DNA from: Alphaproteobacteria bacterium
GTDB lineage: Bacteria; Pseudomonadota; Alphaproteobacteria; CAAHEQ01; UBA3637
Direction of reading: 5' to 3'
Assembly: GCA_017960645.1 (NCBI GenBank)
Contig: JAGCYU010000013.1
Span: forward strand, 1-64,000
Length of the DNA stretch: 64,000 nt
In this document: positions 1 to 64,000 of the stretch, piece by piece
Position numbering within the stretch: the first letter of the stretch is position 1
Layout: the number at the start of each line of letters is the position of its first letter
Notes under the pieces: model-generated
The model's database searches: none
What the model was told of the DNA's origin: nothing
Seen by the model: the letters and a program-made list of their open reading frames with translations, nothing else
Translations under genes and position numbers: made by a program

Positions 1-681
1 AACACGATTAGTAAGCATACTCCTTAAAAAGGTCCAGCCGGGAACTTTCCCCCTAAAGGTGCAATTTTCCCGTAAAAGGGCATGGCCCACCATGGATAAA
101 TTGCCGGATGACAAAAACAGTTCATAGACGTGCTTGACCTTTTCGGCATCTTCCGGCACAATCACCAATTTTTTATCCTCGCCTTTATAGCCAAACGGTG
201 GAACGCCACCGACCCACATACCTTTTTTCTTGGAGGCCAAAATCTTATCGCGGATACGCTCACCGCTGATTTCCCGTTCAAACTGCGCAAAAGAAAGAAG
301 CACATTCAACATCAATCGGCCCATGCTGTCCGCCGTATTGATATTTTGTGTCACCGATACAAAAGAGCAGTGGTGCTCATCAAAAATTTCAATCATCTTG
401 GAAAAGTCCAAAAGGGATCTGGTTAACCGGTCAATTTTATAAATAACCACCATATCCACTTTATCCGCCCGAATATCGTTCAGTAATTCTTGAAAAGCCG
501 GTCGGCACATATTACCGCCGGAATAACCGCCATCATCATAATGTTTATCTATCAATTCCCATCCTTGATGATGTTGCGCCTTGATATAGTTTTCCCCGGC
601 TTCCCGTTGAGCCTCCAGGGTATTAAATTGTTTTTCTAATCCTTCGTCTGTTGATTTACGTGTATAGATTGCACATCTCAT
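1..681 (-). CDS. Large serine recombinase, N-terminal part (runs off the left edge)
   Basis: Site-specific recombinase of the resolvase/large serine recombinase type, which would integrate or excise the element at this edge. Read on the minus strand it starts MRCAIYTRKSTDEG, with the Y-T-R-K-S nucleophile region of the catalytic domain, then VVIYKIDRLTRSLLDF and LSFAQFEREISGERI, and the beginning of the recombinase domain (VGGVPPFGYKG). About 227 codons are inside the window and the frame stays open to base 1, so the C-terminal DNA-binding part is missing. The ATG overlaps the stop of the DUF2924 gene by 4 bp (ATGA), so the two are translationally coupled. The recombinase plus DUF2924 pairing is common in alphaproteobacterial integrative elements and prophages. 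Confidence 0.9.
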   Translation of the reverse strand, partial: MRCAIYTRKSTDEGLEKQFNTLEAQREAGENYIKAQHHQGWELIDKHYDDGGYSGGNMCRPAFQELLNDIRADKVDMVVIYKIDRLTRSLLDFSKMIEIFDEHHCSFVSVTQNINTADSMGRLMLNVLLSFAQFEREISGERIRDKILASKKKGMWVGGVPPFGYKGEDKKLVIVPEDAEKVKHVYELFLSSGNLSMVGHALLRENCTFRGKVPGWTFLRSMLTNRV

Positions 682-1091
682 TGTCCAACTCCAAAAAAGC
701 GTTTCCCTGAGGTGCGTATGCCTGTAATATGCTGGGCGGCCGCCGATAAACTGGTGTAATAGGTGCCGTCCATATCTACGCCCCTTTCCAAAATAGTGAC
801 ACGATAGTCCGTCCTTTTATAGGTGCGGACTATCACTGTTCCCACCGGATATAAACTTTTCTTGCGTTGTTGTTTTTCAAAGAGTTTTTTAATCAGACTT
901 TTTGTCTTTACGGATAATCCCCCATGGCGTAATTCTTGCAAACGATAAGAAACGCGCAAGATGTAAAACTCTTTATTGCCAATGCGGGTTTCTTGATTAT
1001 ACAGTTGCATATAGTACTGTTTCAGGACAGGAAAAGGCAAATCCGGCACAGTATTAATATCAATGTTTAAGTCAAGATTTGTATCAACCAT
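678..1091 (-). CDS. DUF2924 family protein
   Basis: A 137-residue protein resembling DUF2924: an early SYRLQELRHGGLS block, PVGTVIVRTYKRTDYRVTIL in the middle, and YTSLSAAAQHITGIRTSG followed by RFFG at the end. The family usually sits beside a serine recombinase, as here; its function is not established, though a role as recombination accessory factor or DNA-binding protein is a fair guess. I chose the ATG at 1091 (MVDTNLDL) because GGAG lies just upstream; an ATG seven codons earlier is possible. The 4-bp overlap with the recombinase indicates one operon. Confidence 0.8.
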   Translation of the reverse strand: MVDTNLDLNIDINTVPDLPFPVLKQYYMQLYNQETRIGNKEFYILRVSYRLQELRHGGLSVKTKSLIKKLFEKQQRKKSLYPVGTVIVRTYKRTDYRVTILERGVDMDGTYYTSLSAAAQHITGIRTSGKRFFGVGQ

Positions 1092-1140
1092 AGCGACTCC
1101 TTGTGAACACAATAACGCTCTTTCAGCAACTTATATCCAG

Positions 1141-1239
1141 TTAATTCTGATGATTTTCGGCACTTTCTGCCCCCTGATTGAAAACTTTCAGCAAAGTGGG
1201 GAGTATGACCAGCGCCAATTCGTGTAATGGATTGTTCAT
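1141..1239 (-). CDS. Small ORF of 32 residues between excisionase and DUF2924 genes
   Basis: A short frame reading MNNPLHELALVILPTLLKVF at its start and ending in a polar tail (GAESAENHQN). Its ATG follows the stop of the excisionase gene by 3 bp and is preceded by AAGAGGT, a good ribosome binding site, so translation as part of the operon is likely. The N-terminal half is one amphipathic or weakly hydrophobic helix. I do not recognise a family. The spacing, rather than homology, is the argument for it being real. Confidence 0.45.
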   Translation of the reverse strand: MNNPLHELALVILPTLLKVFNQGAESAENHQN

Positions 1240-1242
1240 GGC

Positions 1243-1455
1243 CTACCTCTTATCAAAAGTGATTGCTGTTTTTTCGGCTGATTCCACCCAGGCATCTAAA
1301 TCCGCCACATCATAAAAACTGTGACCGCGGACTTTTCTGAACTTGGGGCCGGAACCGTCCACCCGGTATTTTTGCAAGGTACGCGGGGCCAACCCCAGAT
1401 AAGTGGCGGCATCTTTTGTTGTATAAAAGCGTTGCGTTACTTTTCTGTTTTCCAT
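1243..1455 (-). CDS. Excisionase / AlpA-type helix-turn-helix protein
   Basis: A 70-residue DNA-binding protein with a MerR-like winged helix: YTTKDAATYLGLAPRTLQKYRVDGSG is the helix-turn-helix and FRKVRGHSFYDVADLDAWVES the wing, the usual layout of excisionase-family (helix_turn_helix_17/AlpA) proteins. It is the first gene of the minus-strand operon with the small ORF, DUF2924 and recombinase, so it probably directs excision or represses the operon. The ATG has a strong AAGGAG site. The divergent region 1456-1668 upstream is AT-rich and contains a long inverted repeat that could be its operator. Confidence 0.8.
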   Translation of the reverse strand: MENRKVTQRFYTTKDAATYLGLAPRTLQKYRVDGSGPKFRKVRGHSFYDVADLDAWVESAEKTAITFDKR

Positions 1456-1543
1456 CTTTTATTTCTCCTTAATTTATTGTTGACATTGCTCGCCTTATGC
1501 GAACAAGGGAAAAATAAAGCTTAAAAAGAAGAATAAACATTGA

Positions 1544-1579
1544 GATTTTTTTGAAAAAACTAGAATTTTTCAAAAAATC
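1544..1579. repeat. 36-bp inverted repeat centred on CTAG
   Basis: GATTTTTTTGAAAAA and its near-perfect complement ATTTTTCAAAAAATC flank the central ACTAGA. It lies in the intergenic region between the divergently transcribed excisionase gene and the unknown gene at 1669. It could be an operator, a recombinase site or simply a hairpin; nothing here decides. Confidence 0.5.
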
Positions 1580-1668
1580 CCAGTCTATAAAAAAAAGTAT
1601 TTTTATCCCATGAAAAATATTGCCTTTTTATCGCCTTTTGACTATATCCTTAAATATAGGAATCTTTG

Positions 1669-2475
1669 ATGAAGAAATTTTACAGGAATTTATTTCAAGT
1701 ATATTTGTTTATGGCTCGGGCTTTATTTCCGAAAGAGTCAGCCCTGCAACGCGAATTTTTACTGATAAAGGTCTCGGCTATTGAAAAGGAAATGCCCGAA
1801 ATTTTTGAAAAATTGGGTGGAATAAGGCTCTTACGTCATTGTCGATCGGCCCAAGAGATGAAAAAATTGGTAGAGCATATCCAAAAAAACGATTGGTCTT
1901 ATGTAATGAAGATGTTGAAGACAATGCAGTCCATGCAAGAAGATCCGAAATTGGTCGGTAAAATTAGCCTCAACAAAGCGGCATTTGTTTTGGATCAAAA
2001 CATCAAAGAAGAAAAAGCCGAAGATTCCGAAAAAGACGATGATCCCTTCTATGAGGAGAAATCCAAAGTTTTCCCAAAGAACAATGCCCCTCGCTATAAA
2101 GATATCTGGCGCCAATATCGGGGTGTGGCCCATCTGATAGAGGCCCTTCAGATTATGGAATTGCAATATCTGGAATTAACAAAGGATCCTATCCCTTTTG
2201 AAGCCTTTTTGGCGTTGGCGCTGGACCACCTGAATTTGGCCGCCTATCAACAAGGGGAAGAACTGAAGAAAATGCAGGAAGGGCATACCAAAAAGCCCAT
2301 TGTACCGGCGGATGAATTTTATGCGATAAAAAGACCAAAACTGGCCGAAGATGAGTTAGCAGCTGCCTTATTGAAAAAATGTCTTAACGAAGATCCAGAA
2401 CTCCGTAAGAAAATCAGTAAATACCGCGCCCCGGTCTTTGACTATGGGAACTTCGACATTCCAGCCGATAATTAA
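1669..2475 (+). CDS. Hypothetical protein, charged and helical
   Basis: 268 residues that I do not recognise. The N-terminus (MKKFYRNLFQVYLFMARALF) is mildly hydrophobic; the rest is rich in Lys, Glu and Leu with long predicted helices and an acidic stretch around residues 120-130 (EEKAEDSEKDDDPFYEEK). There is no catalytic motif. I take the ATG at 1669, 7 bp after AGGA, over a TTG three bases earlier. It diverges from the excisionase operon and is probably cargo of the same integrative element. Confidence 0.65.
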   Translation: MKKFYRNLFQVYLFMARALFPKESALQREFLLIKVSAIEKEMPEIFEKLGGIRLLRHCRSAQEMKKLVEHIQKNDWSYVMKMLKTMQSMQEDPKLVGKISLNKAAFVLDQNIKEEKAEDSEKDDDPFYEEKSKVFPKNNAPRYKDIWRQYRGVAHLIEALQIMELQYLELTKDPIPFEAFLALALDHLNLAAYQQGEELKKMQEGHTKKPIVPADEFYAIKRPKLAEDELAAALLKKCLNEDPELRKKISKYRAPVFDYGNFDIPADN

Positions 2476-2701
2476 AATTGCCTAGCGGATAAAGATACGA
2501 AACAGAAAAGGCGCAAAGTTATCGCTTTTTATGGATTACCTAGCAAAGCCAAGTTTGGGTCGGTTCATCTGCTCAAATAGCACTTTTGCTTTCTTTCCCA
2601 AAAAATTGCGAATGAATTGTGGTAAACGGGCATTTTCACATTGAACCTAAAACTCATCACAAGAGCCTTTATAACTTAGCTTTCATCGCCTCATTTCAGG
2701 T

Positions 2702-2729
2702 ACGAAAAAAGCCCGTTTCAAACGGGCTG
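2702..2729 (-). terminator. Terminator of tRNA-Ala
   Basis: On the minus strand AGCCCGTTT, a short loop, AAACGGGCT and then six T. It lies 11 bp beyond the CCA end of tRNA-Ala. Confidence 0.85.
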
Positions 2730-2739
2730 AATCTTAAAT

Positions 2740-2815
2740 TGGTGGAGATAAGGGGAATCGAACCCCTGACCTACGCATTGCGAACGCGTCGCTCTACCAA
2801 CTGAGCTATATCCCC
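2740..2815 (-). tRNA. tRNA-Ala (anticodon CGC)
   Basis: A complete 76-nt cloverleaf with encoded CCA. The acceptor stem GGGGATA/TATCTCC contains the G3:U70 pair that identifies alanine. The anticodon stem ACGCG/TGCGT carries the loop TTCGCAA, giving anticodon CGC (codon GCG). The T arm is AGGGG-TTCGAAT-CCCCT. Confidence 0.95.
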
Positions 2816-2884
2816 GATGATACAGGGCTATATTATAACATCCACCGCCCAAAGTGTCAAGAATTATTTGACAAAAAAACCATC

Positions 2885-3376
2885 TTAGCGAGATTCTCTA
2901 GGATTGGATCTTGTTGCTACAGTTTTTTTAGCATCAATGGCTTTCTGTACCGCACCCCACAGTTTTTCCTGTTTTAAGATGGCAATCATCGTCAAAGGTG
3001 GTGCAAACTTCTTTTGTGCACCCAGAGATTGTTTGACTTTGCCATTTACATAAAAAGCTTTAAGCCACTCCAGAGGTGTGTCCCAAATACATTGATCCAA
3101 ATCCATAATGGCTGAATGAGACTGAGGTTGGCCATAGACCTCTATATAACGAACCTTGCCTTTTTCGTCAAATTCAATCTGAGGTCCAACTCGATGCATC
3201 CGTGGACCTGTGCGTGTATCTTCAATACTGTCGTGATAGTCTGTTAAACGAACGTATTCGCCTATATAACTAATTGTGCCATTTTTATGACGTTTTATCA
3301 TCAGTTGTTTTTCAGCATTGATATAAGTTCCATTGTTGCAACAACGTAATGTTAAAGATTGAGAATTTTTTTGCAT
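2885..3376 (-). CDS. Hypothetical protein
   Basis: 163 residues with no family that I can name. The first half looks like a small beta-rich domain (TYINAEKQLMIKRH, ISYIGEYVRLTDYHD, FDEKGKVRYIEVYGQ); the C-terminal third is basic and helical, ending in a Lys/Arg/Ser tail. There is no signal peptide or membrane segment, so it is probably cytoplasmic. I start at MQKNSQSL because GGAGC precedes that ATG; an upstream start would add 10 residues. A 30-bp tandem repeat lies immediately upstream. Confidence 0.6.
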   Translation of the reverse strand: MQKNSQSLTLRCCNNGTYINAEKQLMIKRHKNGTISYIGEYVRLTDYHDSIEDTRTGPRMHRVGPQIEFDEKGKVRYIEVYGQPQSHSAIMDLDQCIWDTPLEWLKAFYVNGKVKQSLGAQKKFAPPLTMIAILKQEKLWGAVQKAIDAKKTVATRSNPRESR

Positions 3377-3420
3377 GCTTTGCTCCTGATTTTGAAAACT
3401 ACCCACGACACTTATTATAT

Positions 3421-3480
3421 TTTATAAGTGGAAAAAAGTCAAGTTTTTTCTTTATAAGTGGAAAAAAGTCAAGTTTTTTC
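3421..3480. repeat. Two perfect tandem copies of a 30-bp unit
   Basis: The unit TTTATAAGTGGAAAAAAGTC followed by AAGTTTTTTC occurs twice head to tail without a mismatch (3421-3450, 3451-3480). It is intergenic, upstream of the minus-strand gene ending at 2885 and downstream of epmA. Perfect identity means a recent slippage or unequal exchange, or an assembly artefact. Confidence 0.9.
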
Positions 3481-3502
3481 CCAAGTGAGCTTAGGGACCA
3501 TC

Positions 3503-4477
3503 TTACTTTACTGGTACCCAAACTGTATCCTTAAGTCTGCTAGCACCAGTAATCAACATAATCAATCTATCAACCCCTAAAGCATTTCCACTGGCCTCTG
3601 GCATGCTGTGTTCTAATGCCTGTAAAAAGTCTTCATCCATGGGGTCTTCCCAACCATACAGGCGTTTGCGTTCTGCGTAATTGGCTTCGAACCGTTCTCG
3701 CTGTTCTTTGGCATCAGTGAGCTCTGAAAAAGCGTTACATAACTCTACACCACAAACATAGGCTTCAAATCGTTCACAAACTTTTGGGTCGTCTGGTTTC
3801 TTGCGCGCCAAAGCGCCTAAGACCGTTGGGTATTCACACAAAATAGTTGGCACGCCCGCACCCAATTTATCTTCAATTTTATTCAACATAATGCGAAAGA
3901 AAACATCTTCCCACGTATCATTATCTGAACAGGCTATACCGATTTTTTCTGCTTCTCCGCGTAAATCTTTTGCCCACAAATCAATGCCAGCATATTGCCT
4001 GAAGGCCTGTTCCACCGTCAAAACTTGCCATTCTTTAAAGGGATCACACGTGCGATTGCCATGCTTTAATACCTTTTGCCCACAAGCCTTCGTTGCCGCT
4101 TGCACAAGGTTAATAGTATCTTGCATCATAGTGTGATAGTCTGTTCCAACCCGATACCATTCCAACATAGTAAATTCAGGGGCATGTGTATCCGACACAG
4201 GCTCGTTGCGATAGGCATGACAGATTTGGAAAATAGCTTTTTCCCCTGCAACTAACAACTTTTTCATAGCCAACTCTGGACTGGTATGCAAATACATGTC
4301 TTCAGTTTTAAAACAGGCTAAATGCACTTCATCACTGGGTGCAGGTTGCAAAGCGGGCGTATCTACTTCGGTTAAACCTTGTGATTCAAAATAAGAACGA
4401 ATAGCTTTCATCACCAGCTGTCGCGCCAAACGATACGGTGCATTTTTAGCATAATTTTCCGGCATCCACCACTTCAT
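3503..4477 (-). CDS. epmA: EF-P lysine lysyltransferase (EpmA/GenX/PoxA)
   Basis: A 324-residue paralogue of the class II lysyl-tRNA synthetase catalytic core without the anticodon-binding domain; E. coli EpmA has 325. It charges beta-lysine onto a conserved lysine of EF-P. Visible class II motifs: FESQGLTEVDTPALQPAPSD near the start, FQICHAYRNEPVSDTHAPEF (motif 2), and GNALGVDRLIMLITGAS (motif 3) near the end. The ATG at 4477 follows AAAGGAAAA. It diverges from efp, its substrate gene, across a 69-bp gap. The beta-lysine-forming partner EpmB is not in the window. Confidence 0.93.
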   Translation of the reverse strand: MKWWMPENYAKNAPYRLARQLVMKAIRSYFESQGLTEVDTPALQPAPSDEVHLACFKTEDMYLHTSPELAMKKLLVAGEKAIFQICHAYRNEPVSDTHAPEFTMLEWYRVGTDYHTMMQDTINLVQAATKACGQKVLKHGNRTCDPFKEWQVLTVEQAFRQYAGIDLWAKDLRGEAEKIGIACSDNDTWEDVFFRIMLNKIEDKLGAGVPTILCEYPTVLGALARKKPDDPKVCERFEAYVCGVELCNAFSELTDAKEQRERFEANYAERKRLYGWEDPMDEDFLQALEHSMPEASGNALGVDRLIMLITGASRLKDTVWVPVK

Positions 4478-4479
4478 TG

Positions 4480-4508
4480 TTGACTTTTCCTTTCGGTTTA
4501 TGTATAAT
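4480..4508 (+). promoter_or_regulatory. Sigma70-type promoter of efp
   Basis: TTGACT, 17-bp spacer, TGTATAAT (TATAAT box preceded by TG). It lies 38 bp upstream of the efp ATG, and its -35 box abuts the start of the divergent epmA gene, so the two genes probably influence each other's initiation. Confidence 0.8.
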
Positions 4509-4546
4509 ACATTATACTCAATTTTTGATAGAAAGGATAGCACAAA

Positions 4547-5116
4547 ATGAAGCAACAAGCAAACCAAATGCGCCCTGGATGGGTCATTGACTTTAATGGC
4601 AAACAATATCTTATCACAAAAATTAACATTATTACCCCGGGAAAAGGTGGCGCCTTTATTCAAGTAGAAATGCGCGATGTTAAAACTGGTTTAAAAACAG
4701 AACAACGTTGGCGCACAGCAGATACTGTTGAAAAGTTAATGAGTGAAGAGTTTGATTGCACCTATCTGTATCGAGATGGAGAAAAATTGTGCTTCATGAA
4801 TTCAGAAAACTATGAACAGTTTGAAATTCCAGCCGAAATGATGGGTGACCGCGCTTTATTTTTACAAGACAATATGCCTGTGACTGTCAATTTTATTGAA
4901 GGCAAACCTGTAGCTGTGAATTTACCGCCTCATGTTGTATTGGCTGTTGCCGAAACAGAACCTTGCATTAAATCTGCCACAATTACAACTTCATTTAAAT
5001 CTGCCATCTTGGAAAATGGGATTAGGACGACCGTTCCACCATTTATTGCTCAAGGCGAAAAAATCGTTGTCTCCACAGAAGACAGTTCCTATGTGGAACG
5101 CGCCAAGAAAGAGTAA
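4547..5116 (+). CDS. efp: Elongation factor P
   Basis: 189 residues with the three-domain EF-P layout: an N-terminal KOW-like domain (GWVIDFNGKQYLITKINII), then OB domains with the signature LPPHVVLAVAETEP...KSATITTSFKSAILENG near the C-terminus. EF-P relieves ribosome stalling at polyproline. The modifiable lysine is K33 in the loop TPGKGGAF, the site expected for EpmA-type modification and consistent with divergent epmA. The ATG has GAAAGGAT upstream. It converges with algH with no gap. Confidence 0.96.
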   Translation: MKQQANQMRPGWVIDFNGKQYLITKINIITPGKGGAFIQVEMRDVKTGLKTEQRWRTADTVEKLMSEEFDCTYLYRDGEKLCFMNSENYEQFEIPAEMMGDRALFLQDNMPVTVNFIEGKPVAVNLPPHVVLAVAETEPCIKSATITTSFKSAILENGIRTTVPPFIAQGEKIVVSTEDSSYVERAKKE

Positions 5117-5683
5117 TTAAGCTTTTCCAGCAATTAAAGAAAATCTGCTGGCATCTATTTTTAAAGTGGTAAGTGCATCTTGCCACTTTTTTTCTGAGTC
5201 TAAATCGAACACTAAACCGGCCGTTGCTGGAATAGGAATCCAAATATTTCCCATAATTTCTTCTTCCAATTGATGTGCTTGCCAAGCAGCGTGCCCCACA
5301 CAAAATAAAAACTGATTTGGGGCTCTGTGATTGGCTATATCAAATAAAATCTGATGAGTTTGTGTTAAAGCTATATCATCTGTAATCATCGCTGTATCTG
5401 GGGTTTGGTATTCTGGTGTATGCAAAATAGAACCATGCGTTAAATCAACCGGTCCTCCTTGAAAAATTGTCGACACATTTAATTTTGGTGTTATGTTCAA
5501 TTTATCCAAAATATCTTGTTGAACCGAGGACGGCAATGGTCTGTTTATAACCAAACCTTCTGCGAATTCAGGCGTATGAGCTGTTAACAGCACCACGCTG
5601 TGGTGGAAAAAATCCCCCACTTCAGTTTGAACAGCTACAAGCAATTTTCCTTGCAAACTTTCACAACTTGTTAAATTAGGCAT
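5117..5683 (-). CDS. AlgH/UPF0301 family protein (YqgE)
   Basis: 188 residues of the AlgH family, about the usual 187. Recognisable blocks: SLQGKLLVAVQ near the start, DFFHHSVVLLTAHTPEFAEGLVINRPL, FQGGPVDLTHGSILHT and FCVGHAAWQAHQLEEEI, ending in the typical WIPIPAT segment. The biochemical function of the family is unsettled. I use the ATG at 5683 (MPNLTSCE), which overlaps the upstream zinc-ribbon gene by 8 bp; a TTG 15 bp earlier is less likely. Confidence 0.88.
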   Translation of the reverse strand: MPNLTSCESLQGKLLVAVQTEVGDFFHHSVVLLTAHTPEFAEGLVINRPLPSSVQQDILDKLNITPKLNVSTIFQGGPVDLTHGSILHTPEYQTPDTAMITDDIALTQTHQILFDIANHRAPNQFLFCVGHAAWQAHQLEEEIMGNIWIPIPATAGLVFDLDSEKKWQDALTTLKIDASRFSLIAGKA

Positions 5684-6029
5684 TTTTATCGTCTTCAAAG
5701 TTATCCATCAAATCATTGAAATCTGGATCTGCATTTTCCAATTCTTCGGATTCTTCCAATAAATCAGCCGGCTCTGAGGCATCATCATCCCCCAAAGGAA
5801 TATTGCCAGCCAATTTCAGTAAAGTATCCGCATCCAAATCTGCATCATCTAGCTTAGGCGTTGCTTTTTTAGCCATTTTAGCCAACTGTTTTGTTTTGGC
5901 TTCTTGATAAGATTTTTCTGTATATTCTACATCACATTTTGGACACTTAAACTTTGCCTTTCCCATATCATAGAAAAAAGCGCCGCATTTTGGACATTTA
6001 CGTTTAATACCCCATTTTGTCTTATCCAT
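5676..6029 (-). CDS. TIGR02300-family zinc-ribbon protein
   Basis: 117 residues: an N-terminal zinc ribbon (GIKRKCPKCGAFFYDMGKAK then FKCPKCDVEY, two CPxC knuckles) followed by a Lys/Ala linker and a very acidic C-terminal half. This matches the alphaproteobacterial FYDLN-acid family; FYDL is FYDM here. Function unknown; the acidic tail suggests a binding partner. The start has a near-consensus AAAGGAGG site. It is the promoter-proximal gene of a pair with algH. Confidence 0.85.
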   Translation of the reverse strand: MDKTKWGIKRKCPKCGAFFYDMGKAKFKCPKCDVEYTEKSYQEAKTKQLAKMAKKATPKLDDADLDADTLLKLAGNIPLGDDDASEPADLLEESEELENADPDFNDLMDNFEDDKNA

Positions 6030-6144
6030 AGGACCTCCTTTACAGAAATTACTACCTAGTGTTATCGTTTTTTAACCATATTGCATATGAATGTCAAGAA
6101 AAAAAATAGAATATAATTAAAATTGTTGAATGAAAGATCAAATT

Positions 6145-6627
6145 TTACTCATAATCACGGACTTTATCGTTTAGATAATCTAACTGGATACCCGCTTCGC
6201 GCATTAAAGCTTCCCCTTCTCCAGTATGGTATCTGTATTCAGATACAACTCGTTTTATTCCAGATGCAATCAACAGCATAGCGCATGTACGACACGGTTC
6301 CATGATGCAATATAAAGTCGCACCATCAATAGAAACTCCCCGCTTAGCGGCTTGGCAAATAGCATTTTGCTCCGCATGAAGTGTTCGCACGCAATGTTCG
6401 GAGATATTTCCATTATCATCAATAACCTTGCGCATCAAATGCCCAACTTCATCACAATGAGGAAATCCCGGCGGAGAACCGACATACCCAGAAACTAAAA
6501 TCTGCTTATCTTTAACAATAACACAAGCAGTACGACCACGACCACAGGTAGCGCGCTTGGCCAACGCATGCACTACTTCTATAAAATATTCATCCCAACT
6601 GGGACGTATATGAACTGTTTCCGACAT
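6145..6627 (-). CDS. dCMP deaminase (ComEB-like)
   Basis: 160 residues of the zinc-dependent deoxycytidylate deaminase family, which turns dCMP into dUMP for dTMP synthesis. Visible are RRTACVIV-type RTACVIVKDKQIL, GYVGSPPGFPHCDEVGHLM, the zinc/catalytic pair LHAEQNAI (His, Glu) and MEPCRTCAML (two Cys). The start is placed at the second of two nearby ATG codons because GGAG sits 6 bp from it and touches the first. It may share a promoter with nothing; rpmB upstream has its own terminator. Confidence 0.9.
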   Translation of the reverse strand: MSETVHIRPSWDEYFIEVVHALAKRATCGRGRTACVIVKDKQILVSGYVGSPPGFPHCDEVGHLMRKVIDDNGNISEHCVRTLHAEQNAICQAAKRGVSIDGATLYCIMEPCRTCAMLLIASGIKRVVSEYRYHTGEGEALMREAGIQLDYLNDKVRDYE

Positions 6628-6680
6628 AGACATCTCCTTTTGGAAAAGCAGTATAGATAAATTTTACTAAAAAGGCAAAT

Positions 6681-6713
6681 AAAAAATCGCCCTGAAATTC
6701 AATTCAAGGCGAT
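6681..6713 (-). terminator. Terminator downstream of rpmB
   Basis: Minus strand ATCGCCTTGAA, short loop, TTCAGGGCGAT, then TTTTTT. It lies 18 bp after the rpmB stop. Confidence 0.88.
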
Positions 6714-6730
6714 CAAATAGATTAATAAAA

Positions 6731-7024
6731 TTATAAACCTTTTTTGGCTTTAGCCCCTGCAATACGATCACGCAATGCCTTGCATTCATCAGAAAGTTTA
6801 GAAGGTTGTGTATTGAGCAAATATAAATCCAACCCACCATTTTTTTCAATTGTACGTAACCCATTTGAAGTAATACGTACATTAACAGTTGTTCCCAAAA
6901 TTTCGCTATAAATTGCAACAGTTTGCAAATTTGGCATAAAGCGACGACGTGTTTTCTTTTTAGAATAACAGTTGTTATTCCCGCTCATTACGCCTTTTTC
7001 CGTCACTAAACACTTCTTTGTCAT
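6731..7024 (-). CDS. rpmB: 50S ribosomal protein L28
   Basis: 97 residues starting MTKKCLVTEKGVMSGNNN, then KTRRRFMPNLQTV and VRITSNGLRTIEKNGGLD, the usual L28 blocks. The C-terminal extension ending AKAKKGL is typical of alphaproteobacteria. The ATG at 7024 has AAAGGA 9 bp upstream; the frame is open 20 codons further but those residues are not L28-like. Confidence 0.97.
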   Translation of the reverse strand: MTKKCLVTEKGVMSGNNNCYSKKKTRRRFMPNLQTVAIYSEILGTTVNVRITSNGLRTIEKNGGLDLYLLNTQPSKLSDECKALRDRIAGAKAKKGL

Positions 7025-7112
7025 AGCCTTTATCCTTTCCTTGAAATAAAATCTAATCAGTATATTTACCAGATTTCGAATCAAAAGTCAAGCACTTTTT
7101 TGATAAAACACA

Positions 7113-8273
7113 TTATTTTGTTTGCAACGTCAAACGTCCCAGTTCGGGGGAATAGGCCAACTTTAACTGCCCTTTGATGGCCAGTAGAGCATATTTACCA
7201 AATATTTGATGACGCCAACCAGTTAAAAAGGACGCTTGTTGTGTTTGAATAAAAGCATTGATTTCATCCGTCGAGGCAATTAACTTTGGCGCAACACAAT
7301 GTTCATCACATACAGCGCTTAAGACCAACCGCAAAAATTCACACATATTTTTTTCTGCAGTGGTTAAAGGTTTTGAAACAGCAAGCCGCTCAAACTCAGC
7401 TGGATCATCTGCCAACGCTTGCTGGACCACTTGAATCAACTCGGCAGCTACATCACTTTTGGAAAACCCCTCTGAAAAAGCCCTTAAATGATCCAATGCA
7501 GACACATCCTTTGGATGCGCAATGGCCAATTCAATTAACGCTTCATCCTTTAAAATATGCTTGCGAGGGCGATTTTTTGCTTGAGCAGAACGTTCACGCC
7601 AAGCACAAAGCCGCGCAAACACGTGCAACATCAATGGATTTTTAAAAGGAACTTTAATCTTTTGCCATGCTTTTACGGGATCCACTTGATATGTTTCTGG
7701 CGTTATCAAGTTCAACATTTCTTCGGACAACCAATCCAAACGGTTTGATTCACAAATACGCGCCATCATTTTTGTATAGACATCGCGCAACTCTATGACA
7801 TCATGTAAAGCATATTCAATCTGCTCTGGCGTCAAGGGGCGATGCGCCCAATCTGTAATCCGCATTGTTTTATCCAAAGACACGCCAACAAAATCATGAA
7901 CAAGCTGACTATAGCTGACATTATCACCATAACCACAAACCATAGCCCCCACTTGTGTATCAAACACGGGCACAGGGATTTGGCTATTTAGATGATAAAA
8001 AATTTCAATATCCTGGCGGCAAGCGTGAAAAACTTTAATAACATCTTTATTGACAAACAGTTGAAATAAAGGTTCCAAAGACAACCCCTCCGCCAACGGA
8101 TCAACGCAAAAAGCCTCCTCCGGTGAAGCAATTTGAATTAAACACACCTGAGGGTAATAAGTCTTTTCCCGTATAAATTCGGTATCTACCGTCATAAAGG
8201 GATGCTTAGCAAAGCGCGAACATACCGCTTTAAGCTCTTTAGTTGTCGTAATCATCATGAAAGTATTGTACAT
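7113..8273 (-). CDS. rnd: Ribonuclease D
   Basis: 386-residue 3'-5' exoribonuclease of the DEDDy class that trims tRNA and other small RNA 3' ends. Exo I is FMTVDTEFIREKTYYP, Exo II KVFHACRQDIEIFYH, Exo III IEYALHDVIELRDVY; a C-terminal HRDC domain follows (RLCAWRERSAQAKNRPRKHIL). Length matches the family. Start uncertain: ATG codons at 8273, 8258 and 8255 all fit, and none has a clear ribosome site. It diverges from the cca gene. A second, short RNase D-like gene is at 57392. Confidence 0.93.
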   Translation of the reverse strand: MYNTFMMITTTKELKAVCSRFAKHPFMTVDTEFIREKTYYPQVCLIQIASPEEAFCVDPLAEGLSLEPLFQLFVNKDVIKVFHACRQDIEIFYHLNSQIPVPVFDTQVGAMVCGYGDNVSYSQLVHDFVGVSLDKTMRITDWAHRPLTPEQIEYALHDVIELRDVYTKMMARICESNRLDWLSEEMLNLITPETYQVDPVKAWQKIKVPFKNPLMLHVFARLCAWRERSAQAKNRPRKHILKDEALIELAIAHPKDVSALDHLRAFSEGFSKSDVAAELIQVVQQALADDPAEFERLAVSKPLTTAEKNMCEFLRLVLSAVCDEHCVAPKLIASTDEINAFIQTQQASFLTGWRHQIFGKYALLAIKGQLKLAYSPELGRLTLQTK

Positions 8274-8317
8274 TTTTTCAACTTGATTTGCAAGCAGAAA
8301 AAAGGTATATTAGCAAT

Positions 8318-9085
8318 ATGATGGAACTATGGGATACCAAGGCACAATTTTTATACAACGTGTTAAACGGTCAAGTGCGTTTAGTGGGCGGCTGTGTACG
8401 TGATTATTTGCTCAAAAAAGATTTTACAGATCGTGACATGGCCACTCCCCTTACCCCAAACCAAGTCATCCAGTTGCTTGAACAACATCACATTTCTCAT
8501 GTAGATATCGGGAAAGATTTTGGAACAATCATTGCCAAAGTCAATGGCACGCCTTTTGAAATCACCACATTACGCAAAGATATCAAAACAGACGGACGGC
8601 ATGCGGTGGTCGCTTGGACAAAGCTATGGCATGTGGACGCCAAAAGGCGGGATTTTACCATCAATGCCCTGTATGCAGATAAAGACGGCAAAATTTGGGA
8701 TTATGTTGGCGGGATTCGGGATTTACAGCAAAAACAGCTGCGCTTTATTGGCAAAGCAGAACAACGCATCAAAGAAGATTACTTGCGCATCTTAAGATAT
8801 TTCCGTTTTTTTGCCCTAATGGATCTAAAAGAGATCCCAGCAGATATTTTAGCCGCTATCCAAAACAACAAACAGGGGCTGACGCAACTTTCCATGGACA
8901 GAAGGCGGGATGAAATGTTCAAAATTTTAACAGCACCCCACCCAGAGCGCACCTTAAAAATCATGCAGCAAGCAGAACTTTTAACGCCAGCATTGACCCA
9001 GATTATTTTTTCAAAAAAACAAAAACAATACTTTCAAATACACAAAATGGAAAAAATGCTTGCAACATTTCAATTTTTGGTGTAA
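8318..9085 (+). CDS. cca: CCA tRNA nucleotidyltransferase, unusually short
   Basis: 255 residues with all class II motifs: GGCVRDYLL and DFTDRDMAT (motif A, metal-binding), KDFGTIIAKVNG, RRDFTINALY (motif C), EDYLRILRYFRFF (motif D) and RRRDEMFKIL (motif E). It would add or repair the tRNA 3' CCA, although every tRNA gene in this window already encodes CCA. Family members are usually about 380-420 residues; here the protein stops soon after the neck, so most of the body and tail that hold the tRNA are absent. The ATG pair at 8318/8321 is preferred over a TTG at 8288. The next gene starts 27 bp later. Confidence 0.85.
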   Translation: MMELWDTKAQFLYNVLNGQVRLVGGCVRDYLLKKDFTDRDMATPLTPNQVIQLLEQHHISHVDIGKDFGTIIAKVNGTPFEITTLRKDIKTDGRHAVVAWTKLWHVDAKRRDFTINALYADKDGKIWDYVGGIRDLQQKQLRFIGKAEQRIKEDYLRILRYFRFFALMDLKEIPADILAAIQNNKQGLTQLSMDRRRDEMFKILTAPHPERTLKIMQQAELLTPALTQIIFSKKQKQYFQIHKMEKMLATFQFLV

Positions 9086-9112
9086 AAAAGACTTAACAAA
9101 GGAGATATAGCC

Positions 9113-9616
9113 ATGCAAAATCAAGATGAATCTGGGCGTAGTATGATTGAAATGCTGGGTGTGCTCAGCATTATGGGTGTTATTATGTATGGTGCAGTTG
9201 CCGGCATTAACTTTGGTATTGATATGTATAAAATTAACGCCACCTATAACGAAGTGGAAGAATTGGCCCAATCTATTGTTGATTTATATTCGTGGGCCAA
9301 ATCTTATGAGGGATTGAGCCCCACCCCAACGAAAGCGAGTAAAGTAATTTGCGAAAATGATGCATACCCGACTTGTAATTCGTCTGGCGACACAATGACG
9401 AACCAATGGGGTGGCAACGTAACAGTAGCTTCAATTGAGGACGGGGCAAATTTCGAAATTACCTACTCTGGCGTCCCGGATGTTGCCCTTGAAAGATTAA
9501 AGACTGAGACCGGCTTTAAAACGGTTTGTGTTGATAAAGATAATACATCGTGCTCTGGTGGGGGAAATAACTGTTTACACTTTTATTCTCGCGGTTCTAG
9601 CGAATGTAACAGCTAA
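9113..9616 (+). CDS. Type IV prepilin-like protein
   Basis: 167 residues with a class III signal: a short polar leader ending in GR, then SMIEMLGVLSIMGVIMYGAV, a methylated-Phe-like hydrophobic helix with the Glu at position 3-4 of the mature protein. The rest is a predicted globular domain with six cysteines (CENDAYPTC, and CVDKDNTSC plus two near the C-terminus) that could form disulfide loops. Such GRSMIEMLG prepilins are common in gut alphaproteobacteria, often scattered singly as here. The ATG has an AAAGGAG site. No pilus assembly genes are nearby. Confidence 0.82.
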   Translation: MQNQDESGRSMIEMLGVLSIMGVIMYGAVAGINFGIDMYKINATYNEVEELAQSIVDLYSWAKSYEGLSPTPTKASKVICENDAYPTCNSSGDTMTNQWGGNVTVASIEDGANFEITYSGVPDVALERLKTETGFKTVCVDKDNTSCSGGGNNCLHFYSRGSSECNS

Positions 9617-9640
9617 CACCATAGAAATAAGCTTATCCCT

Positions 9641-10531
9641 TTATCTTAAAGAATTGACAACTTCTTGATTTTCTTTAACAAAGACAGATTCTGTCAACAA
9701 CATACGCAAAAGGCATTGTTCGTACAAAGCTAAATTCCCTGTATCCAGCAAACTATCCTCTGGACCAATCATCAACATTTCAACTTTAAATCCATTAGAT
9801 TCATACACGTCCAAAAAATCGTTAATGACATCAACGTATAACCACTCTTTATGTGTTTTGCGTGCCCAGGCAATTTTTTCATCTTGCTGTTTCAACAAAA
9901 ACTCAATCATTTCTTGACACATAATGATGGGGGTATATACAGCAAAATTATTTGCCGGCGTCGGAGATTTTTCAACCAACCTGTTATTCACCAAAATACC
10001 ATAATCACGCGCATCTTGTTTTTCAACACCAGCTAATAAGGCACGCTTAGGATTTTTCATAAATTCGTCCATAATTCTTTTTAAATAAGGCGTTGCGCCT
10101 TTTTGAGTCCAAATAATATCATCTGGAAAAATTAAAACAACATGGCGACCATTTAATATTGGCGCTACACATGCCAAAACATGGGCTGTCCCCAAGGGTT
10201 CCGGTTGAACAATATATTTTATATCCATATCATCCGGCAAAAAAGTACTGGCCAAAACATCAGCGATCTGACCTTTTCCTTTTTGACGCAATTTTTCTTC
10301 TGTTTGACGATCAGTCCTTAAAGCATATTGCATCGCTTCAACCACCGTTTGATTCGAGCACACAATCGTCACGTGTTTGCCCCCTATTTGCACAATATGT
10401 TCCAAGGTATAATCAATAATACGCTTGTCTCCAAATGGCAACAAGGCTTTATGCGGTAAACCTTTGGATTGAGGATAATTGCGTGTACTTTCTCCCCCGC
10501 AACAAATAACGAATTCAAACATATCGTACAT
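9641..10531 (-). CDS. Sugar-phosphate nucleotidyltransferase family protein
   Basis: 296 residues with the NTP_transferase fold. The nucleotide-binding loop is present in altered form: FVICCGGESTRNYPQSKGLPHKALLPFG in place of the usual GxGTRLxPxTxxxPKxLLP. VVLIFPDDIIW gives the metal-binding DD motif. Substrate unknown; UDP- or dTDP-sugar synthesis is the family theme. It starts 2 bp after the pgeF stop with GAGG upstream, so it closes the lgt-DUF2062-pgeF operon. Confidence 0.78.
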   Translation of the reverse strand: MYDMFEFVICCGGESTRNYPQSKGLPHKALLPFGDKRIIDYTLEHIVQIGGKHVTIVCSNQTVVEAMQYALRTDRQTEEKLRQKGKGQIADVLASTFLPDDMDIKYIVQPEPLGTAHVLACVAPILNGRHVVLIFPDDIIWTQKGATPYLKRIMDEFMKNPKRALLAGVEKQDARDYGILVNNRLVEKSPTPANNFAVYTPIIMCQEMIEFLLKQQDEKIAWARKTHKEWLYVDVINDFLDVYESNGFKVEMLMIGPEDSLLDTGNLALYEQCLLRMLLTESVFVKENQEVVNSLR

Positions 10532-10533
10532 GC

Positions 10534-11169
10534 TTAAACCTCTTTGATCATAATTGAACTATACTGCCGCGCAGGATTATCGGGTTCACGACGATAACTG
10601 TTATAGTCATTAGAAGTATAAGTATCCACACCAACCGAGTCAATATTTGTAATACCAGTTCTCCTCAGCCTATGGATTAAATAAGCATCAAAATCAAACA
10701 AAATAAGCCCATCAACCTCGCTTATAAACAAAGCTCTTTCAGTTTCAGGAAATAACTTCACCATATCCCGAGATATTTCAAAACTTTCCCTTTGTAAATG
10801 AGGACCAATAGCCGCCCGCATTGCACTAATTTCTGCTCCCATGGACAACATTTTTAATATGGTTGTTTCTATAATCCCTTGCAAAGCCCCTTTCCAACCT
10901 GCATGAATGGCCGCAACAATTTTTGCCTTTGTATCCACCAAAAATATCGGGGCACAATCTGCCGTTTTAATGGTTAAATTCAAATTAGGCAAACGCGTGA
11001 CTAAGGCATCTACTGATGGGGATTCTTGAGGGGATTGTTCTAACTCCAACACATCGGCTGAATGAACTTGATGCATCAAAATCGGTGCTTCAACAAGTGC
11101 GCATTCTGTTTTATCATAAAAACCTGCCGACAACCAAGTTAAATCCAAAAAATTTTTAGGTGTAATCAT
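10534..11169 (-). CDS. pgeF: Peptidoglycan editing factor / purine nucleoside phosphorylase-like (PgeF, YfiH)
   Basis: 211 residues of the DUF152 family. Zinc ligands and signature blocks are visible: MHQVHSADV, LTIKTADCAPIFLVD, VAAIHAGWKGALQGI, and YNSYRREPDNPARQYS near the end. Family members have been linked to removal of misincorporated amino acids from peptidoglycan precursors and to purine nucleoside cleavage. It overlaps the DUF2062 gene by 4 bp and is followed by the nucleotidyltransferase. Confidence 0.9.
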   Translation of the reverse strand: MITPKNFLDLTWLSAGFYDKTECALVEAPILMHQVHSADVLELEQSPQESPSVDALVTRLPNLNLTIKTADCAPIFLVDTKAKIVAAIHAGWKGALQGIIETTILKMLSMGAEISAMRAAIGPHLQRESFEISRDMVKLFPETERALFISEVDGLILFDFDAYLIHRLRRTGITNIDSVGVDTYTSNDYNSYRREPDNPARQYSSIMIKEV

Positions 11170-11732
11170 GCCTTGCCTTTTGCTAACAAACGTTCCTTTT
11201 TACGTTCCGCGCGCAAATGTTCAAACTTCATAGTCAAAACATAACCAACCCATGCACCGGCAACGACCCAAGGCAAGCACCCCACAATCATAGCCAATCC
11301 CCAATCCTGTAACAACAGTTTAAAAAACAGCAACCATTTTTCACTAAAGCTTAGTTCAGACATAAAAGTATCACGCAAAATTTCTTGCAACTGGGTATAA
11401 CCGCTGATATCATCCCAATGACCCAGCATCAATTGACCGGAGACATAAAAGATATAATAAATCGGCAACATTGTGAAAACATTCGTCACCCATGTATAAG
11501 CCAACGCCAAAGGAATGGAAAAATCTTTTTTTAAAACCTTTTTAAAAAACACCCATGTCATCATCACCAAAGTCATTTGAATTCCAACCAACGGCGTCAT
11601 AGCCCATCCCATACCAACCGCAACACCTCGCGCTTTAAAGTCCGCAGGATGCGATGAACGAAGCAAAGGAATAACCAACTTCATTTTAACCAATCGGGCG
11701 ATATTTGAAAAAAAAGAGTATTGTTTTGGCAT
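11166..11732 (-). CDS. DUF2062 membrane protein
   Basis: 188 residues with the DUF2062 layout: HPADFKARGVAVGMGWAMTPLVGIQM, then membrane segments around residues 50-65, 72-105 and 145-170, with NVFTMLPIYYIFYVSG in the middle. Function unknown. It is flanked by lgt (9 bp upstream) and pgeF (4-bp overlap) in one operon. Confidence 0.85.
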   Translation of the reverse strand: MPKQYSFFSNIARLVKMKLVIPLLRSSHPADFKARGVAVGMGWAMTPLVGIQMTLVMMTWVFFKKVLKKDFSIPLALAYTWVTNVFTMLPIYYIFYVSGQLMLGHWDDISGYTQLQEILRDTFMSELSFSEKWLLFFKLLLQDWGLAMIVGCLPWVVAGAWVGYVLTMKFEHLRAERKKERLLAKGKA

Positions 11733-11741
11733 TACTCCCCC

Positions 11742-12551
11742 TTACACCTTTCTGTGCTTACATAAGCCATAAGTAATAAAGATAATGCCTAACAACACCA
11801 TAGGAATACACAACACCTGCCCCATGCTCAGTTGATAAACCACAAAACCTAAATGAGCATCTGGCTCACGAAAATACTCTAAACCAAAGCGTCCCAAGCC
11901 ATACAAAATAAAAAATAGCCCTGAAAATATACCTTGTTTAGCACGCAACTTTGGCACAAACCACCACAATGTATTTAAGATAATAAACAAACCTAAGCCT
12001 TCCCATGCGGCTTCATATAATTGACTAGGATGGCGCGGTTCGCTTCCTGCGGACGGAAACACCATGGCCCATGGCACAGCATGTGTGACCCTGCCCCACA
12101 ACTCTGCATTAGCAAAATTGGCAAGTCTGCCCAAAAACAATCCGATCGGCGCAACACACGCCAAAACATCTCCTATGCTGAAAACAGAAATTTGTTTCTT
12201 TTTGGCAAACAAAAGTGTTGCAATGACCAAGCCCAACATACCTCCGTGAAAAGACATGCCTCCTTGCCATACCTGTAAAATTTGCAACGGAGATTCCAAA
12301 TAATACCGCAAGTGATAAAACAGGCAATACCCTACTCTGCCACCAACAATAATGCCTATCGTTGCCCAGATCAAAAAGTCATCTATTTTTAATACGCTGA
12401 ACGTTGAATGCGATTTTAATGACATTTTGCGCGCCAAAACCCACGCTAATAATAATCCAAAAATATAAGCTAAAGAATACCAACGAATAGCAAACCATCC
12501 CCATTGAAATAAAACGGGATTGATATCTGGGAAAGGAATTCCTGGATACAT
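11742..12551 (-). CDS. lgt: Prolipoprotein diacylglyceryl transferase
   Basis: 269-residue, seven-helix inner membrane enzyme that attaches diacylglycerol to the lipobox cysteine of prolipoproteins. The signature GRLANFANAELWGRVT is present, as are GGRVGYCLFYH and the HPSQLYEAAWEG block. The ATG has a strong GAGGAGG site. First gene of an operon with DUF2062, pgeF and a nucleotidyltransferase. Confidence 0.95.
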   Translation of the reverse strand: MYPGIPFPDINPVLFQWGWFAIRWYSLAYIFGLLLAWVLARKMSLKSHSTFSVLKIDDFLIWATIGIIVGGRVGYCLFYHLRYYLESPLQILQVWQGGMSFHGGMLGLVIATLLFAKKKQISVFSIGDVLACVAPIGLFLGRLANFANAELWGRVTHAVPWAMVFPSAGSEPRHPSQLYEAAWEGLGLFIILNTLWWFVPKLRAKQGIFSGLFFILYGLGRFGLEYFREPDAHLGFVVYQLSMGQVLCIPMVLLGIIFITYGLCKHRKV

Positions 12552-12693
12552 ATCGTTACCTCCTCTTTGTTCTTTTTAGTCTAGCTCAAAAAAAATCAAA
12601 AGTCAAGGTACACTTTTAGCGAATATGTCAGAACAATGAAATTGTATCATACTCCATAAAACCCGCCTTATGTCTAAAAATTCAAACGAGTAC

Positions 12694-12721
12694 TTGACAA
12701 ATAAAAATAATCGTTTATAAT
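12694..12721 (+). promoter_or_regulatory. Promoter of rho
   Basis: TTGACA, 16-bp spacer, TATAAT. It predicts an mRNA leader of about 40 nt before the rho ATG. Confidence 0.75.
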
Positions 12722-12770
12722 ATTAGATGGTTATTCGACCAATTCTTATTATTTTTCCAAAGGACTTATT

Positions 12771-14036
12771 ATGCAATTACAGGATTTAAAGAAAAAATCT
12801 CCGTCAGAGTTATTGCGTTATGCAGAAGAACTCAGCGTTGAAAATGCGGCCAGCTTACGCACTCAAGATTTAATGTATGCTATTTTAAAGAAATTAGCCG
12901 AATCAGAAAACACTTTATACGGTGAAGGTGTTTTAGAGGTGATGCAAGATGGCTTTGGTTTTTTGCGTTCTCCTGAGGCAAACTATTTAGCGGGACCAGA
13001 CGATATCTATGTTGCACCAAACCATATTAAACATTGGGGATTGCGCACAGGGGATACTATTTCTGGAGAAATCACTGCCCCAAAAAACAATGAAAAATAT
13101 TTTGCATTATCCAAAATTAATACTGTCAACTTTGTAGCACCTGAAGATTTAAAATACCGCGTCAATTTTGATGATTTAACAGCTTTATATCCTGAAAAAT
13201 CTATTACCATGGAACATGATTCCGGCACTCCTGAGGCTAAAAAAGATTTAACAGATCGCATCATTGATTTAATCTGTCCTCAAGGTTTTGGCCAACGTTC
13301 TTTAATCGTTGCTCCACCCAGAACAGGTAAAACAGTGATGTTGAAAAATATTGCACATGCGATCACAGCCAATTTCCCAGATGCTCATTTGATTATGCTA
13401 TTGATTGATGAACGTCCCGAGGAAGTGACAGATATGATTCGTTCTGTGAAAGGTGAGGTTATTTCTTCCACATTTGATGAACCTGCCGCACGTCACGTTC
13501 AAGTGGCAGAAATGGTTATTGAAAAAGCTAAACGGTTGGTTGAACATAAAAAGGATGTTATCATCTTATTAGATTCCATCACACGTTTGGCCCGTGCTTA
13601 TAATACAGTCATCCCCTCCTCTGGTAAAGTGTTGACTGGTGGTGTGGATGCCAATGCTTTGCAAAAACCAAAGCGTTTCTTTGGTGCGGCACGCAACATA
13701 GAAGAAGGCGGTTCTTTGACAATCTTTGGAACTGCTTTGATTGATACAGGTTCTCGTATGGACGAAGTGATCTTTGAAGAATTTAAAGGAACCGGCAATA
13801 GTGAAATTATCTTGGATCGTAAAGTGTCTGATAAACGTATCTTCCCAGCTATTGATATTACAAAATCTGGAACACGCAAGGAAGAATTATTAGTATCCAA
13901 AGAACGCTTGCCAAAAATGTGGATGTTGCGTCGTGTGTTGATGCCTATGGGTGTTACAGATGCAATGGAATTTTTAATTGAAAAATTAAAAGCCACAAAA
14001 GACAATGACGATTTTTTTGATAAAATGAATCAATAA
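12771..14036 (+). CDS. rho: Transcription termination factor Rho
   Basis: 421 residues, the normal length. N-terminal Rho_N helices ([16 protein letters not shown]), the cold-shock-like RNA-binding domain ([20 protein letters not shown]), and a RecA-like ATPase with Walker [25 protein letters not shown], Walker [17 protein letters not shown] and the P/Q/R-loop region [21 protein letters not shown] hexameric RNA-DNA helicase. It has its own promoter and converges with pckG over a shared terminator. Confidence 0.98.
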
Positions 14037-14040
14037 AAAT

Positions 14041-14068
14041 AAAAAGGCGGGAAAGTTTCCCGCCTTTG
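14041..14068. terminator. Bidirectional terminator between rho and pckG
   Basis: GGCGGGAAA-G-TTTCCCGCC stem-loop between the converging genes. The T tract is better on the minus strand (TTTTTATTT) than on the plus strand. Confidence 0.85.
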
Positions 14069-14084
14069 AAATGTGAAACAATTT

Positions 14085-15890
14085 TTAACCACGCATCAAT
14101 CTATCTTCTAATAACACCAACTCGGCATCAAAAACCATGGGTAATTTATTAAATTTCAAAAATTGCTCGTAGTATGCGGCTTGATTTGCGACATCTTCTT
14201 CAGCCAAGTCTTTATCAACAGCCATCAAGGCATCAAACTGTTTTTCAGTCATAGCTAAACCTTTCCAAGTCATATCATGATAGCTTGGCGACAAACCACA
14301 AACTGTTTCATGTGCCCCTGCTTGGTTGGCACAGCGTTTGACAATCCATTCAATCACGCGCATGTTATCACCAAAACCCGGCCACATAAATTTACCTTTT
14401 TTATCCTTACGGAACCAATTGACCCGGAAGATCAAAGGATGCTTTGTAATTTTTCCTCCCATATCCAACCAATGACGCCAATAATCCGCCATGTTATAGC
14501 CACAGAAAGGCAACATTGCAAACGGATCGCGACGAATTTCACCCATTTTCCCTTCAGCAGCAGCCGTTTGTTCTGAGCCCATAGTGCTGGCTAAATACAC
14601 ACCATGTTGCCAATTAAACGATTGATACACAAGCGGTGTATTTGTTGCTAAACGCCCACCAAAGACAAATGCTGCAATAGGCACACCTGCGGGATTTTCC
14701 CAGTTTTTATCAATGCAAGGGCATTGTTTAGCAGGAGCCGTGAAACGTGAATTCGGATGCGCCGCTGGTGTTTTAGATTTTGGAGTCCAATCATTTCCTT
14801 GCCAATCAATTAAATGTTTAGGTGGTTGCTTTGTTAATCCTTCCCACCACACGTCACCATCATCTGTTAATGCTACGTTTGTAAAAATAGTATTGGCGCG
14901 GCAAGCTTCTATTGCATTTTTATTTGTTTCCGGATTAGTTCCTGGAGCTACACCAAAGAAACCTGCTTCTGGATTGATAGCATGTAACACTCCGTTTTTA
15001 TCTGGTTTAATCCATGCAATATCATCTCCAACAGTGGTGACTTTCCAATCAGACATAGCTTTAGGTGGAATCAACATAGCCATATTTGTTTTACCACAAG
15101 CAGACGGGAAAGCCGCTGCAACATAGGCTTTCAAGCCTTGCTTTTTATTTTCAAATCCAGCAATCAACATGTGCTCAGCCAACCAGCCTTCATCTCTGGC
15201 CATTGTACTGGCAATCCGCAAAGCCAAACATTTTTTACCCAACAAAGCGTTGCCGCCATAGCCCGAGCCAAACGAAATAATTTCACGCGTTTCTGGGAAA
15301 TGAGTAATATAAGTGTTATCTGGATTACATGGCCAAGCGACGTCCTGTTGCCCTTTTTTAAGCGGGGCACCCACCGAATGAAAACACTTTACAAAATCAC
15401 CATTTTTAAGAACAGGCCAAACCTTTGCGCCCATACGTGTCATGATACGCATATTAGCAACGACATAGGGGCTGTCCGTAATTTCAATACCTATTTGTGC
15501 AATGTGTGATCCCAACGGCCCCATTGAAAAAGGAATAACATACATTGTACGACCACGCATGCACCCGTGCATCAATTTTGTCAAAGTTGCTTTCATTTTT
15601 TTAGGATCGGCCCAATGGTTTGTTGGTCCCGCATCCACCTCATGTTGGCAACAAATAAATGTCCGTGCTTCAACACGCGCAACATCTTTTGGATTAGAAC
15701 GTGCCAAATATGAATTAGGACGCAATTTAGGATTTAGTTTAATGAAAGTCCCCGATTTCACAAGCTGATTACAAATGCGGTTGTATTCCGTTTGTGAACC
15801 GTCGCACCAATAAACATTATCAGGCTGACACAGCTTTGCCATATCATTCACCCATGTTAAAACCTTTTTATTTTTTGTTACTTGTGCCAT
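14085..15890 (-). CDS. pckG: Phosphoenolpyruvate carboxykinase (GTP)
   Basis: 601 residues, the length of GTP-dependent enzymes. It interconverts oxaloacetate and PEP with GTP/GDP. Visible: [20 protein letters not shown], kinase-1 loop [28 protein letters not shown] metal site, and [13 protein letters not shown]. It lies head to head with the Na+-pumping oxaloacetate decarboxylase operon, so both divergent units handle oxaloacetate, probably in fermentative anaplerotic/gluconeogenic flux. A minus-strand promoter TTGCAA-N17-TATATT lies near 15910-15940 and GGGGG precedes the ATG. Confidence 0.97.
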
Positions 15891-15972
15891 ATTGTCCCCC
15901 TTTTTTTATTCTATAAATCCAATATAAAAAAAACAAATATGAATTGCAAGAATTATTTTGACTGTTTTTTGT

Positions 15973-16001
15973 TTGACTTTTTAAAAGATTTTTTCTAGAC
16001 T
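15973..16001 (+). promoter_or_regulatory. Putative promoter of the oad operon
   Basis: TTGACT, 17-bp spacer, TAGACT, 20 bp before the oadG ATG. The -10 box is weak but the spacing is ideal. Confidence 0.5.
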
Positions 16002-16021
16002 GATACCAAGGGGGAAATCAA

Positions 16022-16195
16022 ATGATAGAAGCGTTATTTATTACACTGACAGGCATGGGGGGCGTTTTTGCGTTTTTACTGTTGCTTGTTTTAGCAATGA
16101 ATATATTGCGTTTTGTTTGTGCAAAAATAAATTCGGACACGACTAAGTTAGATAAAGTTGCCTTGGCAATAGCTTTGACACAAAGGGGGAAATAA
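16022..16195 (+). CDS. oadG: Oxaloacetate decarboxylase gamma chain
   Basis: A 57-residue membrane protein: one transmembrane helix near the N-terminus with the OadG signature GMGGVFAFLLLLVLAMNILR, then a short charged tail. In the sodium pump the gamma subunit anchors the alpha subunit to the beta channel. GGGGG lies 7 bp before the ATG. Its TAA shares one base with the ATG of oadA (TAATG), giving tight coupling. Position at the head of an oadA/oadB operon strongly supports the call. Confidence 0.85.
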   Translation: MIEALFITLTGMGGVFAFLLLLVLAMNILRFVCAKINSDTTKLDKVALAIALTQRGK

Positions 16196-17976
16196 TGCAA
16201 AAAAAGAAAAAAGTACAAGTTATGGTCACAGCTTTTCGTGATGGTTTTCAATCTGTTTTTGGCATGCGAGTTTTAAGCAAAGACTATGTCCCCATTATTG
16301 CTGAAGCTGTAAAAGCCGGCTTAACAAAACTGGAAACTGGTGGTGGCGCCTCTTTTCAATCTGCTTTTTTTTATTGTAATGAAAATGCTTTTGATGTTAT
16401 GGATAAGTGCCGTGCCGCAGCTGGTCCAAAAACAAACCTGTATTCTTTAGCGCGTGGTGTCAATGTTGTTGCTTTGGACTCTATGAGTTCAGAAATGATT
16501 AAACTGCATGCACAATTGTTTAAAAAACATGGTATTACAACCATACGAAATTTTGACGCTTTAAATGATCCAAACAATTTAAAGTTTAGCGCAGAATGCA
16601 TTAAAAAAGCAGGTTTAAAACATCAACTGGCCATTGCGATGATGAGTTTACCACCAGGTTTAACCGGCGCCCATACAGCTGAATTTTATGCGGACAGATT
16701 AAAAGCTTTTATTAAAGCGAAAATTCCTTTTGATTCTATTTGTTTTAAAGATGCCTCAGGCACGGGCACACCACAAACCGTTTTTGACACTATTCAAAAA
16801 GCGCGTAAAATTGTGGGATCAAAATGTCCTATTGAATACCATTCTCATGAAACAGCTGGTACTGGTTTAGCATGTTACATGGCTGCTATTCAAGCTGGCG
16901 CTGATATTGTAGATTTATCTTTAGCTCCTGTATCTGGCGGAACGTGTCAACCGGATGTTGCCTCGTTATGGCATGCGTTGCGTGGAATGCCTTATGAACT
17001 GGATGTAGATATCGACAAAGTTATGATGGTTGAAGAACATTTAAAAGAATCTTTATCCAAATATTACATGCCTCCTGAGGCTTTGCATGTAGAACCTCGC
17101 ATTCCTTTTTCACCAATGCCGGGCGGAGCTTTAACAGCCAATACTCAAATGTTGCGTGACAACAATTTAATGAATAAATACAGCGAGATAATCGCCGCAA
17201 TGCAAGAAGTAGTTAAAAAAGGTGGATTTGGTACTTCTGTGACACCGGTCAGTCAATTTTACTTTCAACAAGCCTTTAATAATGTGATGCAAGGTCCTTG
17301 GAAAAAAATGGCAGAAGGGTATGGCAAAATGGTCTTGGGTTATTTTGGAAAAACGCCCGTTGCCCCAGATCCAAAAGTTGTCAAATTAGCTTCAGAACAA
17401 TTAGGCCTTAAACCAACAACGGCAACTGTCCTCTCTTTAAATGATAAAAATGAAAATAAATCCCGCAAACATTTTGAAGGTATGCTCAAAGAAAATAACT
17501 TGCCTATTACAGATGAAAATGTATTTATCGCTGGGGCGTGTGGACAAAAAGGTATTGACTATTTATTGGGAAAAGCAAAAGTTGGGGTACGCTTCAATGA
17601 AGCACCAAAATCAACTCCAAACAATCAAATCATCACAATCAATGGTGAAAAGTTTGATGTTCATATTGATGGGCATAAAGCCACAGTAAATGGACAGGAA
17701 TATGAAATTGGAACGACTGAAACATCTTCAGTTCAAGAAAAAGCTTCTGCAACCAATTCATCTGTCGGTGGGGTTATAACCGCTCCTGTTCCTGGCACTG
17801 TTACACAGATTTTAGTCACTGAAGGACAAAATATTAAAGCCGGCGATACTGTGGTCATTGTGGAAGTTATGAAAATGGAAACAGCCGTCAAAGCCACATC
17901 TAATGGCGTTGTTAAACATATTTTTGTCAAAAAAGGTGACGCTGTAAAAACAGGGGATAAATTACTTGAGCTGTAA
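16195..17976 (+). CDS. oadA: Oxaloacetate decarboxylase alpha chain (biotin-containing carboxyltransferase)
   Basis: 593 residues: an HMGL-like carboxyltransferase TIM barrel (DGFQSVFGMRVLSKD at the start; SICFKDASGTGTPQTV; YHSHETAGTGLACYMAAI; DLSLAPVSGGTCQPD), a conserved PYC_OADA middle domain, and a C-terminal biotinyl domain with the biotin lysine K560 in VEVMKMET. It transfers CO2 from oxaloacetate to biotin; OadB then releases it while exporting Na+. A plain pyruvate carboxylase B subunit is the alternative, but oadG and oadB in the same operon favour the pump. Confidence 0.94.
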   Translation: MQKKKKVQVMVTAFRDGFQSVFGMRVLSKDYVPIIAEAVKAGLTKLETGGGASFQSAFFYCNENAFDVMDKCRAAAGPKTNLYSLARGVNVVALDSMSSEMIKLHAQLFKKHGITTIRNFDALNDPNNLKFSAECIKKAGLKHQLAIAMMSLPPGLTGAHTAEFYADRLKAFIKAKIPFDSICFKDASGTGTPQTVFDTIQKARKIVGSKCPIEYHSHETAGTGLACYMAAIQAGADIVDLSLAPVSGGTCQPDVASLWHALRGMPYELDVDIDKVMMVEEHLKESLSKYYMPPEALHVEPRIPFSPMPGGALTANTQMLRDNNLMNKYSEIIAAMQEVVKKGGFGTSVTPVSQFYFQQAFNNVMQGPWKKMAEGYGKMVLGYFGKTPVAPDPKVVKLASEQLGLKPTTATVLSLNDKNENKSRKHFEGMLKENNLPITDENVFIAGACGQKGIDYLLGKAKVGVRFNEAPKSTPNNQIITINGEKFDVHIDGHKATVNGQEYEIGTTETSSVQEKASATNSSVGGVITAPVPGTVTQILVTEGQNIKAGDTVVIVEVMKMETAVKATSNGVVKHIFVKKGDAVKTGDKLLEL

Positions 17977-17986
17977 ACTATTTGTC

Positions 17987-19795
17987 ATGTCTGATGAGAA
18001 AAAACAATTGTGGCAGGATTTAATCTCTGCTTTCCGTCTTATGACGCACAATCATAAGTGGATGTTTTGGATTATGCTTGGGTTATATATAATCCGAGGC
18101 TTAATGGATTTATCCCTTCCAATTATCGGCGCTATTGTATTGGGGAAATTACAACTTCAGCTGAACGATACACAATTAACTATATCCATGCTTGCATGGC
18201 TTGTGTTATCCGCCATTTCTCATCCTATCTATTTTCATTTTTCTGAAACTGTCTGGGATATTCATAGTTCCATTAGTGAATTTTATAACAACAGTTTATT
18301 TGTTGGAATGTTAAGGAAAGTACTACGAATGCCCCCTTTAACATTGGAAGGGCAACAATCTGCAAAAATCATCTCAACGATTAACTCGCTAAATAATACT
18401 GTATCTGTGTTGGTTGTTCAAATAGCACGTTGGATAGGTTTTTTTGTTCCATTTGTCATGTCTTTTGTCGTTTTGTTAGCAACACGTTGGAGTTATGCAG
18501 CCATTGCGTTGATTTCTTGGATTGTAGGAACAAGTTTAACCCATTGGATATTAAACCGGTTTTCCAGAGATGGCGAATTAAATATTATGCAAATTAAAAA
18601 TGGAGCTGAAAAAACAGATCAACTGGATAATCTGGTTAATATCAACGCATTAAATTTACAAGATTCCATTATAAATACACTTTATAACAGATTGGAAAAA
18701 TATGCAAAAATATCTTTATTGATTCATCTAAAATTATCTCTTTTAACCAGCATTCCTGTTTTAATTTTAACCATACCGCTTGTTGTTATTTCAATTTGGG
18801 CGGCTTATGACGTTTTGGAAACGAAAGATTTAGGTCGATTTGTTTTATTAACAGGAATGGTATCTACCTTTATATCCCGTGGAGTAACATTAACAGGCTT
18901 TTGGGGATTTATTGTTCGGCAAATAAAAAAATATCATAAGCTAATGGAAACATTAAAATATGATACAACATTGGATCTAAAAATGGGAAAAACTCAACTT
19001 CCAACTGGCGGCAGCATTGAATTGAAAAAAGTGCGTTTTACTTATCCAAAAGAAAAAATCCCAGTGCTGGATGGTCTTTCTTTAAAGATTAAACAAGGGG
19101 AACGCGTCGCCATTATAGGAAACTCTGGCATGGGAAAATCCACCCTTATCAACGTTATGCAACATGCCTATGAAATCCAAGGGGGCTCGGTTATCATTAA
19201 TGGCAAAGACGTCCGCAAGTTATCATTAAAATCATTGAAAGACAGCATTACCTATATCAATCAGCATCCTATTTTTTGGACAGAAAAAAACATTCGTGCC
19301 AACCTGCTTATGTTTAATCCGAAAGCAACTGAGGTTGAATTATATCAAGCCCTAAATGCCGCTAATTTGCTGGACGAAATAACACGTAAAGAAAAAGGTA
19401 TTGATTCAAAAGTCACCGCTTTATCCGCAGGTCAAAAGCAACGACTGGCTTTAGCACGGGCCTTTTTACGCCATACGCCTATTGTCATCATGGATGAACC
19501 TACTGCTAATTTAGATACGCTGGCGCAAAGTAAAGTGTTGCAAGGCATTCGCTTATTGAATAAAAACAAAAATAAAACAACTGTCGTTTTCGCTAGTAAT
19601 GTTCCGGCAGAAATTGCCTGTGCAGAAAGAATTATTTTGTTAGAAAAAGGCAAAGTCATTGAAGATGGAACTCCCTCACAACTGATGTCCGATACGACAA
19701 CTCAAACATATAAACGTTTAAAAAAATACGTTGCTTTATTTAATATCCCGCCGAAAAAAACTCAGCACAAGAAAAAAGGAGTAAAACATGGATAA
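17987..19795 (+). CDS. ABC transporter, fused permease and ATPase
   Basis: 602 residues of the exporter type: N-terminal membrane domain with about six helices (residues ~20-310) and a C-terminal ATPase with Walker [10 protein letters not shown], signature [15 protein letters not shown], Walker [14 protein letters not shown]. Substrate unknown. It sits inside the oad operon, between oadA (11-bp gap from stop to this ATG) and oadB (8-bp overlap), which is unexpected since no ABC protein is part of the sodium pump. I use the ATG at 17987; a TTG 21 bp upstream would overlap oadA. Confidence 0.88.
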
Positions 19796-20912
19796 AATTA
19801 TTTCTAGCTTTGGTTTGATGCAAATGACATGGGGACAAGGCGTCATGATGCTTATTTGCTTCGTGCTTTTATATTTGGGCATTAAAAAACAATTTGAACC
19901 ATTGCTTCTTGTTCCTATTGCGATAGGCGGCCTTTTATCCAACTGTCCCGGCGCCGGCATGATGGACCAAGGCGGCCTGCTCTATTACATGTATCACATT
20001 GGGATTGAAACGGGCATATTTCCTTTGTTGATTTTTTTAGGTGTAGGCGCGATGATTGACTTTGGCCCTATGCTTGCTAATCCCAAAACAGCATTGTTGG
20101 GAGGCGCCGCTCAGTTTGCTATTTTTGGCACATTCTTAGGTGCGTTAGCTTTAAGCCAATTATTCCCAGATCTTGCTTTAACTTTAAAACAAGCAGCCAG
20201 TATTGCCATTATAGGTGGCGCGGATGGCCCTACTTCCATTTTTTTGGCAGGGAAATTAGCCCCTGAACTATTGGGAGCCATCGCCGTTGCGGCCTATTCT
20301 TACATGGCTTTAGTACCCGTCATTCAACCCCCTATTATGCGCCTGTGCACACCTAAAGCCGAGCGCCAGATACAAATGCAACAGCTCAGAGAAGTCAGTC
20401 ACACGGAAAAGGTTATCTTTCCAATTATGGTGATTGTCTTAACCGCTTTGTTTATTCCTTTGGCTATTCCATTGATTGGAATGTTGATGTTTGGCAACTT
20501 GCTGAAAGAATCCGGCGTCACGGATCGTTTGGCTAAAGGGGCTAGCAATGAATTGATGAATATTGTCACTATTTTATTGGGTATTTCTGTGGGATCTAAA
20601 TTGTCTGCGGATTTATTTTTGAAAAAGGAAACCTTGGTTGTTTTGGCGCTAGGAGTCGTTGCCTTTTGCATTGGAACTGCCAGCGGTGTTTTAATGGCTC
20701 GTTTATTAAACCTGTTCAGCAAAAATAAAATCAATCCGTTGATAGGTTCGGCTGGCGTCAGCGCTATCCCTATGGCGGCACGCGTTAGCGAAAAATTGGG
20801 ACTGGAAGAAAATCCTAATAATCACCTGTTAATGCATGCTATGGGGGCCAATGTAGCAGGCAGTATCGGATCTGCCATTGCGGCGGGGATTTTATTGGCG
20901 TTGTGCGGATAA
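19788..20912 (+). CDS. oadB: Oxaloacetate decarboxylase beta chain (Na+ channel)
   Basis: 374 residues with about nine to eleven membrane segments. Hallmarks of the Na+-transporting carboxylic acid decarboxylase beta subunit: [52 protein letters not shown] and a C-terminal [19 protein letters not shown] block. It decarboxylates carboxybiotin on OadA and exports Na+. It overlaps the ABC transporter gene by 8 bp, so it is in the same transcript. Confidence 0.95.
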
Positions 20913-20936
20913 TTTATAGGGAACATAAAAAATTCC

Positions 20937-20965
20937 TTGCATTTTATGGAAAAATCTATTACAAT
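20937..20965 (+). promoter_or_regulatory. Promoter of tRNA-Gln
   Basis: TTGCAT, 17-bp spacer, TACAAT, 18 bp before the mature tRNA 5' end. Confidence 0.75.
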
Positions 20966-20983
20966 GTTTCCTGCTTGTATAGT

Positions 20984-21058
20984 TGGGGTGTCGCCAAGTG
21001 GTAAGGCAACGGTTTTTGATACCGTCATTCGTTGGTTCGAATCCAGCCACCCCAGCCA
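20984..21058 (+). tRNA. tRNA-Gln (anticodon TTG)
   Basis: 75-nt cloverleaf beginning TGGGGTGTCGCC with anticodon stem-loop ACGG-TTTTTGAT-ACCGT (anticodon TTG) and encoded GCCA end. The T arm GTTGG-TTCGAAT-CCAGC and acceptor end ACCCCA follow. It is the anchor of the first cassette array: copies of its 3' end recur downstream at 21196-21210, 22156-22165 and 22944-22953. Confidence 0.95.
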
Positions 21059-21067
21059 GTCACAAGA

Positions 21068-21090
21068 AACGCCCGTTTGGGCGTTTTTTT
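21068..21090 (+). terminator. Terminator directly behind tRNA-Gln
   Basis: AACGCCC-GTTT-GGGCGTT followed by T. Probably carried in by the geneless 152-bp unit, since a second, different terminator lies beyond the array. Confidence 0.85.
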
Positions 21091-21202
21091 GTGGCTGATG
21101 GGATGAGCGGAAGAGAATCATGTTCGCTCGCGAATGAAATGAGCGGACGCCTTTAGGCGGTCCAGAAGGGATAAATCGCCCTCGCGATTTACAATCAGCC
21201 AC
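21091..21202 (+). ncRNA. Geneless 152-bp unit with nested hairpins, possible structured RNA
   Basis: GTGGCTGAT (21091-21099) pairs with ATCAGCCAC (21194-21202), closing a region with three internal hairpins: CGCTC/GAGCG (21125-21145), GGACGCC/GGCGGTCC (21145-21163) and a perfect AAATCGC-CCTC-GCGATTT (21173-21190). An upstream GAGCG at 21105 competes for CGCTC. No ORF with a ribosome site is present on the plus strand. It may be a structured RNA, a DNA cruciform, or a relic; the closing 3' strand is itself part of the tRNA-Gln 3'-end copy. Confidence 0.35.
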
Positions 21203-21210
21203 CCCAGCCA
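21196..21210 (+). repeat. 15-bp exact copy of the tRNA-Gln 3' end
   Basis: CAGCCACCCCAGCCA, identical to tRNA-Gln 21044-21058. It marks the boundary between the geneless unit and the first gene cassette, as an attachment-site duplication would. Confidence 0.85.
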
Positions 21211-21265
21211 AATCGCACAAAACGCCAACTATCGGTACTTTTTCTTTTTTCCAATTGGTTATGCG

Positions 21266-21316
21266 AGTCCGTATGAGAATATTCAAAAATGGCTAAAAAT
21301 TCAACTTACACGGACT
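21266..21316 (+). repeat. 51-bp cassette hairpin, tRNA-Gln copy 1
   Basis: Begins AGTCCGT and ends ACGGACT, with CAAAAATGGCTA in the middle. Exactly 51 bp, like the five other copies in the window. It lies 55 bp after the tRNA 3'-end copy, upstream of the NTPase-SWIM gene. Confidence 0.8.
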
Positions 21317-21408
21317 CTTCAAATTCTAAAATTTGCTTTTAGATAAATTTGATTGACTTTGTTAAGGGGGTAGTATACACTAAATTCTAGATAAAAAAGG
21401 ATATGAAT

Positions 21409-22131
21409 ATGCTTTTATTAACAGCGCCTCCCAGAACAGGAAAATCCACCGCCATTAAGAAGATTATAACTTATTTAGGGGTTGGCAATTGTGCCGGCTT
21501 TTGGACAAAGCAAATCACTAAAGATGGCGAACGAGTTGGCTTTGAAATAAACCTGTGCTCTGGTGAAAAAGCTGTTTTGGCGCATGTAGATTCCCCAAGT
21601 TCCTTGCGAGTGAGTAGATATGGCGTGAATATCGAAACATTTGAAGACATTTGCTTGCCGAGCCTTAAAGCCAAACAGAGCAATTCGTATATTATTATAG
21701 ACGAAATTGGCCCTATGCAGTTGTTTTCCGAAAAGTACAAAGACATCTTAATGGATTTGGTCAATTCAAACAAAGTGATAGGTACAATCTTTTATGACTC
21801 TTATCCTTGGATCGACGAATTTAAGAAATTATCACAAAATACCCTTATAACTCTAACAAAAGAGAATCGGGATGAGATGCCTCTGCGAGTATTAAAGGAA
21901 ATTACAAAGGATGATGAGCTGTTGCAGTCCAAAATAGAACGAGCGGAAAACTATATCAAAACACCAGAAATCTTTTCAGTTCAAGGGGACAAAATAATGG
22001 TGAATTCAAAGCATGGCCCCAGATCAATCTCCTTTGAAGACGGAGCCCCCGTGTGTGATTGTGAATTCTTTAAGCAACATGGGACATGTAGCCATGTGAT
22101 AGCGGCTACTCAATTAGGTTTGTTGAAATAA
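21409..22131 (+). CDS. THEP1-like nucleoside-triphosphatase fused to a SWIM zinc finger
   Basis: 240 residues. The N-terminal ~170 residues resemble NTPase_1 (THEP1-type) P-loop enzymes: Walker A TAPPRTGKST at the start and Walker B with the family signature YIIIDEIGPMQLFSEKYKDI. The C-terminal ~55 residues hold a SWIM finger (CDCEFFKQHGTCSH, pattern CxCx8CxH), a module that usually binds nucleic acid or protein. The combination is unusual. Two ATG codons lie 6 bp apart; I take the second, 8 bp from AAGG. The stop is 4 bp before the cassette end element. Confidence 0.72.
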   Translation: MLLLTAPPRTGKSTAIKKIITYLGVGNCAGFWTKQITKDGERVGFEINLCSGEKAVLAHVDSPSSLRVSRYGVNIETFEDICLPSLKAKQSNSYIIIDEIGPMQLFSEKYKDILMDLVNSNKVIGTIFYDSYPWIDEFKKLSQNTLITLTKENRDEMPLRVLKEITKDDELLQSKIERAENYIKTPEIFSVQGDKIMVNSKHGPRSISFEDGAPVCDCEFFKQHGTCSHVIAATQLGLLK

Positions 22132-22135
22132 AAAC

Positions 22136-22165
22136 AGTCCGTGTATTGCAAGATGACCCCAGCCA
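22136..22165 (+). repeat. 30-bp cassette end element with tRNA-Gln 3' end
   Basis: Starts AGTCCGTGTATTGCAAGATG and ends ACCCCAGCCA, the last ten bases of tRNA-Gln. The same 30 bases recur at 22924-22953. Confidence 0.85.
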
Positions 22166-22176
22166 AGTCTTGAAGG

Positions 22177-22199
22177 GTGCCAAAAATTGGCACTTTTTC
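22177..22199 (+). terminator. Terminator at the start of the second gene cassette
   Basis: GTGCCAA-AAA-TTGGCAC followed by TTTTT. It sits 11 bp after a tRNA 3'-end copy, where it would have restored termination for the tRNA at the time of insertion. Confidence 0.85.
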
Positions 22200-22222
22200 T
22201 TTTATTTTCATGCTGTTATAAA

Positions 22223-22273
22223 AGTCCGTGTATGACTGTTCAAAAATAGCTAAATTTTCAGCCTACACGGACT
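22223..22273 (+). repeat. 51-bp cassette hairpin, tRNA-Gln copy 2
   Basis: AGTCCGTGTA and TACACGGACT form a perfect 10-bp outer stem; inside, CTG/CAG and AAAAT/ATTTT can pair around the loop AGCTAA. Exactly 51 bp. Confidence 0.85.
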
Positions 22274-22391
22274 AAAACTTGAAATTATTCTTTATTGTCA
22301 ATAACAGAGCCGCGGGATACTTAAAATTTGTCCCAGAAATATCTTGTGTTTTATATCAGAATACGCTAGACTTTCGGAAAAGGAGTATTTG

Positions 22392-22925
22392 ATGCGAATT
22401 CCTAGTGATAAAAAGACTTTTCTAGTAAAATCATTCTTTGGCTTTCTTGCCGTTGCAATGATACTTTATTTATTGATGGAGTATGTGTTTGGATTTGAGA
22501 AAGTGGGAGTGATGTCAGCCATTTTTGTTTTAGGATGTGCTTTTCCTATATTTTGTCACGAAGTTCTAACAAGAGGTGAAGATTTTCATAAAGAGATGTG
22601 TCCTTCAAATGAGGCTGTTGTTTATTTTTATGATCCATTTCATTTTCACCCCCCTAGAAATTATGGACATCAGATATGGGATGATCAAAAATGTTTGACA
22701 TATTTAATCATGCAAACTTATTCTGTGTTAACACTACCTCCAGGAGAGAAAGTTTTTTATGTGGATTACAAGCACGGAAAAAATAAATTAAACTTGAAGC
22801 TTGAAGCAGGACATTCATATTTTGTGAAAGTTACACCAGGTTTTATTTCTGCCAAATTATCTGTAGTTCCGGAACAACAAGCCCTTTCAGAAATTTCTTC
22901 TTGTGATAAGAAAGCTTGTTTTTAG
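22392..22925 (+). CDS. Cassette protein with two membrane helices and a DUF2846-like domain
   Basis: 177 residues. Two membrane helices at about residues 12-30 and 37-55 are followed by a soluble domain: AVVYFYDPFHFHPP...VLTLPPGEKVFYVDYKHGKNKLNLKLEAGHSYFVKVTPG, which resembles the beta-rich DUF2846-type domain often found on envelope proteins. I hold this resemblance loosely. AGGAG precedes the ATG. The TAG stop lies inside the 30-bp cassette end element (it shares the AG of AGTCCG), so gene and element are tightly fitted. Confidence 0.65.
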   Translation: MRIPSDKKTFLVKSFFGFLAVAMILYLLMEYVFGFEKVGVMSAIFVLGCAFPIFCHEVLTRGEDFHKEMCPSNEAVVYFYDPFHFHPPRNYGHQIWDDQKCLTYLIMQTYSVLTLPPGEKVFYVDYKHGKNKLNLKLEAGHSYFVKVTPGFISAKLSVVPEQQALSEISSCDKKACF

Positions 22926-22953
22926 TCCGTGTATTGCAAGATGACCCCAGCCA
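22924..22953 (+). repeat. 30-bp cassette end element, right end of the tRNA-Gln array
   Basis: Identical to 22136-22165. The sequence beyond it is not cassette-like and begins with a terminator, so this is the outer boundary of the array. Confidence 0.85.
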
Positions 22954-22961
22954 ACATAAAA

Positions 22962-22987
22962 AGCCCGACAAAATGCCGGGCTCTTTT
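22962..22987 (+). terminator. Probable original tRNA-Gln terminator, displaced
   Basis: AGCCCG-acaaaatgc-CGGGCT then CTTTT, starting 8 bp after the last tRNA 3'-end copy, the spacing expected for a tRNA terminator. It now lies 1.9 kb from the tRNA. Confidence 0.75.
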
Positions 22988-23003
22988 AAAATCTATTGTT
23001 CAA

Positions 23004-23174
23004 TTATTTTTTCAAATTTTTGACAATTGTCACAATGGCTGCGACTGCGATTGCAATAGATACAATCTGACCAATATTTGCCGGTAATTTTTCCAAAAAA
23101 TTAAACTTAAAAGCTATCAAGCCATAGTTTAAAGCACCAATAACAACCAACCAATAACAAATTGTGTTTAACAT
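23004..23174 (-). CDS. DUF378 family small membrane protein
   Basis: 56 residues: MLNTICYWLVVIGALNYGLI, then a short loop (KFNFLEKLPANIG) and a second helix (QIVSIAIAVAAIVTIV), ending in KNLKK. The IGALNYGL block and two-helix hairpin match DUF378 (YuzA-like). Function unknown. The ATG has GGAAAGGAG upstream. It is separated from the array terminator by 17 bp. Confidence 0.7.
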   Translation of the reverse strand: MLNTICYWLVVIGALNYGLIAFKFNFLEKLPANIGQIVSIAIAVAAIVTIVKNLKK

Positions 23175-23285
23175 ATTTTTCTCCTTTCCTGTAGTTATAA
23201 CAGCAAAACACTACAACTTAATTCATACTACATAATAAGATAAATTTCAATGAATATTTTCAGAACGTTTGAGTATCAATGTTTA

Positions 23286-23867
23286 TCAGCGCTTAAAACA
23301 TTTCTTTTTTTCTAATTCATCAAAATGTTTTTTATCCCTATACTTAAATACTTTTGCTGGATTACCACCAGCAATAGCATATGGGGGGATTTCTCCATGA
23401 ACAACTGCTCCGCCTTGGATAATAGCTCCCTTGCCAATTTTTGTTCCTGGAAGGATCATTACCCGACTGCCAATCCAAACAAAATCGCCAATTTCAATAT
23501 CTTTATAAATAAAATCGTTCAAGGTATAGGGTATTTCTGTACCATGGTCATAATTGTGATTTTGTGTAATCATTAAAACATCAACACCACTATGAAAGTT
23601 GTTACCAATAGTGACTTTTCCGTTACCATTGATTTCACATCCATTAAAAAAGCAAAAATCCCCCAAATACGTATTACTTGACAGGCGTGTTTTGCCACCA
23701 CAATAAAGTTGTTTCCCCACTTTTGCACAATGCTTATAGTTATATTCAGTCCATTCATTATTGTACGGATTCGTGACGGTTTTCACTGGCTGTGTTTTAA
23801 TTTTAAACAAAGGAATACAATTACACAATAAAAAATGTTTTTCGCGATCAGATCCTTTAATTGTCAA
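23286..23867 (-). CDS. Hexapeptide-repeat acyltransferase, 5' end probably frameshifted
   Basis: A left-handed beta-helix acetyltransferase (WbbJ/maltose O-acetyltransferase type): repeats run from about residue 60 to 165 (TYLGDFCFFNGCEINGNGKV, IGDFVWIGSRVMILPGTKIG), ending with IPPYAIAGGNPAKVFKYR. The catalytic His is in NHNYDHGTEI or the following GGAVVHGEI block. The frame as given starts at TTG with no ribosome site. A strong GGAGG and an ATG lie at 23902, in a frame that reads MKIKFYL and then stops; joined with one shift it would give an N-terminus of the MKIKFYL-FGRIPLLTIKG kind. So the gene is either broken or phase-variable, or read from the TTG. Confidence 0.75.
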   Translation of the reverse strand: MTIKGSDREKHFLLCNCIPLFKIKTQPVKTVTNPYNNEWTEYNYKHCAKVGKQLYCGGKTRLSSNTYLGDFCFFNGCEINGNGKVTIGNNFHSGVDVLMITQNHNYDHGTEIPYTLNDFIYKDIEIGDFVWIGSRVMILPGTKIGKGAIIQGGAVVHGEIPPYAIAGGNPAKVFKYRDKKHFDELEKKKCFKR

Positions 23868-24018
23868 GAGTGGAATACGTCCAAATAAAATTTAATTTTC
23901 ATTTTACCTCCTGTAATTCTTTTGACTCAGCATGACATAAACCCACAATAAAATCAAGTATTTTTTTTATACAGAATTATTCACAAATAAACCGTCATAT
24001 AAGGAAAGCTTAATCGAT

Positions 24019-24108
24019 ATGGATTTACTTATAGAATTTTTAGTGCATATTAGTCAAAAAGATTATTTACTCGAATTATTTTCAACCATCACTAACTTAA
24101 AACTTTAA
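24019..24108 (+). CDS. Possible 29-residue ORF
   Basis: MDLLIEFLVHISQKDYLLEL is the start of this short frame, with AAGGAAAG 10 bp upstream. It runs into the 3' end of the converging ClpA-like gene by 4 bp. No family recognised; it may be chance. Confidence 0.2.
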   Translation: MDLLIEFLVHISQKDYLLELFSTITNLKL

Positions 24109-26000
24109 TCGTTTGTATTCTGTGAAGATAAATTAATCTTTGGCATACGTTTTTTGGGCACCATAGTTATACCTTGTTTATCCTCTACATCTTGAACAAA
24201 AATATGACTTCCTTTTTTAAGCTGTCCTTTAATAATGCCTATTTCTATACGCGCTTTTATGCGCATGATCCAAGGCAACAAAGGACGTGCTCCAGCGGAG
24301 GGATCTTGTGCTATTTCAATCAATTCTTGTTTTGCCTCTGGTGATAATACAACATTGACACCCAACTTGTCAAACCTAGGTTTGAGTTGCAACATAAATT
24401 TATCAACAATTTTTTCCAACGAATCCCTCGTCAACGGTTTAAATAAAATTTTTGCATCCAAGCGGCCCAATAATTCTGGAGGAAAAGCTTCCTGAATTAA
24501 ATTTCTATCTGCAGCATATTTTCGTATGTCGGACGAACCAAAACCCAAACCGGCATCAACTTTCACCCCAGCGTTTGATGTTAAAATAAATAGAGCATTA
24601 GACATATTAATCTGTCCAGAATGATTATCATATACGGAACCTTTGTCAAACACGCCCAAAAATGTTTGTTGAACTTGTGGATCTCCTTTTTCGAATTCAT
24701 CTAAAATAATAACTGGTGTTGAATTTTCGCAAACAATTTTGGCTAACAATCCATCCTCATCTGAATCGACATACCCCTTGGAAGATCCTGTCAAAATTGA
24801 AGCCTTAAATGCATCTGCATATTCAGCCATATTGATTATGGAAGCTTTTTTACCAGTTAAAGCTAAAGAAATTTCCTCAGCCAACGCTGTTTTTCCCACA
24901 CCAGAAGGACCAAAAAATCCTAAAACAACAGGTTTGGTTCGTGTTGCATCATCTATTAAGTTACCCAAAATAATTTCATAACAAGTATCTATTGCTTCAT
25001 CTTGACCATATATTTTTTGTTTTAACCGCGTGTTTAAATCCTTCAAAGCCCTCGTACGATTATGTAATGGCATATATTCCTTCAACACCCTATTGATAAT
25101 AGTTTTGGAAATTATTGGTGTTTGTTCTTTTCGGGCCACCACGATAGCTCGATTCACCGCTGCAAAAACTTTGAAAAAGACCTCTTGATGTTCAAAACGA
25201 TTTAATATTTGACCCACTAAATATCGGCAAACAATAGGCGGACACGTTAACTCATTTTTAGCAACAAACTGCTTAATATGATGTTCAAAATAAATATGCT
25301 TTTCCTCATTTGTTAATGGCGAAATCATAAGTTCTTCAGATCTTGCAAGGCCATAAGGCTCATATGGAGCTTCTGGATTTTCTATACCACCAGAAAGTTG
25401 TTGATCCCGTTGGACTACTTGCCGAACATATTCTAATTCCTGGGGATTCACACATAAAATGGCAGGCTTTTTTGTTTTTACAAAATTAGAAACAAATTGT
25501 CCCAACATATCACGATTTCTATAATCCCCCAGCCCACAATACACAGGAATAGCATCTTCAATTGCCCCTTCTTCAATAACCGTACCCGCAAAATTCATTT
25601 TTCTTTCTGCGTCATATGGAGAATCACCATCATCATCCATACCAAAAGCAGAAGGAGTTACCGAAAAAAATGAAATCTCTTTCTTCTTTTGTTCATACAT
25701 GCTTAAAAGAGGCAATATATCTTCTTGTCGTTCTGCAACCAATAAAGGAACATTTATACAAGGAGAATTTAATATGGCGCAAAAATTTTCCAACTCTTTG
25801 TCACGTTGAGGAGTACTGTGAAAATTCAAAGCTTCAATACAATAAAAATCAAATTTGATTTCATATTTTTTCCCAGATTGTGAACCTTTTTGATTACTTG
25901 ATGGATTTTCATTTTCTGCAACAGAAGACTGACTCACTCGTTCGGTACTCTCTTCAGAAACTATACCTGCATTTTTTTCTTCGTTATCCAAATTTTCCAT
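24105..26000 (-). CDS. ClpA/ClpB-like AAA+ ATPase with a degenerate first ATPase domain
   Basis: 631 residues. No Clp N-domain is present; after an acidic, Ser/Glu/Asn-rich leader of ~45 residues comes a region aligned with the D1 AAA domain (STPQRDKELENFCAIL...NVPLLVAERQEDILPLL) in which the Walker A GKT is gone, and no Walker B is visible. The second domain is intact: Walker A GFFGPSGVGKTALAEE, pore loop SKGYVDSDEDG, Walker B PVIILDEFEKG, sensor 1 LTSNAG, a LGFG tripeptide region where ClpA carries its ClpP-binding loop, and GARPLLPWI at the C-terminal small domain. A Clp-type unfoldase with one working ring. The ATG at 26000 (GAGAG upstream) is preferred to one 15 bp earlier. Confidence 0.82.
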   Translation of the reverse strand: MENLDNEEKNAGIVSEESTERVSQSSVAENENPSSNQKGSQSGKKYEIKFDFYCIEALNFHSTPQRDKELENFCAILNSPCINVPLLVAERQEDILPLLSMYEQKKKEISFFSVTPSAFGMDDDGDSPYDAERKMNFAGTVIEEGAIEDAIPVYCGLGDYRNRDMLGQFVSNFVKTKKPAILCVNPQELEYVRQVVQRDQQLSGGIENPEAPYEPYGLARSEELMISPLTNEEKHIYFEHHIKQFVAKNELTCPPIVCRYLVGQILNRFEHQEVFFKVFAAVNRAIVVARKEQTPIISKTIINRVLKEYMPLHNRTRALKDLNTRLKQKIYGQDEAIDTCYEIILGNLIDDATRTKPVVLGFFGPSGVGKTALAEEISLALTGKKASIINMAEYADAFKASILTGSSKGYVDSDEDGLLAKIVCENSTPVIILDEFEKGDPQVQQTFLGVFDKGSVYDNHSGQINMSNALFILTSNAGVKVDAGLGFGSSDIRKYAADRNLIQEAFPPELLGRLDAKILFKPLTRDSLEKIVDKFMLQLKPRFDKLGVNVVLSPEAKQELIEIAQDPSAGARPLLPWIMRIKARIEIGIIKGQLKKGSHIFVQDVEDKQGITMVPKKRMPKINLSSQNTND

Positions 26001-26240
26001 AGAATTCACTCTCATAATTTCGTTGGTGCGTTATTATACAATGATGCAATTGTTTTGTCAAGTATTTTCTAGTATAAAGAATTAAAAGATGGGCACTATC
26101 TCGTCTTGCATCCCTTGCTCTTAAAATCAAAGTTTTTTTACCAATGGGTTAAAATTATATTGCACTACTTTTTTGCTTGAACTTTAACACTATTTTATTT
26201 AATCATGATGAACTAAATTAATTTTAACAAAAGGATTAAG

Positions 26241-26855
26241 ATGATATGCATAGCCTATATTCGTGTGAGCAGCGATAAACAAACTTGTTCAAATCAACAT
26301 TTTACAATTCAAGAATATGCCAACACACATCATATTCACATCACCAGATGGATAGAAGAAACAATTTCCAGCCGCAAACCTTTGGAAAAAAGAGAACTTG
26401 GAATTTTATTAAAAAAGATGGATAAAGGAAGCTGCCTTATTGTTACAGAAATCAGCCGATTGGCCAGAAATTTATATGAATTAGCCAACATCTTACAATA
26501 TGCTATAAAAAAGGAAATTATTGTTTTGAGTATCAAAGAAAATTATAAATTCAAAAACGATATTCAATCTAAAATTATGGCTTATACCTTTGGATTAGCT
26601 GCGGAAATAGAAAGAGATTTAATTTCAACCAGAACTAAAATGTCTTTGGATAAATTAAAAAAACAAAATATAAAACTAGGCAGGCCTATTGGACCTGCAA
26701 CCAGAAGTTTGAAGCTAAATAAAAATCAGCGGAAAATTCAAGAATTATTGAACAAAGGCATCAGTCAAGCAAAAATATCCCATCTGTTCCGCGTCCATCC
26801 TTCCACAATGTGCAGATTTTTAAAACAAACACATTTCTATACCGCGGACAATTAA
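26241..26855 (+). CDS. Serine recombinase of the Mpi-like DNA invertase type
   Basis: 204 residues with the full resolvase/invertase catalytic domain: IAYIRVSSDKQTCSNQ (nucleophile Ser in RVSS), LIVTEISRLARNLYELANIL, and IQSKIMAYTFGLAAEIERDLISTRTK, then a linker and a C-terminal helix-turn-helix (GISQAKISHLFRVHPSTMCRFL). The spacing and the ENYKFKNDIQSKIMAYTFGLAAEIER segment resemble the master DNA invertases (Mpi family) that flip promoters genome-wide in Bacteroides. I see no clear inverted-repeat-flanked promoter beside it. It lies 30 bp from the 3' end of tRNA-Leu. Weak AAAAGGA site. Confidence 0.85.
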   Translation: MICIAYIRVSSDKQTCSNQHFTIQEYANTHHIHITRWIEETISSRKPLEKRELGILLKKMDKGSCLIVTEISRLARNLYELANILQYAIKKEIIVLSIKENYKFKNDIQSKIMAYTFGLAAEIERDLISTRTKMSLDKLKKQNIKLGRPIGPATRSLKLNKNQRKIQELLNKGISQAKISHLFRVHPSTMCRFLKQTHFYTADN

Positions 26856-26884
26856 AAGACTTAAGGACACCAGAAGAATGCTAT

Positions 26885-26969
<85 letters not shown>

Positions 26970-27063
26970 ATGCATGGTTATTATAGCAAAAATTTTTTTA
27001 AAAAGCAAGCCTTGCCTTCACATACACCATGCGCCATATATATCAGGAACCAAGGAGGAGCAC

Positions 27064-27660
27064 ATGATTGATATGAAAGATTTACCGTATGACTTAAAAG
27101 CATTGGCGCCAACTATTTCACCAGAAACAATGATGTATCATTATGAAAAACACTATGCAGGATATGTTCAAAAAACAAATGAATTGATTGCCAATACTCC
27201 GTTTGAAAATGCACCATTAGACAAAATTATTTTTGAATCTGCCGCGGATATCGTATGGGCAAAATTATACAATCAAGCAGCCCAAGTTGCCAATCATGAA
27301 TTTTTTTGGAACTCACTATCTCCCAAAAAAGAAGACTATACGATTTCACCAGATTTAGCTAACTTAATCCAAAAAGATTTTGGTTCCAAAGAAAAAATAA
27401 TGGAGGAATTATTAAACAAAGGATTAAGCCAATTCGGGTCGGGATGGGTATGGCTTACACTTTATCAAGATCACTTATGCGTAGAATCTACATCAAACGC
27501 AGATACTTTATTGGTACACCCAGAACACAAACCCCTATTAGTCATAGATGTATGGGAACATGCGTACTATTTGGATTACCAAAATAAACGAACAGCTTAT
27601 TTAAAAGCAGTGACAGGGAAACTTTTGAATTGGCGTTTTGCCTCACAGCAACTAAGCTAA
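27064..27660 (+). CDS. sodB: Superoxide dismutase (Fe/Mn family, probably Fe)
   Basis: 198 residues. Metal ligands are in [13 protein letters not shown] (His), [12 protein letters not shown] (His) and [15 protein letters not shown] (Asp, His). QFGSGWVWL is typical of the family; Fe rather than Mn is suggested by the overall FeSOD-like N-terminus ([13 protein letters not shown]). A cytoplasmic dismutase protecting an organism that otherwise looks anaerobic or microaerobic. The ATG follows AAGGAGGAG. Its 3' end overlaps secA by 9 bp, tail to tail. Confidence 0.93.
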
Positions 27661-30306
27661 TTTACCGTGGCAATGTTTGTACTTCTTGCCAGATCCACAT
27701 GGACAAGGAGCATTACGAGGAATCTTTAATTCTGAAGGGATTTCCTTTGGCATAGAAGCTTCCTCTTCTTCTGAACTACTTTCTTGCGGATGATCTGTCT
27801 CTTCTGGCAAAACTTCTGCCTTTGGTTCTTGAACTTGAATATTTAATTCATTGAAACACAAAGTTTGAGTTACCTTTTCTCTGACCCGAGATAAAAGACT
27901 CTGGAACAAAATAAATGCTTCCCTCTTATACTCGTTCAATGGATTACGCTGACCATATGAACGTAAACCAATAACACTTCTTAAAAAATCCAAGCTCTGT
28001 AAATGTTCTTTCCACAACAAATCAATTGTATGAACCAACATACTTCGTTCATAATCGTGTTTAATTTCTGGGGGCAAAATTTTTGTTTTTTCCATCCATG
28101 CTTCATCACAAGCATTCAACAAACGCTCTGTCATCACCGCCGGAGTAATGCCATTTTCTTGAACCCATGAAGCATAAGGCAAATCCAATGCAAATGTTTT
28201 GATGGTCTCTTGACGCAGCTCTTCAGCATTCCAATCTTCTGGAGAGGTCCTATCAGGTGCTAAAGAATAAATCAATTGTTCTGCACAATCTCTACGCATA
28301 TCCTTTAATACATCCGACACATCCGGCATATCCATCAACTCGCGACGCTGTTCATAAATAATTTTACGTTGATCATTCATAACATCATCAAACTTCAAGA
28401 CATTTTTACGAACATCAAAATGATATGCCTCCACCTTTTGTTGCGCCTTAGCAATAGCTTTACTGATCCAAGGATGTACAATCGATTGTCCTTGCTTCAA
28501 GCCCATCGTTTTCAAAATATTTCCAATACGTTCTGAACCAAAAATACGCATCAAATCATCTTGTAGGCTCACATAAAATTTAGACAACCCAGGATCACCT
28601 TGTCTGCCTGAACGACCGCGCAATTGATTATCTATACGACGACTTTCGTGACGCTCTGAGCCTAAAACATATAATCCACCAGCCTTCAACGCCACTTCTT
28701 TAGCGGCCTCCATTTCTGTTTTAATCTTATCGGCTAAAACTTTTTCATCAACTTCCGGATGTTCACTTTTTTCTGCTGCCAAACGCATTTCAAAGTTACC
28801 ACCCAGTTTGATATCTGTTCCGCGACCGGCCATATTTGTCGCAATCGTTACGGCTCCAGGAACACCTGCTTGTGCAATAATCTGAGCTTCCTGTTCATGA
28901 TGTCTGGCATTTAAAATATTAAAAGGGATATCTGTTCGTTCTTGTAACAAATGTGCCAAAATTTCGGATTTTTCAATACTGGTTGTTCCCACAAGAATCG
29001 GTTGTTTTCGCTCATGCGCAGCCTTAATCTCTTCCACAATAGCATCATATTTTTCTTCTGCAGTTCTGTAAATAACATCCTGTTCATCCCGACGTGCACA
29101 AGGTTTATTTGTAGGAATTTCAACAACCTGTAATTTATAAATATCATCAAACTCCGGGGCCTCTGTCATAGCGGTACCCGTCATACCCGCTAATTTTGGA
29201 TACATACGGAAATAATTTTGATAAGTAATAGATGCCAATGTTTGGTTTTCAGGTTGAATTTCCACATGCTCTTTGGCTTCTATTGCTTGATGCAAACCAT
29301 CTGAATAACGCCGTCCACGCAACATACGCCCTGTGAATTCATCAATAATCATGACTTCACCATCTTTAACAATATAATCCACATCTCGCGTGAATAAGGT
29401 ATGGGCACGCAATGCTTGCTCAACGTGATGTAAAATAGCAATGTTATCTATATCGTACAAACCACCAACCATAATTTCTGCATCATGCAAAGCATCTTCT
29501 ATAAACTGCATACCAGCATCTGTTAAAGTTACATTTCTACGTTTTTCATCTTTTTCATAATGTTCAGGTTTCACATTTTTGACCACTGCATCAACAGCAA
29601 TATAAAGAGCCGATGAATCTTCAGCCGGACCAGAGATAATCAGCGGCGTACGCGCTTCATCAATTAAAATTGAATCAACTTCATCTACAATAGCGTAATA
29701 AAACGGACGTTGAACCATATCTTTGGCATTTAACCGCATATTATCCCGCAAATAATCAAAACCCAATTGACTGTTTGTGGCATAAGTTATATCACATTGA
29801 TAAGCCGCTTTACGTTCCTCATTTTCCATCTCAGATGTAACACAACCCACTGTCAATCCCAAAAAACGATACAGTTTTCCCATCCATTCGCTATCACGTT
29901 TAGCCAAATAATCATTCACAGTCACAACGTGCACACCCTTACCTGTCAAAGCATTTAAATATGCAGGCAAAGTTGCAACCAATGTTTTTCCTTCACCAGT
30001 TTTCATTTCGGCAATTTTATTATCAAATAAAACTATTCCGCCCAACAATTGAACATCAAAGGGACGCATTTCTAAAGTCCGCTTTGAACCTTCACGCACA
30101 ACAGCAAATGCTTCTGGCAAAATAGCCCATAAATCCTCTCCTTGTTGTACACGTTGCTTAAACTCACTTGTTTTAGCAGCTAATTCTGCATCCGACAATG
30201 CCTCATAGCCAGGTTCTAATTCATTGATTTTTTTAATAGTTTTATTAAATTGTTTTAAATAACGATCATTGGCAGAGCCGAAAATATTTTTTATCTTCAT
30301 AATCAT
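27652..30306 (-). CDS. secA: Preprotein translocase ATPase SecA
   Basis: 884 residues, close to the E. coli 901. DEAD-like motor with Walker [52 protein letters not shown]2 with [14 protein letters not shown] and [18 protein letters not shown], and the C-terminal zinc/SecB-binding motif [13 protein letters not shown]. It drives secretion through SecYEG. A second ATG two codons downstream (MKIKNIFG) is an equally good start. Confidence 0.98.
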
Positions 30307-30381
30307 ATATCCTTATTGCTTATAACATATTATATTAAGCATAAGTATTTTTCATGAAAAAGTCAAGGAAAAAGCGCTTAA

Positions 30382-31008
30382 TTATTTTTTAACATTATAC
30401 AAAATACGGTCTTTTTGAAGGGCTAAAGTTAGCCGTAAAGCATCGGTTGCTTTTAAAAAATCCTCCCTTACCTTCAAATAACACCTCATATTAGGATACA
30501 TAGACACCAATTTCATTGTTGCCGCAATACTATTATCTATATCACAAGCAAAGCACACGCTATCCATTTGCTGACAAAAAAAATTTTGAATATTTGGCAA
30601 TGTTGGTGGAACATAAATGAACACATTTTGATAGCTCTGCCCTAGCAATTTTAGGTCTGAGAGGAGATTATATAATTGCACCTCACTATAGCAACCCAAG
30701 TTCATCTTTTTAGAACACCCCGAAATCCAATCCATTTCTTCATGTCGCTCTGTTAAGACACTGATTGCCTTTTGTCCTTTTAGCACAGCCTCTACATCTT
30801 GGTCTTTACGATATGATAAATGGATGTTTAAATCCCCCAATCCTAAACTACCATCAAACAACAAAACCCTTTGATTTTGTTCTATAAACTTTTTAGCATA
30901 CGCTATCACATCACTAATAAAATCCTTATAAAAACAAGCTGTGGTTAATGCCAAAAACTTTGTAGCCGGCGCTTGATTTTCTGTGCGTTCTATAATAAAG
31001 GGACACAT
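30382..31008 (-). CDS. FlhG/MinD-like protein without a Walker A motif
   Basis: 208 residues. The block RVLLFDGSLGLGDLNIHLSY matches the DADLGLGDLNxLLG region of MinD/FlhG ATPases, and VEAVLKGQKAISVLTERHEEMDWISGCSKK fits the family's following segment, but the N-terminal part that should read GKGGVGKS is LALTTACFYKDFIS: the P-loop is gone. It therefore probably does not hydrolyse ATP. It starts 9 bp after the FliF-FliG fusion gene, so it is in the same operon, which supports the flagellar (FlhG) origin. Function now unknown. Confidence 0.65.
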   Translation of the reverse strand: MCPFIIERTENQAPATKFLALTTACFYKDFISDVIAYAKKFIEQNQRVLLFDGSLGLGDLNIHLSYRKDQDVEAVLKGQKAISVLTERHEEMDWISGCSKKMNLGCYSEVQLYNLLSDLKLLGQSYQNVFIYVPPTLPNIQNFFCQQMDSVCFACDIDNSIAATMKLVSMYPNMRCYLKVREDFLKATDALRLTLALQKDRILYNVKK

Positions 31009-31017
31009 ATAGCCTCG

Positions 31018-32784
31018 CTAAATATGCAATTGCTTTTGTGCTAACAATTCCTGAGCAATTGAAACAATTTTTGCCTGCGCCATCTGGACAGTATCTCTTG
31101 AAATATTCTTTTGCCCTTGAATTTGTTGTTGCAATTCAGCCCACGTTTGCGGTGGAATATTACGAGCGATGCATTGCAATACATCTGGTGATTCACCAAC
31201 CAAAGCTAACACAGCTGTTTTTCGATTTACATGTCGCAATAAGTTGCGGATATTTTCATCTGACCAACGAACAATATCGTGGAACTTTATTAAATGACGT
31301 GTTATTTTTTTAGCCAAATCCGGTTCTTTTTCATAAAGTGCAGAGACAACCTCTATCCCCTGCGCTTTATTGAGTTTCATCAAAATTTCGGATGCTTTTT
31401 TATCCCCTGCCTGTATTTGTGCCTGTTCTATAATAGAACTGACAGCTTCTTCCGCTTGTTTATCCAATTTATAATGCGAAGCCAAAGAAATATGCCCAAT
31501 GTGCGCCAAATGCGTGAATATCCGTGCAGCACAAGATGTGGGCAAGAAGGATAAAACTTGAGCAGACTTATCTGCTTCTTGGTGATACAAAATAAACGCC
31601 GCAATTTCAGGAGACAAGGCCTGTAAAGCATCTGCCAAAAACTGGTTATCGATAGAGATCAACTGTCGCCATAAATCCGGATTTATATGCAAAGGCACAT
31701 TTTGTGTCAAAGAATTAGACAAGATTTGATGCACGCGTTCTTGATTGCCTACTAAATTTGTTTTCCCATGCATCGCTTGCACAAACTGTTCAAAAACACT
31801 TTCTGCTTGTTTCGTTGTAATCATACCCAAAGAAGCCATTGTTTTTGTAATTCGACGCACCTCATCATCCCCCAAAAGTGACAAAATCTGTTGCACAGCC
31901 TTATCACTCAAAGCCAACAACAAAATGCTTACTTTTTGCGTACCGGTCCAATCACTATTTTTTAATTCGGGCATATAAATCCAATTTTTAATGACCGCTA
32001 ACGGGATATAGATATCTTTTTCAATCGCTTTTTGAATTATTGATAAAAAGCTTACCCCTGCTTTTTCTGTTGTACCATTATTGTTAGACTTGTTTTGTTG
32101 TAACACCCATAGTAAAAGGCAAAGGCACAGTAATGCAACACTTAAGATCATCAAAAATCTTACCACATTCACCCAAGGGAAATGGCCAGAAGCTTTTTCC
32201 ACAAAGGGCATATTCAAAACTTCTAAAGTATCCCCTCGATCTGGGTTATATCCCACCGCATTTTTGATTAAGCTGGTGTAATATTTCATTTCCTGTGCAG
32301 AGCGTGCTTGATAAATTCCCTTATCCCCTGAACGCGTATTTCCATCAATCACAACACTAATATGTTGTTGTTCTAATTTACCTAAGACTTGCGTACTTTC
32401 CGTATCTTGAGTAGAAAAAACAAACTGTCTTTGTATTTGATATGGTTGATCTAATTGTTGTGCCCGTGTAATTGTTTCTTGAGAGACAATTGCCGAATTT
32501 GGGATAACTTTGTGAGAAACAACCCGTTCGTCTTGTAAATTAAAAGAGGCCGATACAGTCACCTTAACTTTGCCATACCCTACCAACGGTTCCAATAACT
32601 GCTGTAACGATTTTTGAGTATGCTCAATGTATTGTTGTTGAGTTGTTATATATGTTTCATCTGGTACTTGATGACATGATACGCCCCTTTTGGCAAAATT
32701 GAACGTGCTAATCAACACTCCCACGCCGATACATAAAATCAGCCCTGCCACGCCAAATAAAGCTTTTATCTTATTGTTATCCAA
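31018..32784 (-). CDS. Natural FliF-FliG fusion with a shortened FliF
   Basis: 588 residues. Residues 8-28 are a membrane helix; 45-200 resemble the C-terminal periplasmic part of the flagellar MS-ring protein FliF (LLEPLVGYGKVKVTVSASF); 205-227 are a second helix. From about 270 a complete FliG follows: WTGTQKVSILLLALSDKAV (FliG_N), LSPEIAAFILYHQ (middle) and FHDIVRWSDENIRNLLRHV (FliG_C). FliF normally has ~550 residues, so ring-building domains 1 and 2 are missing. In a gap-free alignment with E. coli FliG from memory, the torque residues K264, R281, D288, D289 and R297 are V, Q, Q, Q and S. It is unlikely to drive a normal motor. No other flagellar gene is near. Confidence 0.82.
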   Translation of the reverse strand: MDNNKIKALFGVAGLILCIGVGVLISTFNFAKRGVSCHQVPDETYITTQQQYIEHTQKSLQQLLEPLVGYGKVKVTVSASFNLQDERVVSHKVIPNSAIVSQETITRAQQLDQPYQIQRQFVFSTQDTESTQVLGKLEQQHISVVIDGNTRSGDKGIYQARSAQEMKYYTSLIKNAVGYNPDRGDTLEVLNMPFVEKASGHFPWVNVVRFLMILSVALLCLCLLLWVLQQNKSNNNGTTEKAGVSFLSIIQKAIEKDIYIPLAVIKNWIYMPELKNSDWTGTQKVSILLLALSDKAVQQILSLLGDDEVRRITKTMASLGMITTKQAESVFEQFVQAMHGKTNLVGNQERVHQILSNSLTQNVPLHINPDLWRQLISIDNQFLADALQALSPEIAAFILYHQEADKSAQVLSFLPTSCAARIFTHLAHIGHISLASHYKLDKQAEEAVSSIIEQAQIQAGDKKASEILMKLNKAQGIEVVSALYEKEPDLAKKITRHLIKFHDIVRWSDENIRNLLRHVNRKTAVLALVGESPDVLQCIARNIPPQTWAELQQQIQGQKNISRDTVQMAQAKIVSIAQELLAQKQLHI

Positions 32785-32901
32785 AATAACCCCTCAAAAA
32801 TAACAAACGGACAATACCTACTCCTCTTTATACTACAAATTTCAAAAGGCTGTGTCAATAAAAAGTTTGCATATTTTTAGAATCTTTGTTATACTGAATC
32901 C

Positions 32902-33888
32902 ATGCAAGTTATAGAATCTGATTTCATCACAGATAATTCCCCTGTTCAAGAGACGCCCATTGTCACGCATCAACAAAATAAAATGCGCTTGGACAAATTC
33001 TTGTCCGAAGTATTATGTAATCTGTCCCGCAATCAATATATTCGTCTTATTGAACAAGGGAATGTACAAGAAAACGCTTCTCATTTGATCATAACAAAAC
33101 CGGACTACAAAGTTCAAGAAGGTCAAAGTTTTTTAATTCAATTTCCCGAAGCAGTTCCTGCAGAGCCAGAACCAGAAAACATCCCTTTGGACATTGTCTA
33201 TGAAGATGCGGATTTATTAGTCATTAACAAACCAGCTGGCATGGTCGTACATCCTGGTGCAGGCAATTGGAACAACACTTTGGTTAATGCTTTGTTGGCA
33301 CATTGTCCCGAGTCATTATCCGGCATTGGGGGAGTAAAACGCCCTGGTATTGTGCACAGGATTGACAAAGACACAAGCGGATTGTTGGTTGTGGCCAAAA
33401 ATGACTTTGCTCACCAAGAACTGTCCAAGCAATTTTCCATTCATTCTATTGAACGGACTTATGATGCTTTTGTTTGGGGACGCGTTGAGCAGGCTGATGG
33501 AAAAATTGAAGGCAATATCGGGCGATCCAATACAAACAGGCAAAAAATGGCCCTAGTCAGCCAAGGCGGCAAAACAGCTGTTACACATTATACGCGTTTG
33601 GCCGTTTATGGTGGGGGAACAGCCAGCCATATTCAATGTGTTTTAGAAACAGGACGCACGCATCAAATTCGGGTTCATATGGCCAGTCTGCATCATGCTT
33701 TAATTGGAGATTATACCTATGGGAAAGCCCCAAAAACAGCGCCAGATTTTTTACGCAATTTTCCACGTCAAGCATTACACGCAGGACTTTTGGGATTTAA
33801 TCATCCAAGGACTCAAAAACATATGGTCTTTCAAACACCTATGCCAACAGATATGCAAGAACTTAAAAACTTTTTAGAAGCACTCTAA
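32902..33888 (+). CDS. rluD: Ribosomal large subunit pseudouridine synthase, RluD type
   Basis: 328 residues: an S4 RNA-binding domain (MRLDKFLSEVLCNLSRNQYIRLIEQG, residues ~30-90) and the RluA-family catalytic domain with KPGIVHRIDKDTSGLLVVAKN, containing the catalytic Asp, and ETGRTHQIRVHMASLHHALIGD. RluD modifies helix 69 of 23S rRNA; the RluC subclass cannot be excluded. It converges with uvrD. Confidence 0.9.
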   Translation: MQVIESDFITDNSPVQETPIVTHQQNKMRLDKFLSEVLCNLSRNQYIRLIEQGNVQENASHLIITKPDYKVQEGQSFLIQFPEAVPAEPEPENIPLDIVYEDADLLVINKPAGMVVHPGAGNWNNTLVNALLAHCPESLSGIGGVKRPGIVHRIDKDTSGLLVVAKNDFAHQELSKQFSIHSIERTYDAFVWGRVEQADGKIEGNIGRSNTNRQKMALVSQGGKTAVTHYTRLAVYGGGTASHIQCVLETGRTHQIRVHMASLHHALIGDYTYGKAPKTAPDFLRNFPRQALHAGLLGFNHPRTQKHMVFQTPMPTDMQELKNFLEAL

Positions 33889-33897
33889 TTTTAATAC

Positions 33898-36030
33898 TTA
33901 GATATTTTCCAAAAATCGAGCTAAGATTTTTTTGATACCAACACGGTTAAAAGCGACTTCAACAGTCTCTCCATTTTCCCGAATAACAACACCATCACCA
34001 AACGTCTCATGATGCACACGTTGTCCAACACGGCGCTTATTGATGGCTTGCTTTTCACGAGCCCATGGCATACGTACATCCGCAAAATTAGCCGCCAATC
34101 CCATGCGGTTATTGCCTTTGTTATCAATATGTTCTTCTGGCAATTCATCAATAAATCGACTTGGTAAAGCATTTTGCCATTGACCGTAAACACGACGATT
34201 GCTGGCATATGAAATAAAGACAAATTGACGCGCTCTTGTAATCCCTACATACGCCAAACGGCGTTCTTCTTCCAATCCTTTTTCACCGGCTTCTTCCATC
34301 GCACGCTGATGTGGGAACAAACCTTCTTCCCACCCAGGTAAAAACACCGTGTCAAACTCTAAACCTTTGCTGGCATGCAATGTCATAACAACCAATTGTT
34401 CAGGGCTTGCTTGTTCATCATTTTCATTTAATAAACTGGCATATTCAACAAAATCTTGAACACTTTCAAAGTCATTCAAAACGTTATATAATTCATGGAT
34501 ATTTTCAATACGCCCTTCGGCTTCAGGGGACTTATCCATCTGCCACATCATCAAGTAACCGGATTGATTCATAATCTCTTGCAACAACGGCATAGGCGCC
34601 AATGCTTGTGCTTTTTCATACCAGCTCAAAACTAAATTTTTAAAGGCCGTTAATGATTTTTTTGCAGCAGCTTTTAAATCTGCATTTTCTATACTCTCTA
34701 TCAAAGTAGTGCCATTTTGAATGGCCGTTGTTTGCAACGTTTGCATCGCTGTATCTCCGATACCACGTCGCGGCTTATTCACCACACGAATAAAAGCTAA
34801 ATCATCATGCGGATTTAAAGCTAAGCGCAAATACGCCACCGCATCTCGAATTTCTTCACGTTCGTAGAATTTAAAGCCACCAATAATTTTATAGGGAATA
34901 CCCGCATGAATTAAAACGTCTTCAAATTCACGTGTTTGAAAGCTAGCACGCACCAAGATCGCCATATGCGATAAAGGGGTTCCTTTGTGCAATTCATCTT
35001 CAATCTGCTCAACGACTTTTTCTGCCTCTTGCGTACCATTCCAAAAACCTTGAACCGAAACCAAATTGCCACTTTGAGCCCCTTCATCTGCCACATGTAA
35101 GGTTTTACCCAAACGGCCTACATTATGTGAAATAATTGATGCTGCAGCCGCCAAAATATGGCCTGTGGAACGATAGTTGCGCTCTAAACGAATGATTTTT
35201 GCATCTGGAAAAACCTGTGCAAAATTTAAAATGTTATCAACATCAGCACCACGCCATGAATAAATAGATTGGTCATCATCCCCTACACAACAAATATTGT
35301 TATAACCTTTAGCTAACAACCTTAAAAGCATATATTGCGCCACATTTGTATCTTGATATTCGTCTACCAAGATGTAATGAAACTGCCCTTGATATTCCGC
35401 TAAAATTTCTGGATTTTTTTGGAATAGTTGCAAAGGAAGTAACAATAAATCCCCAAAATCAACAGCATTTAATTCTTGCAAGCGTTGTTGATAAAGCTTG
35501 TAAAAATCCAATGTACGACCTTCACAAAACTCACTATTTTCAGCACGAGTCACAGCCTCAGGAGCCAATCCTCGATCTTTCCAACGTTGAATAATATCTA
35601 GCATTATTGAAGGTGCATATTTTTTAACATCAACACCATATTGCTTTAAAATATTTTTAAGCAAACGCTCTTGATCATCAGAATCCAAAACAACAAAATT
35701 AGGTTGTAACCCAACCATCCCTCCATACTTACGCAAAATACGCACACCAATACGATGAAAAGTACCTAACCACACAGAAGAGGCAATAGGTCCCACCATT
35801 TGTTGCAAACGATCCCCCATTTCACGTGCGGCTTTATTTGTAAAAGTCACAGCCAACACCTGCCATGGATGCGCTAAATGCATAGCTAAAATATAAGCAA
35901 TTCGTGTTGTTAATACACGCGTTTTTCCGGTTCCTGCCCCAGACAAAACCAACACTGGTCCTTCCGTCGTTGTCACAGCTTCTTTTTGTTCCGGATTTAA
36001 AACCGATAAAAATTCAGGTTCTTGCATCAT
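33898..36030 (-). CDS. uvrD: DNA helicase UvrD/PcrA
   Basis: 710-residue SF1A 3'-5' helicase. Motifs: LSGAGTGKTRVLTTRIAYI (Q/I), VDEYQDTN (II), CVGDDDQSIYSWRGAD (III), RLERNYRS (IV), MTLHASKGLEFDTVFLPG (V), RRLAYVGITRAR (VI). The C-terminal VGQRVHHETFGDGVVI is the Tudor-like RNA-polymerase-interacting domain. It acts in nucleotide excision and mismatch repair. No obvious ribosome site at the ATG pair. Confidence 0.95.
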   Translation of the reverse strand: MMQEPEFLSVLNPEQKEAVTTTEGPVLVLSGAGTGKTRVLTTRIAYILAMHLAHPWQVLAVTFTNKAAREMGDRLQQMVGPIASSVWLGTFHRIGVRILRKYGGMVGLQPNFVVLDSDDQERLLKNILKQYGVDVKKYAPSIMLDIIQRWKDRGLAPEAVTRAENSEFCEGRTLDFYKLYQQRLQELNAVDFGDLLLLPLQLFQKNPEILAEYQGQFHYILVDEYQDTNVAQYMLLRLLAKGYNNICCVGDDDQSIYSWRGADVDNILNFAQVFPDAKIIRLERNYRSTGHILAAAASIISHNVGRLGKTLHVADEGAQSGNLVSVQGFWNGTQEAEKVVEQIEDELHKGTPLSHMAILVRASFQTREFEDVLIHAGIPYKIIGGFKFYEREEIRDAVAYLRLALNPHDDLAFIRVVNKPRRGIGDTAMQTLQTTAIQNGTTLIESIENADLKAAAKKSLTAFKNLVLSWYEKAQALAPMPLLQEIMNQSGYLMMWQMDKSPEAEGRIENIHELYNVLNDFESVQDFVEYASLLNENDEQASPEQLVVMTLHASKGLEFDTVFLPGWEEGLFPHQRAMEEAGEKGLEEERRLAYVGITRARQFVFISYASNRRVYGQWQNALPSRFIDELPEEHIDNKGNNRMGLAANFADVRMPWAREKQAINKRRVGQRVHHETFGDGVVIRENGETVEVAFNRVGIKKILARFLENI

Positions 36031-36080
36031 AAAAGATATGCTAATCTATTTTTATTTTTTTTGCAAGAACAAAAGGCGAA

Positions 36081-36806
36081 CTATTTTAACAATTCATCAA
36101 AAACTTTTTGAGCACACATCAGCCCAAAGATCCCTGTAATGGTCGGAAAGGATCCCATTTCATGCCGAACACGTCCTGATTCAGGCTTTTCATCAGGCAA
36201 ATGTAGCTTTGATTTATCCTGAGTCAACTCTGAAGAAGCAACCACCCAAAAATCCAAAGCAACATTCCTGCGTCTTAAATATTTCCGAACGAAAGCCGCC
36301 AAGGGACAATTTTTTGTTTTGTTCATTTTTGTTATTTGAACTAACTCTGGCTTTGTTTTTAAAGCGGCTCCCATTGATGAAACAAAAGGAATATGTGCAC
36401 GCTGTAAGGCCTCAATCAAACATACTTTTGGATTTAATGAATCAATTGCATCTATCACAAAATCCGGTTTTAATGCTGTAATTTGTGCAACAGTATCTGC
36501 ATTTACTAATAAATCCAACACATCCACCCGAATATCTGGGGAAATGTCATACACTCTCCTTTGAGCCACTTCAACTTTTTTTTCGTTTAAAGTGCTTTGT
36601 AAAGCAAACAACTGCCGATTGATATTGCTGGGATGAATTCTATCAAAATCAACTAGTGTTAAATGCCCAACACCACCTCGTGCCAAGGCCTCAATAGCAT
36701 AACTGCCAACCGCACCACACCCAACAACCATAACATGTGCATGCTGAAGTTTTTCAATACCAGCTTTTCCAACCATTAAGGTCATACGTGATAATCTGTT
36801 TTCCAT
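36081..36806 (-). CDS. tcdA: tRNA threonylcarbamoyladenosine dehydratase (TcdA, ThiF family)
   Basis: 241 residues with an E1-like ATP-binding fold: VMVVGCGAVGSYAIEALARGGVGHLTLVDFD, then NINRQLFAL and a VIDAIDSLNPKV block. TcdA cyclises t6A to ct6A at position 37 of ANN-decoding tRNAs. The last ~10 residues (ICAQKVFDELLK-like) match the family end. It follows pgm by 6 bp and shares its transcript. Confidence 0.88.
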   Translation of the reverse strand: MENRLSRMTLMVGKAGIEKLQHAHVMVVGCGAVGSYAIEALARGGVGHLTLVDFDRIHPSNINRQLFALQSTLNEKKVEVAQRRVYDISPDIRVDVLDLLVNADTVAQITALKPDFVIDAIDSLNPKVCLIEALQRAHIPFVSSMGAALKTKPELVQITKMNKTKNCPLAAFVRKYLRRRNVALDFWVVASSELTQDKSKLHLPDEKPESGRVRHEMGSFPTITGIFGLMCAQKVFDELLK

Positions 36807-36812
36807 GTGCTG

Positions 36813-38450
36813 TTACGTGATACTTGTTGGTGCATCTAAACCAAGATATTTTTTTGTCTGCAATAAAGTATTGGCTGTCAAAATAAGAGGCGCTAAAACC
36901 TCTGCAGGAACAGCATCCAATTCTTTTTCCTTTTTGGCAAAATACATACGCACAGTTGCTCCAACCGTTCCTGTTCCAGAAATTCGAAACACAACCGAAG
37001 CATTCCCAGAAAACGTCACAATAATACCTTGATTAGAAGCTTTTTCATGCGTAATAGGATCTGTATAAGTGAATACTTTGGCTTCTTTAATTTGCAATTG
37101 CCCCATTTTGGTACCAGTTAAATTCGGCAACTTAGAAGCCAATGCCTTGAACATTTCTTGAGCCGCACCGCTATCAACCCCTTCATAATCATGACGTAAT
37201 CTATAAGTACGACCATATTGTGTCCACAATTCATATGTTAATTCTTGAGGTTTTTTATGCGTTTTGGCTATAATATTCAACCATGCTAATATGGCCCATA
37301 TACCATCCTTTTCCATAACATGAAAAGATCCTGCACCAAAACTTTCTTCCCCACAAACAGCTACTTTTTTACTGGCTAATAAATTCGCAAAAAATTTCCA
37401 ACCTGTGGGTGTTACATACAAAGGAATTTTTTTACTTACGGCCACATCATCAACCACAGGAGCTGTCGGCATAGAACGTGCCACGCCATACATCTTGCCT
37501 TTATAAAAAGGGATAAGCTCTAAATACTCTGTTAAAATTGCCAAACTGTCGGCAGGGTTAATAAATAAATTCGGGGCCAAAATCATATGACGATCACCAT
37601 CCCCATCCGATGCTGCGGCAAAATCTTTGGTTTCTGGTTTAAACATGCTATCTACTAAATCTTTAGCATAAACCAAATTAGGATCCGGATGACATCCTCC
37701 AAAATCTGGTAAAGGCTTGCCATGAACAACTGTGCCTTGGGCCGCACCTAATTGTTCTTCAAAAATATACTTAGCATAAGGTCCTGTAATGCCATTCAAT
37801 GCATCAAAAGTCATAGTAAAACCAGATGCAAACAATTTTTGAATAGCTTCAAAATCAAAAATTTCAGCCATATATTCGGCGTAATCCGTCACAGGGTTAA
37901 TTACTTTTACGACCGCTTGATCAAAAGTATATTCATTAATAACGGACAAATCTAAATCTGGGATATCTGCCCACCAAAAACGATCTATCCCCTTGGTACG
38001 TTCTGAAATTTTACTTGTTAAACTAAGTGGTGCTGGCGCCCCATTGGAATCATCATATTTTATCCCAAAATCACCATCTTTTCCCCCTGGATTATGACTG
38101 GCTGTAAAAATAATACCACCAAACGCTTCATATTTATTGATTAAATGGGACAAAGCGGGCGTTGACATCCATCCATTACGTCCCACTATAATAGTACCAA
38201 AACCATTAGCCACAGCAATTTTAATTGCAATCTGAATTGCTTCTGAATTCAAATAGCGGCCATCACCACCAATGATAAGTGTTTTTCCTTCAAACCCTTT
38301 TAGACTATCAAAAATAGATTGAATCACATTATGAATATAATAATGTTGCATAAACACTTGTGTACGTTTACGCAAACCAGACGTTCCGAACTGTTGATCC
38401 GGATAAGCCTTTGTGGCAACCGAAGTAATATGCATACTTTCCTCGTTCAA
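36813..38450 (-). CDS. pgm: Phosphoglucomutase (alpha-D-glucose type)
   Basis: 545 residues of the alpha-D-phosphohexomutase family. Catalytic serine in TASHNPGGKDGDFGIKYD, metal-binding AASDGDGDRHMIL, sugar-binding CGEESFGAGS, and C-terminal phosphate-binding FRISGTGTVGATVRMY. It interconverts glucose-1-P and glucose-6-P, feeding surface polysaccharide or storage. It lies between mipZ (8 bp upstream) and tcdA (6 bp downstream). Confidence 0.95.
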   Translation of the reverse strand: MNEESMHITSVATKAYPDQQFGTSGLRKRTQVFMQHYYIHNVIQSIFDSLKGFEGKTLIIGGDGRYLNSEAIQIAIKIAVANGFGTIIVGRNGWMSTPALSHLINKYEAFGGIIFTASHNPGGKDGDFGIKYDDSNGAPAPLSLTSKISERTKGIDRFWWADIPDLDLSVINEYTFDQAVVKVINPVTDYAEYMAEIFDFEAIQKLFASGFTMTFDALNGITGPYAKYIFEEQLGAAQGTVVHGKPLPDFGGCHPDPNLVYAKDLVDSMFKPETKDFAAASDGDGDRHMILAPNLFINPADSLAILTEYLELIPFYKGKMYGVARSMPTAPVVDDVAVSKKIPLYVTPTGWKFFANLLASKKVAVCGEESFGAGSFHVMEKDGIWAILAWLNIIAKTHKKPQELTYELWTQYGRTYRLRHDYEGVDSGAAQEMFKALASKLPNLTGTKMGQLQIKEAKVFTYTDPITHEKASNQGIIVTFSGNASVVFRISGTGTVGATVRMYFAKKEKELDAVPAEVLAPLILTANTLLQTKKYLGLDAPTSIT

Positions 38451-38458
38451 AAAAACTA

Positions 38459-39265
38459 CTATTGTTGTATAGCAGGATTTTCTTCAGAAAGCAAGGGGGT
38501 TCCCCAAATTTTTTCAACTAAATTAAATAATTCTTGACGAGCCGTGTTTGACGAAACTGTGTTGGCAATGCGAATCTTATCATCTTTAAAATCCAACATG
38601 GTCAAGCCTTTTAAGAATAATTCACGGAACACAACACGTTCCGATACAACCCCTACCAACTCAAAATGAATACGACGAGAAAGGGCGTTCAACAAAATAG
38701 ACATATTTTGAGAATTTCTGGACTTGTTAAACAACATACGATTGCGAATTACCAACCAATTCAAAGAAGGCTTGCGTTCCAACATCCGTTGTTGACGTGT
38801 GGACCAAACGGTTTGTGCAAAATGGCTGGGCCCTGTGATTTTTAATGTTTCCCCATCCACTAATGCTAAAATATCTAAATCTACCAAGCTATCATTCATA
38901 GGGGTCACTAAAACATCCGCCAAAGTCATAGCCTCTACACCCAAATCTGTATGAGATCCCGGGGTATCAATAACGATAGCATCCACTTCATTAGACAATT
39001 TATTCAACCGACTACGCAATGTATAAATTTTAGCAACATCTTCCGTCCAACACGTATGCTCTGGCAAAGGCAAAGATACACCCTTTTCCGTAATAAAGGT
39101 TTTACGGTTTTCAATATAACGCGTCAAACTTTGCTGGTTTGGATCCAAATCAAACGAAGCAACTGTTTTGCCTGCCCGTAACAACGCAATAATAGTATGC
39201 ATAGCTAATGTGGACTTTCCTGTACCACCTTTTTCATTCGCGAAAACAATAATTTTTGCAGTCAT
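38459..39265 (-). CDS. mipZ: Division-site positioning ATPase MipZ (ParA family)
   Basis: 268 residues with the deviant Walker A ANEKGGTGKSTLAMH, FDLDPNQQSLTRYIENR and IDTPGSHTDLGVEAMTLAD, all close to Caulobacter MipZ (also a longer ParA-like protein with a NEKGG start). MipZ forms polar gradients that keep FtsZ at midcell and is diagnostic of alphaproteobacteria. First gene of an apparent operon with pgm and tcdA, with the unknown gene 39289 just upstream. Confidence 0.9.
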   Translation of the reverse strand: MTAKIIVFANEKGGTGKSTLAMHTIIALLRAGKTVASFDLDPNQQSLTRYIENRKTFITEKGVSLPLPEHTCWTEDVAKIYTLRSRLNKLSNEVDAIVIDTPGSHTDLGVEAMTLADVLVTPMNDSLVDLDILALVDGETLKITGPSHFAQTVWSTRQQRMLERKPSLNWLVIRNRMLFNKSRNSQNMSILLNALSRRIHFELVGVVSERVVFRELFLKGLTMLDFKDDKIRIANTVSSNTARQELFNLVEKIWGTPLLSEENPAIQQ

Positions 39266-39288
39266 TTTCTTTCCTTAAAGTTAAATTA

Positions 39289-39819
39289 TCACGCCAAAGA
39301 ACGCTCATCTTGAATCATTCTTACTGATTTCTTTCTCTGATGAACAAATTGATTTTTCCAATAACTTTTCATTACTTCCCAATGGGCTTGCGTACTTTTG
39401 GGAGCCTTCCCCGCTATGTGATTAATCTTATTTTCAATTACTCTTAATAAAGTTTTTAATTGAGAAGTATAATTTCCATTTTTAAACAGTTTTTTGGACA
39501 TCAAAAACCACGTACCAACATGAATTAAATCTTGTATATGCTCAGGCTGCCATGTATGCCAAGCAATCGCAGCAATTGCCCCACGAAGATAGCTCATTTT
39601 ATGCATATAAAATTCATCTGAAGACACTTGACGCAGGTCATTCAAGGTATTCAATGTATCCTGTGGTGTTTTAATTGCTTCATAAAACTCTTGAATTTCT
39701 TTATAACACCCCCTGGGCGGAACATGCCAAAAAATAGCACACATTTTTTGATCGATAGCATTCTGTAATAAGGCAAATTTTGATCCTTGACTTAAAGCAG
39801 CTTCAATTAAACTAGGCAT
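39289..39819 (-). CDS. Hypothetical protein
   Basis: 176 residues, largely helical, with a basic C-terminus (NQFVHQRKKSVRMIQDE). Tryptophans cluster in the middle (IAWHTWQPEHIQDLIHVGTWFL). No signal peptide, membrane helix or known motif. It ends 23 bp before mipZ, so the two may be co-transcribed, which is the only hint of function. Confidence 0.6.
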   Translation of the reverse strand: MPSLIEAALSQGSKFALLQNAIDQKMCAIFWHVPPRGCYKEIQEFYEAIKTPQDTLNTLNDLRQVSSDEFYMHKMSYLRGAIAAIAWHTWQPEHIQDLIHVGTWFLMSKKLFKNGNYTSQLKTLLRVIENKINHIAGKAPKSTQAHWEVMKSYWKNQFVHQRKKSVRMIQDERSLA

Positions 39820-39940
39820 TTTCTATCCTTTTAAAAAAGTTGGAATATATTATAGCACATTAAATCATTTTTTGCAAGGAAAAAGAGAAAATTTATTCTT
39901 ATTTTACTCTATTTGTTAATATTCTAAGCAATTTAAAAAC

Positions 39941-40017
39941 TGGCGCGCCTGGCGAGATTCGAACTCACGACCTTTGCCTTCGGAGGGCAACACTCTATCC
40001 AGCTGAGCTACAGGCGC
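39941..40017 (-). tRNA. tRNA-Arg (anticodon CCG)
   Basis: 77 nt, beginning GCGCCTGTAGCTCAGCTGG and ending GCGCCA with encoded CCA. Anticodon stem-loop TTGCC-CTCCGAA-GGCAA gives anticodon CCG (codon CGG). Confidence 0.95.
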
Positions 40018-40069
40018 TATAGGGTTTTATTATACTACATTCAGCCAAAAAATGCAAGGCGTTTTAAAT

Positions 40070-41032
40070 TCACGAATTGACAATCATTTGAACTTTATGG
40101 GCAATATCTGCGGCCGGATTTAATTCTGTTGAGGCTTTTTTGTGTGCCGCACCGTTCACAGCCAACACATCCATCGCATATCCTTTGGCATACAAATTGT
40201 TCAAAAAACGCGCATGCTTTTCGCTGACCATTCCATCCGGAGCAAAGACATAAACGGTTTTTCCTGTGCCACAGCATTCCGAGCACATTGAAATAGAATC
40301 CCCCGTCACAACGATACAGTCTGCCCAAGCAAGCAAGCCAAAATAAGGATTTTCTTGTTTGTCGCCATAACGATAAAAAAAGCGGTTTTTAGGCAATTCT
40401 TTTTGCAACAGCTCTACAACATCTGCGGGCGTCCGTCTGGAAGTCGTTGTGATAACACTACCCGGCTTAAGCCCAGCCACAGCCTTAACCAACTCCCGAG
40501 CCATTTCGGGCGGAAAAGCTTTACCTTTTGTAGAACCACCCACCAATAAAGCGACCCGCGGTTTGGGAAAATTCCCCAAAGTTGCTTCCCATTTTTTTCT
40601 TTCATTTTTCAAACGTTCCGAAGTAATCCGATGTGGAGCACCTGTCACAACCAAAGTATTGCGCGCTGACGTTTTTTTATCATGATCAGGCAACACCAAT
40701 AAATCCGCAAATCTGGCCACAGACCGCCCAGGATGCATCAGCTGAACTATTTTTGTTTTTCCTTTGCTTAAACGCTTGACAGCACGAGCAATAGGGAAAG
40801 AGCGCCGTCCAGCACTTAACACGACATCTGGCCACGGAGTCTGCAACGCCTTTTTACATTTTGCATCCAAAGCCACCATAGACGCCCCTTGCAAAAAATT
40901 CGGCAATTTAACCCACTTATTATAGCGAATTTCTTTGATTTCATACGGCCAACCCAAAGCCTCAGCTACTCCAAGCAATTGATTGACATTGCCTGCTCTG
41001 TCATCAGCCAGCACCCACACACGTGTTTTCAT
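40070..41032 (-). CDS. ELM1/DUF1022 family protein
   Basis: 320 residues resembling the mitochondrial-fission ELM1 family, a GT-B-like fold found in alphaproteobacteria: VLADDRAGNVNQLLGVAEALG at the start, VLSAGRRSFPIARAVKRLS, KIVQLMHPG, VALLVGGSTKGKAF, ITTTSRRTPADVVELL, and VTGDSISMCSECCGTGKTVYVFAPDG. Bacterial function unknown. It overlaps the end of the upstream hydrolase gene by 4 bp (ATGA). Confidence 0.85.
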   Translation of the reverse strand: MKTRVWVLADDRAGNVNQLLGVAEALGWPYEIKEIRYNKWVKLPNFLQGASMVALDAKCKKALQTPWPDVVLSAGRRSFPIARAVKRLSKGKTKIVQLMHPGRSVARFADLLVLPDHDKKTSARNTLVVTGAPHRITSERLKNERKKWEATLGNFPKPRVALLVGGSTKGKAFPPEMARELVKAVAGLKPGSVITTTSRRTPADVVELLQKELPKNRFFYRYGDKQENPYFGLLAWADCIVVTGDSISMCSECCGTGKTVYVFAPDGMVSEKHARFLNNLYAKGYAMDVLAVNGAAHKKASTELNPAADIAHKVQMIVNS

Positions 41033-41703
41033 TTTTCTTCCCCATAGATTTTTGAATAAATTTTATTATAGCCTTTCGTATGAGTTGCCCCTTTGACAAC
41101 AACAACTTTATCCGACCAAGTACGCGCCAACTCTGGTGGTACAATTTCATCCTTTTCTCCCACAAAGTGCAGTTGATTTAACTTTTGCCGTTTTTTACGC
41201 CACGTGGTTAAATCAATTGAACCCTTAAACGCGTCCAAGCCCTGGTGTTTTGCCCAATCTTGATAATCCCAAACGCCGGCCACAGTAATGACTTGAGCCA
41301 CTTTATCCGGATGCTTCATTGCTATTAAACCTGCCAGCTGAGCTCCACCGGCATAGCCGACCAAAACGGCCTGTTTTGCCCCCGCTTTTTTCATCAGGTT
41401 CAACACAGCCTGCTCCATGCTATCAATGGCCGTTTTTGAAAAGCGCGCACTGCCCCAATCGTTGGCGGAACACCCCACCTGAACATATTGGCAAGGCTGG
41501 CCCAAATACGCCGTATTTCGACCAGGATCTCCCGCCGCTACTTGCCGCCAAAAATCGGACTTTGGCGTAGGATTAGCCGTCACAGCTCCATCCGCACCCA
41601 CAGAATCCACATCCCCTTCAATATAAATGCGGATAGGTTCGCCATAAGCATTGATCCGGTGCCATGAAGACAACACATACGGCGGCGTCATTTGTGTTTG
41701 CAA
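41029..41703 (-). CDS. Alpha/beta hydrolase-like protein cut off from its lipoprotein signal
   Basis: About 224 residues of alpha/beta-hydrolase fold: VLVGYAGGAQLAGLIAMKHP is the nucleophile-elbow region, but with GYAGG in place of GxSxG, so the catalytic Ser is missing; a C-terminal HFVGEKDEIVPP (Asp) and KGATHTKGY (His) are present. The frame here begins at a TTG (ATG at 41691). In the same frame, upstream at 41713-41781, is a lipoprotein signal ending in LAGC, separated by a TAA. So the ancestral protein was an envelope lipoprotein of about 250 residues, now interrupted. The remaining frame overlaps the ELM1-like gene by 4 bp. Confidence 0.7.
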   Translation of the reverse strand: MQTQMTPPYVLSSWHRINAYGEPIRIYIEGDVDSVGADGAVTANPTPKSDFWRQVAAGDPGRNTAYLGQPCQYVQVGCSANDWGSARFSKTAIDSMEQAVLNLMKKAGAKQAVLVGYAGGAQLAGLIAMKHPDKVAQVITVAGVWDYQDWAKHQGLDAFKGSIDLTTWRKKRQKLNQLHFVGEKDEIVPPELARTWSDKVVVVKGATHTKGYNKIYSKIYGEEK

Positions 41704-41712
41704 ACGAAAATC

Positions 41713-41781
41713 TTACAAAGGATTGCGATAGCTGCACCCCGCCAACATCAATGCTGCACATAAAATCCAGATTTTTTTCAT
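41713..41781 (-). pseudogene. Lipoprotein signal fragment, in frame with the hydrolase after a TAA
   Basis: 22 codons: MKKIWILCAALMLAGCSYRN is the bulk, a classic type II signal with lipobox LAGC, followed two codons later by TAA (41713-41715). Reading past the stop continues in the same frame into the hydrolase at 41703. A single base change would restore one lipoprotein gene spanning 41029-41781. Confidence 0.6.
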
Positions 41782-41861
41782 ACGGGCATTATAGCCCTAA
41801 AAGTTCACCTTGACAAGTAAAAAAAGTGGCTTATTTGATTTCACGTGAAAGGAGGTACCCC

Positions 41862-41927
41862 ATGATTTTATACGCAGACGGTTGTGGTTGCGGATCCAAA
41901 GGTGGTAAAAAAGGTTCTGCAAAATAA
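41862..41927 (+). CDS. 21-residue Cys/Gly/Lys peptide
   Basis: The short frame reads MILYAD and then GCGCGSKGGKKGSAK. It has a near-perfect AAAGGAGG ribosome site 7 bp before the ATG, a possible -35 TTGACA at 41810-41815, and a strong terminator starting 11 bp after the stop, so it has the look of a complete stand-alone gene. The CGC pair plus lysines could bind metal or nucleic acid, or be a substrate for modification. I recognise no family. Confidence 0.5.
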   Translation: MILYADGCGCGSKGGKKGSAK

Positions 41928-41937
41928 CACCAGATAA

Positions 41938-41967
41938 AGAAAACCCCGCCGACTTTGGCGGGGTTTT
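41938..41967. terminator. Strong terminator between the 21-residue ORF and the VirB2-like gene
   Basis: AACCCCGCC-GACTTT-GGCGGGGTT with T5 on the plus strand and T3-4 on the minus strand, so it can serve both converging transcripts. Confidence 0.9.
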
Positions 41968-41981
41968 TAAGCCATGTGTAC

Positions 41982-42347
41982 TTATTTTAGATCCATCATA
42001 CCGACACCAGAAAATTCTGTATCTGTAATCTTATCTTCTTTCACGCCCGTTGCATAATCCACAACTTGACCGGCAACAGCAACAATAGCCAATCCTGCAG
42101 CCAAAGCGCCCAAAGCAGACCATTTAATCTTACCTAAAATGGCGGCAACGGCCAACACGATCAAACCGAATCCACCAAAGATCAAAACCATCGTCCGAAC
42201 ATTTTGAAAAGCTTTTAAAAATCTCGTACCTGCATTCACAAAAAAACCATCAGTTGTTCCTGATGTTTGTGCTGCAGCATCACTTGCAACTAAAATCACC
42301 CCAGCCATTAAAGCCAAAATGCATAAATTTTTCATTACTTTTGTCAT
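41982..42347 (-). CDS. TrbC/VirB2-like pilin subunit
   Basis: 121 residues: a Sec signal (MTKVMKNLCILALMAGVILV, cleavage after AAAQ), then two long hydrophobic helices (TMVLIFGGFGLIVLAVAAIL and WSALGALAAGLAIVAVAGQV) separated by GKIK, the typical two-helix VirB2/TrbC prepilin. It would form the pilus of a type IV secretion or conjugation system, but no other such genes are in the window. The ATG at 42347 follows AAAAGGAT. The mRNA leader is long (about 130 nt). Confidence 0.75.
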   Translation of the reverse strand: MTKVMKNLCILALMAGVILVASDAAAQTSGTTDGFFVNAGTRFLKAFQNVRTMVLIFGGFGLIVLAVAAILGKIKWSALGALAAGLAIVAVAGQVVDYATGVKEDKITDTEFSGVGMMDLK

Positions 42348-42484
42348 ATTTAAATCCTTTTTATAAAAAGTTAATCCGTGTATGGCGTTCAACGGTTGCT
42401 CCATACCCTCGTTTAATGCAGTGGGAATCAAACCCTTTCCGATTAAACGCTTAAAAAGCAACGATTGAAACTACCAACGGTTTC

Positions 42485-42514
42485 ATTATGCCTATAATTT
42501 TTGATAAAAATCAA
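42485..42514 (-). promoter_or_regulatory. Probable promoter of the VirB2-like gene
   Basis: On the minus strand TTGATT, 18-bp spacer, CATAAT. The interval from here to the ATG holds no other gene but stays open in the pilin frame for 38 codons. Confidence 0.45.
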
Positions 42515-42601
42515 GCCCTAAATTCATTTTTTTTATATTAAATGTACTTTTTTGTTTTTTTTAATAAAAAATTAACGTTTTTCAAGCCGTTATGCACCAT
42601 A

Positions 42602-42633
42602 AAAAACTCCCCGAACATTGTCCGGGGAATCAT
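42602..42633 (-). terminator. Terminator of the rpmF-plsX-ihfA-merR operon
   Basis: Minus strand TCCCCGG-ACAATGT-TCGGGGA followed by GTTTTTT, about 45 bp after the merR-type gene. Confidence 0.85.
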
Positions 42634-42678
42634 GCCCTAAAAATTTTTTCGGATATACATAACCCAAGATCGTACGGG

Positions 42679-43017
42679 CTACAAATACTCTGCCAGCTCG
42701 TTTTTGATATCAGTCATTTCCTGAATCAAAACATCTTGTGCCTTTAGATTTGTATCATTTGCAGTATGGGGCACCTCCTTTTCTTCACCCGAGCGTAACC
42801 GTTTTTGAACGCCCTTAATGGTTAAGAACTCTTTATATAAATAATCCCGAATCCGCGCCAATAGCACCACATCTTCGGCCGTATAATAACGACGCCCCAT
42901 GCGCTTGGTGGGTTTAATCTGAGAAAACTGTGTTTCCCAAAAGCGCAACACAGATGGTTGAACCTGTAACAGCTCGGATACCTCGGTAATCGTGCGATAC
43001 GCTTGTTCGGATTTCAT
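42679..43017 (-). CDS. MerR family transcriptional regulator
   Basis: 112 residues with a winged helix-turn-helix: [22 protein letters not shown], then [19 protein letters not shown] and a short dimerisation helix; no C-terminal effector domain. In alphaproteobacteria this regulator conventionally follows ihfA, as here (6-bp gap). Targets unknown. Confidence 0.88.
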
Positions 43018-43023
43018 CGCGCA

Positions 43024-43317
43024 TTATCCTTGTTTCAAAGCCCGCTTCAAAAAGTGGGACGGACGGAAAGATAATACAGTGCGTGCAGAAATGTCGTGTT
43101 GTTCCCCTGTACGAGGATTGCGCCCCACACGCTTATGCTTTTGATGCGGCACAAACGATGCAAACTGTGCAATTTTAACCTCTTCACCACGGCCAAAAGC
43201 ATCCGTCATAAAGCCCAAGGTTTTGTCAATTAACTTTAACGCATCTGCGTGCGAAAAGCCCAATTCTCTATATAATTCTTCGGCAATGTCTGCCCGTGTA
43301 ATTGTTTTATTTGTCAT
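43024..43317 (-). CDS. ihfA: Integration host factor alpha subunit
   Basis: 97 residues of the HU/IHF fold: TRADIAEELYRELGFSHADALKLID, GEEVKIAQFASFVPHQK and the DNA-intercalating arm VGRNPRTGEQHDISARTVLSF, which is IHF-alpha-like. It bends DNA in recombination and regulation. It follows plsX directly; the fabH gene usually between them is absent. Confidence 0.93.
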   Translation of the reverse strand: MTNKTITRADIAEELYRELGFSHADALKLIDKTLGFMTDAFGRGEEVKIAQFASFVPHQKHKRVGRNPRTGEQHDISARTVLSFRPSHFLKRALKQG

Positions 43318-43400
43318 TTGTTTCCCTCATTTACTTAACCGAAGCTATCCTGCCATATTTTTACAGGATATGCAAGACTTTTTTTCAAAATTTTAACATT

Positions 43401-44450
43401 TTATGGTGCTTCTGTATCATTCAAGCCACCAAGATTCATAAATGTGTGCATTTCATCTTTGATTTTTTCACACAAATCTTGTTTTGCCATACGAATAGCC
43501 GAATCAATAGCACACGCAAAGGCAAAAGCGTCAGCAGAACCATGACTTTTAACAGAAATACCGTTCAACCCGACGAACATGGCGCCGTTAAACTTGCGCG
43601 GATCCACACTCTTTTTAAACTTACTGACACTACGGCCTGCAATTAAAAAGCCCAAAATACCCACTGGCGATTTTTTGATTTCTTTTTTCAAGCTGTTAGC
43701 GATGAACTTGGCCGTACCTTCCAATGTTTTCAAAGCCACATTGCCGGAAAAACCATCGGACACGATCACGTTTGTTGTCCCTGCGGCAATATCATTTCCT
43801 TCCACAAAGCCATAAAAATTCATTTTATCGGCATATTCTTTTAATTGAGCGGCGGCTTCACGAATTTCTTCACGCCCTTTTGTTTCTTCAGACCCAATGT
43901 TCAACAATCCGACCGACGGGCGATCCAATCCGAACAACACTTTATACAACACATCCCCCATAATAGCAAACTCAACCAAATTTTGCGCATCACATTCGGC
44001 ATTAGCCCCTAAATCCAAAGACACTGTAGGGCCTGTGGCAGATGGCAAAACAGCAGCAATAGCCGGCCGATCAATCCCAGAAATGGTGCCCAAACAAATC
44101 TTGCTCATTGCCATCAAAGCGCCTGTATTTCCTGCCGATACAACAGCTTTGGCATATCCGTTACGCACAGCCATAATAGCTTGCCACATGCTGGAATTAC
44201 GACCGGAACGAATAGCTTGAGACGGCTTATCTGTTGCCTTCACAACATCGTCAGAATGGTGGATTTTAAAGCACGTCGGATCCAGTCCAACTTCCTTGAC
44301 CAGAGGGCTCAAAACCTCTTCTTTACCAAACAAAAAGAAAAATGCCTCCTTGTGCTTCTTAGCAGCCAAGGCGACACCTTCCAAAATAGAACGAGGAGCA
44401 TAATCCCCCCCCATGGCGTCCACGGAAATTACGAGAGATTTTTGTTCCAT
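43401..44450 (-). CDS. plsX: Phosphate acyltransferase PlsX
   Basis: 349 residues. It makes acyl-phosphate from acyl-ACP for phospholipid synthesis. Family blocks: SVDAMGGDYAPRSILEG at the start, VSAGNTGALMAMSKI, LDLGANAECDAQNLVEFAIMG, LLNIGSEETKG, and DVIVSDGFSGNVALKT-like VIVSDGFSGNVALKTLEG. The ATG at 44450 (MEQKSLVI) has GGAGGG upstream. Between rpmF (21 bp) and ihfA. Confidence 0.95.
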   Translation of the reverse strand: MEQKSLVISVDAMGGDYAPRSILEGVALAAKKHKEAFFFLFGKEEVLSPLVKEVGLDPTCFKIHHSDDVVKATDKPSQAIRSGRNSSMWQAIMAVRNGYAKAVVSAGNTGALMAMSKICLGTISGIDRPAIAAVLPSATGPTVSLDLGANAECDAQNLVEFAIMGDVLYKVLFGLDRPSVGLLNIGSEETKGREEIREAAAQLKEYADKMNFYGFVEGNDIAAGTTNVIVSDGFSGNVALKTLEGTAKFIANSLKKEIKKSPVGILGFLIAGRSVSKFKKSVDPRKFNGAMFVGLNGISVKSHGSADAFAFACAIDSAIRMAKQDLCEKIKDEMHTFMNLGGLNDTEAP

Positions 44451-44471
44451 CGTCCCTCCTATCAATGATTG

Positions 44472-44654
44472 TTATTTGGCCTTTTTAACCAAAATTTCCT
44501 TTTTATTATAATGTCCACATGCTTCGCATACATGATGAGGGCGGACCAATTCACCACATTTTGGACATTCTGTGTAGGAACTGGCACTCAATGCATCGTG
44601 TGAACGGCGCATATTTCTTTTTGATTTAGACATTTTCTTCTTTGGTGTTGCCAT
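44472..44654 (-). CDS. rpmF: 50S ribosomal protein L32
   Basis: 60 residues: [20 protein letters not shown], then [21 protein letters not shown], the zinc-binding CxxC...CxxC form of L32. First gene before plsX, the standard rpmF-plsX arrangement. Confidence 0.96.
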
Positions 44655-44750
44655 TTTAAACTCACTTGTTAAAAATTGTTAAACTCTTAAGGACTAAATT
44701 TATACACTATTTTGATTTTTTTTGCAAGTTTTTTTTCAAACCTTTTTCTT

Positions 44751-47375
44751 TTATTGGGCAAAAAACGGTTTTTGCGCATTCAAAATGGATTTAGGCGGCT
44801 GCCCCATCGCACCTTTTTTCAAGATATCCTCAGGCACCATCACTTTTTTCAACTCAATTGCCTTTTTGGAACGAGACGGATACAAGCGGCCATCCAATGT
44901 AACTTGCATTTCACGATTTTTATTCATAACCAACTGTCCGGATCTAATCATATAACTGCTTTCCCCGTTAAAGACACTTGGCCAGCTATTTTGTTGATTC
45001 TGTAAAGTCGTATTTTCCAGCTTTAATGTGATACTGGGAATAGACACACCGGCCTCTTGCACCTCCAAAGGAATTGACACAGATGCATTTCCTTGGAAAA
45101 CAGACACTTGAGGTAAATTCATCACCGCATGAAGCTTTTTTAAATCAATCGGTTTTGTGTTCTTTAAAAACAATAACACATTTGGATTACGTAACGGAAT
45201 CATGGACGCAGGCAAATTGACCTCCACGCCTCCCACATTTGAAAGCAGGCTCATTAAACGGAAAGTTTGATTTTCAACTTGGAATGTTACATTCGTTGAC
45301 ATAAACGGCACAACGGAATCAATTTCTCCAACAAAAACACGCTGTCCAGCATCGGTTGCAAATGGCATCAAAGATGTAATTTCCAAAACAGAATTCAGAT
45401 TCCGAATCGGCGTCCCTGCCCAGTTAAACGAAACATCTTTCAGTGCCATAGTTAATGGCCCCTCTAATGAATTTTGCCCTTTCCACACCAAGCGACCAGA
45501 TACCGCCATTTGACCAGATAAATTAGAAATATTAGAAGTTAACACAGGAGCAAGCCCTGACAAAGCAACTTTCGTTTTAGCTAAATCAAACGTTGGAATC
45601 TGAATCTTGCCAGCAAACATAGACTGGAATGGCATAAATTGTCCATCTAATGCAACAACTAAATCTGTATTATTTGGTTGCAGACGTATCGTTGATTGCG
45701 ATCCAACCATCGCCAACTTGACATCAAAGGGTTCCATCAACAAAGGCAATGGCGAAAACTTAACTTGACGTGCAGCCACTTGTACTTCACGTGTTGGGCT
45801 TAAAACATCTGAAATGGAAATATCCCCATTAACAAACTGTAATTTATTTGTTGTTAAATTAACGCCTTTAGCAGATACCCCAAAGCGACTCATATCATTT
45901 TGCGCATCTGAAAAATATCCAATCATATCTGCAGACTCTGCCTGCACAGAAATAGTATCATCCTCAGATTCCATATAACCAGCAAAATTCAAATTATCCA
46001 ACTTCCAATTCAATTTCAAATACGGGTCATAAAAACTTAGATATAAAGTGTTCTCAGATGGCTGTAAGACAAACGAATTTTCCTCTGTTCCATGAGCAGT
46101 TTTCCCTTGGTAAGACAAACGACTTTCTTGAACAGTTACAGAAGCTTGTTCTTTCAAAGAAAAAGTACATGAATACCAATTGGGGCACAACAAATCCCCA
46201 TTCACTACTGTATGCAATTCTTTAAGCTTCATCAAAGAATTAGTGAATGATTGCACATAAACCTGAATTGGTTGATGTGAAATCAAACCATTTTTGTCCA
46301 GGGTTAACTCACCAAAAGACAGTCGAATTTGATTGGATAAATCTGGCTCAGTTAAATTATTCTCTGTTAATATAAGTGACGCATTCATCCCTGTTTTAGA
46401 AACACTAGTCAACGTCCCTACCAAATTTTTTTCCAATGTTCCATAAGTCAAATGCAAATCCAATTCAATATTTTCAATTGTTCCTTTGGCAATTTTCAAT
46501 TTAACCGTCCCTTTCAAATCTTCCGGGGAATGTTTAGGTAAAGTGACAGAGCCTTGCAAAATATTCAACGTCCACAACGAAGGATTATCTGCGCTGCTAA
46601 TTAACTGACCTGTTACAGACAAATTCTGCTCTTTAATTGTTAAAGGAATAACAACCTCTGTTCTGCCAGTATAAATACCATTCATTCCAAAAGATATCGG
46701 TAACGTCATCTGACCCTGGCTAAAATTCACAACGGCATTATTGATATCAATACCATCAATTGCTAATCCCAACGACTCTTGCGAAGGATCTCTTAAGCCA
46801 GACAAAATAGCAGGCAATTGACTTGATAAAGGGCGATCATCTTGAGAGGCAACATTTACTTTCAAATCTTCCAACGTAACCGAACGAATCCTTTTACGTA
46901 AAAAATCTGCAAATGTAGAGTTGATAATTAATCTACCCACTTCATACTGTCCATCCTTATCCTTTAAGTTTGTAATTTCTATACGACTTAAAGAATAATC
47001 AGCCAACTGGACTTCTTCAAACTCCAATCCCCTTTTACGCAACTCTCCCTCTATAAACAACGGCAACTGCATAACATGATAAACACCAAATAAAAGGGTC
47101 AATGCTCCCCCCAGGTAAATACACGTCATAAACAAAGCCCAACATGCAGCTAAAATACGGAAAATAGATTCATGTGTGCGTTTAACAGAATCCAAATAGA
47201 AAGTGATTTGCATTAAACGAACAATGCCTTGAATAAACAAAGAAGCTCTTGGTTTCTTGGGGCGAGCAGGCTGAATAACATCTTCTGCTGTAATCTGAGC
47301 ATACAAACTATCATCAGCTGTGTTTTGTCCTGATCCAGCTGATGATGGTGGTGTTGCAGAATTCTCTGGTTCCAT
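44751..47375 (-). CDS. YdbH/AsmA-like envelope protein
   Basis: 874 residues. A cytoplasmic N-terminus of ~85 residues rich in Ser/Thr/Pro is followed by one membrane helix (LAACWALFMTCIYLGGALTL) and a very long beta-rich periplasmic region. The C-terminal third (LNSVLEITSLMPFATDAGQ, FRLMSLLSNVGGVEVNLPAS) resembles the YdbH family, an AsmA-like bridge protein of the kind that moves phospholipid between membranes. It ends 97 bp before rpmF and starts 36 bp after ligA. Confidence 0.7.
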   Translation of the reverse strand: MEPENSATPPSSAGSGQNTADDSLYAQITAEDVIQPARPKKPRASLFIQGIVRLMQITFYLDSVKRTHESIFRILAACWALFMTCIYLGGALTLLFGVYHVMQLPLFIEGELRKRGLEFEEVQLADYSLSRIEITNLKDKDGQYEVGRLIINSTFADFLRKRIRSVTLEDLKVNVASQDDRPLSSQLPAILSGLRDPSQESLGLAIDGIDINNAVVNFSQGQMTLPISFGMNGIYTGRTEVVIPLTIKEQNLSVTGQLISSADNPSLWTLNILQGSVTLPKHSPEDLKGTVKLKIAKGTIENIELDLHLTYGTLEKNLVGTLTSVSKTGMNASLILTENNLTEPDLSNQIRLSFGELTLDKNGLISHQPIQVYVQSFTNSLMKLKELHTVVNGDLLCPNWYSCTFSLKEQASVTVQESRLSYQGKTAHGTEENSFVLQPSENTLYLSFYDPYLKLNWKLDNLNFAGYMESEDDTISVQAESADMIGYFSDAQNDMSRFGVSAKGVNLTTNKLQFVNGDISISDVLSPTREVQVAARQVKFSPLPLLMEPFDVKLAMVGSQSTIRLQPNNTDLVVALDGQFMPFQSMFAGKIQIPTFDLAKTKVALSGLAPVLTSNISNLSGQMAVSGRLVWKGQNSLEGPLTMALKDVSFNWAGTPIRNLNSVLEITSLMPFATDAGQRVFVGEIDSVVPFMSTNVTFQVENQTFRLMSLLSNVGGVEVNLPASMIPLRNPNVLLFLKNTKPIDLKKLHAVMNLPQVSVFQGNASVSIPLEVQEAGVSIPSITLKLENTTLQNQQNSWPSVFNGESSYMIRSGQLVMNKNREMQVTLDGRLYPSRSKKAIELKKVMVPEDILKKGAMGQPPKSILNAQKPFFAQ

Positions 47376-47410
47376 AGACCTTTCCCCCCTATTTTTTCCT
47401 TACCATAGCT

Positions 47411-49519
<2,109 letters not shown>

Positions 49520-49541
49520 TTATCCTTAAGTGACAAAAACC

Positions 49542-49570
49542 TTGCTTTTTATCCAAAAATCGCATATACT
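49542..49570 (+). promoter_or_regulatory. Promoter of tRNA-Pro
   Basis: TTGCTT, 17-bp spacer, TATACT, 18 bp before the mature tRNA 5' end, the same geometry as the tRNA-Gln promoter. Confidence 0.75.
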
Positions 49571-49588
49571 ACTCCCCGAAATCAGATA

Positions 49589-49665
49589 CGGAGTGTAGCG
49601 CAGCCTGGTAGCGCACTTGTCTGGGGGGCAAGTGGTCATGGGTTCAAATCCCGTCACTCCGACCA
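49589..49665 (+). tRNA. tRNA-Pro (anticodon GGG)
   Basis: 77 nt beginning CGGAGTGTAGCGCAGCCTGG, anticodon stem-loop CTTGT-CTGGGGG-GCAAG (anticodon GGG), T arm TGGG-TTCAAAT-CCCG and encoded CCA. Anchor of the second cassette array; copies of its last eight bases TCCGACCA recur at 50951, 52338, 53697 and 54808. Confidence 0.95.
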
Positions 49666-49673
49666 CTAAACAC

Positions 49674-49699
49674 AAGTCGTCTGAAAGGGCGACTTTTTC
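49674..49699 (+). terminator. Cassette-borne terminator behind tRNA-Pro
   Basis: AAGTCG-TCTGAAAGGG-CGACTT then TTTC. The same terminator is repeated at the start of the other three cassettes near 50961, 52348 and 53707. Confidence 0.8.
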
Positions 49700-49722
49700 T
49701 TTTGTTTCCAAGCACTTATAAA

Positions 49723-49773
49723 AGTTCGAATGTTGAAAGCCCAAAAACAGCCATTTTTGCAAATTTACGAACT
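49723..49773 (+). repeat. 51-bp cassette hairpin, tRNA-Pro copy 1
   Basis: AGTTCG and CGAACT at the ends, TTG/CAA and CAAAAA/TTTTTG inside, loop CAGCCA. Exactly 51 bp. Identical to copy 3 at 52396. Confidence 0.88.
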
Positions 49774-49841
49774 CTTGAAGCAAAAAATCCTTATTTTTCA
49801 ATACCCATCCCTTGGGAATCTAAAACTTCAATCCCAGGAAT

Positions 49842-50411
49842 TTAGAATTTTATTTCCTTATTATTGATTGCTTTTAAAAGGTCATTTTTAAAATCATTAT
49901 GAGTACTATTTTTCAATATCAAAAAATGAAAATTATTATTGTTTAGAATCTGCTGATACGATTTTTTACGGTTGTCATCAATATAGGTATCTTTTCCACC
50001 CTCTAACCAATAAATGGGCGTTTTTGTTATTTTCTTATATGAGATGTTATAAGGTAAATCTCCATTGATACTGATAACACTGGATAATTCCATTTCTAGA
50101 CCAATGTGAACAGCCATACCACCACCTTGTGAATGTCCAATAAGGATGATATCTTTTGTATTTGCATGAAGATTGCTTAGTTGTTCTTTGATGTATTGCA
50201 AGGAATAAGTATAATCTTTAACAACTGCATCACGTCGTCCATCTTTTTCGAACTTATTAAACCATCTATATTTATCAATTTTATCAGGATGTTTAAAAGG
50301 AGCATTAAAAGTAATTAAATCAGCATCACAGAACTCGATAACTTCATGCATTAAATCACCATAGGCATTTTTATCAGATCCAGAACCATGTAAGAAGACT
50401 AATTTTTTCAT
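49842..50411 (-). CDS. Cassette alpha/beta hydrolase
   Basis: 189 residues: LVFLHGSGSDKNAYGDLM (oxyanion HG), nucleophile elbow LIGHSQGGGMAVHIG (Ser), WLEGGKDTYIDD (Asp) and LKNSTHNDF (His), so the triad is complete. No signal peptide. Substrate unknown; esterase or carboxylesterase-type. It follows the isochorismatase-like gene by 8 bp on the minus strand, so both are one transcript reading toward the tRNA. Confidence 0.82.
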   Translation of the reverse strand: MKKLVFLHGSGSDKNAYGDLMHEVIEFCDADLITFNAPFKHPDKIDKYRWFNKFEKDGRRDAVVKDYTYSLQYIKEQLSNLHANTKDIILIGHSQGGGMAVHIGLEMELSSVISINGDLPYNISYKKITKTPIYWLEGGKDTYIDDNRKKSYQQILNNNNFHFLILKNSTHNDFKNDLLKAINNKEIKF

Positions 50412-50419
50412 TTGTCATC

Positions 50420-50860
50420 CTATTTAATATTGTGTTTACCGATATTACGAGTGAGAAGCTTTAATCCCATTTTATGGAAAATTTGATTTTCGCTAAAACA
50501 ATATTTTTTTAACACTATTGGACGAATTCCTTTTTCAATCAAATCCAATGCAGTCTTATAAATACAAGCATCTGTATCAAAACCACATAAATGGATTTCA
50601 TCAAAATCTTTCATTTTGAAGTGATAAGAAGAATAACCTTTCTTTTTAAAGGTGAACGCTTTTGTGGCAGGAGTAAAAGCAAGCGCTTCATCATCATAAC
50701 CTGTCCAAGGCATCAATTTTAATAAAGGACTTCCTTTATTTTGAAATTGAGAAACAAAGACATATTCATATTGATTTTGAAGTTTTTCAATTTTTTGAGG
50801 AAGTTTACTTCTTCCCACAGCGGATTTTTGAACATCAATAATCAATAAAGCTTTTTTCAT
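50420..50860 (-). CDS. Cassette cysteine hydrolase (isochorismatase/nicotinamidase family)
   Basis: 146 residues with the family triad: Asp in LLIIDVQKSAV, Lys in KAFTFKKKGYSSYH, and the nucleophile Cys in LCGFDTDACIYKTALDLIEKG. Acts on an unknown amide or ester. GGAG-like AAAAGGAGA precedes the ATG. Paired with the alpha/beta hydrolase in one cassette. Confidence 0.85.
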   Translation of the reverse strand: MKKALLIIDVQKSAVGRSKLPQKIEKLQNQYEYVFVSQFQNKGSPLLKLMPWTGYDDEALAFTPATKAFTFKKKGYSSYHFKMKDFDEIHLCGFDTDACIYKTALDLIEKGIRPIVLKKYCFSENQIFHKMGLKLLTRNIGKHNIK

Positions 50861-50921
50861 TTGCTCAGTCTCCTTTTGGTTATTTTACATTATTCAAAAA
50901 TCTATGTCAATATAAAATACT

Positions 50922-50951
50922 GGCTCGTGAATTGCGCATTCATTCCGACCA
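50922..50951 (+). repeat. 30-bp cassette end element, tRNA-Pro copy 1
   Basis: GGCTCGTGAATTGCGCATTC + ATTCCGACCA. Same length as the other end elements, with the least conserved middle. Confidence 0.8.
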
Positions 50952-51008
50952 CTAAACACAAGTCGTCTGAAAGGGCGACTTTTTCTTTATTTTACAAACA
51001 CTTGTGCG

Positions 51009-51059
51009 AGTTCGCATGTTGAAGTATCAAAAACAGCCATTTTCTTAGATCTACGAACT
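51009..51059 (+). repeat. 51-bp cassette hairpin, tRNA-Pro copy 2
   Basis: AGTTCGCATG at the start, TCTACGAACT at the end, centre CAAAAACAGCCATTTT. Exactly 51 bp; one base different from copy 4 at 53755. Confidence 0.88.
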
Positions 51060-51193
51060 TTTAAGTCAAAAAATCCTTATTTTTCAATACTCGTCCTCTG
51101 GGAGCCTCAACCCACCATCCCAGAAAATAGTGCTTGATTTCATCCTTTTTATTATGTAAAATGGCTTCAATATTTTTATTGGAAGGAATTACT

Positions 51194-52306
51194 ATGAAAA
51201 AGGTAAATTGGAAAAGCATTATTGGTTGGACAGTTGCTGCATTAGTCGCAGGTTTTATAGTATATTCTAACATGCAAGAGCAAAAGGCTTTACAGGAATC
51301 TGGGAAAAAAGTTGTATACGCAGTATTACCTTTAAGCGGACAGATAGCCAAGTATGGTAAGGATATGCAGAAAACAATGGAGATTTATGTCCAAAAGAAT
51401 AACCCTCCATTTCAAATTAAATTTTTGGATTCTGCGGGTGTTTCTGCAACAGCAGTTTCTGCTTTACAACAAGCCGCTTTATATGATAACAACCCGATTG
51501 TTATTTCATTGCCAACTCATATCAGTTCTGCACTTGCTCCCATTGTTGAGCAAAAAAATGGATTTCTGTTTGGAATCGCAACGCTTGCAGTCACTACGGA
51601 TTCAAAAAGTTTCCAACGTATGAGTCGTTGTGCAAAAGATGAAATTGGACCGTTAGGTGATTATATCTTAAAACATTTTAAGAAAATAGCCGTTGCTTAT
51701 ACACAAGATGACCACGGATTAAAAGATTATTCATACTTAAAAGATGCTTTAAAAGGTAGTAATGTTCAGATTGTTAGAGAAGTTATTGTAACGAGCACAG
51801 AAAGAGATGTAAGAAATGAAGCAGTTAAATTAATTTCATCAAAACCGGAAGCAGTTGTTGTTTTAGGACAAGCAATACAATCCTATCTCAACATTATCAA
51901 AGAATTAAAAAGACAAGATTATCAAGGACAAATTATGGCAGAGTGTAGTTTTACCAACCCACCTACATTTAATGCTTTGAATGGATATACTGAAAATGTT
52001 ATTTCATCTACTATGTCTGTTGAAATTGATATGGCCCAACCAAAAAGAATTGAGGAGTTAAGAACAGAGCTGAACAAGGATAATGTTCCGACATATTTCT
52101 TAACCGTTGAGGCTATTGATACACTTGATTTAATTGCTTACACTATCAATAATAATTTACCATTTTCACAAAAGACGTATGAACAAATGAAAAAATGGAA
52201 TGGAATTGCTGGGGATGTTATCTTTACTGGAAATGGTGATGCAAGTGTCTCATCATATCAATTAGCTAAAGTAAAAAACGGAAAGATTGTACCTGTTGAA
52301 AAATAG
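51194..52306 (+). CDS. Membrane-anchored periplasmic binding protein (branched-chain amino acid type), copy 1
   Basis: 370 residues. A single N-terminal helix (WKSIIGWTVAALVAGFIVYS) with no obvious cleavage site anchors a Peripla_BP_6-like domain: YAVLPLSGQIAKYGKDMQK, PIVISLPTHISSALAPIVEQ, FKKIAVAYTQDDHGLKDYS, EAVVVLGQAIQSYLNIIKELK. Such domains bind small ligands for ABC import or signalling, but no permease is nearby. It starts MKKVNWKS after GGAAGGA. It is paralogous to the next cassette's protein; the two N-termini are nearly identical and both end KIVPVE plus one residue. Confidence 0.8.
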   Translation: MKKVNWKSIIGWTVAALVAGFIVYSNMQEQKALQESGKKVVYAVLPLSGQIAKYGKDMQKTMEIYVQKNNPPFQIKFLDSAGVSATAVSALQQAALYDNNPIVISLPTHISSALAPIVEQKNGFLFGIATLAVTTDSKSFQRMSRCAKDEIGPLGDYILKHFKKIAVAYTQDDHGLKDYSYLKDALKGSNVQIVREVIVTSTERDVRNEAVKLISSKPEAVVVLGQAIQSYLNIIKELKRQDYQGQIMAECSFTNPPTFNALNGYTENVISSTMSVEIDMAQPKRIEELRTELNKDNVPTYFLTVEAIDTLDLIAYTINNNLPFSQKTYEQMKKWNGIAGDVIFTGNGDASVSSYQLAKVKNGKIVPVEK

Positions 52307-52308
52307 CT

Positions 52309-52338
52309 GGCTCGTGATTTGTGAGCTGATTCCGACCA
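52309..52338 (+). repeat. 30-bp cassette end element, tRNA-Pro copy 2
   Basis: GGCTCGTGATTTGTGAGCTG + ATTCCGACCA, starting 3 bp after the binding-protein stop codon. Confidence 0.85.
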
Positions 52339-52395
52339 CTAAACACAAGTCGTCTGAAAGGGCGACTTTTTCTTTTGTTTCCAAGCACTTATAAA

Positions 52396-52446
52396 AGTTC
52401 GAATGTTGAAAGCCCAAAAACAGCCATTTTTGCAAATTTACGAACT
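52396..52446 (+). repeat. 51-bp cassette hairpin, tRNA-Pro copy 3
   Basis: Identical to copy 1 at 49723. Followed by the TCTGGGA...TCCCAGA inverted repeat common to these cassettes. Confidence 0.88.
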
Positions 52447-52579
52447 CTGAAAGCAAAAAATCCTTTAAAATCAATACTCATCCTCTGGGAGCCTCAACCC
52501 ACCATCCCAGAAAATAGGGCTTGATTTCATCCTACTTTTTATGTAAAATAACTTCAATATTTTGATGGAAGGAATTACT

Positions 52580-53665
52580 ATGAAAAAGCTAAATTGGAAA
52601 AGTATTGTTGGTTGGACAATCGCAGCATTGGTGGCTGGATTTATCGTCTATTCCAACATCCAAAAACAAAAGACATCCAATGAAAAGCCAAATATTTTGT
52701 TCATGGAATATCAAACTGGATTGGGAACAGCCAGTGATGCAATGAAAAAAATTATTGCTGCTTTCAAAGAAAACAATCCTAATCTTTCATTTAACTGGAT
52801 TGCCGTGGATACAGGATACAATCCTTCAACAGCTGTTTCCATCTTACAACAGCAATTAGCACTTCATAAAATTGATGCCGTTGTTTCTTTTGGATTTTTA
52901 ATCAACTCTGTTGTTTTACCTATAACACAAAAGGAAAATATACCAACAATAGCCCTTTATAACGCAGGTATGGAGAAGTTTGACGAATATAAAAATTATC
53001 AATCATTCAGCCACAGCCAAGAAGATTCCATAAAACCCATTGTTGATTTTATCAATAAAAATGTTCGTAAAGTAGCGGTCTTATATATTAATGATGTTTA
53101 TGGGCCAGTTGCATTGAATTATATTCAAAAAAACTATAAAGGTGGAGAAATTGTTTTTAAGGAAAGTTTTGAACCCAAAGACTTGGATACAAGAATTTTA
53201 GTTTATAAAGCACTTCAAGAAAATCCAGAGGCCATTTTAGTTTTAGGCTATGGCGCAGGATACAATAACATTTTAAGAATGTTAAAATCTAATGAATATA
53301 AAGGATATATCATTGCAGATTTAACTACTGGAAGCAGTTATCAAGAATATGTGCAAAATCCAGAGGTTTATAGGGATGTTTATTTTTCAGCCCCTAAAAT
53401 TAATACAGAAAGTGCTTCATATCGTAAGTTAATGACGACAAAAAATCATAATGAATTTTTACCAATCAATATGGTTTTATATGATGCATTTGATTATATT
53501 CAAAAAGCAGTTGATAACGGAAAAGGTCTAACACAAAATGACTTCTTAAAACAAGGTGAAAATCAGGGGATTGTTGAAACTGTGTTCCTGCCAAACGGAA
53601 GAAGTCAGGTAAAAATGGTTTTATCAAAATGGAACGATAGCAAGATTGTGCCGGTAGAGGAATGA
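52580..53665 (+). CDS. Membrane-anchored periplasmic binding protein, copy 2
   Basis: 361 residues, paralogue of the preceding cassette protein. Anchor helix WKSIVGWTIAALVAGFIVYS, then a binding-protein fold: ILFMEYQTGLGTASDAMKK, IDAVVSFGFLINSVVLPITQ, VRKVAVLYINDVYGPVALNY, EAILVLGYGAGYNNILRMLK. Its ATG context (GATGGAAGGAATTACT) and upstream ~70 bp match copy 1 closely, so the cassettes share promoter and leader as well as protein family, while the ligand-binding part has diverged. Confidence 0.8.
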   Translation: MKKLNWKSIVGWTIAALVAGFIVYSNIQKQKTSNEKPNILFMEYQTGLGTASDAMKKIIAAFKENNPNLSFNWIAVDTGYNPSTAVSILQQQLALHKIDAVVSFGFLINSVVLPITQKENIPTIALYNAGMEKFDEYKNYQSFSHSQEDSIKPIVDFINKNVRKVAVLYINDVYGPVALNYIQKNYKGGEIVFKESFEPKDLDTRILVYKALQENPEAILVLGYGAGYNNILRMLKSNEYKGYIIADLTTGSSYQEYVQNPEVYRDVYFSAPKINTESASYRKLMTTKNHNEFLPINMVLYDAFDYIQKAVDNGKGLTQNDFLKQGENQGIVETVFLPNGRSQVKMVLSKWNDSKIVPVEE

Positions 53666-53667
53666 TG

Positions 53668-53697
53668 AGTTCGTGATTTGTGAGTTGATTCCGACCA
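53668..53697 (+). repeat. 30-bp cassette end element, tRNA-Pro copy 3
   Basis: AGTTCGTGATTTGTGAGTTG + ATTCCGACCA; identical to copy 4 at 54779. It starts 2 bp after the stop codon. Confidence 0.88.
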
Positions 53698-53754
53698 CTA
53701 AATACAAGTCGTCTGAAAGGGCGACTTTTTCTTTATTTTACAAACACTTGTGCG

Positions 53755-53805
53755 AGTTCGCATGTTGAAGTATCAAAAACAGCCATTTTCTTAGATTTAC
53801 GAACT
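53755..53805 (+). repeat. 51-bp cassette hairpin, tRNA-Pro copy 4
   Basis: AGTTCGCATG...TTTACGAACT with centre CAAAAACAGCCATTTT, 51 bp. Confidence 0.88.
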
Positions 53806-53981
53806 TTTAAGTCAAAAAATCCTTATTTTTCAATACTCGTCCTCTGGGAACCTAAAACCACTATCCCAGAAAAATTGATCTAAAAATTTAATTTATTTTG
53901 CAAAAATATATTGACTTAACAGTAGTTTTTTTGTTTAATGAAACTGGTTACGAATGTGTAACCCCAAAAAAGGAGATAAAC

Positions 53982-54725
53982 ATGGCTATATTTGAACATT
54001 TAAAAAATGCAAAAAAAGAAACAGAAATGAGAGATTCTACAGAAGATACTCCTATATCACAGGAAGACTTATTGGCTTTCAAAGAAGCGCATCCAGAAAA
54101 AGTTTTTCAAGTTAAAAAGATTCCAATTCCTGTATCACTTAAAAAAGTGAGCGGACAAGAAAAAGCTGTTACGACTGTATTGGCAAGAGATGGAAGACTC
54201 ATTGAAGAAACAATTCAAACTGCACAAGACGGATTTGCTATCGATACAAGAACCTGCATTAATGGTGCAAAAGATCAATATGCCAAAAAACCGGCAAAGG
54301 CAGGACCAAATGATTATACTGTGGATGATGGTAGGACTTTTGAAGACATGAAGCCGGGTGAAACTGCTGCTGCGCATACCGTCGGTGGTAAAGTGAGAAA
54401 TGCTTTTGTTGCAGAAAAGGATATGTGGATTGCAACATCATGGGGTGTACCTCAGCGCATTGGTAGGGGTGGTTTAATTACTTTTATGGGAAATGAAGCC
54501 ATTGGGAATAACAACCCTTGCGATTTGGTCATTCAAGAAGGTGATAAATCAGGTAAAACACCTTTAACTACGTATGCTTATAACATTGCAAAAGAATACG
54601 AAGCAACCTTTGGTAAAAAACCTGAAGGTGGTGTTAAATTATTTTTGGATGTTGCTTTAGAAGAAGATAAGAAAAATCCTTATCAGATGCAAATCATTTC
54701 CAGAGGAAATGTATTGGGCGGCTAA
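53982..54725 (+). CDS. Cassette protein of unknown function
   Basis: 247 residues, soluble, no signal. A polar N-terminal ~120 residues (DLLAFKEAHPEKVFQVKKI) is followed by a more conserved-looking domain: KPGETAAAHTVGGKVRNAFVAEKDMWIATSWGVPQRIGRGGLITFMG, then LVIQEGDKSG. The MWIATSWGVPQ...GGLITF stretch has the feel of a small barrel repeated twice (compare VRNAFVAEKD), perhaps PGDYG-like, but I would not assign it. The ATG has AAAGGAG. It has its own terminator at 54736. Confidence 0.6.
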   Translation: MAIFEHLKNAKKETEMRDSTEDTPISQEDLLAFKEAHPEKVFQVKKIPIPVSLKKVSGQEKAVTTVLARDGRLIEETIQTAQDGFAIDTRTCINGAKDQYAKKPAKAGPNDYTVDDGRTFEDMKPGETAAAHTVGGKVRNAFVAEKDMWIATSWGVPQRIGRGGLITFMGNEAIGNNNPCDLVIQEGDKSGKTPLTTYAYNIAKEYEATFGKKPEGGVKLFLDVALEEDKKNPYQMQIISRGNVLGG

Positions 54726-54735
54726 TTGAAAAATT

Positions 54736-54769
54736 TAACCTCATTTCGTGGTGAAATGAGGTTTTTTTT
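54736..54769 (+). terminator. Terminator of the fourth cassette gene
   Basis: AACCTCATTTC-GTG-GTGAAATGAGGTT followed by TTTTTT. Confidence 0.9.
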
Positions 54770-54778
54770 CAGATCTTG

Positions 54779-54808
54779 AGTTCGTGATTTGTGAGTTGAT
54801 TCCGACCA
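54779..54808 (+). repeat. 30-bp cassette end element, right end of the tRNA-Pro array
   Basis: AGTTCGTGATTTGTGAGTTG + ATTCCGACCA. Beyond it the cassette-type start (CTAAACACAAG) is absent, so this is the outer boundary. Confidence 0.88.
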
Positions 54809-54812
54809 ATGG

Positions 54813-54840
54813 AAAAATCCTGTCTATCAGGGCTTTTTTA
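54813..54840 (+). terminator. Probable original tRNA-Pro terminator, displaced
   Basis: AAAATCCTG-TCTAT-CAGGGCTTTTTT, starting 5 bp after the last tRNA 3'-end copy. Now 5.1 kb from tRNA-Pro. Confidence 0.7.
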
Positions 54841-54880
54841 TTGGTGGCAATGGTGGGCGAATAAAGCCATACTATGTGGT

Positions 54881-55240
54881 TTAACCGAATAAAACGAGCA
54901 ACCAAACAACAATAGCGTTAACATAAGCCACCAAAACCAACAAGCTGCCAATATCCTTTGCTTTTCCGGATAAAGGATGATATTTTTGGGAAATCCGATC
55001 TATAACGGCTTCTATTGCCGAATTTACCAGCTCCATCAACAAAATAAAAAACAATGAAAACAATAAAATCGCTCGTTCAAGCCCGGATAACGATAAAGAA
55101 AAGCATAAAAGGGCGCCCAAAATAAATATAACTAAATCCTGCCGAAAAGCCGCTTCTGTTTTGCAAACGACAACCCACCCTTTACCTGAATAAGTAAAAG
55201 CTTTTAAAATTCTTTTTAATCCTGTAGATGTATTTTTCAT
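54881..55240 (-). CDS. dgkA: Diacylglycerol kinase
   Basis: 119 residues (E. coli DgkA 122): three membrane helices and the catalytic/family block ELVNSAIEAVIDRISQKYH with KAKDIGSLLVLVAYV. It recycles diacylglycerol to phosphatidate. The ATG at 55240 (MKNTSTGL) is only a few bases after a TATAGT that looks like a -10 box, so the mRNA may be leaderless or nearly so. Confidence 0.92.
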   Translation of the reverse strand: MKNTSTGLKRILKAFTYSGKGWVVVCKTEAAFRQDLVIFILGALLCFSLSLSGLERAILLFSLFFILLMELVNSAIEAVIDRISQKYHPLSGKAKDIGSLLVLVAYVNAIVVWLLVLFG

Positions 55241-55299
55241 ACGAGACACTATAACCCATTTTTTTAATAAAAGCAAACATTACACTAAAAAAAATGACT

Positions 55300-55782
55300 T
55301 CATTCCATGCATAAAGCATAATTAGAAATCTTTTCCCGCAGTGAGTTGGAGCCTCGTGTTTGGGTATTGTTTACCCCCACAGCACCTGAAGATAGAATAA
55401 CATAATAAGAACGCGATTCATCCACAGGCAAAGTTGTCCAAACTGTTGTGCTATCAATGCCTTTTGCATTAGCGCACGCTCCTGTAGCCGCATTCCATCC
55501 GCTGGGGATTCCTGGGCAAAGATTGGCAAAACTGACCATGTTGCGGCCAATAGATTTGCACCAAATGAGGGCGCTAAACCAATTCATCTTTTGAGGACTT
55601 TGACAAAAATTAAGGCCGTTGCAATGGGCGGCATCACAACCTTCATCTGTGGCATTGCGGGCTGTGATCCAGGTTCCGCCGACTGATTGACAGCCGGCTT
55701 CAGTCCATTCAATTGTGGTTTCTGCATGTGCAGCAGTTGCCACAGTTAATCCTAAAACCAATACAAATATATTTTTCTTCAT
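55300..55782 (-). CDS. Secreted cysteine-rich protein, copy 1
   Basis: 160 residues with a Sec signal (MKKNIFVLVLGLTVATAAHA, cleavage after AHA) and nine or so cysteines. The mature part (ETTIEWTEAGCQSVGGTWIT, FSALIWCKSIGRNMVSFANL followed by CPG) looks like a degenerate C-type-lectin-like or extracellular disulfide domain ending in YALC. Probably an envelope or secreted binding protein. It is one of two tandem copies with a 695-bp period; the central 60 residues and the upstream 200 bp are almost the same in both, while the C-terminal part differs. Confidence 0.65.
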   Translation of the reverse strand: MKKNIFVLVLGLTVATAAHAETTIEWTEAGCQSVGGTWITARNATDEGCDAAHCNGLNFCQSPQKMNWFSALIWCKSIGRNMVSFANLCPGIPSGWNAATGACANAKGIDSTTVWTTLPVDESRSYYVILSSGAVGVNNTQTRGSNSLREKISNYALCME

Positions 55783-55836
55783 CTTTCCCCCGTTGTTGTT
55801 GAAGTTTTTGTCATTTCTCCCCCCATTAAATCAAAT

Positions 55837-55844
55837 ACGATCGT
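55837..55844. promoter_or_regulatory. ACGATCGT palindrome upstream of copy 1 (proximal)
   Basis: ACGATCGTTTTT, about 55 bp upstream of the secreted-protein start. The equivalent site of copy 2 is 56532-56539. Confidence 0.45.
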
Positions 55845-55965
55845 TTTTGGTCAGAGAAAAACAAGGTGTTTGAGGTAGAAAAAGAAATTCATCTGAAACC
55901 CTTATATGATGGGAATTTCAGCCAGTTTTTAAGAATTTTTCAGAAAGGTCAAAAAAGGGCTTGAC

Positions 55966-55981
55966 AAAAACGATCGTTTTT
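55966..55981. promoter_or_regulatory. 16-bp palindrome AAAAACGATCGTTTTT (distal, copy 1)
   Basis: A perfect palindrome whose left end overlaps TTGACA at 55961-55966 on the plus strand. It lies about 130 bp from the proximal ACGATCGT. The pair has the look of an operator for a dimeric regulator. Confidence 0.5.
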
Positions 55982-56021
55982 GGCCAGCTGGAAGGCCTGT
56001 ATTTACAGGGGTTCCATTATT

Positions 56022-56477
56022 TTATTGTTCACATACAGCCCATGTACTAGCAGAGGACCGAGCGGCATTATTGTGACTATGTCCATTTACAAGCTCCACT
56101 GTAAAGGCATTTTGGCTCCCGGAAGGTAAATTTGTCCATCCCCAGGATACACCACGGCTTTTTATATTCGTACAAGGACCATTATCATTGGCAGCCGTTG
56201 GAATTCCAGGACATAAATGCTCAAAGCTAACAAGTTTATGTCCAATAGATTTGCACCAAATGAGGGCGCTAAACCAATTCATCTTTTGGGGACTTTGACA
56301 AAAATTAAGGCCGTTGCAATGGGCGGCATCACAGCCGGAATCTGTTGGACTGTGAGCTGTGATCCATGTACCTCCAACCGATTCACACCCGGCTTTTGTC
56401 CATTCAATTGTGGTTTCTGCATGTGCAGCAGTTGCAAATGTCAAACTTAAAGCCAATACAAATATATTTTTCTTCAT
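56022..56477 (-). CDS. Secreted cysteine-rich protein, copy 2
   Basis: 151 residues, paralogue of the gene at 55300: same signal peptide (MKKNIFVLALSLTFATAAHA) and same block GCDAAHCNGLNFCQSPQKMN, then FSALIWCKSIGHKLVSFEHL. The C-terminal 50 residues (WGWTNLPSGSQNAFTVELVN) resemble CTL-type domains, again only loosely, and end in TWAVCEQ. Start codon is exactly 695 bp from that of copy 1, with the same GGGGGAAAG ribosome site and upstream short frame. Confidence 0.65.
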   Translation of the reverse strand: MKKNIFVLALSLTFATAAHAETTIEWTKAGCESVGGTWITAHSPTDSGCDAAHCNGLNFCQSPQKMNWFSALIWCKSIGHKLVSFEHLCPGIPTAANDNGPCTNIKSRGVSWGWTNLPSGSQNAFTVELVNGHSHNNAARSSASTWAVCEQ

Positions 56478-56531
56478 CTTTCCCCCGTTGTTGTTGAAGT
56501 TTTTGTCATTTCTCCCCCCATTAAATCAAAT

Positions 56532-56539
56532 ACGATCGT
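56532..56539. promoter_or_regulatory. ACGATCGT palindrome upstream of copy 2 (proximal)
   Basis: Same position relative to the gene as 55837-55844, 695 bp away. Confidence 0.45.
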
Positions 56540-56660
56540 TTTTGTGTCTGCAAAAATCGGGATGTTTGAGCGCGCAAGTAAATTTGCCTAAAACCATTAT
56601 AAGGCGGGGATTTTAGCTTGTTTTTAAGAATTTTAAAAAAACATCAAAAAAGCCCTTGAC

Positions 56661-56676
56661 AAAAACGATCGTTTTT
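56661..56676. promoter_or_regulatory. 16-bp palindrome AAAAACGATCGTTTTT (distal, copy 2)
   Basis: Identical to 55966-55981 and again joined to TTGACA (56656-56661). The rest of 56680-56800 shows nothing recognisable. Confidence 0.5.
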
Positions 56677-56801
56677 GACCAGCTGAAAGGCCTGTATTTA
56701 CAGAAGCATCAGCATTTTATCTTGCTTGCTCATAACCTGGGGCTATATTCATGTTCCAACCACGATAATTACTATTAACTGCGCAAAATGACAAGTTTTA
56801 C

Positions 56802-56830
56802 TTGATTTTCATAGCAGAGTGGTGTATAAC
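56802..56830 (+). promoter_or_regulatory. Promoter of the lpt operon
   Basis: TTGATT, 17-bp spacer, TATAAC. The expected start site falls at or next to the ATG at 56838. Confidence 0.65.
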
Positions 56831-56837
56831 CCATGTT

Positions 56838-57395
56838 ATGGCAAAGATGAAATTGTTTTTTTTGTTGGTTTTGGTGTGCGGACTTATGCCTGTGATGGCC
56901 ACAGAACGCATAAAGTTTAATGGCGAATTTTATACGTTACAGGAAGTGGTAAAAACGCCGACAATCCAAGATGGCTATCGTAACACATATGTACGGGAAA
57001 ATGAAACACCGCAAAATTGGAATAAAATGATTGTGATTCAAACTTATCCAAACCTGAAAGATCCCGAACAAGCTATCAAGCGGATTCGGCAAAAATATCC
57101 ATCCAGCCCTGCTGCTATTCATGGCAATTATACAGTCGCCAAACACGGTTTAATTTTTTCTTTAATTTTATTAAATATGAATAACGGAAAACCTGTGTAT
57201 GAAAATAATCTGATTCGCTTTGAAGAAATAAAAAACGCCGGTCTTATCAGCTATCAATATATTGAACGTTTCCCGATTACCGATATGAACAATACAAAGG
57301 CCGTACTGGATGCTATTGCCAAAGATCAAGCTCATTTGACACAACTAGTAAAAAAGTTGAATATTCCCAGCATCAAAAAGGAGAAAAATCCATGA
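56838..57395 (+). CDS. Secreted hypothetical protein heading the lpt operon
   Basis: 185 residues with a Sec signal (MAKMKLFFLLVLVCGLMPVM, cleavage near MATE). The mature part is polar with no known motif (QNWNKMIVIQTYPNLKDPEQ). Since the promoter's -10 box ends 8 bp before the ATG the message is probably leaderless; an ATG three codons later is possible. Its stop overlaps the next gene by 4 bp, so it belongs to the RNase D-like/kdsD/lptCA/lptB operon and may serve the envelope. Confidence 0.65.
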   Translation: MAKMKLFFLLVLVCGLMPVMATERIKFNGEFYTLQEVVKTPTIQDGYRNTYVRENETPQNWNKMIVIQTYPNLKDPEQAIKRIRQKYPSSPAAIHGNYTVAKHGLIFSLILLNMNNGKPVYENNLIRFEEIKNAGLISYQYIERFPITDMNNTKAVLDAIAKDQAHLTQLVKKLNIPSIKKEKNP

Positions 57396-58000
57396 CGAAT
57401 ATTACGGTTATCAAGGGAGATTTGCCTGCTCATTTACAATGGCCAAAAATGATTGCGGTAGATACGGAAACAACCGGATTAGATGTTGTCCATGACAGGT
57501 TGTGCTTGGTGCAAATTGGGGATGGCAAGGGCAATATGTGGCTTGTTCAAATTTTACCCGGGAAAAAATATCCTAATTTAAAAAAATTATTAACCAATCC
57601 GAAAATTTTAAAAATATTTCACTTTGCACGGTTTGACGTAGCAAAATTAAAGGTGGATTTGCACATTGATGTCACCCCTGTTTATTGTACCAAAATTGCT
57701 CATAAGCTTGTGTGGCCAGATAAAAAACATTCGCTAAAAAACCTGTGTGAAGATATGTTGGGTGTTGTGTTAGACAAAGAGCAACAATGTTCTGATTGGA
57801 CACGTAAAGAATTATCGGAAGAGCAAATTCGTTATGCTGCCAATGATGTAACATATTTACACGCATTAAAGGCTTTGTTGGATAAGGAATTAAAAAAGAA
57901 AAAGCGCGCGAATTTAGCGGCGGAATGTTTCCGTTTTGTGAATACGCGGGCAGAATTGGATATATTGGGCTATGAAGAACCCGATTTATTTCATCATTGA
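57392..58000 (+). CDS. Short RNase D-like 3'-5' exonuclease
   Basis: 202 residues containing only the DEDDy exonuclease domain: IAVDTETTGLDVVHDRL (Exo I), KIFHFARFDVAKLK (Exo II), IRYAANDVTYLHAL (Exo III), with no HRDC domain. This short form before kpsF/kdsD and lptC is a known alphaproteobacterial arrangement. The RNA target is unknown. The ATG overlaps the upstream stop by 4 bp, and AAAGGAG lies upstream. Confidence 0.9.
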   Translation: MTNITVIKGDLPAHLQWPKMIAVDTETTGLDVVHDRLCLVQIGDGKGNMWLVQILPGKKYPNLKKLLTNPKILKIFHFARFDVAKLKVDLHIDVTPVYCTKIAHKLVWPDKKHSLKNLCEDMLGVVLDKEQQCSDWTRKELSEEQIRYAANDVTYLHALKALLDKELKKKKRANLAAECFRFVNTRAELDILGYEEPDLFHH

Positions 58001-58012
58001 TAAGGAGTAACT

Positions 58013-58984
58013 ATGACATCAGAGGAAATTAAAAAATCGGCTCAAAGAACGTTGGCTTGTGAAAAGAAAGCATTGGATATCATGGAACAACGTATTGATG
58101 ATGTTTTTGTGGCGGTGGCAGAAAAAATTTTGAATTTATCTGGCCGAGTTATTGTCACAGGCATGGGCAAGCCTGGGCATATAGGAAAAAAAATTGCAGC
58201 CTCTTTGGCATCCACAGGAACCCCGGCTTTTTTTGTGCATCCAGCTGAGGCAAGCCACGGTGATTTGGGAATGCTTACACAAAACGATTTGGTCTTGGCC
58301 TTATCTAATTCTGGCGAAAGTAAGGAATTATTTGATATTGTAAATTATTGCAAACGGTTTGCAATTTCATTGGTTGCCGTTACCAGCAATCCGGACAGTA
58401 CTCTTGCAAAAGCGGCTGATTATGTGTTATTGATTCCAAATAAACAAGAAGCCCCCGAAGCTTGTCCATTTAATATGGCGCCGACAACCTCTATGATTGC
58501 TACATTGGCGATGGGGGATATGTTGACCGTATGTTTAATGAACATGCGCGGCTTTACGAAAGAGTTATATCATGATCGGCATCCGGGTGGTAAATTAGGC
58601 AATGTTTTAATTAAAGTTCAAGACATTATGTCTAAAGGTGATGCTTTACCGATTGTACAAAAAACAGTGCCTATGTCTGAAGCATTAGTTATTATGACAC
58701 AAAAGGCTTTGGGATGTTTAGGTGTTGTGGACGATCACGGAAAGTTGGTTGGTATGATTACAGATGGAGATTTACGTCGCCATATGAGCCCTGATTTAAT
58801 TACTAAAACCGCAGCAGATATTATGACCAGCGCACCCAAAACTATTTTAAAGGATATGTTAGGATCCGAGGCTTTAAATTTAATGAATACAGGACATATT
58901 ACAAATATGTTTGTTGTGGATGAAATGGGTGTGCCAACCGGATTATTACATATTCATCAATTATTACAAGCAGGGGTTGTTTAG
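58013..58984 (+). CDS. kdsD: Arabinose-5-phosphate isomerase (KpsF/GutQ/KdsD)
   Basis: 323 residues: an SIS sugar-isomerase domain (RVIVTGMGKPGHIGKKIAAS, ALSNSGESKELFDIVNYCK, HPGGKLG) and two C-terminal CBS domains. It turns ribulose-5-P into arabinose-5-P, the first step to KDO in LPS. It lies immediately upstream of the LPS export genes. AAGGAG before the ATG. Confidence 0.94.
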   Translation: MTSEEIKKSAQRTLACEKKALDIMEQRIDDVFVAVAEKILNLSGRVIVTGMGKPGHIGKKIAASLASTGTPAFFVHPAEASHGDLGMLTQNDLVLALSNSGESKELFDIVNYCKRFAISLVAVTSNPDSTLAKAADYVLLIPNKQEAPEACPFNMAPTTSMIATLAMGDMLTVCLMNMRGFTKELYHDRHPGGKLGNVLIKVQDIMSKGDALPIVQKTVPMSEALVIMTQKALGCLGVVDDHGKLVGMITDGDLRRHMSPDLITKTAADIMTSAPKTILKDMLGSEALNLMNTGHITNMFVVDEMGVPTGLLHIHQLLQAGVV

Positions 58985-58995
58985 AAAGGATATAA

Positions 58996-60129
58996 ATGCT
59001 TTCCAGACGATTATTACGCTTTAAAAAACATTCCAGATACGTGTTTTTATTTAAACACGCCTTGCCTGTTTTTGCTTTTTTATTGATGGCGGTTATTGTT
59101 GTTTGGCCACAATTCATCCAGGACAAAGAGAGATTTAATTTGCCATCTGTCAAACAAATGAAAGAATCCCCCAATATCAATTTAGAAAATGTGCGTTTTT
59201 TTTCTCAAGATCCTAAACATAAAAAAATAACAACCGTTGCTGAAAAAGTGACGGAAATAGATTTAGAAAACAACATCGTTCGTTTGGAAAAACCCGTCGC
59301 TACGTATATGCTAAATAGTGGCGAAACCATTACAGCTCGTAGCCCTTATGGCTTAGCTTATCAAAATGAAAAATATATGTTCTTTGAAGACCGTGTACAT
59401 GCGACCACAGATAACGGATACATCATCCAGGCAAGTCAGGTTAATATGACTTATGATGGTGTTTTAGAGAGTGATAGCCCTGTGTCTATTCGCGGTCCCG
59501 CCGGCACTTTAAATGCTCAAGGGGTTCATATGATTAATAAAGGGGAATATGTCCATTTTAAAAAGAAATCAACGGCCCATTTGAATACAAAGCAAGGCAA
59601 GTTGACTGTTATTTCGCAAGACGGCATGGATATTGATCGCGTCAAGAAAACAATTACAGCAAATCAAGATGTACGTGTAACAAATGAGGGAAAAGTCTTG
59701 ACTTCCGATAAAGTTATTTTGTATTATGTTGATGAGAAAAAAACACGTATCGATCATATCGAGGCAATTGGTCATGTTGTGACAATCGATAAAGAAAATA
59801 AAATTACGGCAGATAAAATGATTATGTATTATACAAACGATAAAGAAAATGAAGTAAAATCTGTTTTAGCAAAAGGAAATGTGGTTGCTAGTAATGCTAA
59901 AAATAAAATTACAGGAGACCATGGAGAATATATTCCAGCTACCCAAATTATTACTGTCACCGGCAACGTTGTTTTACACCAAGGGAAAAGCTTTATCAAA
60001 GGGTCTAAGGCGTGGTTGAACATGGTGACCGGAAATAGCAATTTAAAGAACGAAGAAGTGACTTCCTCTGGCAAGAAAAAAGGGCGTGTTACAGGGACTT
60101 TTATGCCTCAAGAATTTATTAAAAATTAA
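58996..60129 (+). CDS. LptC-LptA fusion, LPS transport bridge
   Basis: 377 residues. Residues ~20-37 are the LptC membrane anchor (HALPVFAFLLMAVIVVW); ~60-190 fit LptC (RFFSQDPKHKKITTVAEKV, GLAYQNEKYMFFEDRV). From about 195 to the end the sequence is LptA/OstA-like (KQGKLTVISQDGMDIDRVKK, ITADKMIMYYTNDKENEVKS, VLAKGNVVASNAKNKITGDH), without a signal peptide between. Both halves have the stacked beta-jellyroll character on which LPS slides from LptBFG to LptDE. Fusing them gives a covalent bridge. The order kdsD-[lptC-lptA]-lptB matches the separate genes of relatives. Confidence 0.85.
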   Translation: MLSRRLLRFKKHSRYVFLFKHALPVFAFLLMAVIVVWPQFIQDKERFNLPSVKQMKESPNINLENVRFFSQDPKHKKITTVAEKVTEIDLENNIVRLEKPVATYMLNSGETITARSPYGLAYQNEKYMFFEDRVHATTDNGYIIQASQVNMTYDGVLESDSPVSIRGPAGTLNAQGVHMINKGEYVHFKKKSTAHLNTKQGKLTVISQDGMDIDRVKKTITANQDVRVTNEGKVLTSDKVILYYVDEKKTRIDHIEAIGHVVTIDKENKITADKMIMYYTNDKENEVKSVLAKGNVVASNAKNKITGDHGEYIPATQIITVTGNVVLHQGKSFIKGSKAWLNMVTGNSNLKNEEVTSSGKKKGRVTGTFMPQEFIKN

Positions 60130-60138
60130 AGGAAAAAT

Positions 60139-60870
60139 ATGACAGAAAATTTAGGTTTAGTTATTCATAATTTAAGTAAAAGTTACAAAAAACGTTTGGT
60201 TTTAAAGGATGTCTCTTTGTATATCCAAAAGGGGGAAGCTGTCGGATTATTGGGCCCAAATGGCGCAGGAAAAACAACGTCCTTTTATTGTGTGACTGGT
60301 TTAATAGCACCAACCAAAGGAAAAATTACTCTGGATGGTGTTGATATTACAAAATTTCCTGTGTACAGGCGTGCCAGAATGGGGATTGGTTATTTACCTC
60401 AAGAGGCATCTATTTTTCGCGGTTTAAATGTGGAAGATAATATTCGGGCTGTTTTGCAACAGGTTGAACCGAATAAAGACAAGCAAGAACAAGCATTAGA
60501 TAAATTGTTAAAAGAATTTTCTATTGAACATTTACGTTTTTCATCGGCACGTTCTTTGTCTGGTGGCGAAAGACGCCGTTTGGAAATTGCGCGAGCATTG
60601 GCTGGGCGCCCTTCATTTATTTTATTGGACGAACCTTTGGCCGGAATTGATCCTATTGCGGTTGCAGACATTAAAGATTTGGTGGCGCAGTTAAAAAATC
60701 GCGGCATAGGGGTTTTAATTACAGATCATAATGTGCGTGAAACACTCAGCATTATTGATCGTGCCTATATTTTACATGACGGTGTTGTTTTAAAACAGGG
60801 AACTCCGGAAGAAATTATTGCTGATAAAAAAGTGCGGAGCACCTATCTCGGCAAAGACTTTGAATTATAA
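60139..60870 (+). CDS. lptB: LPS export ABC transporter ATP-binding protein LptB
   Basis: 243 residues: Walker A LLGPNGAGKTTSFY, signature LSGGERRRLEIARAL, Walker B FILLDEPLAGIDPIAVADI, switch His in LITDHNVRETL. It powers LPS extraction with LptFG, which are not in this window. 9 bp after lptCA, with AAAGGAAA. Confidence 0.96.
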   Translation: MTENLGLVIHNLSKSYKKRLVLKDVSLYIQKGEAVGLLGPNGAGKTTSFYCVTGLIAPTKGKITLDGVDITKFPVYRRARMGIGYLPQEASIFRGLNVEDNIRAVLQQVEPNKDKQEQALDKLLKEFSIEHLRFSSARSLSGGERRRLEIARALAGRPSFILLDEPLAGIDPIAVADIKDLVAQLKNRGIGVLITDHNVRETLSIIDRAYILHDGVVLKQGTPEEIIADKKVRSTYLGKDFEL

Positions 60871-60892
60871 CTGATGAAAAGTGGGGGGATTA

Positions 60893-62023
60893 ATGAAAAA
60901 GAAAATAGAAAGAATCGGCGTGATTACAAGCGGAGGAGATTGCTCCGGCTTAAATGCAGCTATTCGCGCTTGCACTTGTTCTGCTATTCGCCGTGGTTGG
61001 AAAGTGTATGGCATTCATAATGGGATAAATGGTTTGATTGTGCGTCCTATGGAATATGAACAATTAACATTGGCAAGCTTTGAATTTCCCTTTGCCACAT
61101 TAGGTGGAACAATGTTAGGTACCAATAATAGTAATGTTTTGTCTTATGATAGTGGTAAGCGAGAAAAAATCTCAGAACAAGAAGTTGTGGCACGTTTTAC
61201 AGAAGGTGTCCAAAAATTAAAATTAGATGCTTTAATTGTTATTGGAGGTGATGGCTCCATGACGATTATTGCTAATTTATGTAAGCGAGCTCATATTGCA
61301 ATGATTGGCATTCCTAAAACAATTGATAACGATGCTCCGGGGACAGATTTGTCTATTGGTTTTTCCACAGCTAGAGAGGTGGTTATGGATGCGATGGATA
61401 AATTAGATACCACGGCTGCCAGTCATCATCGCGTTATGTTAGTTGAAGTTATGGGACGTACAACCGGACATTTGGCGTTGCAATCGGCTATCACAGGCTT
61501 TGCAGATGCTGTGTTAATTCCTGAAATTCCTTATTCCTATGATGCATTGGTAAAACATTTACGTGCTGCCCAGAAAATTGGACGTGGCCACGCCTTAGTT
61601 GTTATTTCAGAAGGAATTAAAAAGCCGGATGGCAATTATGCCATAGCAAATGATGGGGCAACATATTTTGGGGTTTCCAGTGCGACGTATTATGGCGTAT
61701 CCCAGTATTTTCAAGAGCGTCTTAAAAAAGATGGATTTGAAGTCAGAACAAATATTTTAGGTCATATTCAACGTTCTGGAACACCTGTGGCTGCGGATAG
61801 ATTATTAGCTTCGGCTTTTGGTGTACATGCCATTGATTTATTGGCTAAGGGCAAAACAAATCGGGTTGTTGTACATGCGAAAGGAGAAGTTTCGGATATT
61901 TCTTTAAAAGAAAGCATTTCTTTGGGTACAACGCCAGTTAATCCCCGGGGCGAAATAGTTAAAGTGGCACAATCTCTGGGAATTTACGTTGGGGAAGTGG
62001 ATCAGTGTAAAAAACGAAAATAA
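60893..62023 (+). CDS. pfkA: 6-phosphofructokinase
   Basis: 376 residues: VITSGGDCSGLNAAIRA at the start, IVIGGDGSMTIIANL, GIPKTIDNDAPGTDLSIGFSTA with the catalytic Asp, and VEVMGRTTGHLALQSAI. The phosphodonor is ambiguous: Gly in GGDGS is typical of ATP enzymes while Lys in PKTIDND is typical of PPi enzymes; this Gly/Lys pair occurs in the ATP-using group III. The ATG at 60893 has GGGGGA upstream. Follows lptB by 22 bp. Confidence 0.93.
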   Translation: MKKKIERIGVITSGGDCSGLNAAIRACTCSAIRRGWKVYGIHNGINGLIVRPMEYEQLTLASFEFPFATLGGTMLGTNNSNVLSYDSGKREKISEQEVVARFTEGVQKLKLDALIVIGGDGSMTIIANLCKRAHIAMIGIPKTIDNDAPGTDLSIGFSTAREVVMDAMDKLDTTAASHHRVMLVEVMGRTTGHLALQSAITGFADAVLIPEIPYSYDALVKHLRAAQKIGRGHALVVISEGIKKPDGNYAIANDGATYFGVSSATYYGVSQYFQERLKKDGFEVRTNILGHIQRSGTPVAADRLLASAFGVHAIDLLAKGKTNRVVVHAKGEVSDISLKESISLGTTPVNPRGEIVKVAQSLGIYVGEVDQCKKRK

Positions 62024-62034
62024 GAGTGTAACCT

Positions 62035-62907
62035 GTGACTAAAACAATAAATTCTTTGTTGGATATTGCTGAGCAAGTTGATGCATTTTTTATTGATATG
62101 TTCGGGGTATTATGGGATGGAAAAGCATTTTATCCTGAAGCATTAAATATTTGTCAGCAATTAATCCAAAAACATAAGAAAATATATGTGTTGACAAATA
62201 CAACTATGCTCAAAGAAGATTTCGAAAAAAACTATCGTCAATTTGGATTATTGCCTAAAGTACATTATACGGATGTTGTGACGTCCGGAGATATTCTTAA
62301 ATTTGAATTAGAACAACATGCCCTGATGGATAAAATAACCAACTCAAAACATAGCCTATATTATTTAATTGGACTACCGGCTGATAAGATTTTGCACAGC
62401 ATTTTAAAACGTCAGACTGATGATATTTCCAAGGCATCTGTTGTTTATTTAGGGGCGCCTCAAAAGGTTAAAGACGGTCAAAATATAACATTAAAATCTA
62501 TTAGGTCTTTTATTCCTGAATTAAAAAAAGCTTTGCAATACCAGCTGCCGGCCATTTGTGCAAATCCAGATTATTTTGCTATGATTCATCAAAGAAAATA
62601 TGTGACACAAGGAAGCCTTGCTATATGGTATGAAAAACATGGTGGTAAGGTGTATTGGATTGGAAAACCATACCGACAAATATATGATTTTGCACTACAG
62701 ATGGTCCAAGTAGGACCCAGACGCTGTGCTGTGGTAGGGGATACTATTCGTACCGATATTTTAGGCGGTAAAAATGCGGGCATGAACACTGTTTTGATTA
62801 CGGGGCATGGCATCACACATAACCGCATGGCACAGGGCGAAACATTGGAACAAATTGCGAAACAAGAGAAAGCCTTACCGGACTTCCTCTTGTCTATTTT
62901 ACAATGA
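62035..62907 (+). CDS. HAD-IIA family phosphatase (TIGR01459-like)
   Basis: 290 residues, NagD-like. Motif I DAFFIDMFGVLWDGK (DxFGVxWDG), motif II VLTNTT, cap domain, then KPYRQIYDFAL and motif IV VVGDTIRTDILGGKNAGMNTVLITG. A sugar- or nucleotide-phosphate phosphatase. The start is GTG with AAGAG upstream; 11 bp after pfkA, so co-transcribed. Confidence 0.88.
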   Translation: MTKTINSLLDIAEQVDAFFIDMFGVLWDGKAFYPEALNICQQLIQKHKKIYVLTNTTMLKEDFEKNYRQFGLLPKVHYTDVVTSGDILKFELEQHALMDKITNSKHSLYYLIGLPADKILHSILKRQTDDISKASVVYLGAPQKVKDGQNITLKSIRSFIPELKKALQYQLPAICANPDYFAMIHQRKYVTQGSLAIWYEKHGGKVYWIGKPYRQIYDFALQMVQVGPRRCAVVGDTIRTDILGGKNAGMNTVLITGHGITHNRMAQGETLEQIAKQEKALPDFLLSILQ

Positions 62908-62920
62908 TCTTAAAGATCAA

Positions 62921-64000
62921 CTATCCTGCTCGTGCCATATTTCTTACAGAAAAAAGTTCTGTAGGTGTATGATCGTTTTTAACGACAGGTCTTGGAGTAA
63001 TAGTTCTGCGCACCTTAGTCGGTTTGGATTTACCCAAAACAGCCTGTTTATAAATCATAATTTTTCTGGCTTTAGCCATTTCCATTTGTCGCTTCCAATA
63101 ATTGAACTCCCTGATGGACAGATAACTAATTCTGCGGGCAATGCCGTCATGCGGATTCACATAAACTCCGGCCTTTCCATTTTGCATTTCACCCGTCAAG
63201 GAGGCAAGATGTTCTACTGTTTTTCTGCCCCAAATATCTGTACGTGTACGTTCATAGTATGTTGCAACTCTTCCACAAATGGCATTCTGCTTACCTTCAT
63301 CACGAGAAATAATAATCGTATCGATTTTTTTTAAACCATTTCTGAGTGTTGTTATACGAACGATTTTATTTGATTTCGTATAAAATAATGTTGTAACCAT
63401 ATTGCCATTTTCAAATCCTTCCCCAACAATAGGAGTTTCTGCAGATTTTCCGGGCTGTGGTTGGTTTGCACGAACGGTTCGCCATTGATGCATTGGTTTA
63501 CGCTTTTCTGGTTCACTTTTATGTTCTGAAGAATTTTTAATTTCTTGCAAAATCTGTTTTATAACACCAATATCTTCTTTGACTATAGTAGCTAAATTCT
63601 TTTTATTTTTGCACAGCCATTGAACAACTGGCTGCATCACCCGTCTCAAAAACTCTCTAGTAGTTTTCATTAAACTTTTAGGTGGATACAACCTATCTGC
63701 TGTCTCTGCATACATCTTATCATACTTTTTTTCCAATCGGTCAAGTTTTCCATTAAGAACAAATCTCCCCGCCACCATCATCCAAAAACGTTGCTTTTTG
63801 GGTAATCGTGCAGACCATTTTTCAAACGCTTTTTTGCGCAAAGTCAATGCTTTTATTTTTTGACAGATCACACTTGTAAGTTCTGGAGCTAAATCAAAAC
63901 TTTCAAGACTACCATTGACTTTTTCTGCCTTAAAGAATCCTTCTGAAGGTGTTTTTTCTTTAATGGGCTCCACCTGCATCTCAGGCAATGGTTCATCCTG
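62921..64000 (-). CDS. Hypothetical protein, 5' end beyond the window
   Basis: At least 359 residues, open to the right edge. Basic throughout. Residues ~70-180 form long Lys/Arg-rich helices (KLDRLEKKYDKMYAETADRL); a beta-rich segment (VTTLFYTKSNKIVRITTLRN, IDTIIISRDEGKQNAICGRV) follows, then a Lys/Arg/Thr-rich C-terminus. No family recognised. It converges on the HAD gene. Confidence 0.6.
   Translation of the reverse strand, partial: QDEPLPEMQVEPIKEKTPSEGFFKAEKVNGSLESFDLAPELTSVICQKIKALTLRKKAFEKWSARLPKKQRFWMMVAGRFVLNGKLDRLEKKYDKMYAETADRLYPPKSLMKTTREFLRRVMQPVVQWLCKNKKNLATIVKEDIGVIKQILQEIKNSSEHKSEPEKRKPMHQWRTVRANQPQPGKSAETPIVGEGFENGNMVTTLFYTKSNKIVRITTLRNGLKKIDTIIISRDEGKQNAICGRVATYYERTRTDIWGRKTVEHLASLTGEMQNGKAGVYVNPHDGIARRISYLSIREFNYWKRQMEMAKARKIMIYKQAVLGKSKPTKVRRTITPRPVVKNDHTPTELFSVRNMARAG

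Follow-up and report, generated by a model that had tools for sequence, protein, structure and literature searches.

Recombinase-less one-gene cassettes are stacked directly 3' of tRNA genes in an alphaproteobacterial family

One-gene cassettes are stacked directly 3' of many tRNA genes in one bacterial family. The array architecture described by a sequence-only reading is genuine, and we confirmed it at tRNA-Pro and tRNA-Gln of the window, the 64,000-nt stretch of DNA that was analysed (Table 1). The reading to which we give a probability of about two in three sees in the arrays small non-autonomous integrative cassettes, stacked and moved by a recombinase supplied in trans. Because the signals bounding the cassettes are alike and resemble recombination sites, and the cassettes have no recombinase, the arrangement has an integron-like look, spread across many tRNA genes.

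As shown in Table 1, four units follow tRNA-Pro, and a geneless unit and two cassettes follow tRNA-Gln; the order first reported could be read directly. A cassette runs from the tRNA tail through a terminator, a 51-bp inverted repeat and the gene or genes to a 30-bp end element with a copy of the tail, and the two loci together hold six inverted repeats and six end elements. The palindromic pattern AGTNCG-N39-CGNACT was searched across the whole genome (1.14 Mb): all 10 matches lie inside such arrays, and a reversed control pattern gave 0. Terminator-like sites in the Pro region numbered 10 against 3.5 expected, each Pro unit starting with one. The GC content of the Pro array (33.5%) is below that of every 5.1-kb window outside it. 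The terminator-like flanks 3' of the arrays are probably the original terminators of tRNA-Pro and tRNA-Gln, the latter displaced by its array; for the Gln flank, terminators at empty sites in relatives serve as the comparison.

Table 1. Features of the tRNA-Gln and tRNA-Pro arrays in the window.
Feature	Position	Strand	Basis
tRNA-Gln(ttg), host of first array, intact including CCA	20984..21058	+	ARAGORN, Rfam
Geneless Gln unit, own terminator and hairpins	21059..21210	+	sequence reading
Gln cassette 1	21211..22165	+	sequence reading
51-bp inverted repeat (two arm sites), Gln cassette 1	21266..21316	+	sequence reading, pattern search
NTPase_1-like protein, 242 aa, Gln cassette 1	21403..22131	+	Pfam PF03266, E 3.7e-37
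30-bp end element with final CAGCCA, Gln cassette 1	22136..22165	+	sequence reading
Gln cassette 2	22166..22953	+	sequence reading
51-bp inverted repeat, Gln cassette 2	22223..22273	+	sequence reading, pattern search
183-aa protein, weakly DUF2846-like, Gln cassette 2	22374..22925	+	Pfam PF11008, E 6.2e-6, below cut-off
30-bp end element closing Gln array	22924..22953	+	sequence reading
Terminator-like flank 3' of Gln array	22954..22990	+	sequence reading
tRNA-Pro(ggg), host of second array	49589..49665	+	ARAGORN
Pro cassette 1	49666..50951	+	sequence reading
Terminator, left end of Pro cassette 1	49674..49695	+	terminator search
Equivalent terminators, other Pro cassettes	50960-50981, 52347-52368, 53706-53727		terminator search
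51-bp inverted repeat, Pro cassette 1	49723..49773	+	sequence reading, pattern search
Alpha/beta hydrolase (Abhydrolase_2), 189 aa, Pro cassette 1	49842..50411	-	Pfam, E 8.1e-16
Isochorismatase-like hydrolase, 146 aa, Pro cassette 1	50420..50860	-	Pfam, E 2.5e-11
30-bp end element, Pro cassette 1	50922..50951	+	sequence reading
Pro cassette 2	50952..52338	+	sequence reading
51-bp inverted repeat, Pro cassette 2	51009..51059	+	sequence reading, pattern search
Peripla_BP_6-type periplasmic binding protein, 370 aa, Pro cassette 2	51194..52306	+	Pfam, E 4.4e-20
30-bp end element, Pro cassette 2	52309..52338	+	sequence reading
Pro cassette 3	52339..53697	+	sequence reading
51-bp inverted repeat, Pro cassette 3	52396..52446	+	sequence reading, pattern search
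Second Peripla_BP_6-type protein, 361 aa, Pro cassette 3	52580..53665	+	Pfam, E 8.1e-17
30-bp end element, Pro cassette 3	53668..53697	+	sequence reading
Pro cassette 4	53698..54808	+	sequence reading
51-bp inverted repeat, Pro cassette 4	53755..53805	+	sequence reading, pattern search
247-aa protein, Pro cassette 4	53982..54725	+	no Pfam/NCBIfam match
30-bp end element closing Pro array	54779..54808	+	sequence reading
Terminator-like flank 3' of Pro array	54809..54840	+	stem 54818-54832

The geneless Gln unit, at first grouped with the cassettes, is present but of a different type: it has an RtT-like architecture, lacks the 51-bp repeat, and its last 19 nt repeat the T-arm/acceptor 3' strand of tRNA-Gln. 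Rfam gave no RtT match for it (21059..21210); RtT (RF00391) was scored only by a unit in a relative (L033), with an E value of 0.022, below gathering.

Stacking at tRNA 3' ends extends to further arrays in the same genome, at tRNA-Met, Glu, Lys, Thr and Leu. A model of the cassette left end had 23 matches there; in the search of related genomes that the first reading had called for, it matched 31 of 34 genomes of the family versus 1 of 24 from the rest of the class. The units are hosted by 14 tRNA isoacceptors, and the 49 complete units that were sized measure 607-2249 bp. The genomes compared are drafts, one per species, and all comparisons between genomes are comparisons between species. The family consists of gut bacteria with streamlined genomes.

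The cargo is diverse: of 69 cargo proteins, 50 have no relative among the rest, and the families represented include GNAT, methyltransferase and NUDIX. Genes lie with the tRNA in 43 cases and against it in 26. As first claimed, no recombinase or integrase was found in any unit examined or among the cargo families listed.

The repeat between terminator and gene had been described as a conserved hairpin of exactly 51 bp in every copy. That length is a local property, because across the family its length depends on class, with 63 distinct copies of 51 bp, 46 of 52 bp and rare ones of 50 or 53; at both loci of the window it does hold. The hairpin itself does not survive for the Pro/Met/Glu class, where a single-strand structure is rejected on conserved arm mismatches at positions 7, 9 and 10 and on folding of most Pro and Met copies barely above that of shuffled sequences. 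The Gln, Thr and Lys arms pair well, and these classes stand outside the rejection, which, like the pairing, is judged from sequence. Each class has one arm motif, which occurs in either arm of the repeat and a third time at the opening of the end element, and we read the arms as repeated binding sites, the pair forming two putative inverted protein sites. Arms are independent of the tRNA: Pro shares its arms with Met and Gln with Tyr, and one Gln array has mixed arm types. The claim that element sequences match the host tRNA by locus thus holds for the tail (the last 6 nt or slightly more) and fails for the arms. The tail lies between core-like inverted repeats (TTGCAC-N18-GTGCAA in Glu, for example), whose centre is ~2 bp away from it. 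A tyrosine-integrase attP combines arm-type sites with core sites around an overlap identical to attB; arms and a 6-nt identity were found here, the core-like repeats being off centre. The arm pair with its third copy would fit the att sites that a trans-acting, site-specific recombinase uses.

The final 6 nt of a unit (NNNCCA) are identical to the 6 nt immediately preceding it, and 43 of the 45 end elements agree with their host tRNA in these final 6 nt. Both exceptions occur at one locus (L070), where a geneless unit with the tail TCGCCA follows a tRNA ending in TCACCA and the cassette behind it matches the geneless unit's tail, not the tRNA. In one species tRNA-Glu ends in TCACCA and is paired with an element end TCACCA, while TCGCCA pairs with TCGCCA. 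A Met-type cassette (CAACCA class) at a tRNA-Gln site (L032) is preceded by a copy ending in CAACCA, not CAGCCA. The 8 nt preceding the tail differ by tRNA class. Among 96 left ends, 34 follow the CCA of a tRNA, 37 the end of another unit, 18 a T-arm copy and 6 the repeated sequence GATGTCGG; only 1 of the 96 falls outside these contexts.

Cassette content at one tRNA varies by presence and absence between species. At tRNA-Pro(ggg), 8 family genomes have a cassette left end, in ~4 a geneless unit comes first, and ~10 have neither. One cassette is shared across genera at 88% DNA identity; its copies in G001, G006 and G022 are 85-90% identical and have different positions and neighbours. Empty sites, which the first reading had expected in relatives, thus exist at this tRNA, but flank-matched ones, sought via DAGK and OadB, were not found because synteny is lost at the genus level.

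In the reading that we prefer, each cassette would carry the halves of an att site at its two ends: on the left a core-like sequence right after the tail, the terminator and an inverted pair of ~9-12-bp arm sites spanning 51-52 bp, and on the right one further arm site, a core-like sequence and the 6-nt tail. A trans-supplied recombinase, most likely a tyrosine integrase in type, would cut the cassette out as a circle. Strand exchange would then place it within the final 6 bp (NNNCCA) of a tRNA gene, or within an identical tail that an earlier insertion left behind. The tRNA would be kept intact, the cassette would supply its own terminator, and the stack would grow by repeated insertion. We infer the circular intermediate, tyrosine chemistry and supply in trans; action in trans can fairly be inferred. 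Against this reading stand the off-centre core-like repeats and the fact that a 6-bp target duplication would yield an identical 6-nt rule.

So does the outcome of the recombinase search. A shared integrase elsewhere in the genome had been suggested, but no cognate enzyme was found among PF00589 proteins of the same genome, the genus and 9 family genomes, and the arm repeat is absent from integrase loci except where an integrase neighbours an array. A helper att site, sought in viral contigs, phages and plasmids with exact and spaced patterns, gave nothing or chance matches in unrelated sequence. A stand-alone 193-aa tyrosine recombinase was rejected as the trans enzyme, being patchy, multi-copy and missing from complete array-bearing genomes; it scores, like XerC and XerD, far below the IntI cut-off. 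A reverse-transcriptase route was also rejected (reverse transcriptase is absent from the genome of the window and patchy elsewhere).

The cassettes might instead have arisen by deletion from larger ICEs, IMEs or islands that target tRNA genes, with the att sites and a single cargo gene left over; their mobility would then depend on an integrating relative whose excision spans them. CIMEs are elements of this kind, tandem, integrase-less and with att sites in common, and geneless microCIMEs of 130-220 bp exist (PMC7563491). DUF6538 integrases, which make up the remaining PF00589 proteins of genome G000, adjoin tRNAs in the genome of the window. The end repeats of their islands differ (GTGTAACAC), which also removes them as the cassette enzyme, and the draft genomes searched yielded no full-length parent with these cassette ends. 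The units are regular in anatomy and compact, unlike products of random decay, and we consider this origin unlikely.

A transposase-like or Cas1-like integrase making a 6-bp target duplication at tRNA 3' ends would account for the exact 6-nt match, and casposases target tRNA 3' ends. Against it, there is no fixed terminal dinucleotide, the first 4 nt of the element vary, and the 8 nt before the tail vary by tRNA class as if travelling with it. No cargo family listed encodes a Cas1-type integrase, as a casposon would, and 12 of the 13 genomes tested, that of the window included, lack Cas1. A casposase was rejected, and this route as a whole is quite improbable.

The host's XerC/XerD might move the cassettes, perhaps helped by accessory proteins bound to the arms. 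They are the sole tyrosine recombinases detected in two near-complete array-bearing genomes (G020, G031), with XerC alone in a third (G014). The Pro/Met end element contains TTGCGCATT, which loosely resembles a XerC half-site of the dif consensus. The other side has no XerD-like half-site, the likeness fails in the Gln, Tyr, Thr, Leu and Lys classes, and known Xer-using elements insert at dif, not at tRNA genes; this makes Xer-driven movement very improbable. Old arrays with no recombinase now active, swapping cassettes by homologous recombination between shared flanks, as leaders repeated across ~260 nt (66-84% identity to a reference copy) might allow, are hardly credible, since first insertion, the 6-nt rule and empty beside occupied sites in one family would all go unexplained.

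The arrays are not a canonical integron. Like integron cassettes and integrase-less integron arrays, they comprise small, variable units of one or few genes with diverse cargo and the recombinase outside; this part of the integron likeness first proposed stands. Unlike an integron, they have no integron integrase and no attC motif, gene orientation is mixed, platforms are many and dispersed, and exchange would occur at the tRNA NNNCCA, ~57 bp from the inverted repeat and not inside a palindrome. A dispersed integron-like system, in which the CCA ends of many tRNA genes act as platforms where one or a few trans recombinases, of an unrecognised type and unlinked to the cassettes, would operate, is a possible but tentative reading.

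The view that such arrays are unprecedented gives way to published additive islands and integrase-less CIMEs. Passages on 'Ca. Actinomarinales' fGI1 (PMC7771536) and 'Ca. Methylopumilus' fGI-2 (repeats ~20 nt; PMC10872708) describe additive flexible islands with tRNA-fragment repeats, and the likeness extends to the use of several tRNAs, inter-genus transfer and streamlined genomes. Our arrays have such tRNA-derived direct repeats, with content variable between species. Those passages report no conserved arm-site pair and no 30-bp end element, whereas the cassettes here share tails down to 6 nt, are mostly one-gene and use 14 isoacceptors. Like CIMEs and microCIMEs (PMC7563491), the units have flanking putative att sites, lack recombination and transfer genes, accrete in tandem at a conserved gene 3' end and include geneless forms; CIMEs are deletion derivatives beside ICEs or IMEs of the same att, and no such parent was found in the draft genomes searched. 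Tycheposons are likewise cargo elements anchored to tRNA, but they span 4-200 kb with a tyrosine recombinase in the passage describing them (PMC10872708), against 0.6-2.2 kb without one here. Cassette islands anchored to tRNA are known as a kind; what appears new is the att anatomy, together with the 6-nt rule and the number of tRNAs used. The literature searched, which mostly excluded subscription journals, contained no description of the cassette anatomy.

Additive tRNA islands have been presented as patterns in which neither site nor enzyme was defined. The cassettes described here allow the unit, both of its ends and a 6-nt rule of targeting to be spelled out and tested. The missing enzyme is a clear and answerable question, and a recombinase accepting matched NNNCCA tails could serve as a tool. 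The arrays would show streamlined gut bacteria gaining single genes at many places with their tRNAs undamaged.

Two arrays with the layout claimed in the sequence-only reading were confirmed in the window sequence, at tRNA-Pro and tRNA-Gln. In both, a CCA immediately precedes each cassette, whose left end consists of about 10 nt followed by a terminator-like hairpin and then a 51-bp inverted repeat; its right end is a 30-nt element closed by a six-nucleotide tail (NNNCCA). The palindromic pattern, with 10 matches genome-wide (reversed control pattern, 0), also revealed arrays at tRNA-Met and tRNA-Glu. Among 96 left ends, the preceding site was a tRNA CCA in 34, another unit's end element in 37 and a T-arm copy in 18; six lay behind a repeated GATGTCGG sequence and one behind another site.

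Coordinates of units, repeats and related features (L-handles are further DNA stretches)
Feature	Stretch	Position	Strand	Remark
Pro array units	window	49666-50951, 50952-52338, 52339-53697, 53698-54808		behind tRNA-Pro
Gln array, geneless unit	window	21059-21210		
Gln array, cassettes	window	21211-22165, 22166-22953		
Other geneless units	L027, L030, L032, L033, L051, L052, L070, L072			
CAATGAGACACAATGAGCCAAATGG...GAATTGATGTCGGAATTG repeat	L034, L062, L063, L071, L028, L314, L309, L310, L312			
Periplasmic-binding-protein cassettes with a common leader (Pro, Met arrays)	window	51174-51286, 52560-52672		
The same	L019	8350-10836		
Tandem duplication	window	55505-56720		695 bp spacing, 80-86% identity, two related short genes inside
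30-bp tandem repeat	window	3421-3480		two identical copies, palindrome within
Left-end match outside the family	L054	1501-1594		genome G054
193-aa stand-alone tyrosine recombinase	L023	15828-16409	minus	78-91% identity in several relatives
DUF6538 integrases	L020, L021, L022, L024			adjoin tRNA-Val, Lys, Met, Arg

The last six nucleotides of the end element were those of the host tRNA in 43 of 45 cases, and identity dropped from position 7 onward, where five or six T-arm copies included in the comparison inflate it. Both exceptions came from one array, in which the tRNA ends in TCACCA, the adjacent geneless unit in TCGCCA, and the cassette behind that unit agrees with it (TCGCCA). In stretch L032, a Met-type cassette lies behind a Gln copy ending CAACCA. 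These sequence comparisons indicate that cassette type tracks the local six nucleotides instead of tRNA identity. Such a match would be expected from a recombinase overlap. A 6-bp target duplication likewise predicts and accounts for it, but predicts neither the class-specific bases ahead of the tail nor the lack of fixed element termini.

The inverted repeat had been taken for a conserved hairpin of 51 bp in every copy. Beyond the window this length did not hold, with 63 distinct copies of 51 bp versus 46 of 52 bp. Arm classes were AGTTCGTAA (Pro, Met, Glu), AGTCCGTGT (Gln, Tyr), AGTCCGATA (Thr), AGTTCGA (Lys, Leu) and a few others, and an arm-like motif opens the end element. The two Pro/Met/Glu arms match each other at positions 2-6, 8 and 11; positions 7, 9 and 10 pair in only 15-17% of copies, being conserved in both arms but differing between them. 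DNA folding of six Pro/Met copies gave z-scores of -0.3 to -1.6, and some Gln, Thr and Lys copies folded well. We therefore rejected a folded hairpin as a family-wide feature and favour reading the repeat as two predicted inverted protein sites. Promoter-like sites (no commoner than in shuffles) separate the repeat from the gene in Pro cassettes 2 and 3; this placement of the repeat upstream of them argues weakly for a role as DNA.

Many relatives carry geneless units of about 120-220 bp between a tRNA and the cassettes, each closing in a 19-nt copy of the tRNA T-arm/acceptor strand. One scored weakly as RtT RNA (RF00391), and the units may represent a second and independent tRNA-tail element. 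The CAATGAGACACAATGAGCCAAATGG...GAATTGATGTCGGAATTG repeat, probably a MITE-like insertion, takes the junction's place before some cassettes in either orientation.

A left-end covariance model matched 23 times in the source genome, in 31 of 34 family genomes (11/11 of the genus) and in only one of 24 outside the family. The latter match, too, sits immediately behind a tRNA, tRNA-Gln(ctg); greater age of the system, or its transfer, may explain this. Scanning a genome collection for the Pro/Met form gave 20 stretches, all from Alphaproteobacteria MAGs, with mostly ruminant guts as origins in their titles. Host tRNAs were Pro (ggg, cgg, tgg), Gln (ttg, ctg), Met, Glu, Lys (ctt, ttt), Tyr, Thr, Leu, Ser and Gly. 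At tRNA-Pro(ggg), a left end directly follows the CCA in eight family genomes (only a remnant in G027) and a geneless unit comes first in about four; about ten lack a cassette and show an ordinary terminator instead. One Lys-array cassette recurs in genomes G001 and G006 and in G022, which belongs to another genus; protein identity is 93-96%, DNA identity 85-90%, and positions and neighbours differ. G001 and G006 also share a Gln-array unit (96% DNA identity).

Cargo comprised 69 ORFs (50 singletons, seven small clusters), 43 oriented with the tRNA and 26 against. Families included GNAT acetyltransferases, methyltransferases, NUDIX, HAD, LysE, glycosyltransferases and periplasmic binding proteins, with few defence matches. 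Window cassettes encode NTPase_1-like, DUF2846-like, alpha/beta hydrolase plus isochorismatase-like, two Peripla_BP_6 and one unknown product. The Pro and Met periplasmic-binding-protein cassettes have a common N-terminal membrane anchor, MKK.NWK..IGW.IA.LVAGFI; one Met-array copy is broken into two frames.

As the sequence-only reading had held, no recombinase gene was found in any unit examined. The genus has as tyrosine recombinases XerC, XerD, the DUF6538 island integrases, a 193-aa protein of patchy occurrence and a few others; among array-bearing genomes, XerC and XerD are the only ones in G020 and G031, and XerC the only one in G014. The 193-aa protein occurs in several copies and pseudogene fragments. 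At three of the four DUF6538 loci, GTGTAACAC-like repeats lie close to the tRNA; a downstream tRNA copy was not found within the stretches read. Cas1 was not found in 12 and reverse transcriptase in 9 of 13 genomes tested, and viral, phage and plasmid collections held no att-like site. With no matching enzyme in these genomes and collections, the enzyme would thus come from an element outside the sampling, or be a resident protein not recognised as such.

On the features tested, the arrays are neither integrons nor casposons. Like the arrays, the islands of 'Ca. Actinomarinales' (PMC7771536) and 'Ca. Methylopumilus' (PMC10872708) insert at multiple tRNAs, as cassettes with tRNA-fragment repeats; CIMEs are likewise tandem units without an integrase (PMC7563491). 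The arrays are therefore a variant of tRNA-anchored additive islands, in which the enzyme is missing and a defined att-like anatomy and a targeting rule appear to be new.
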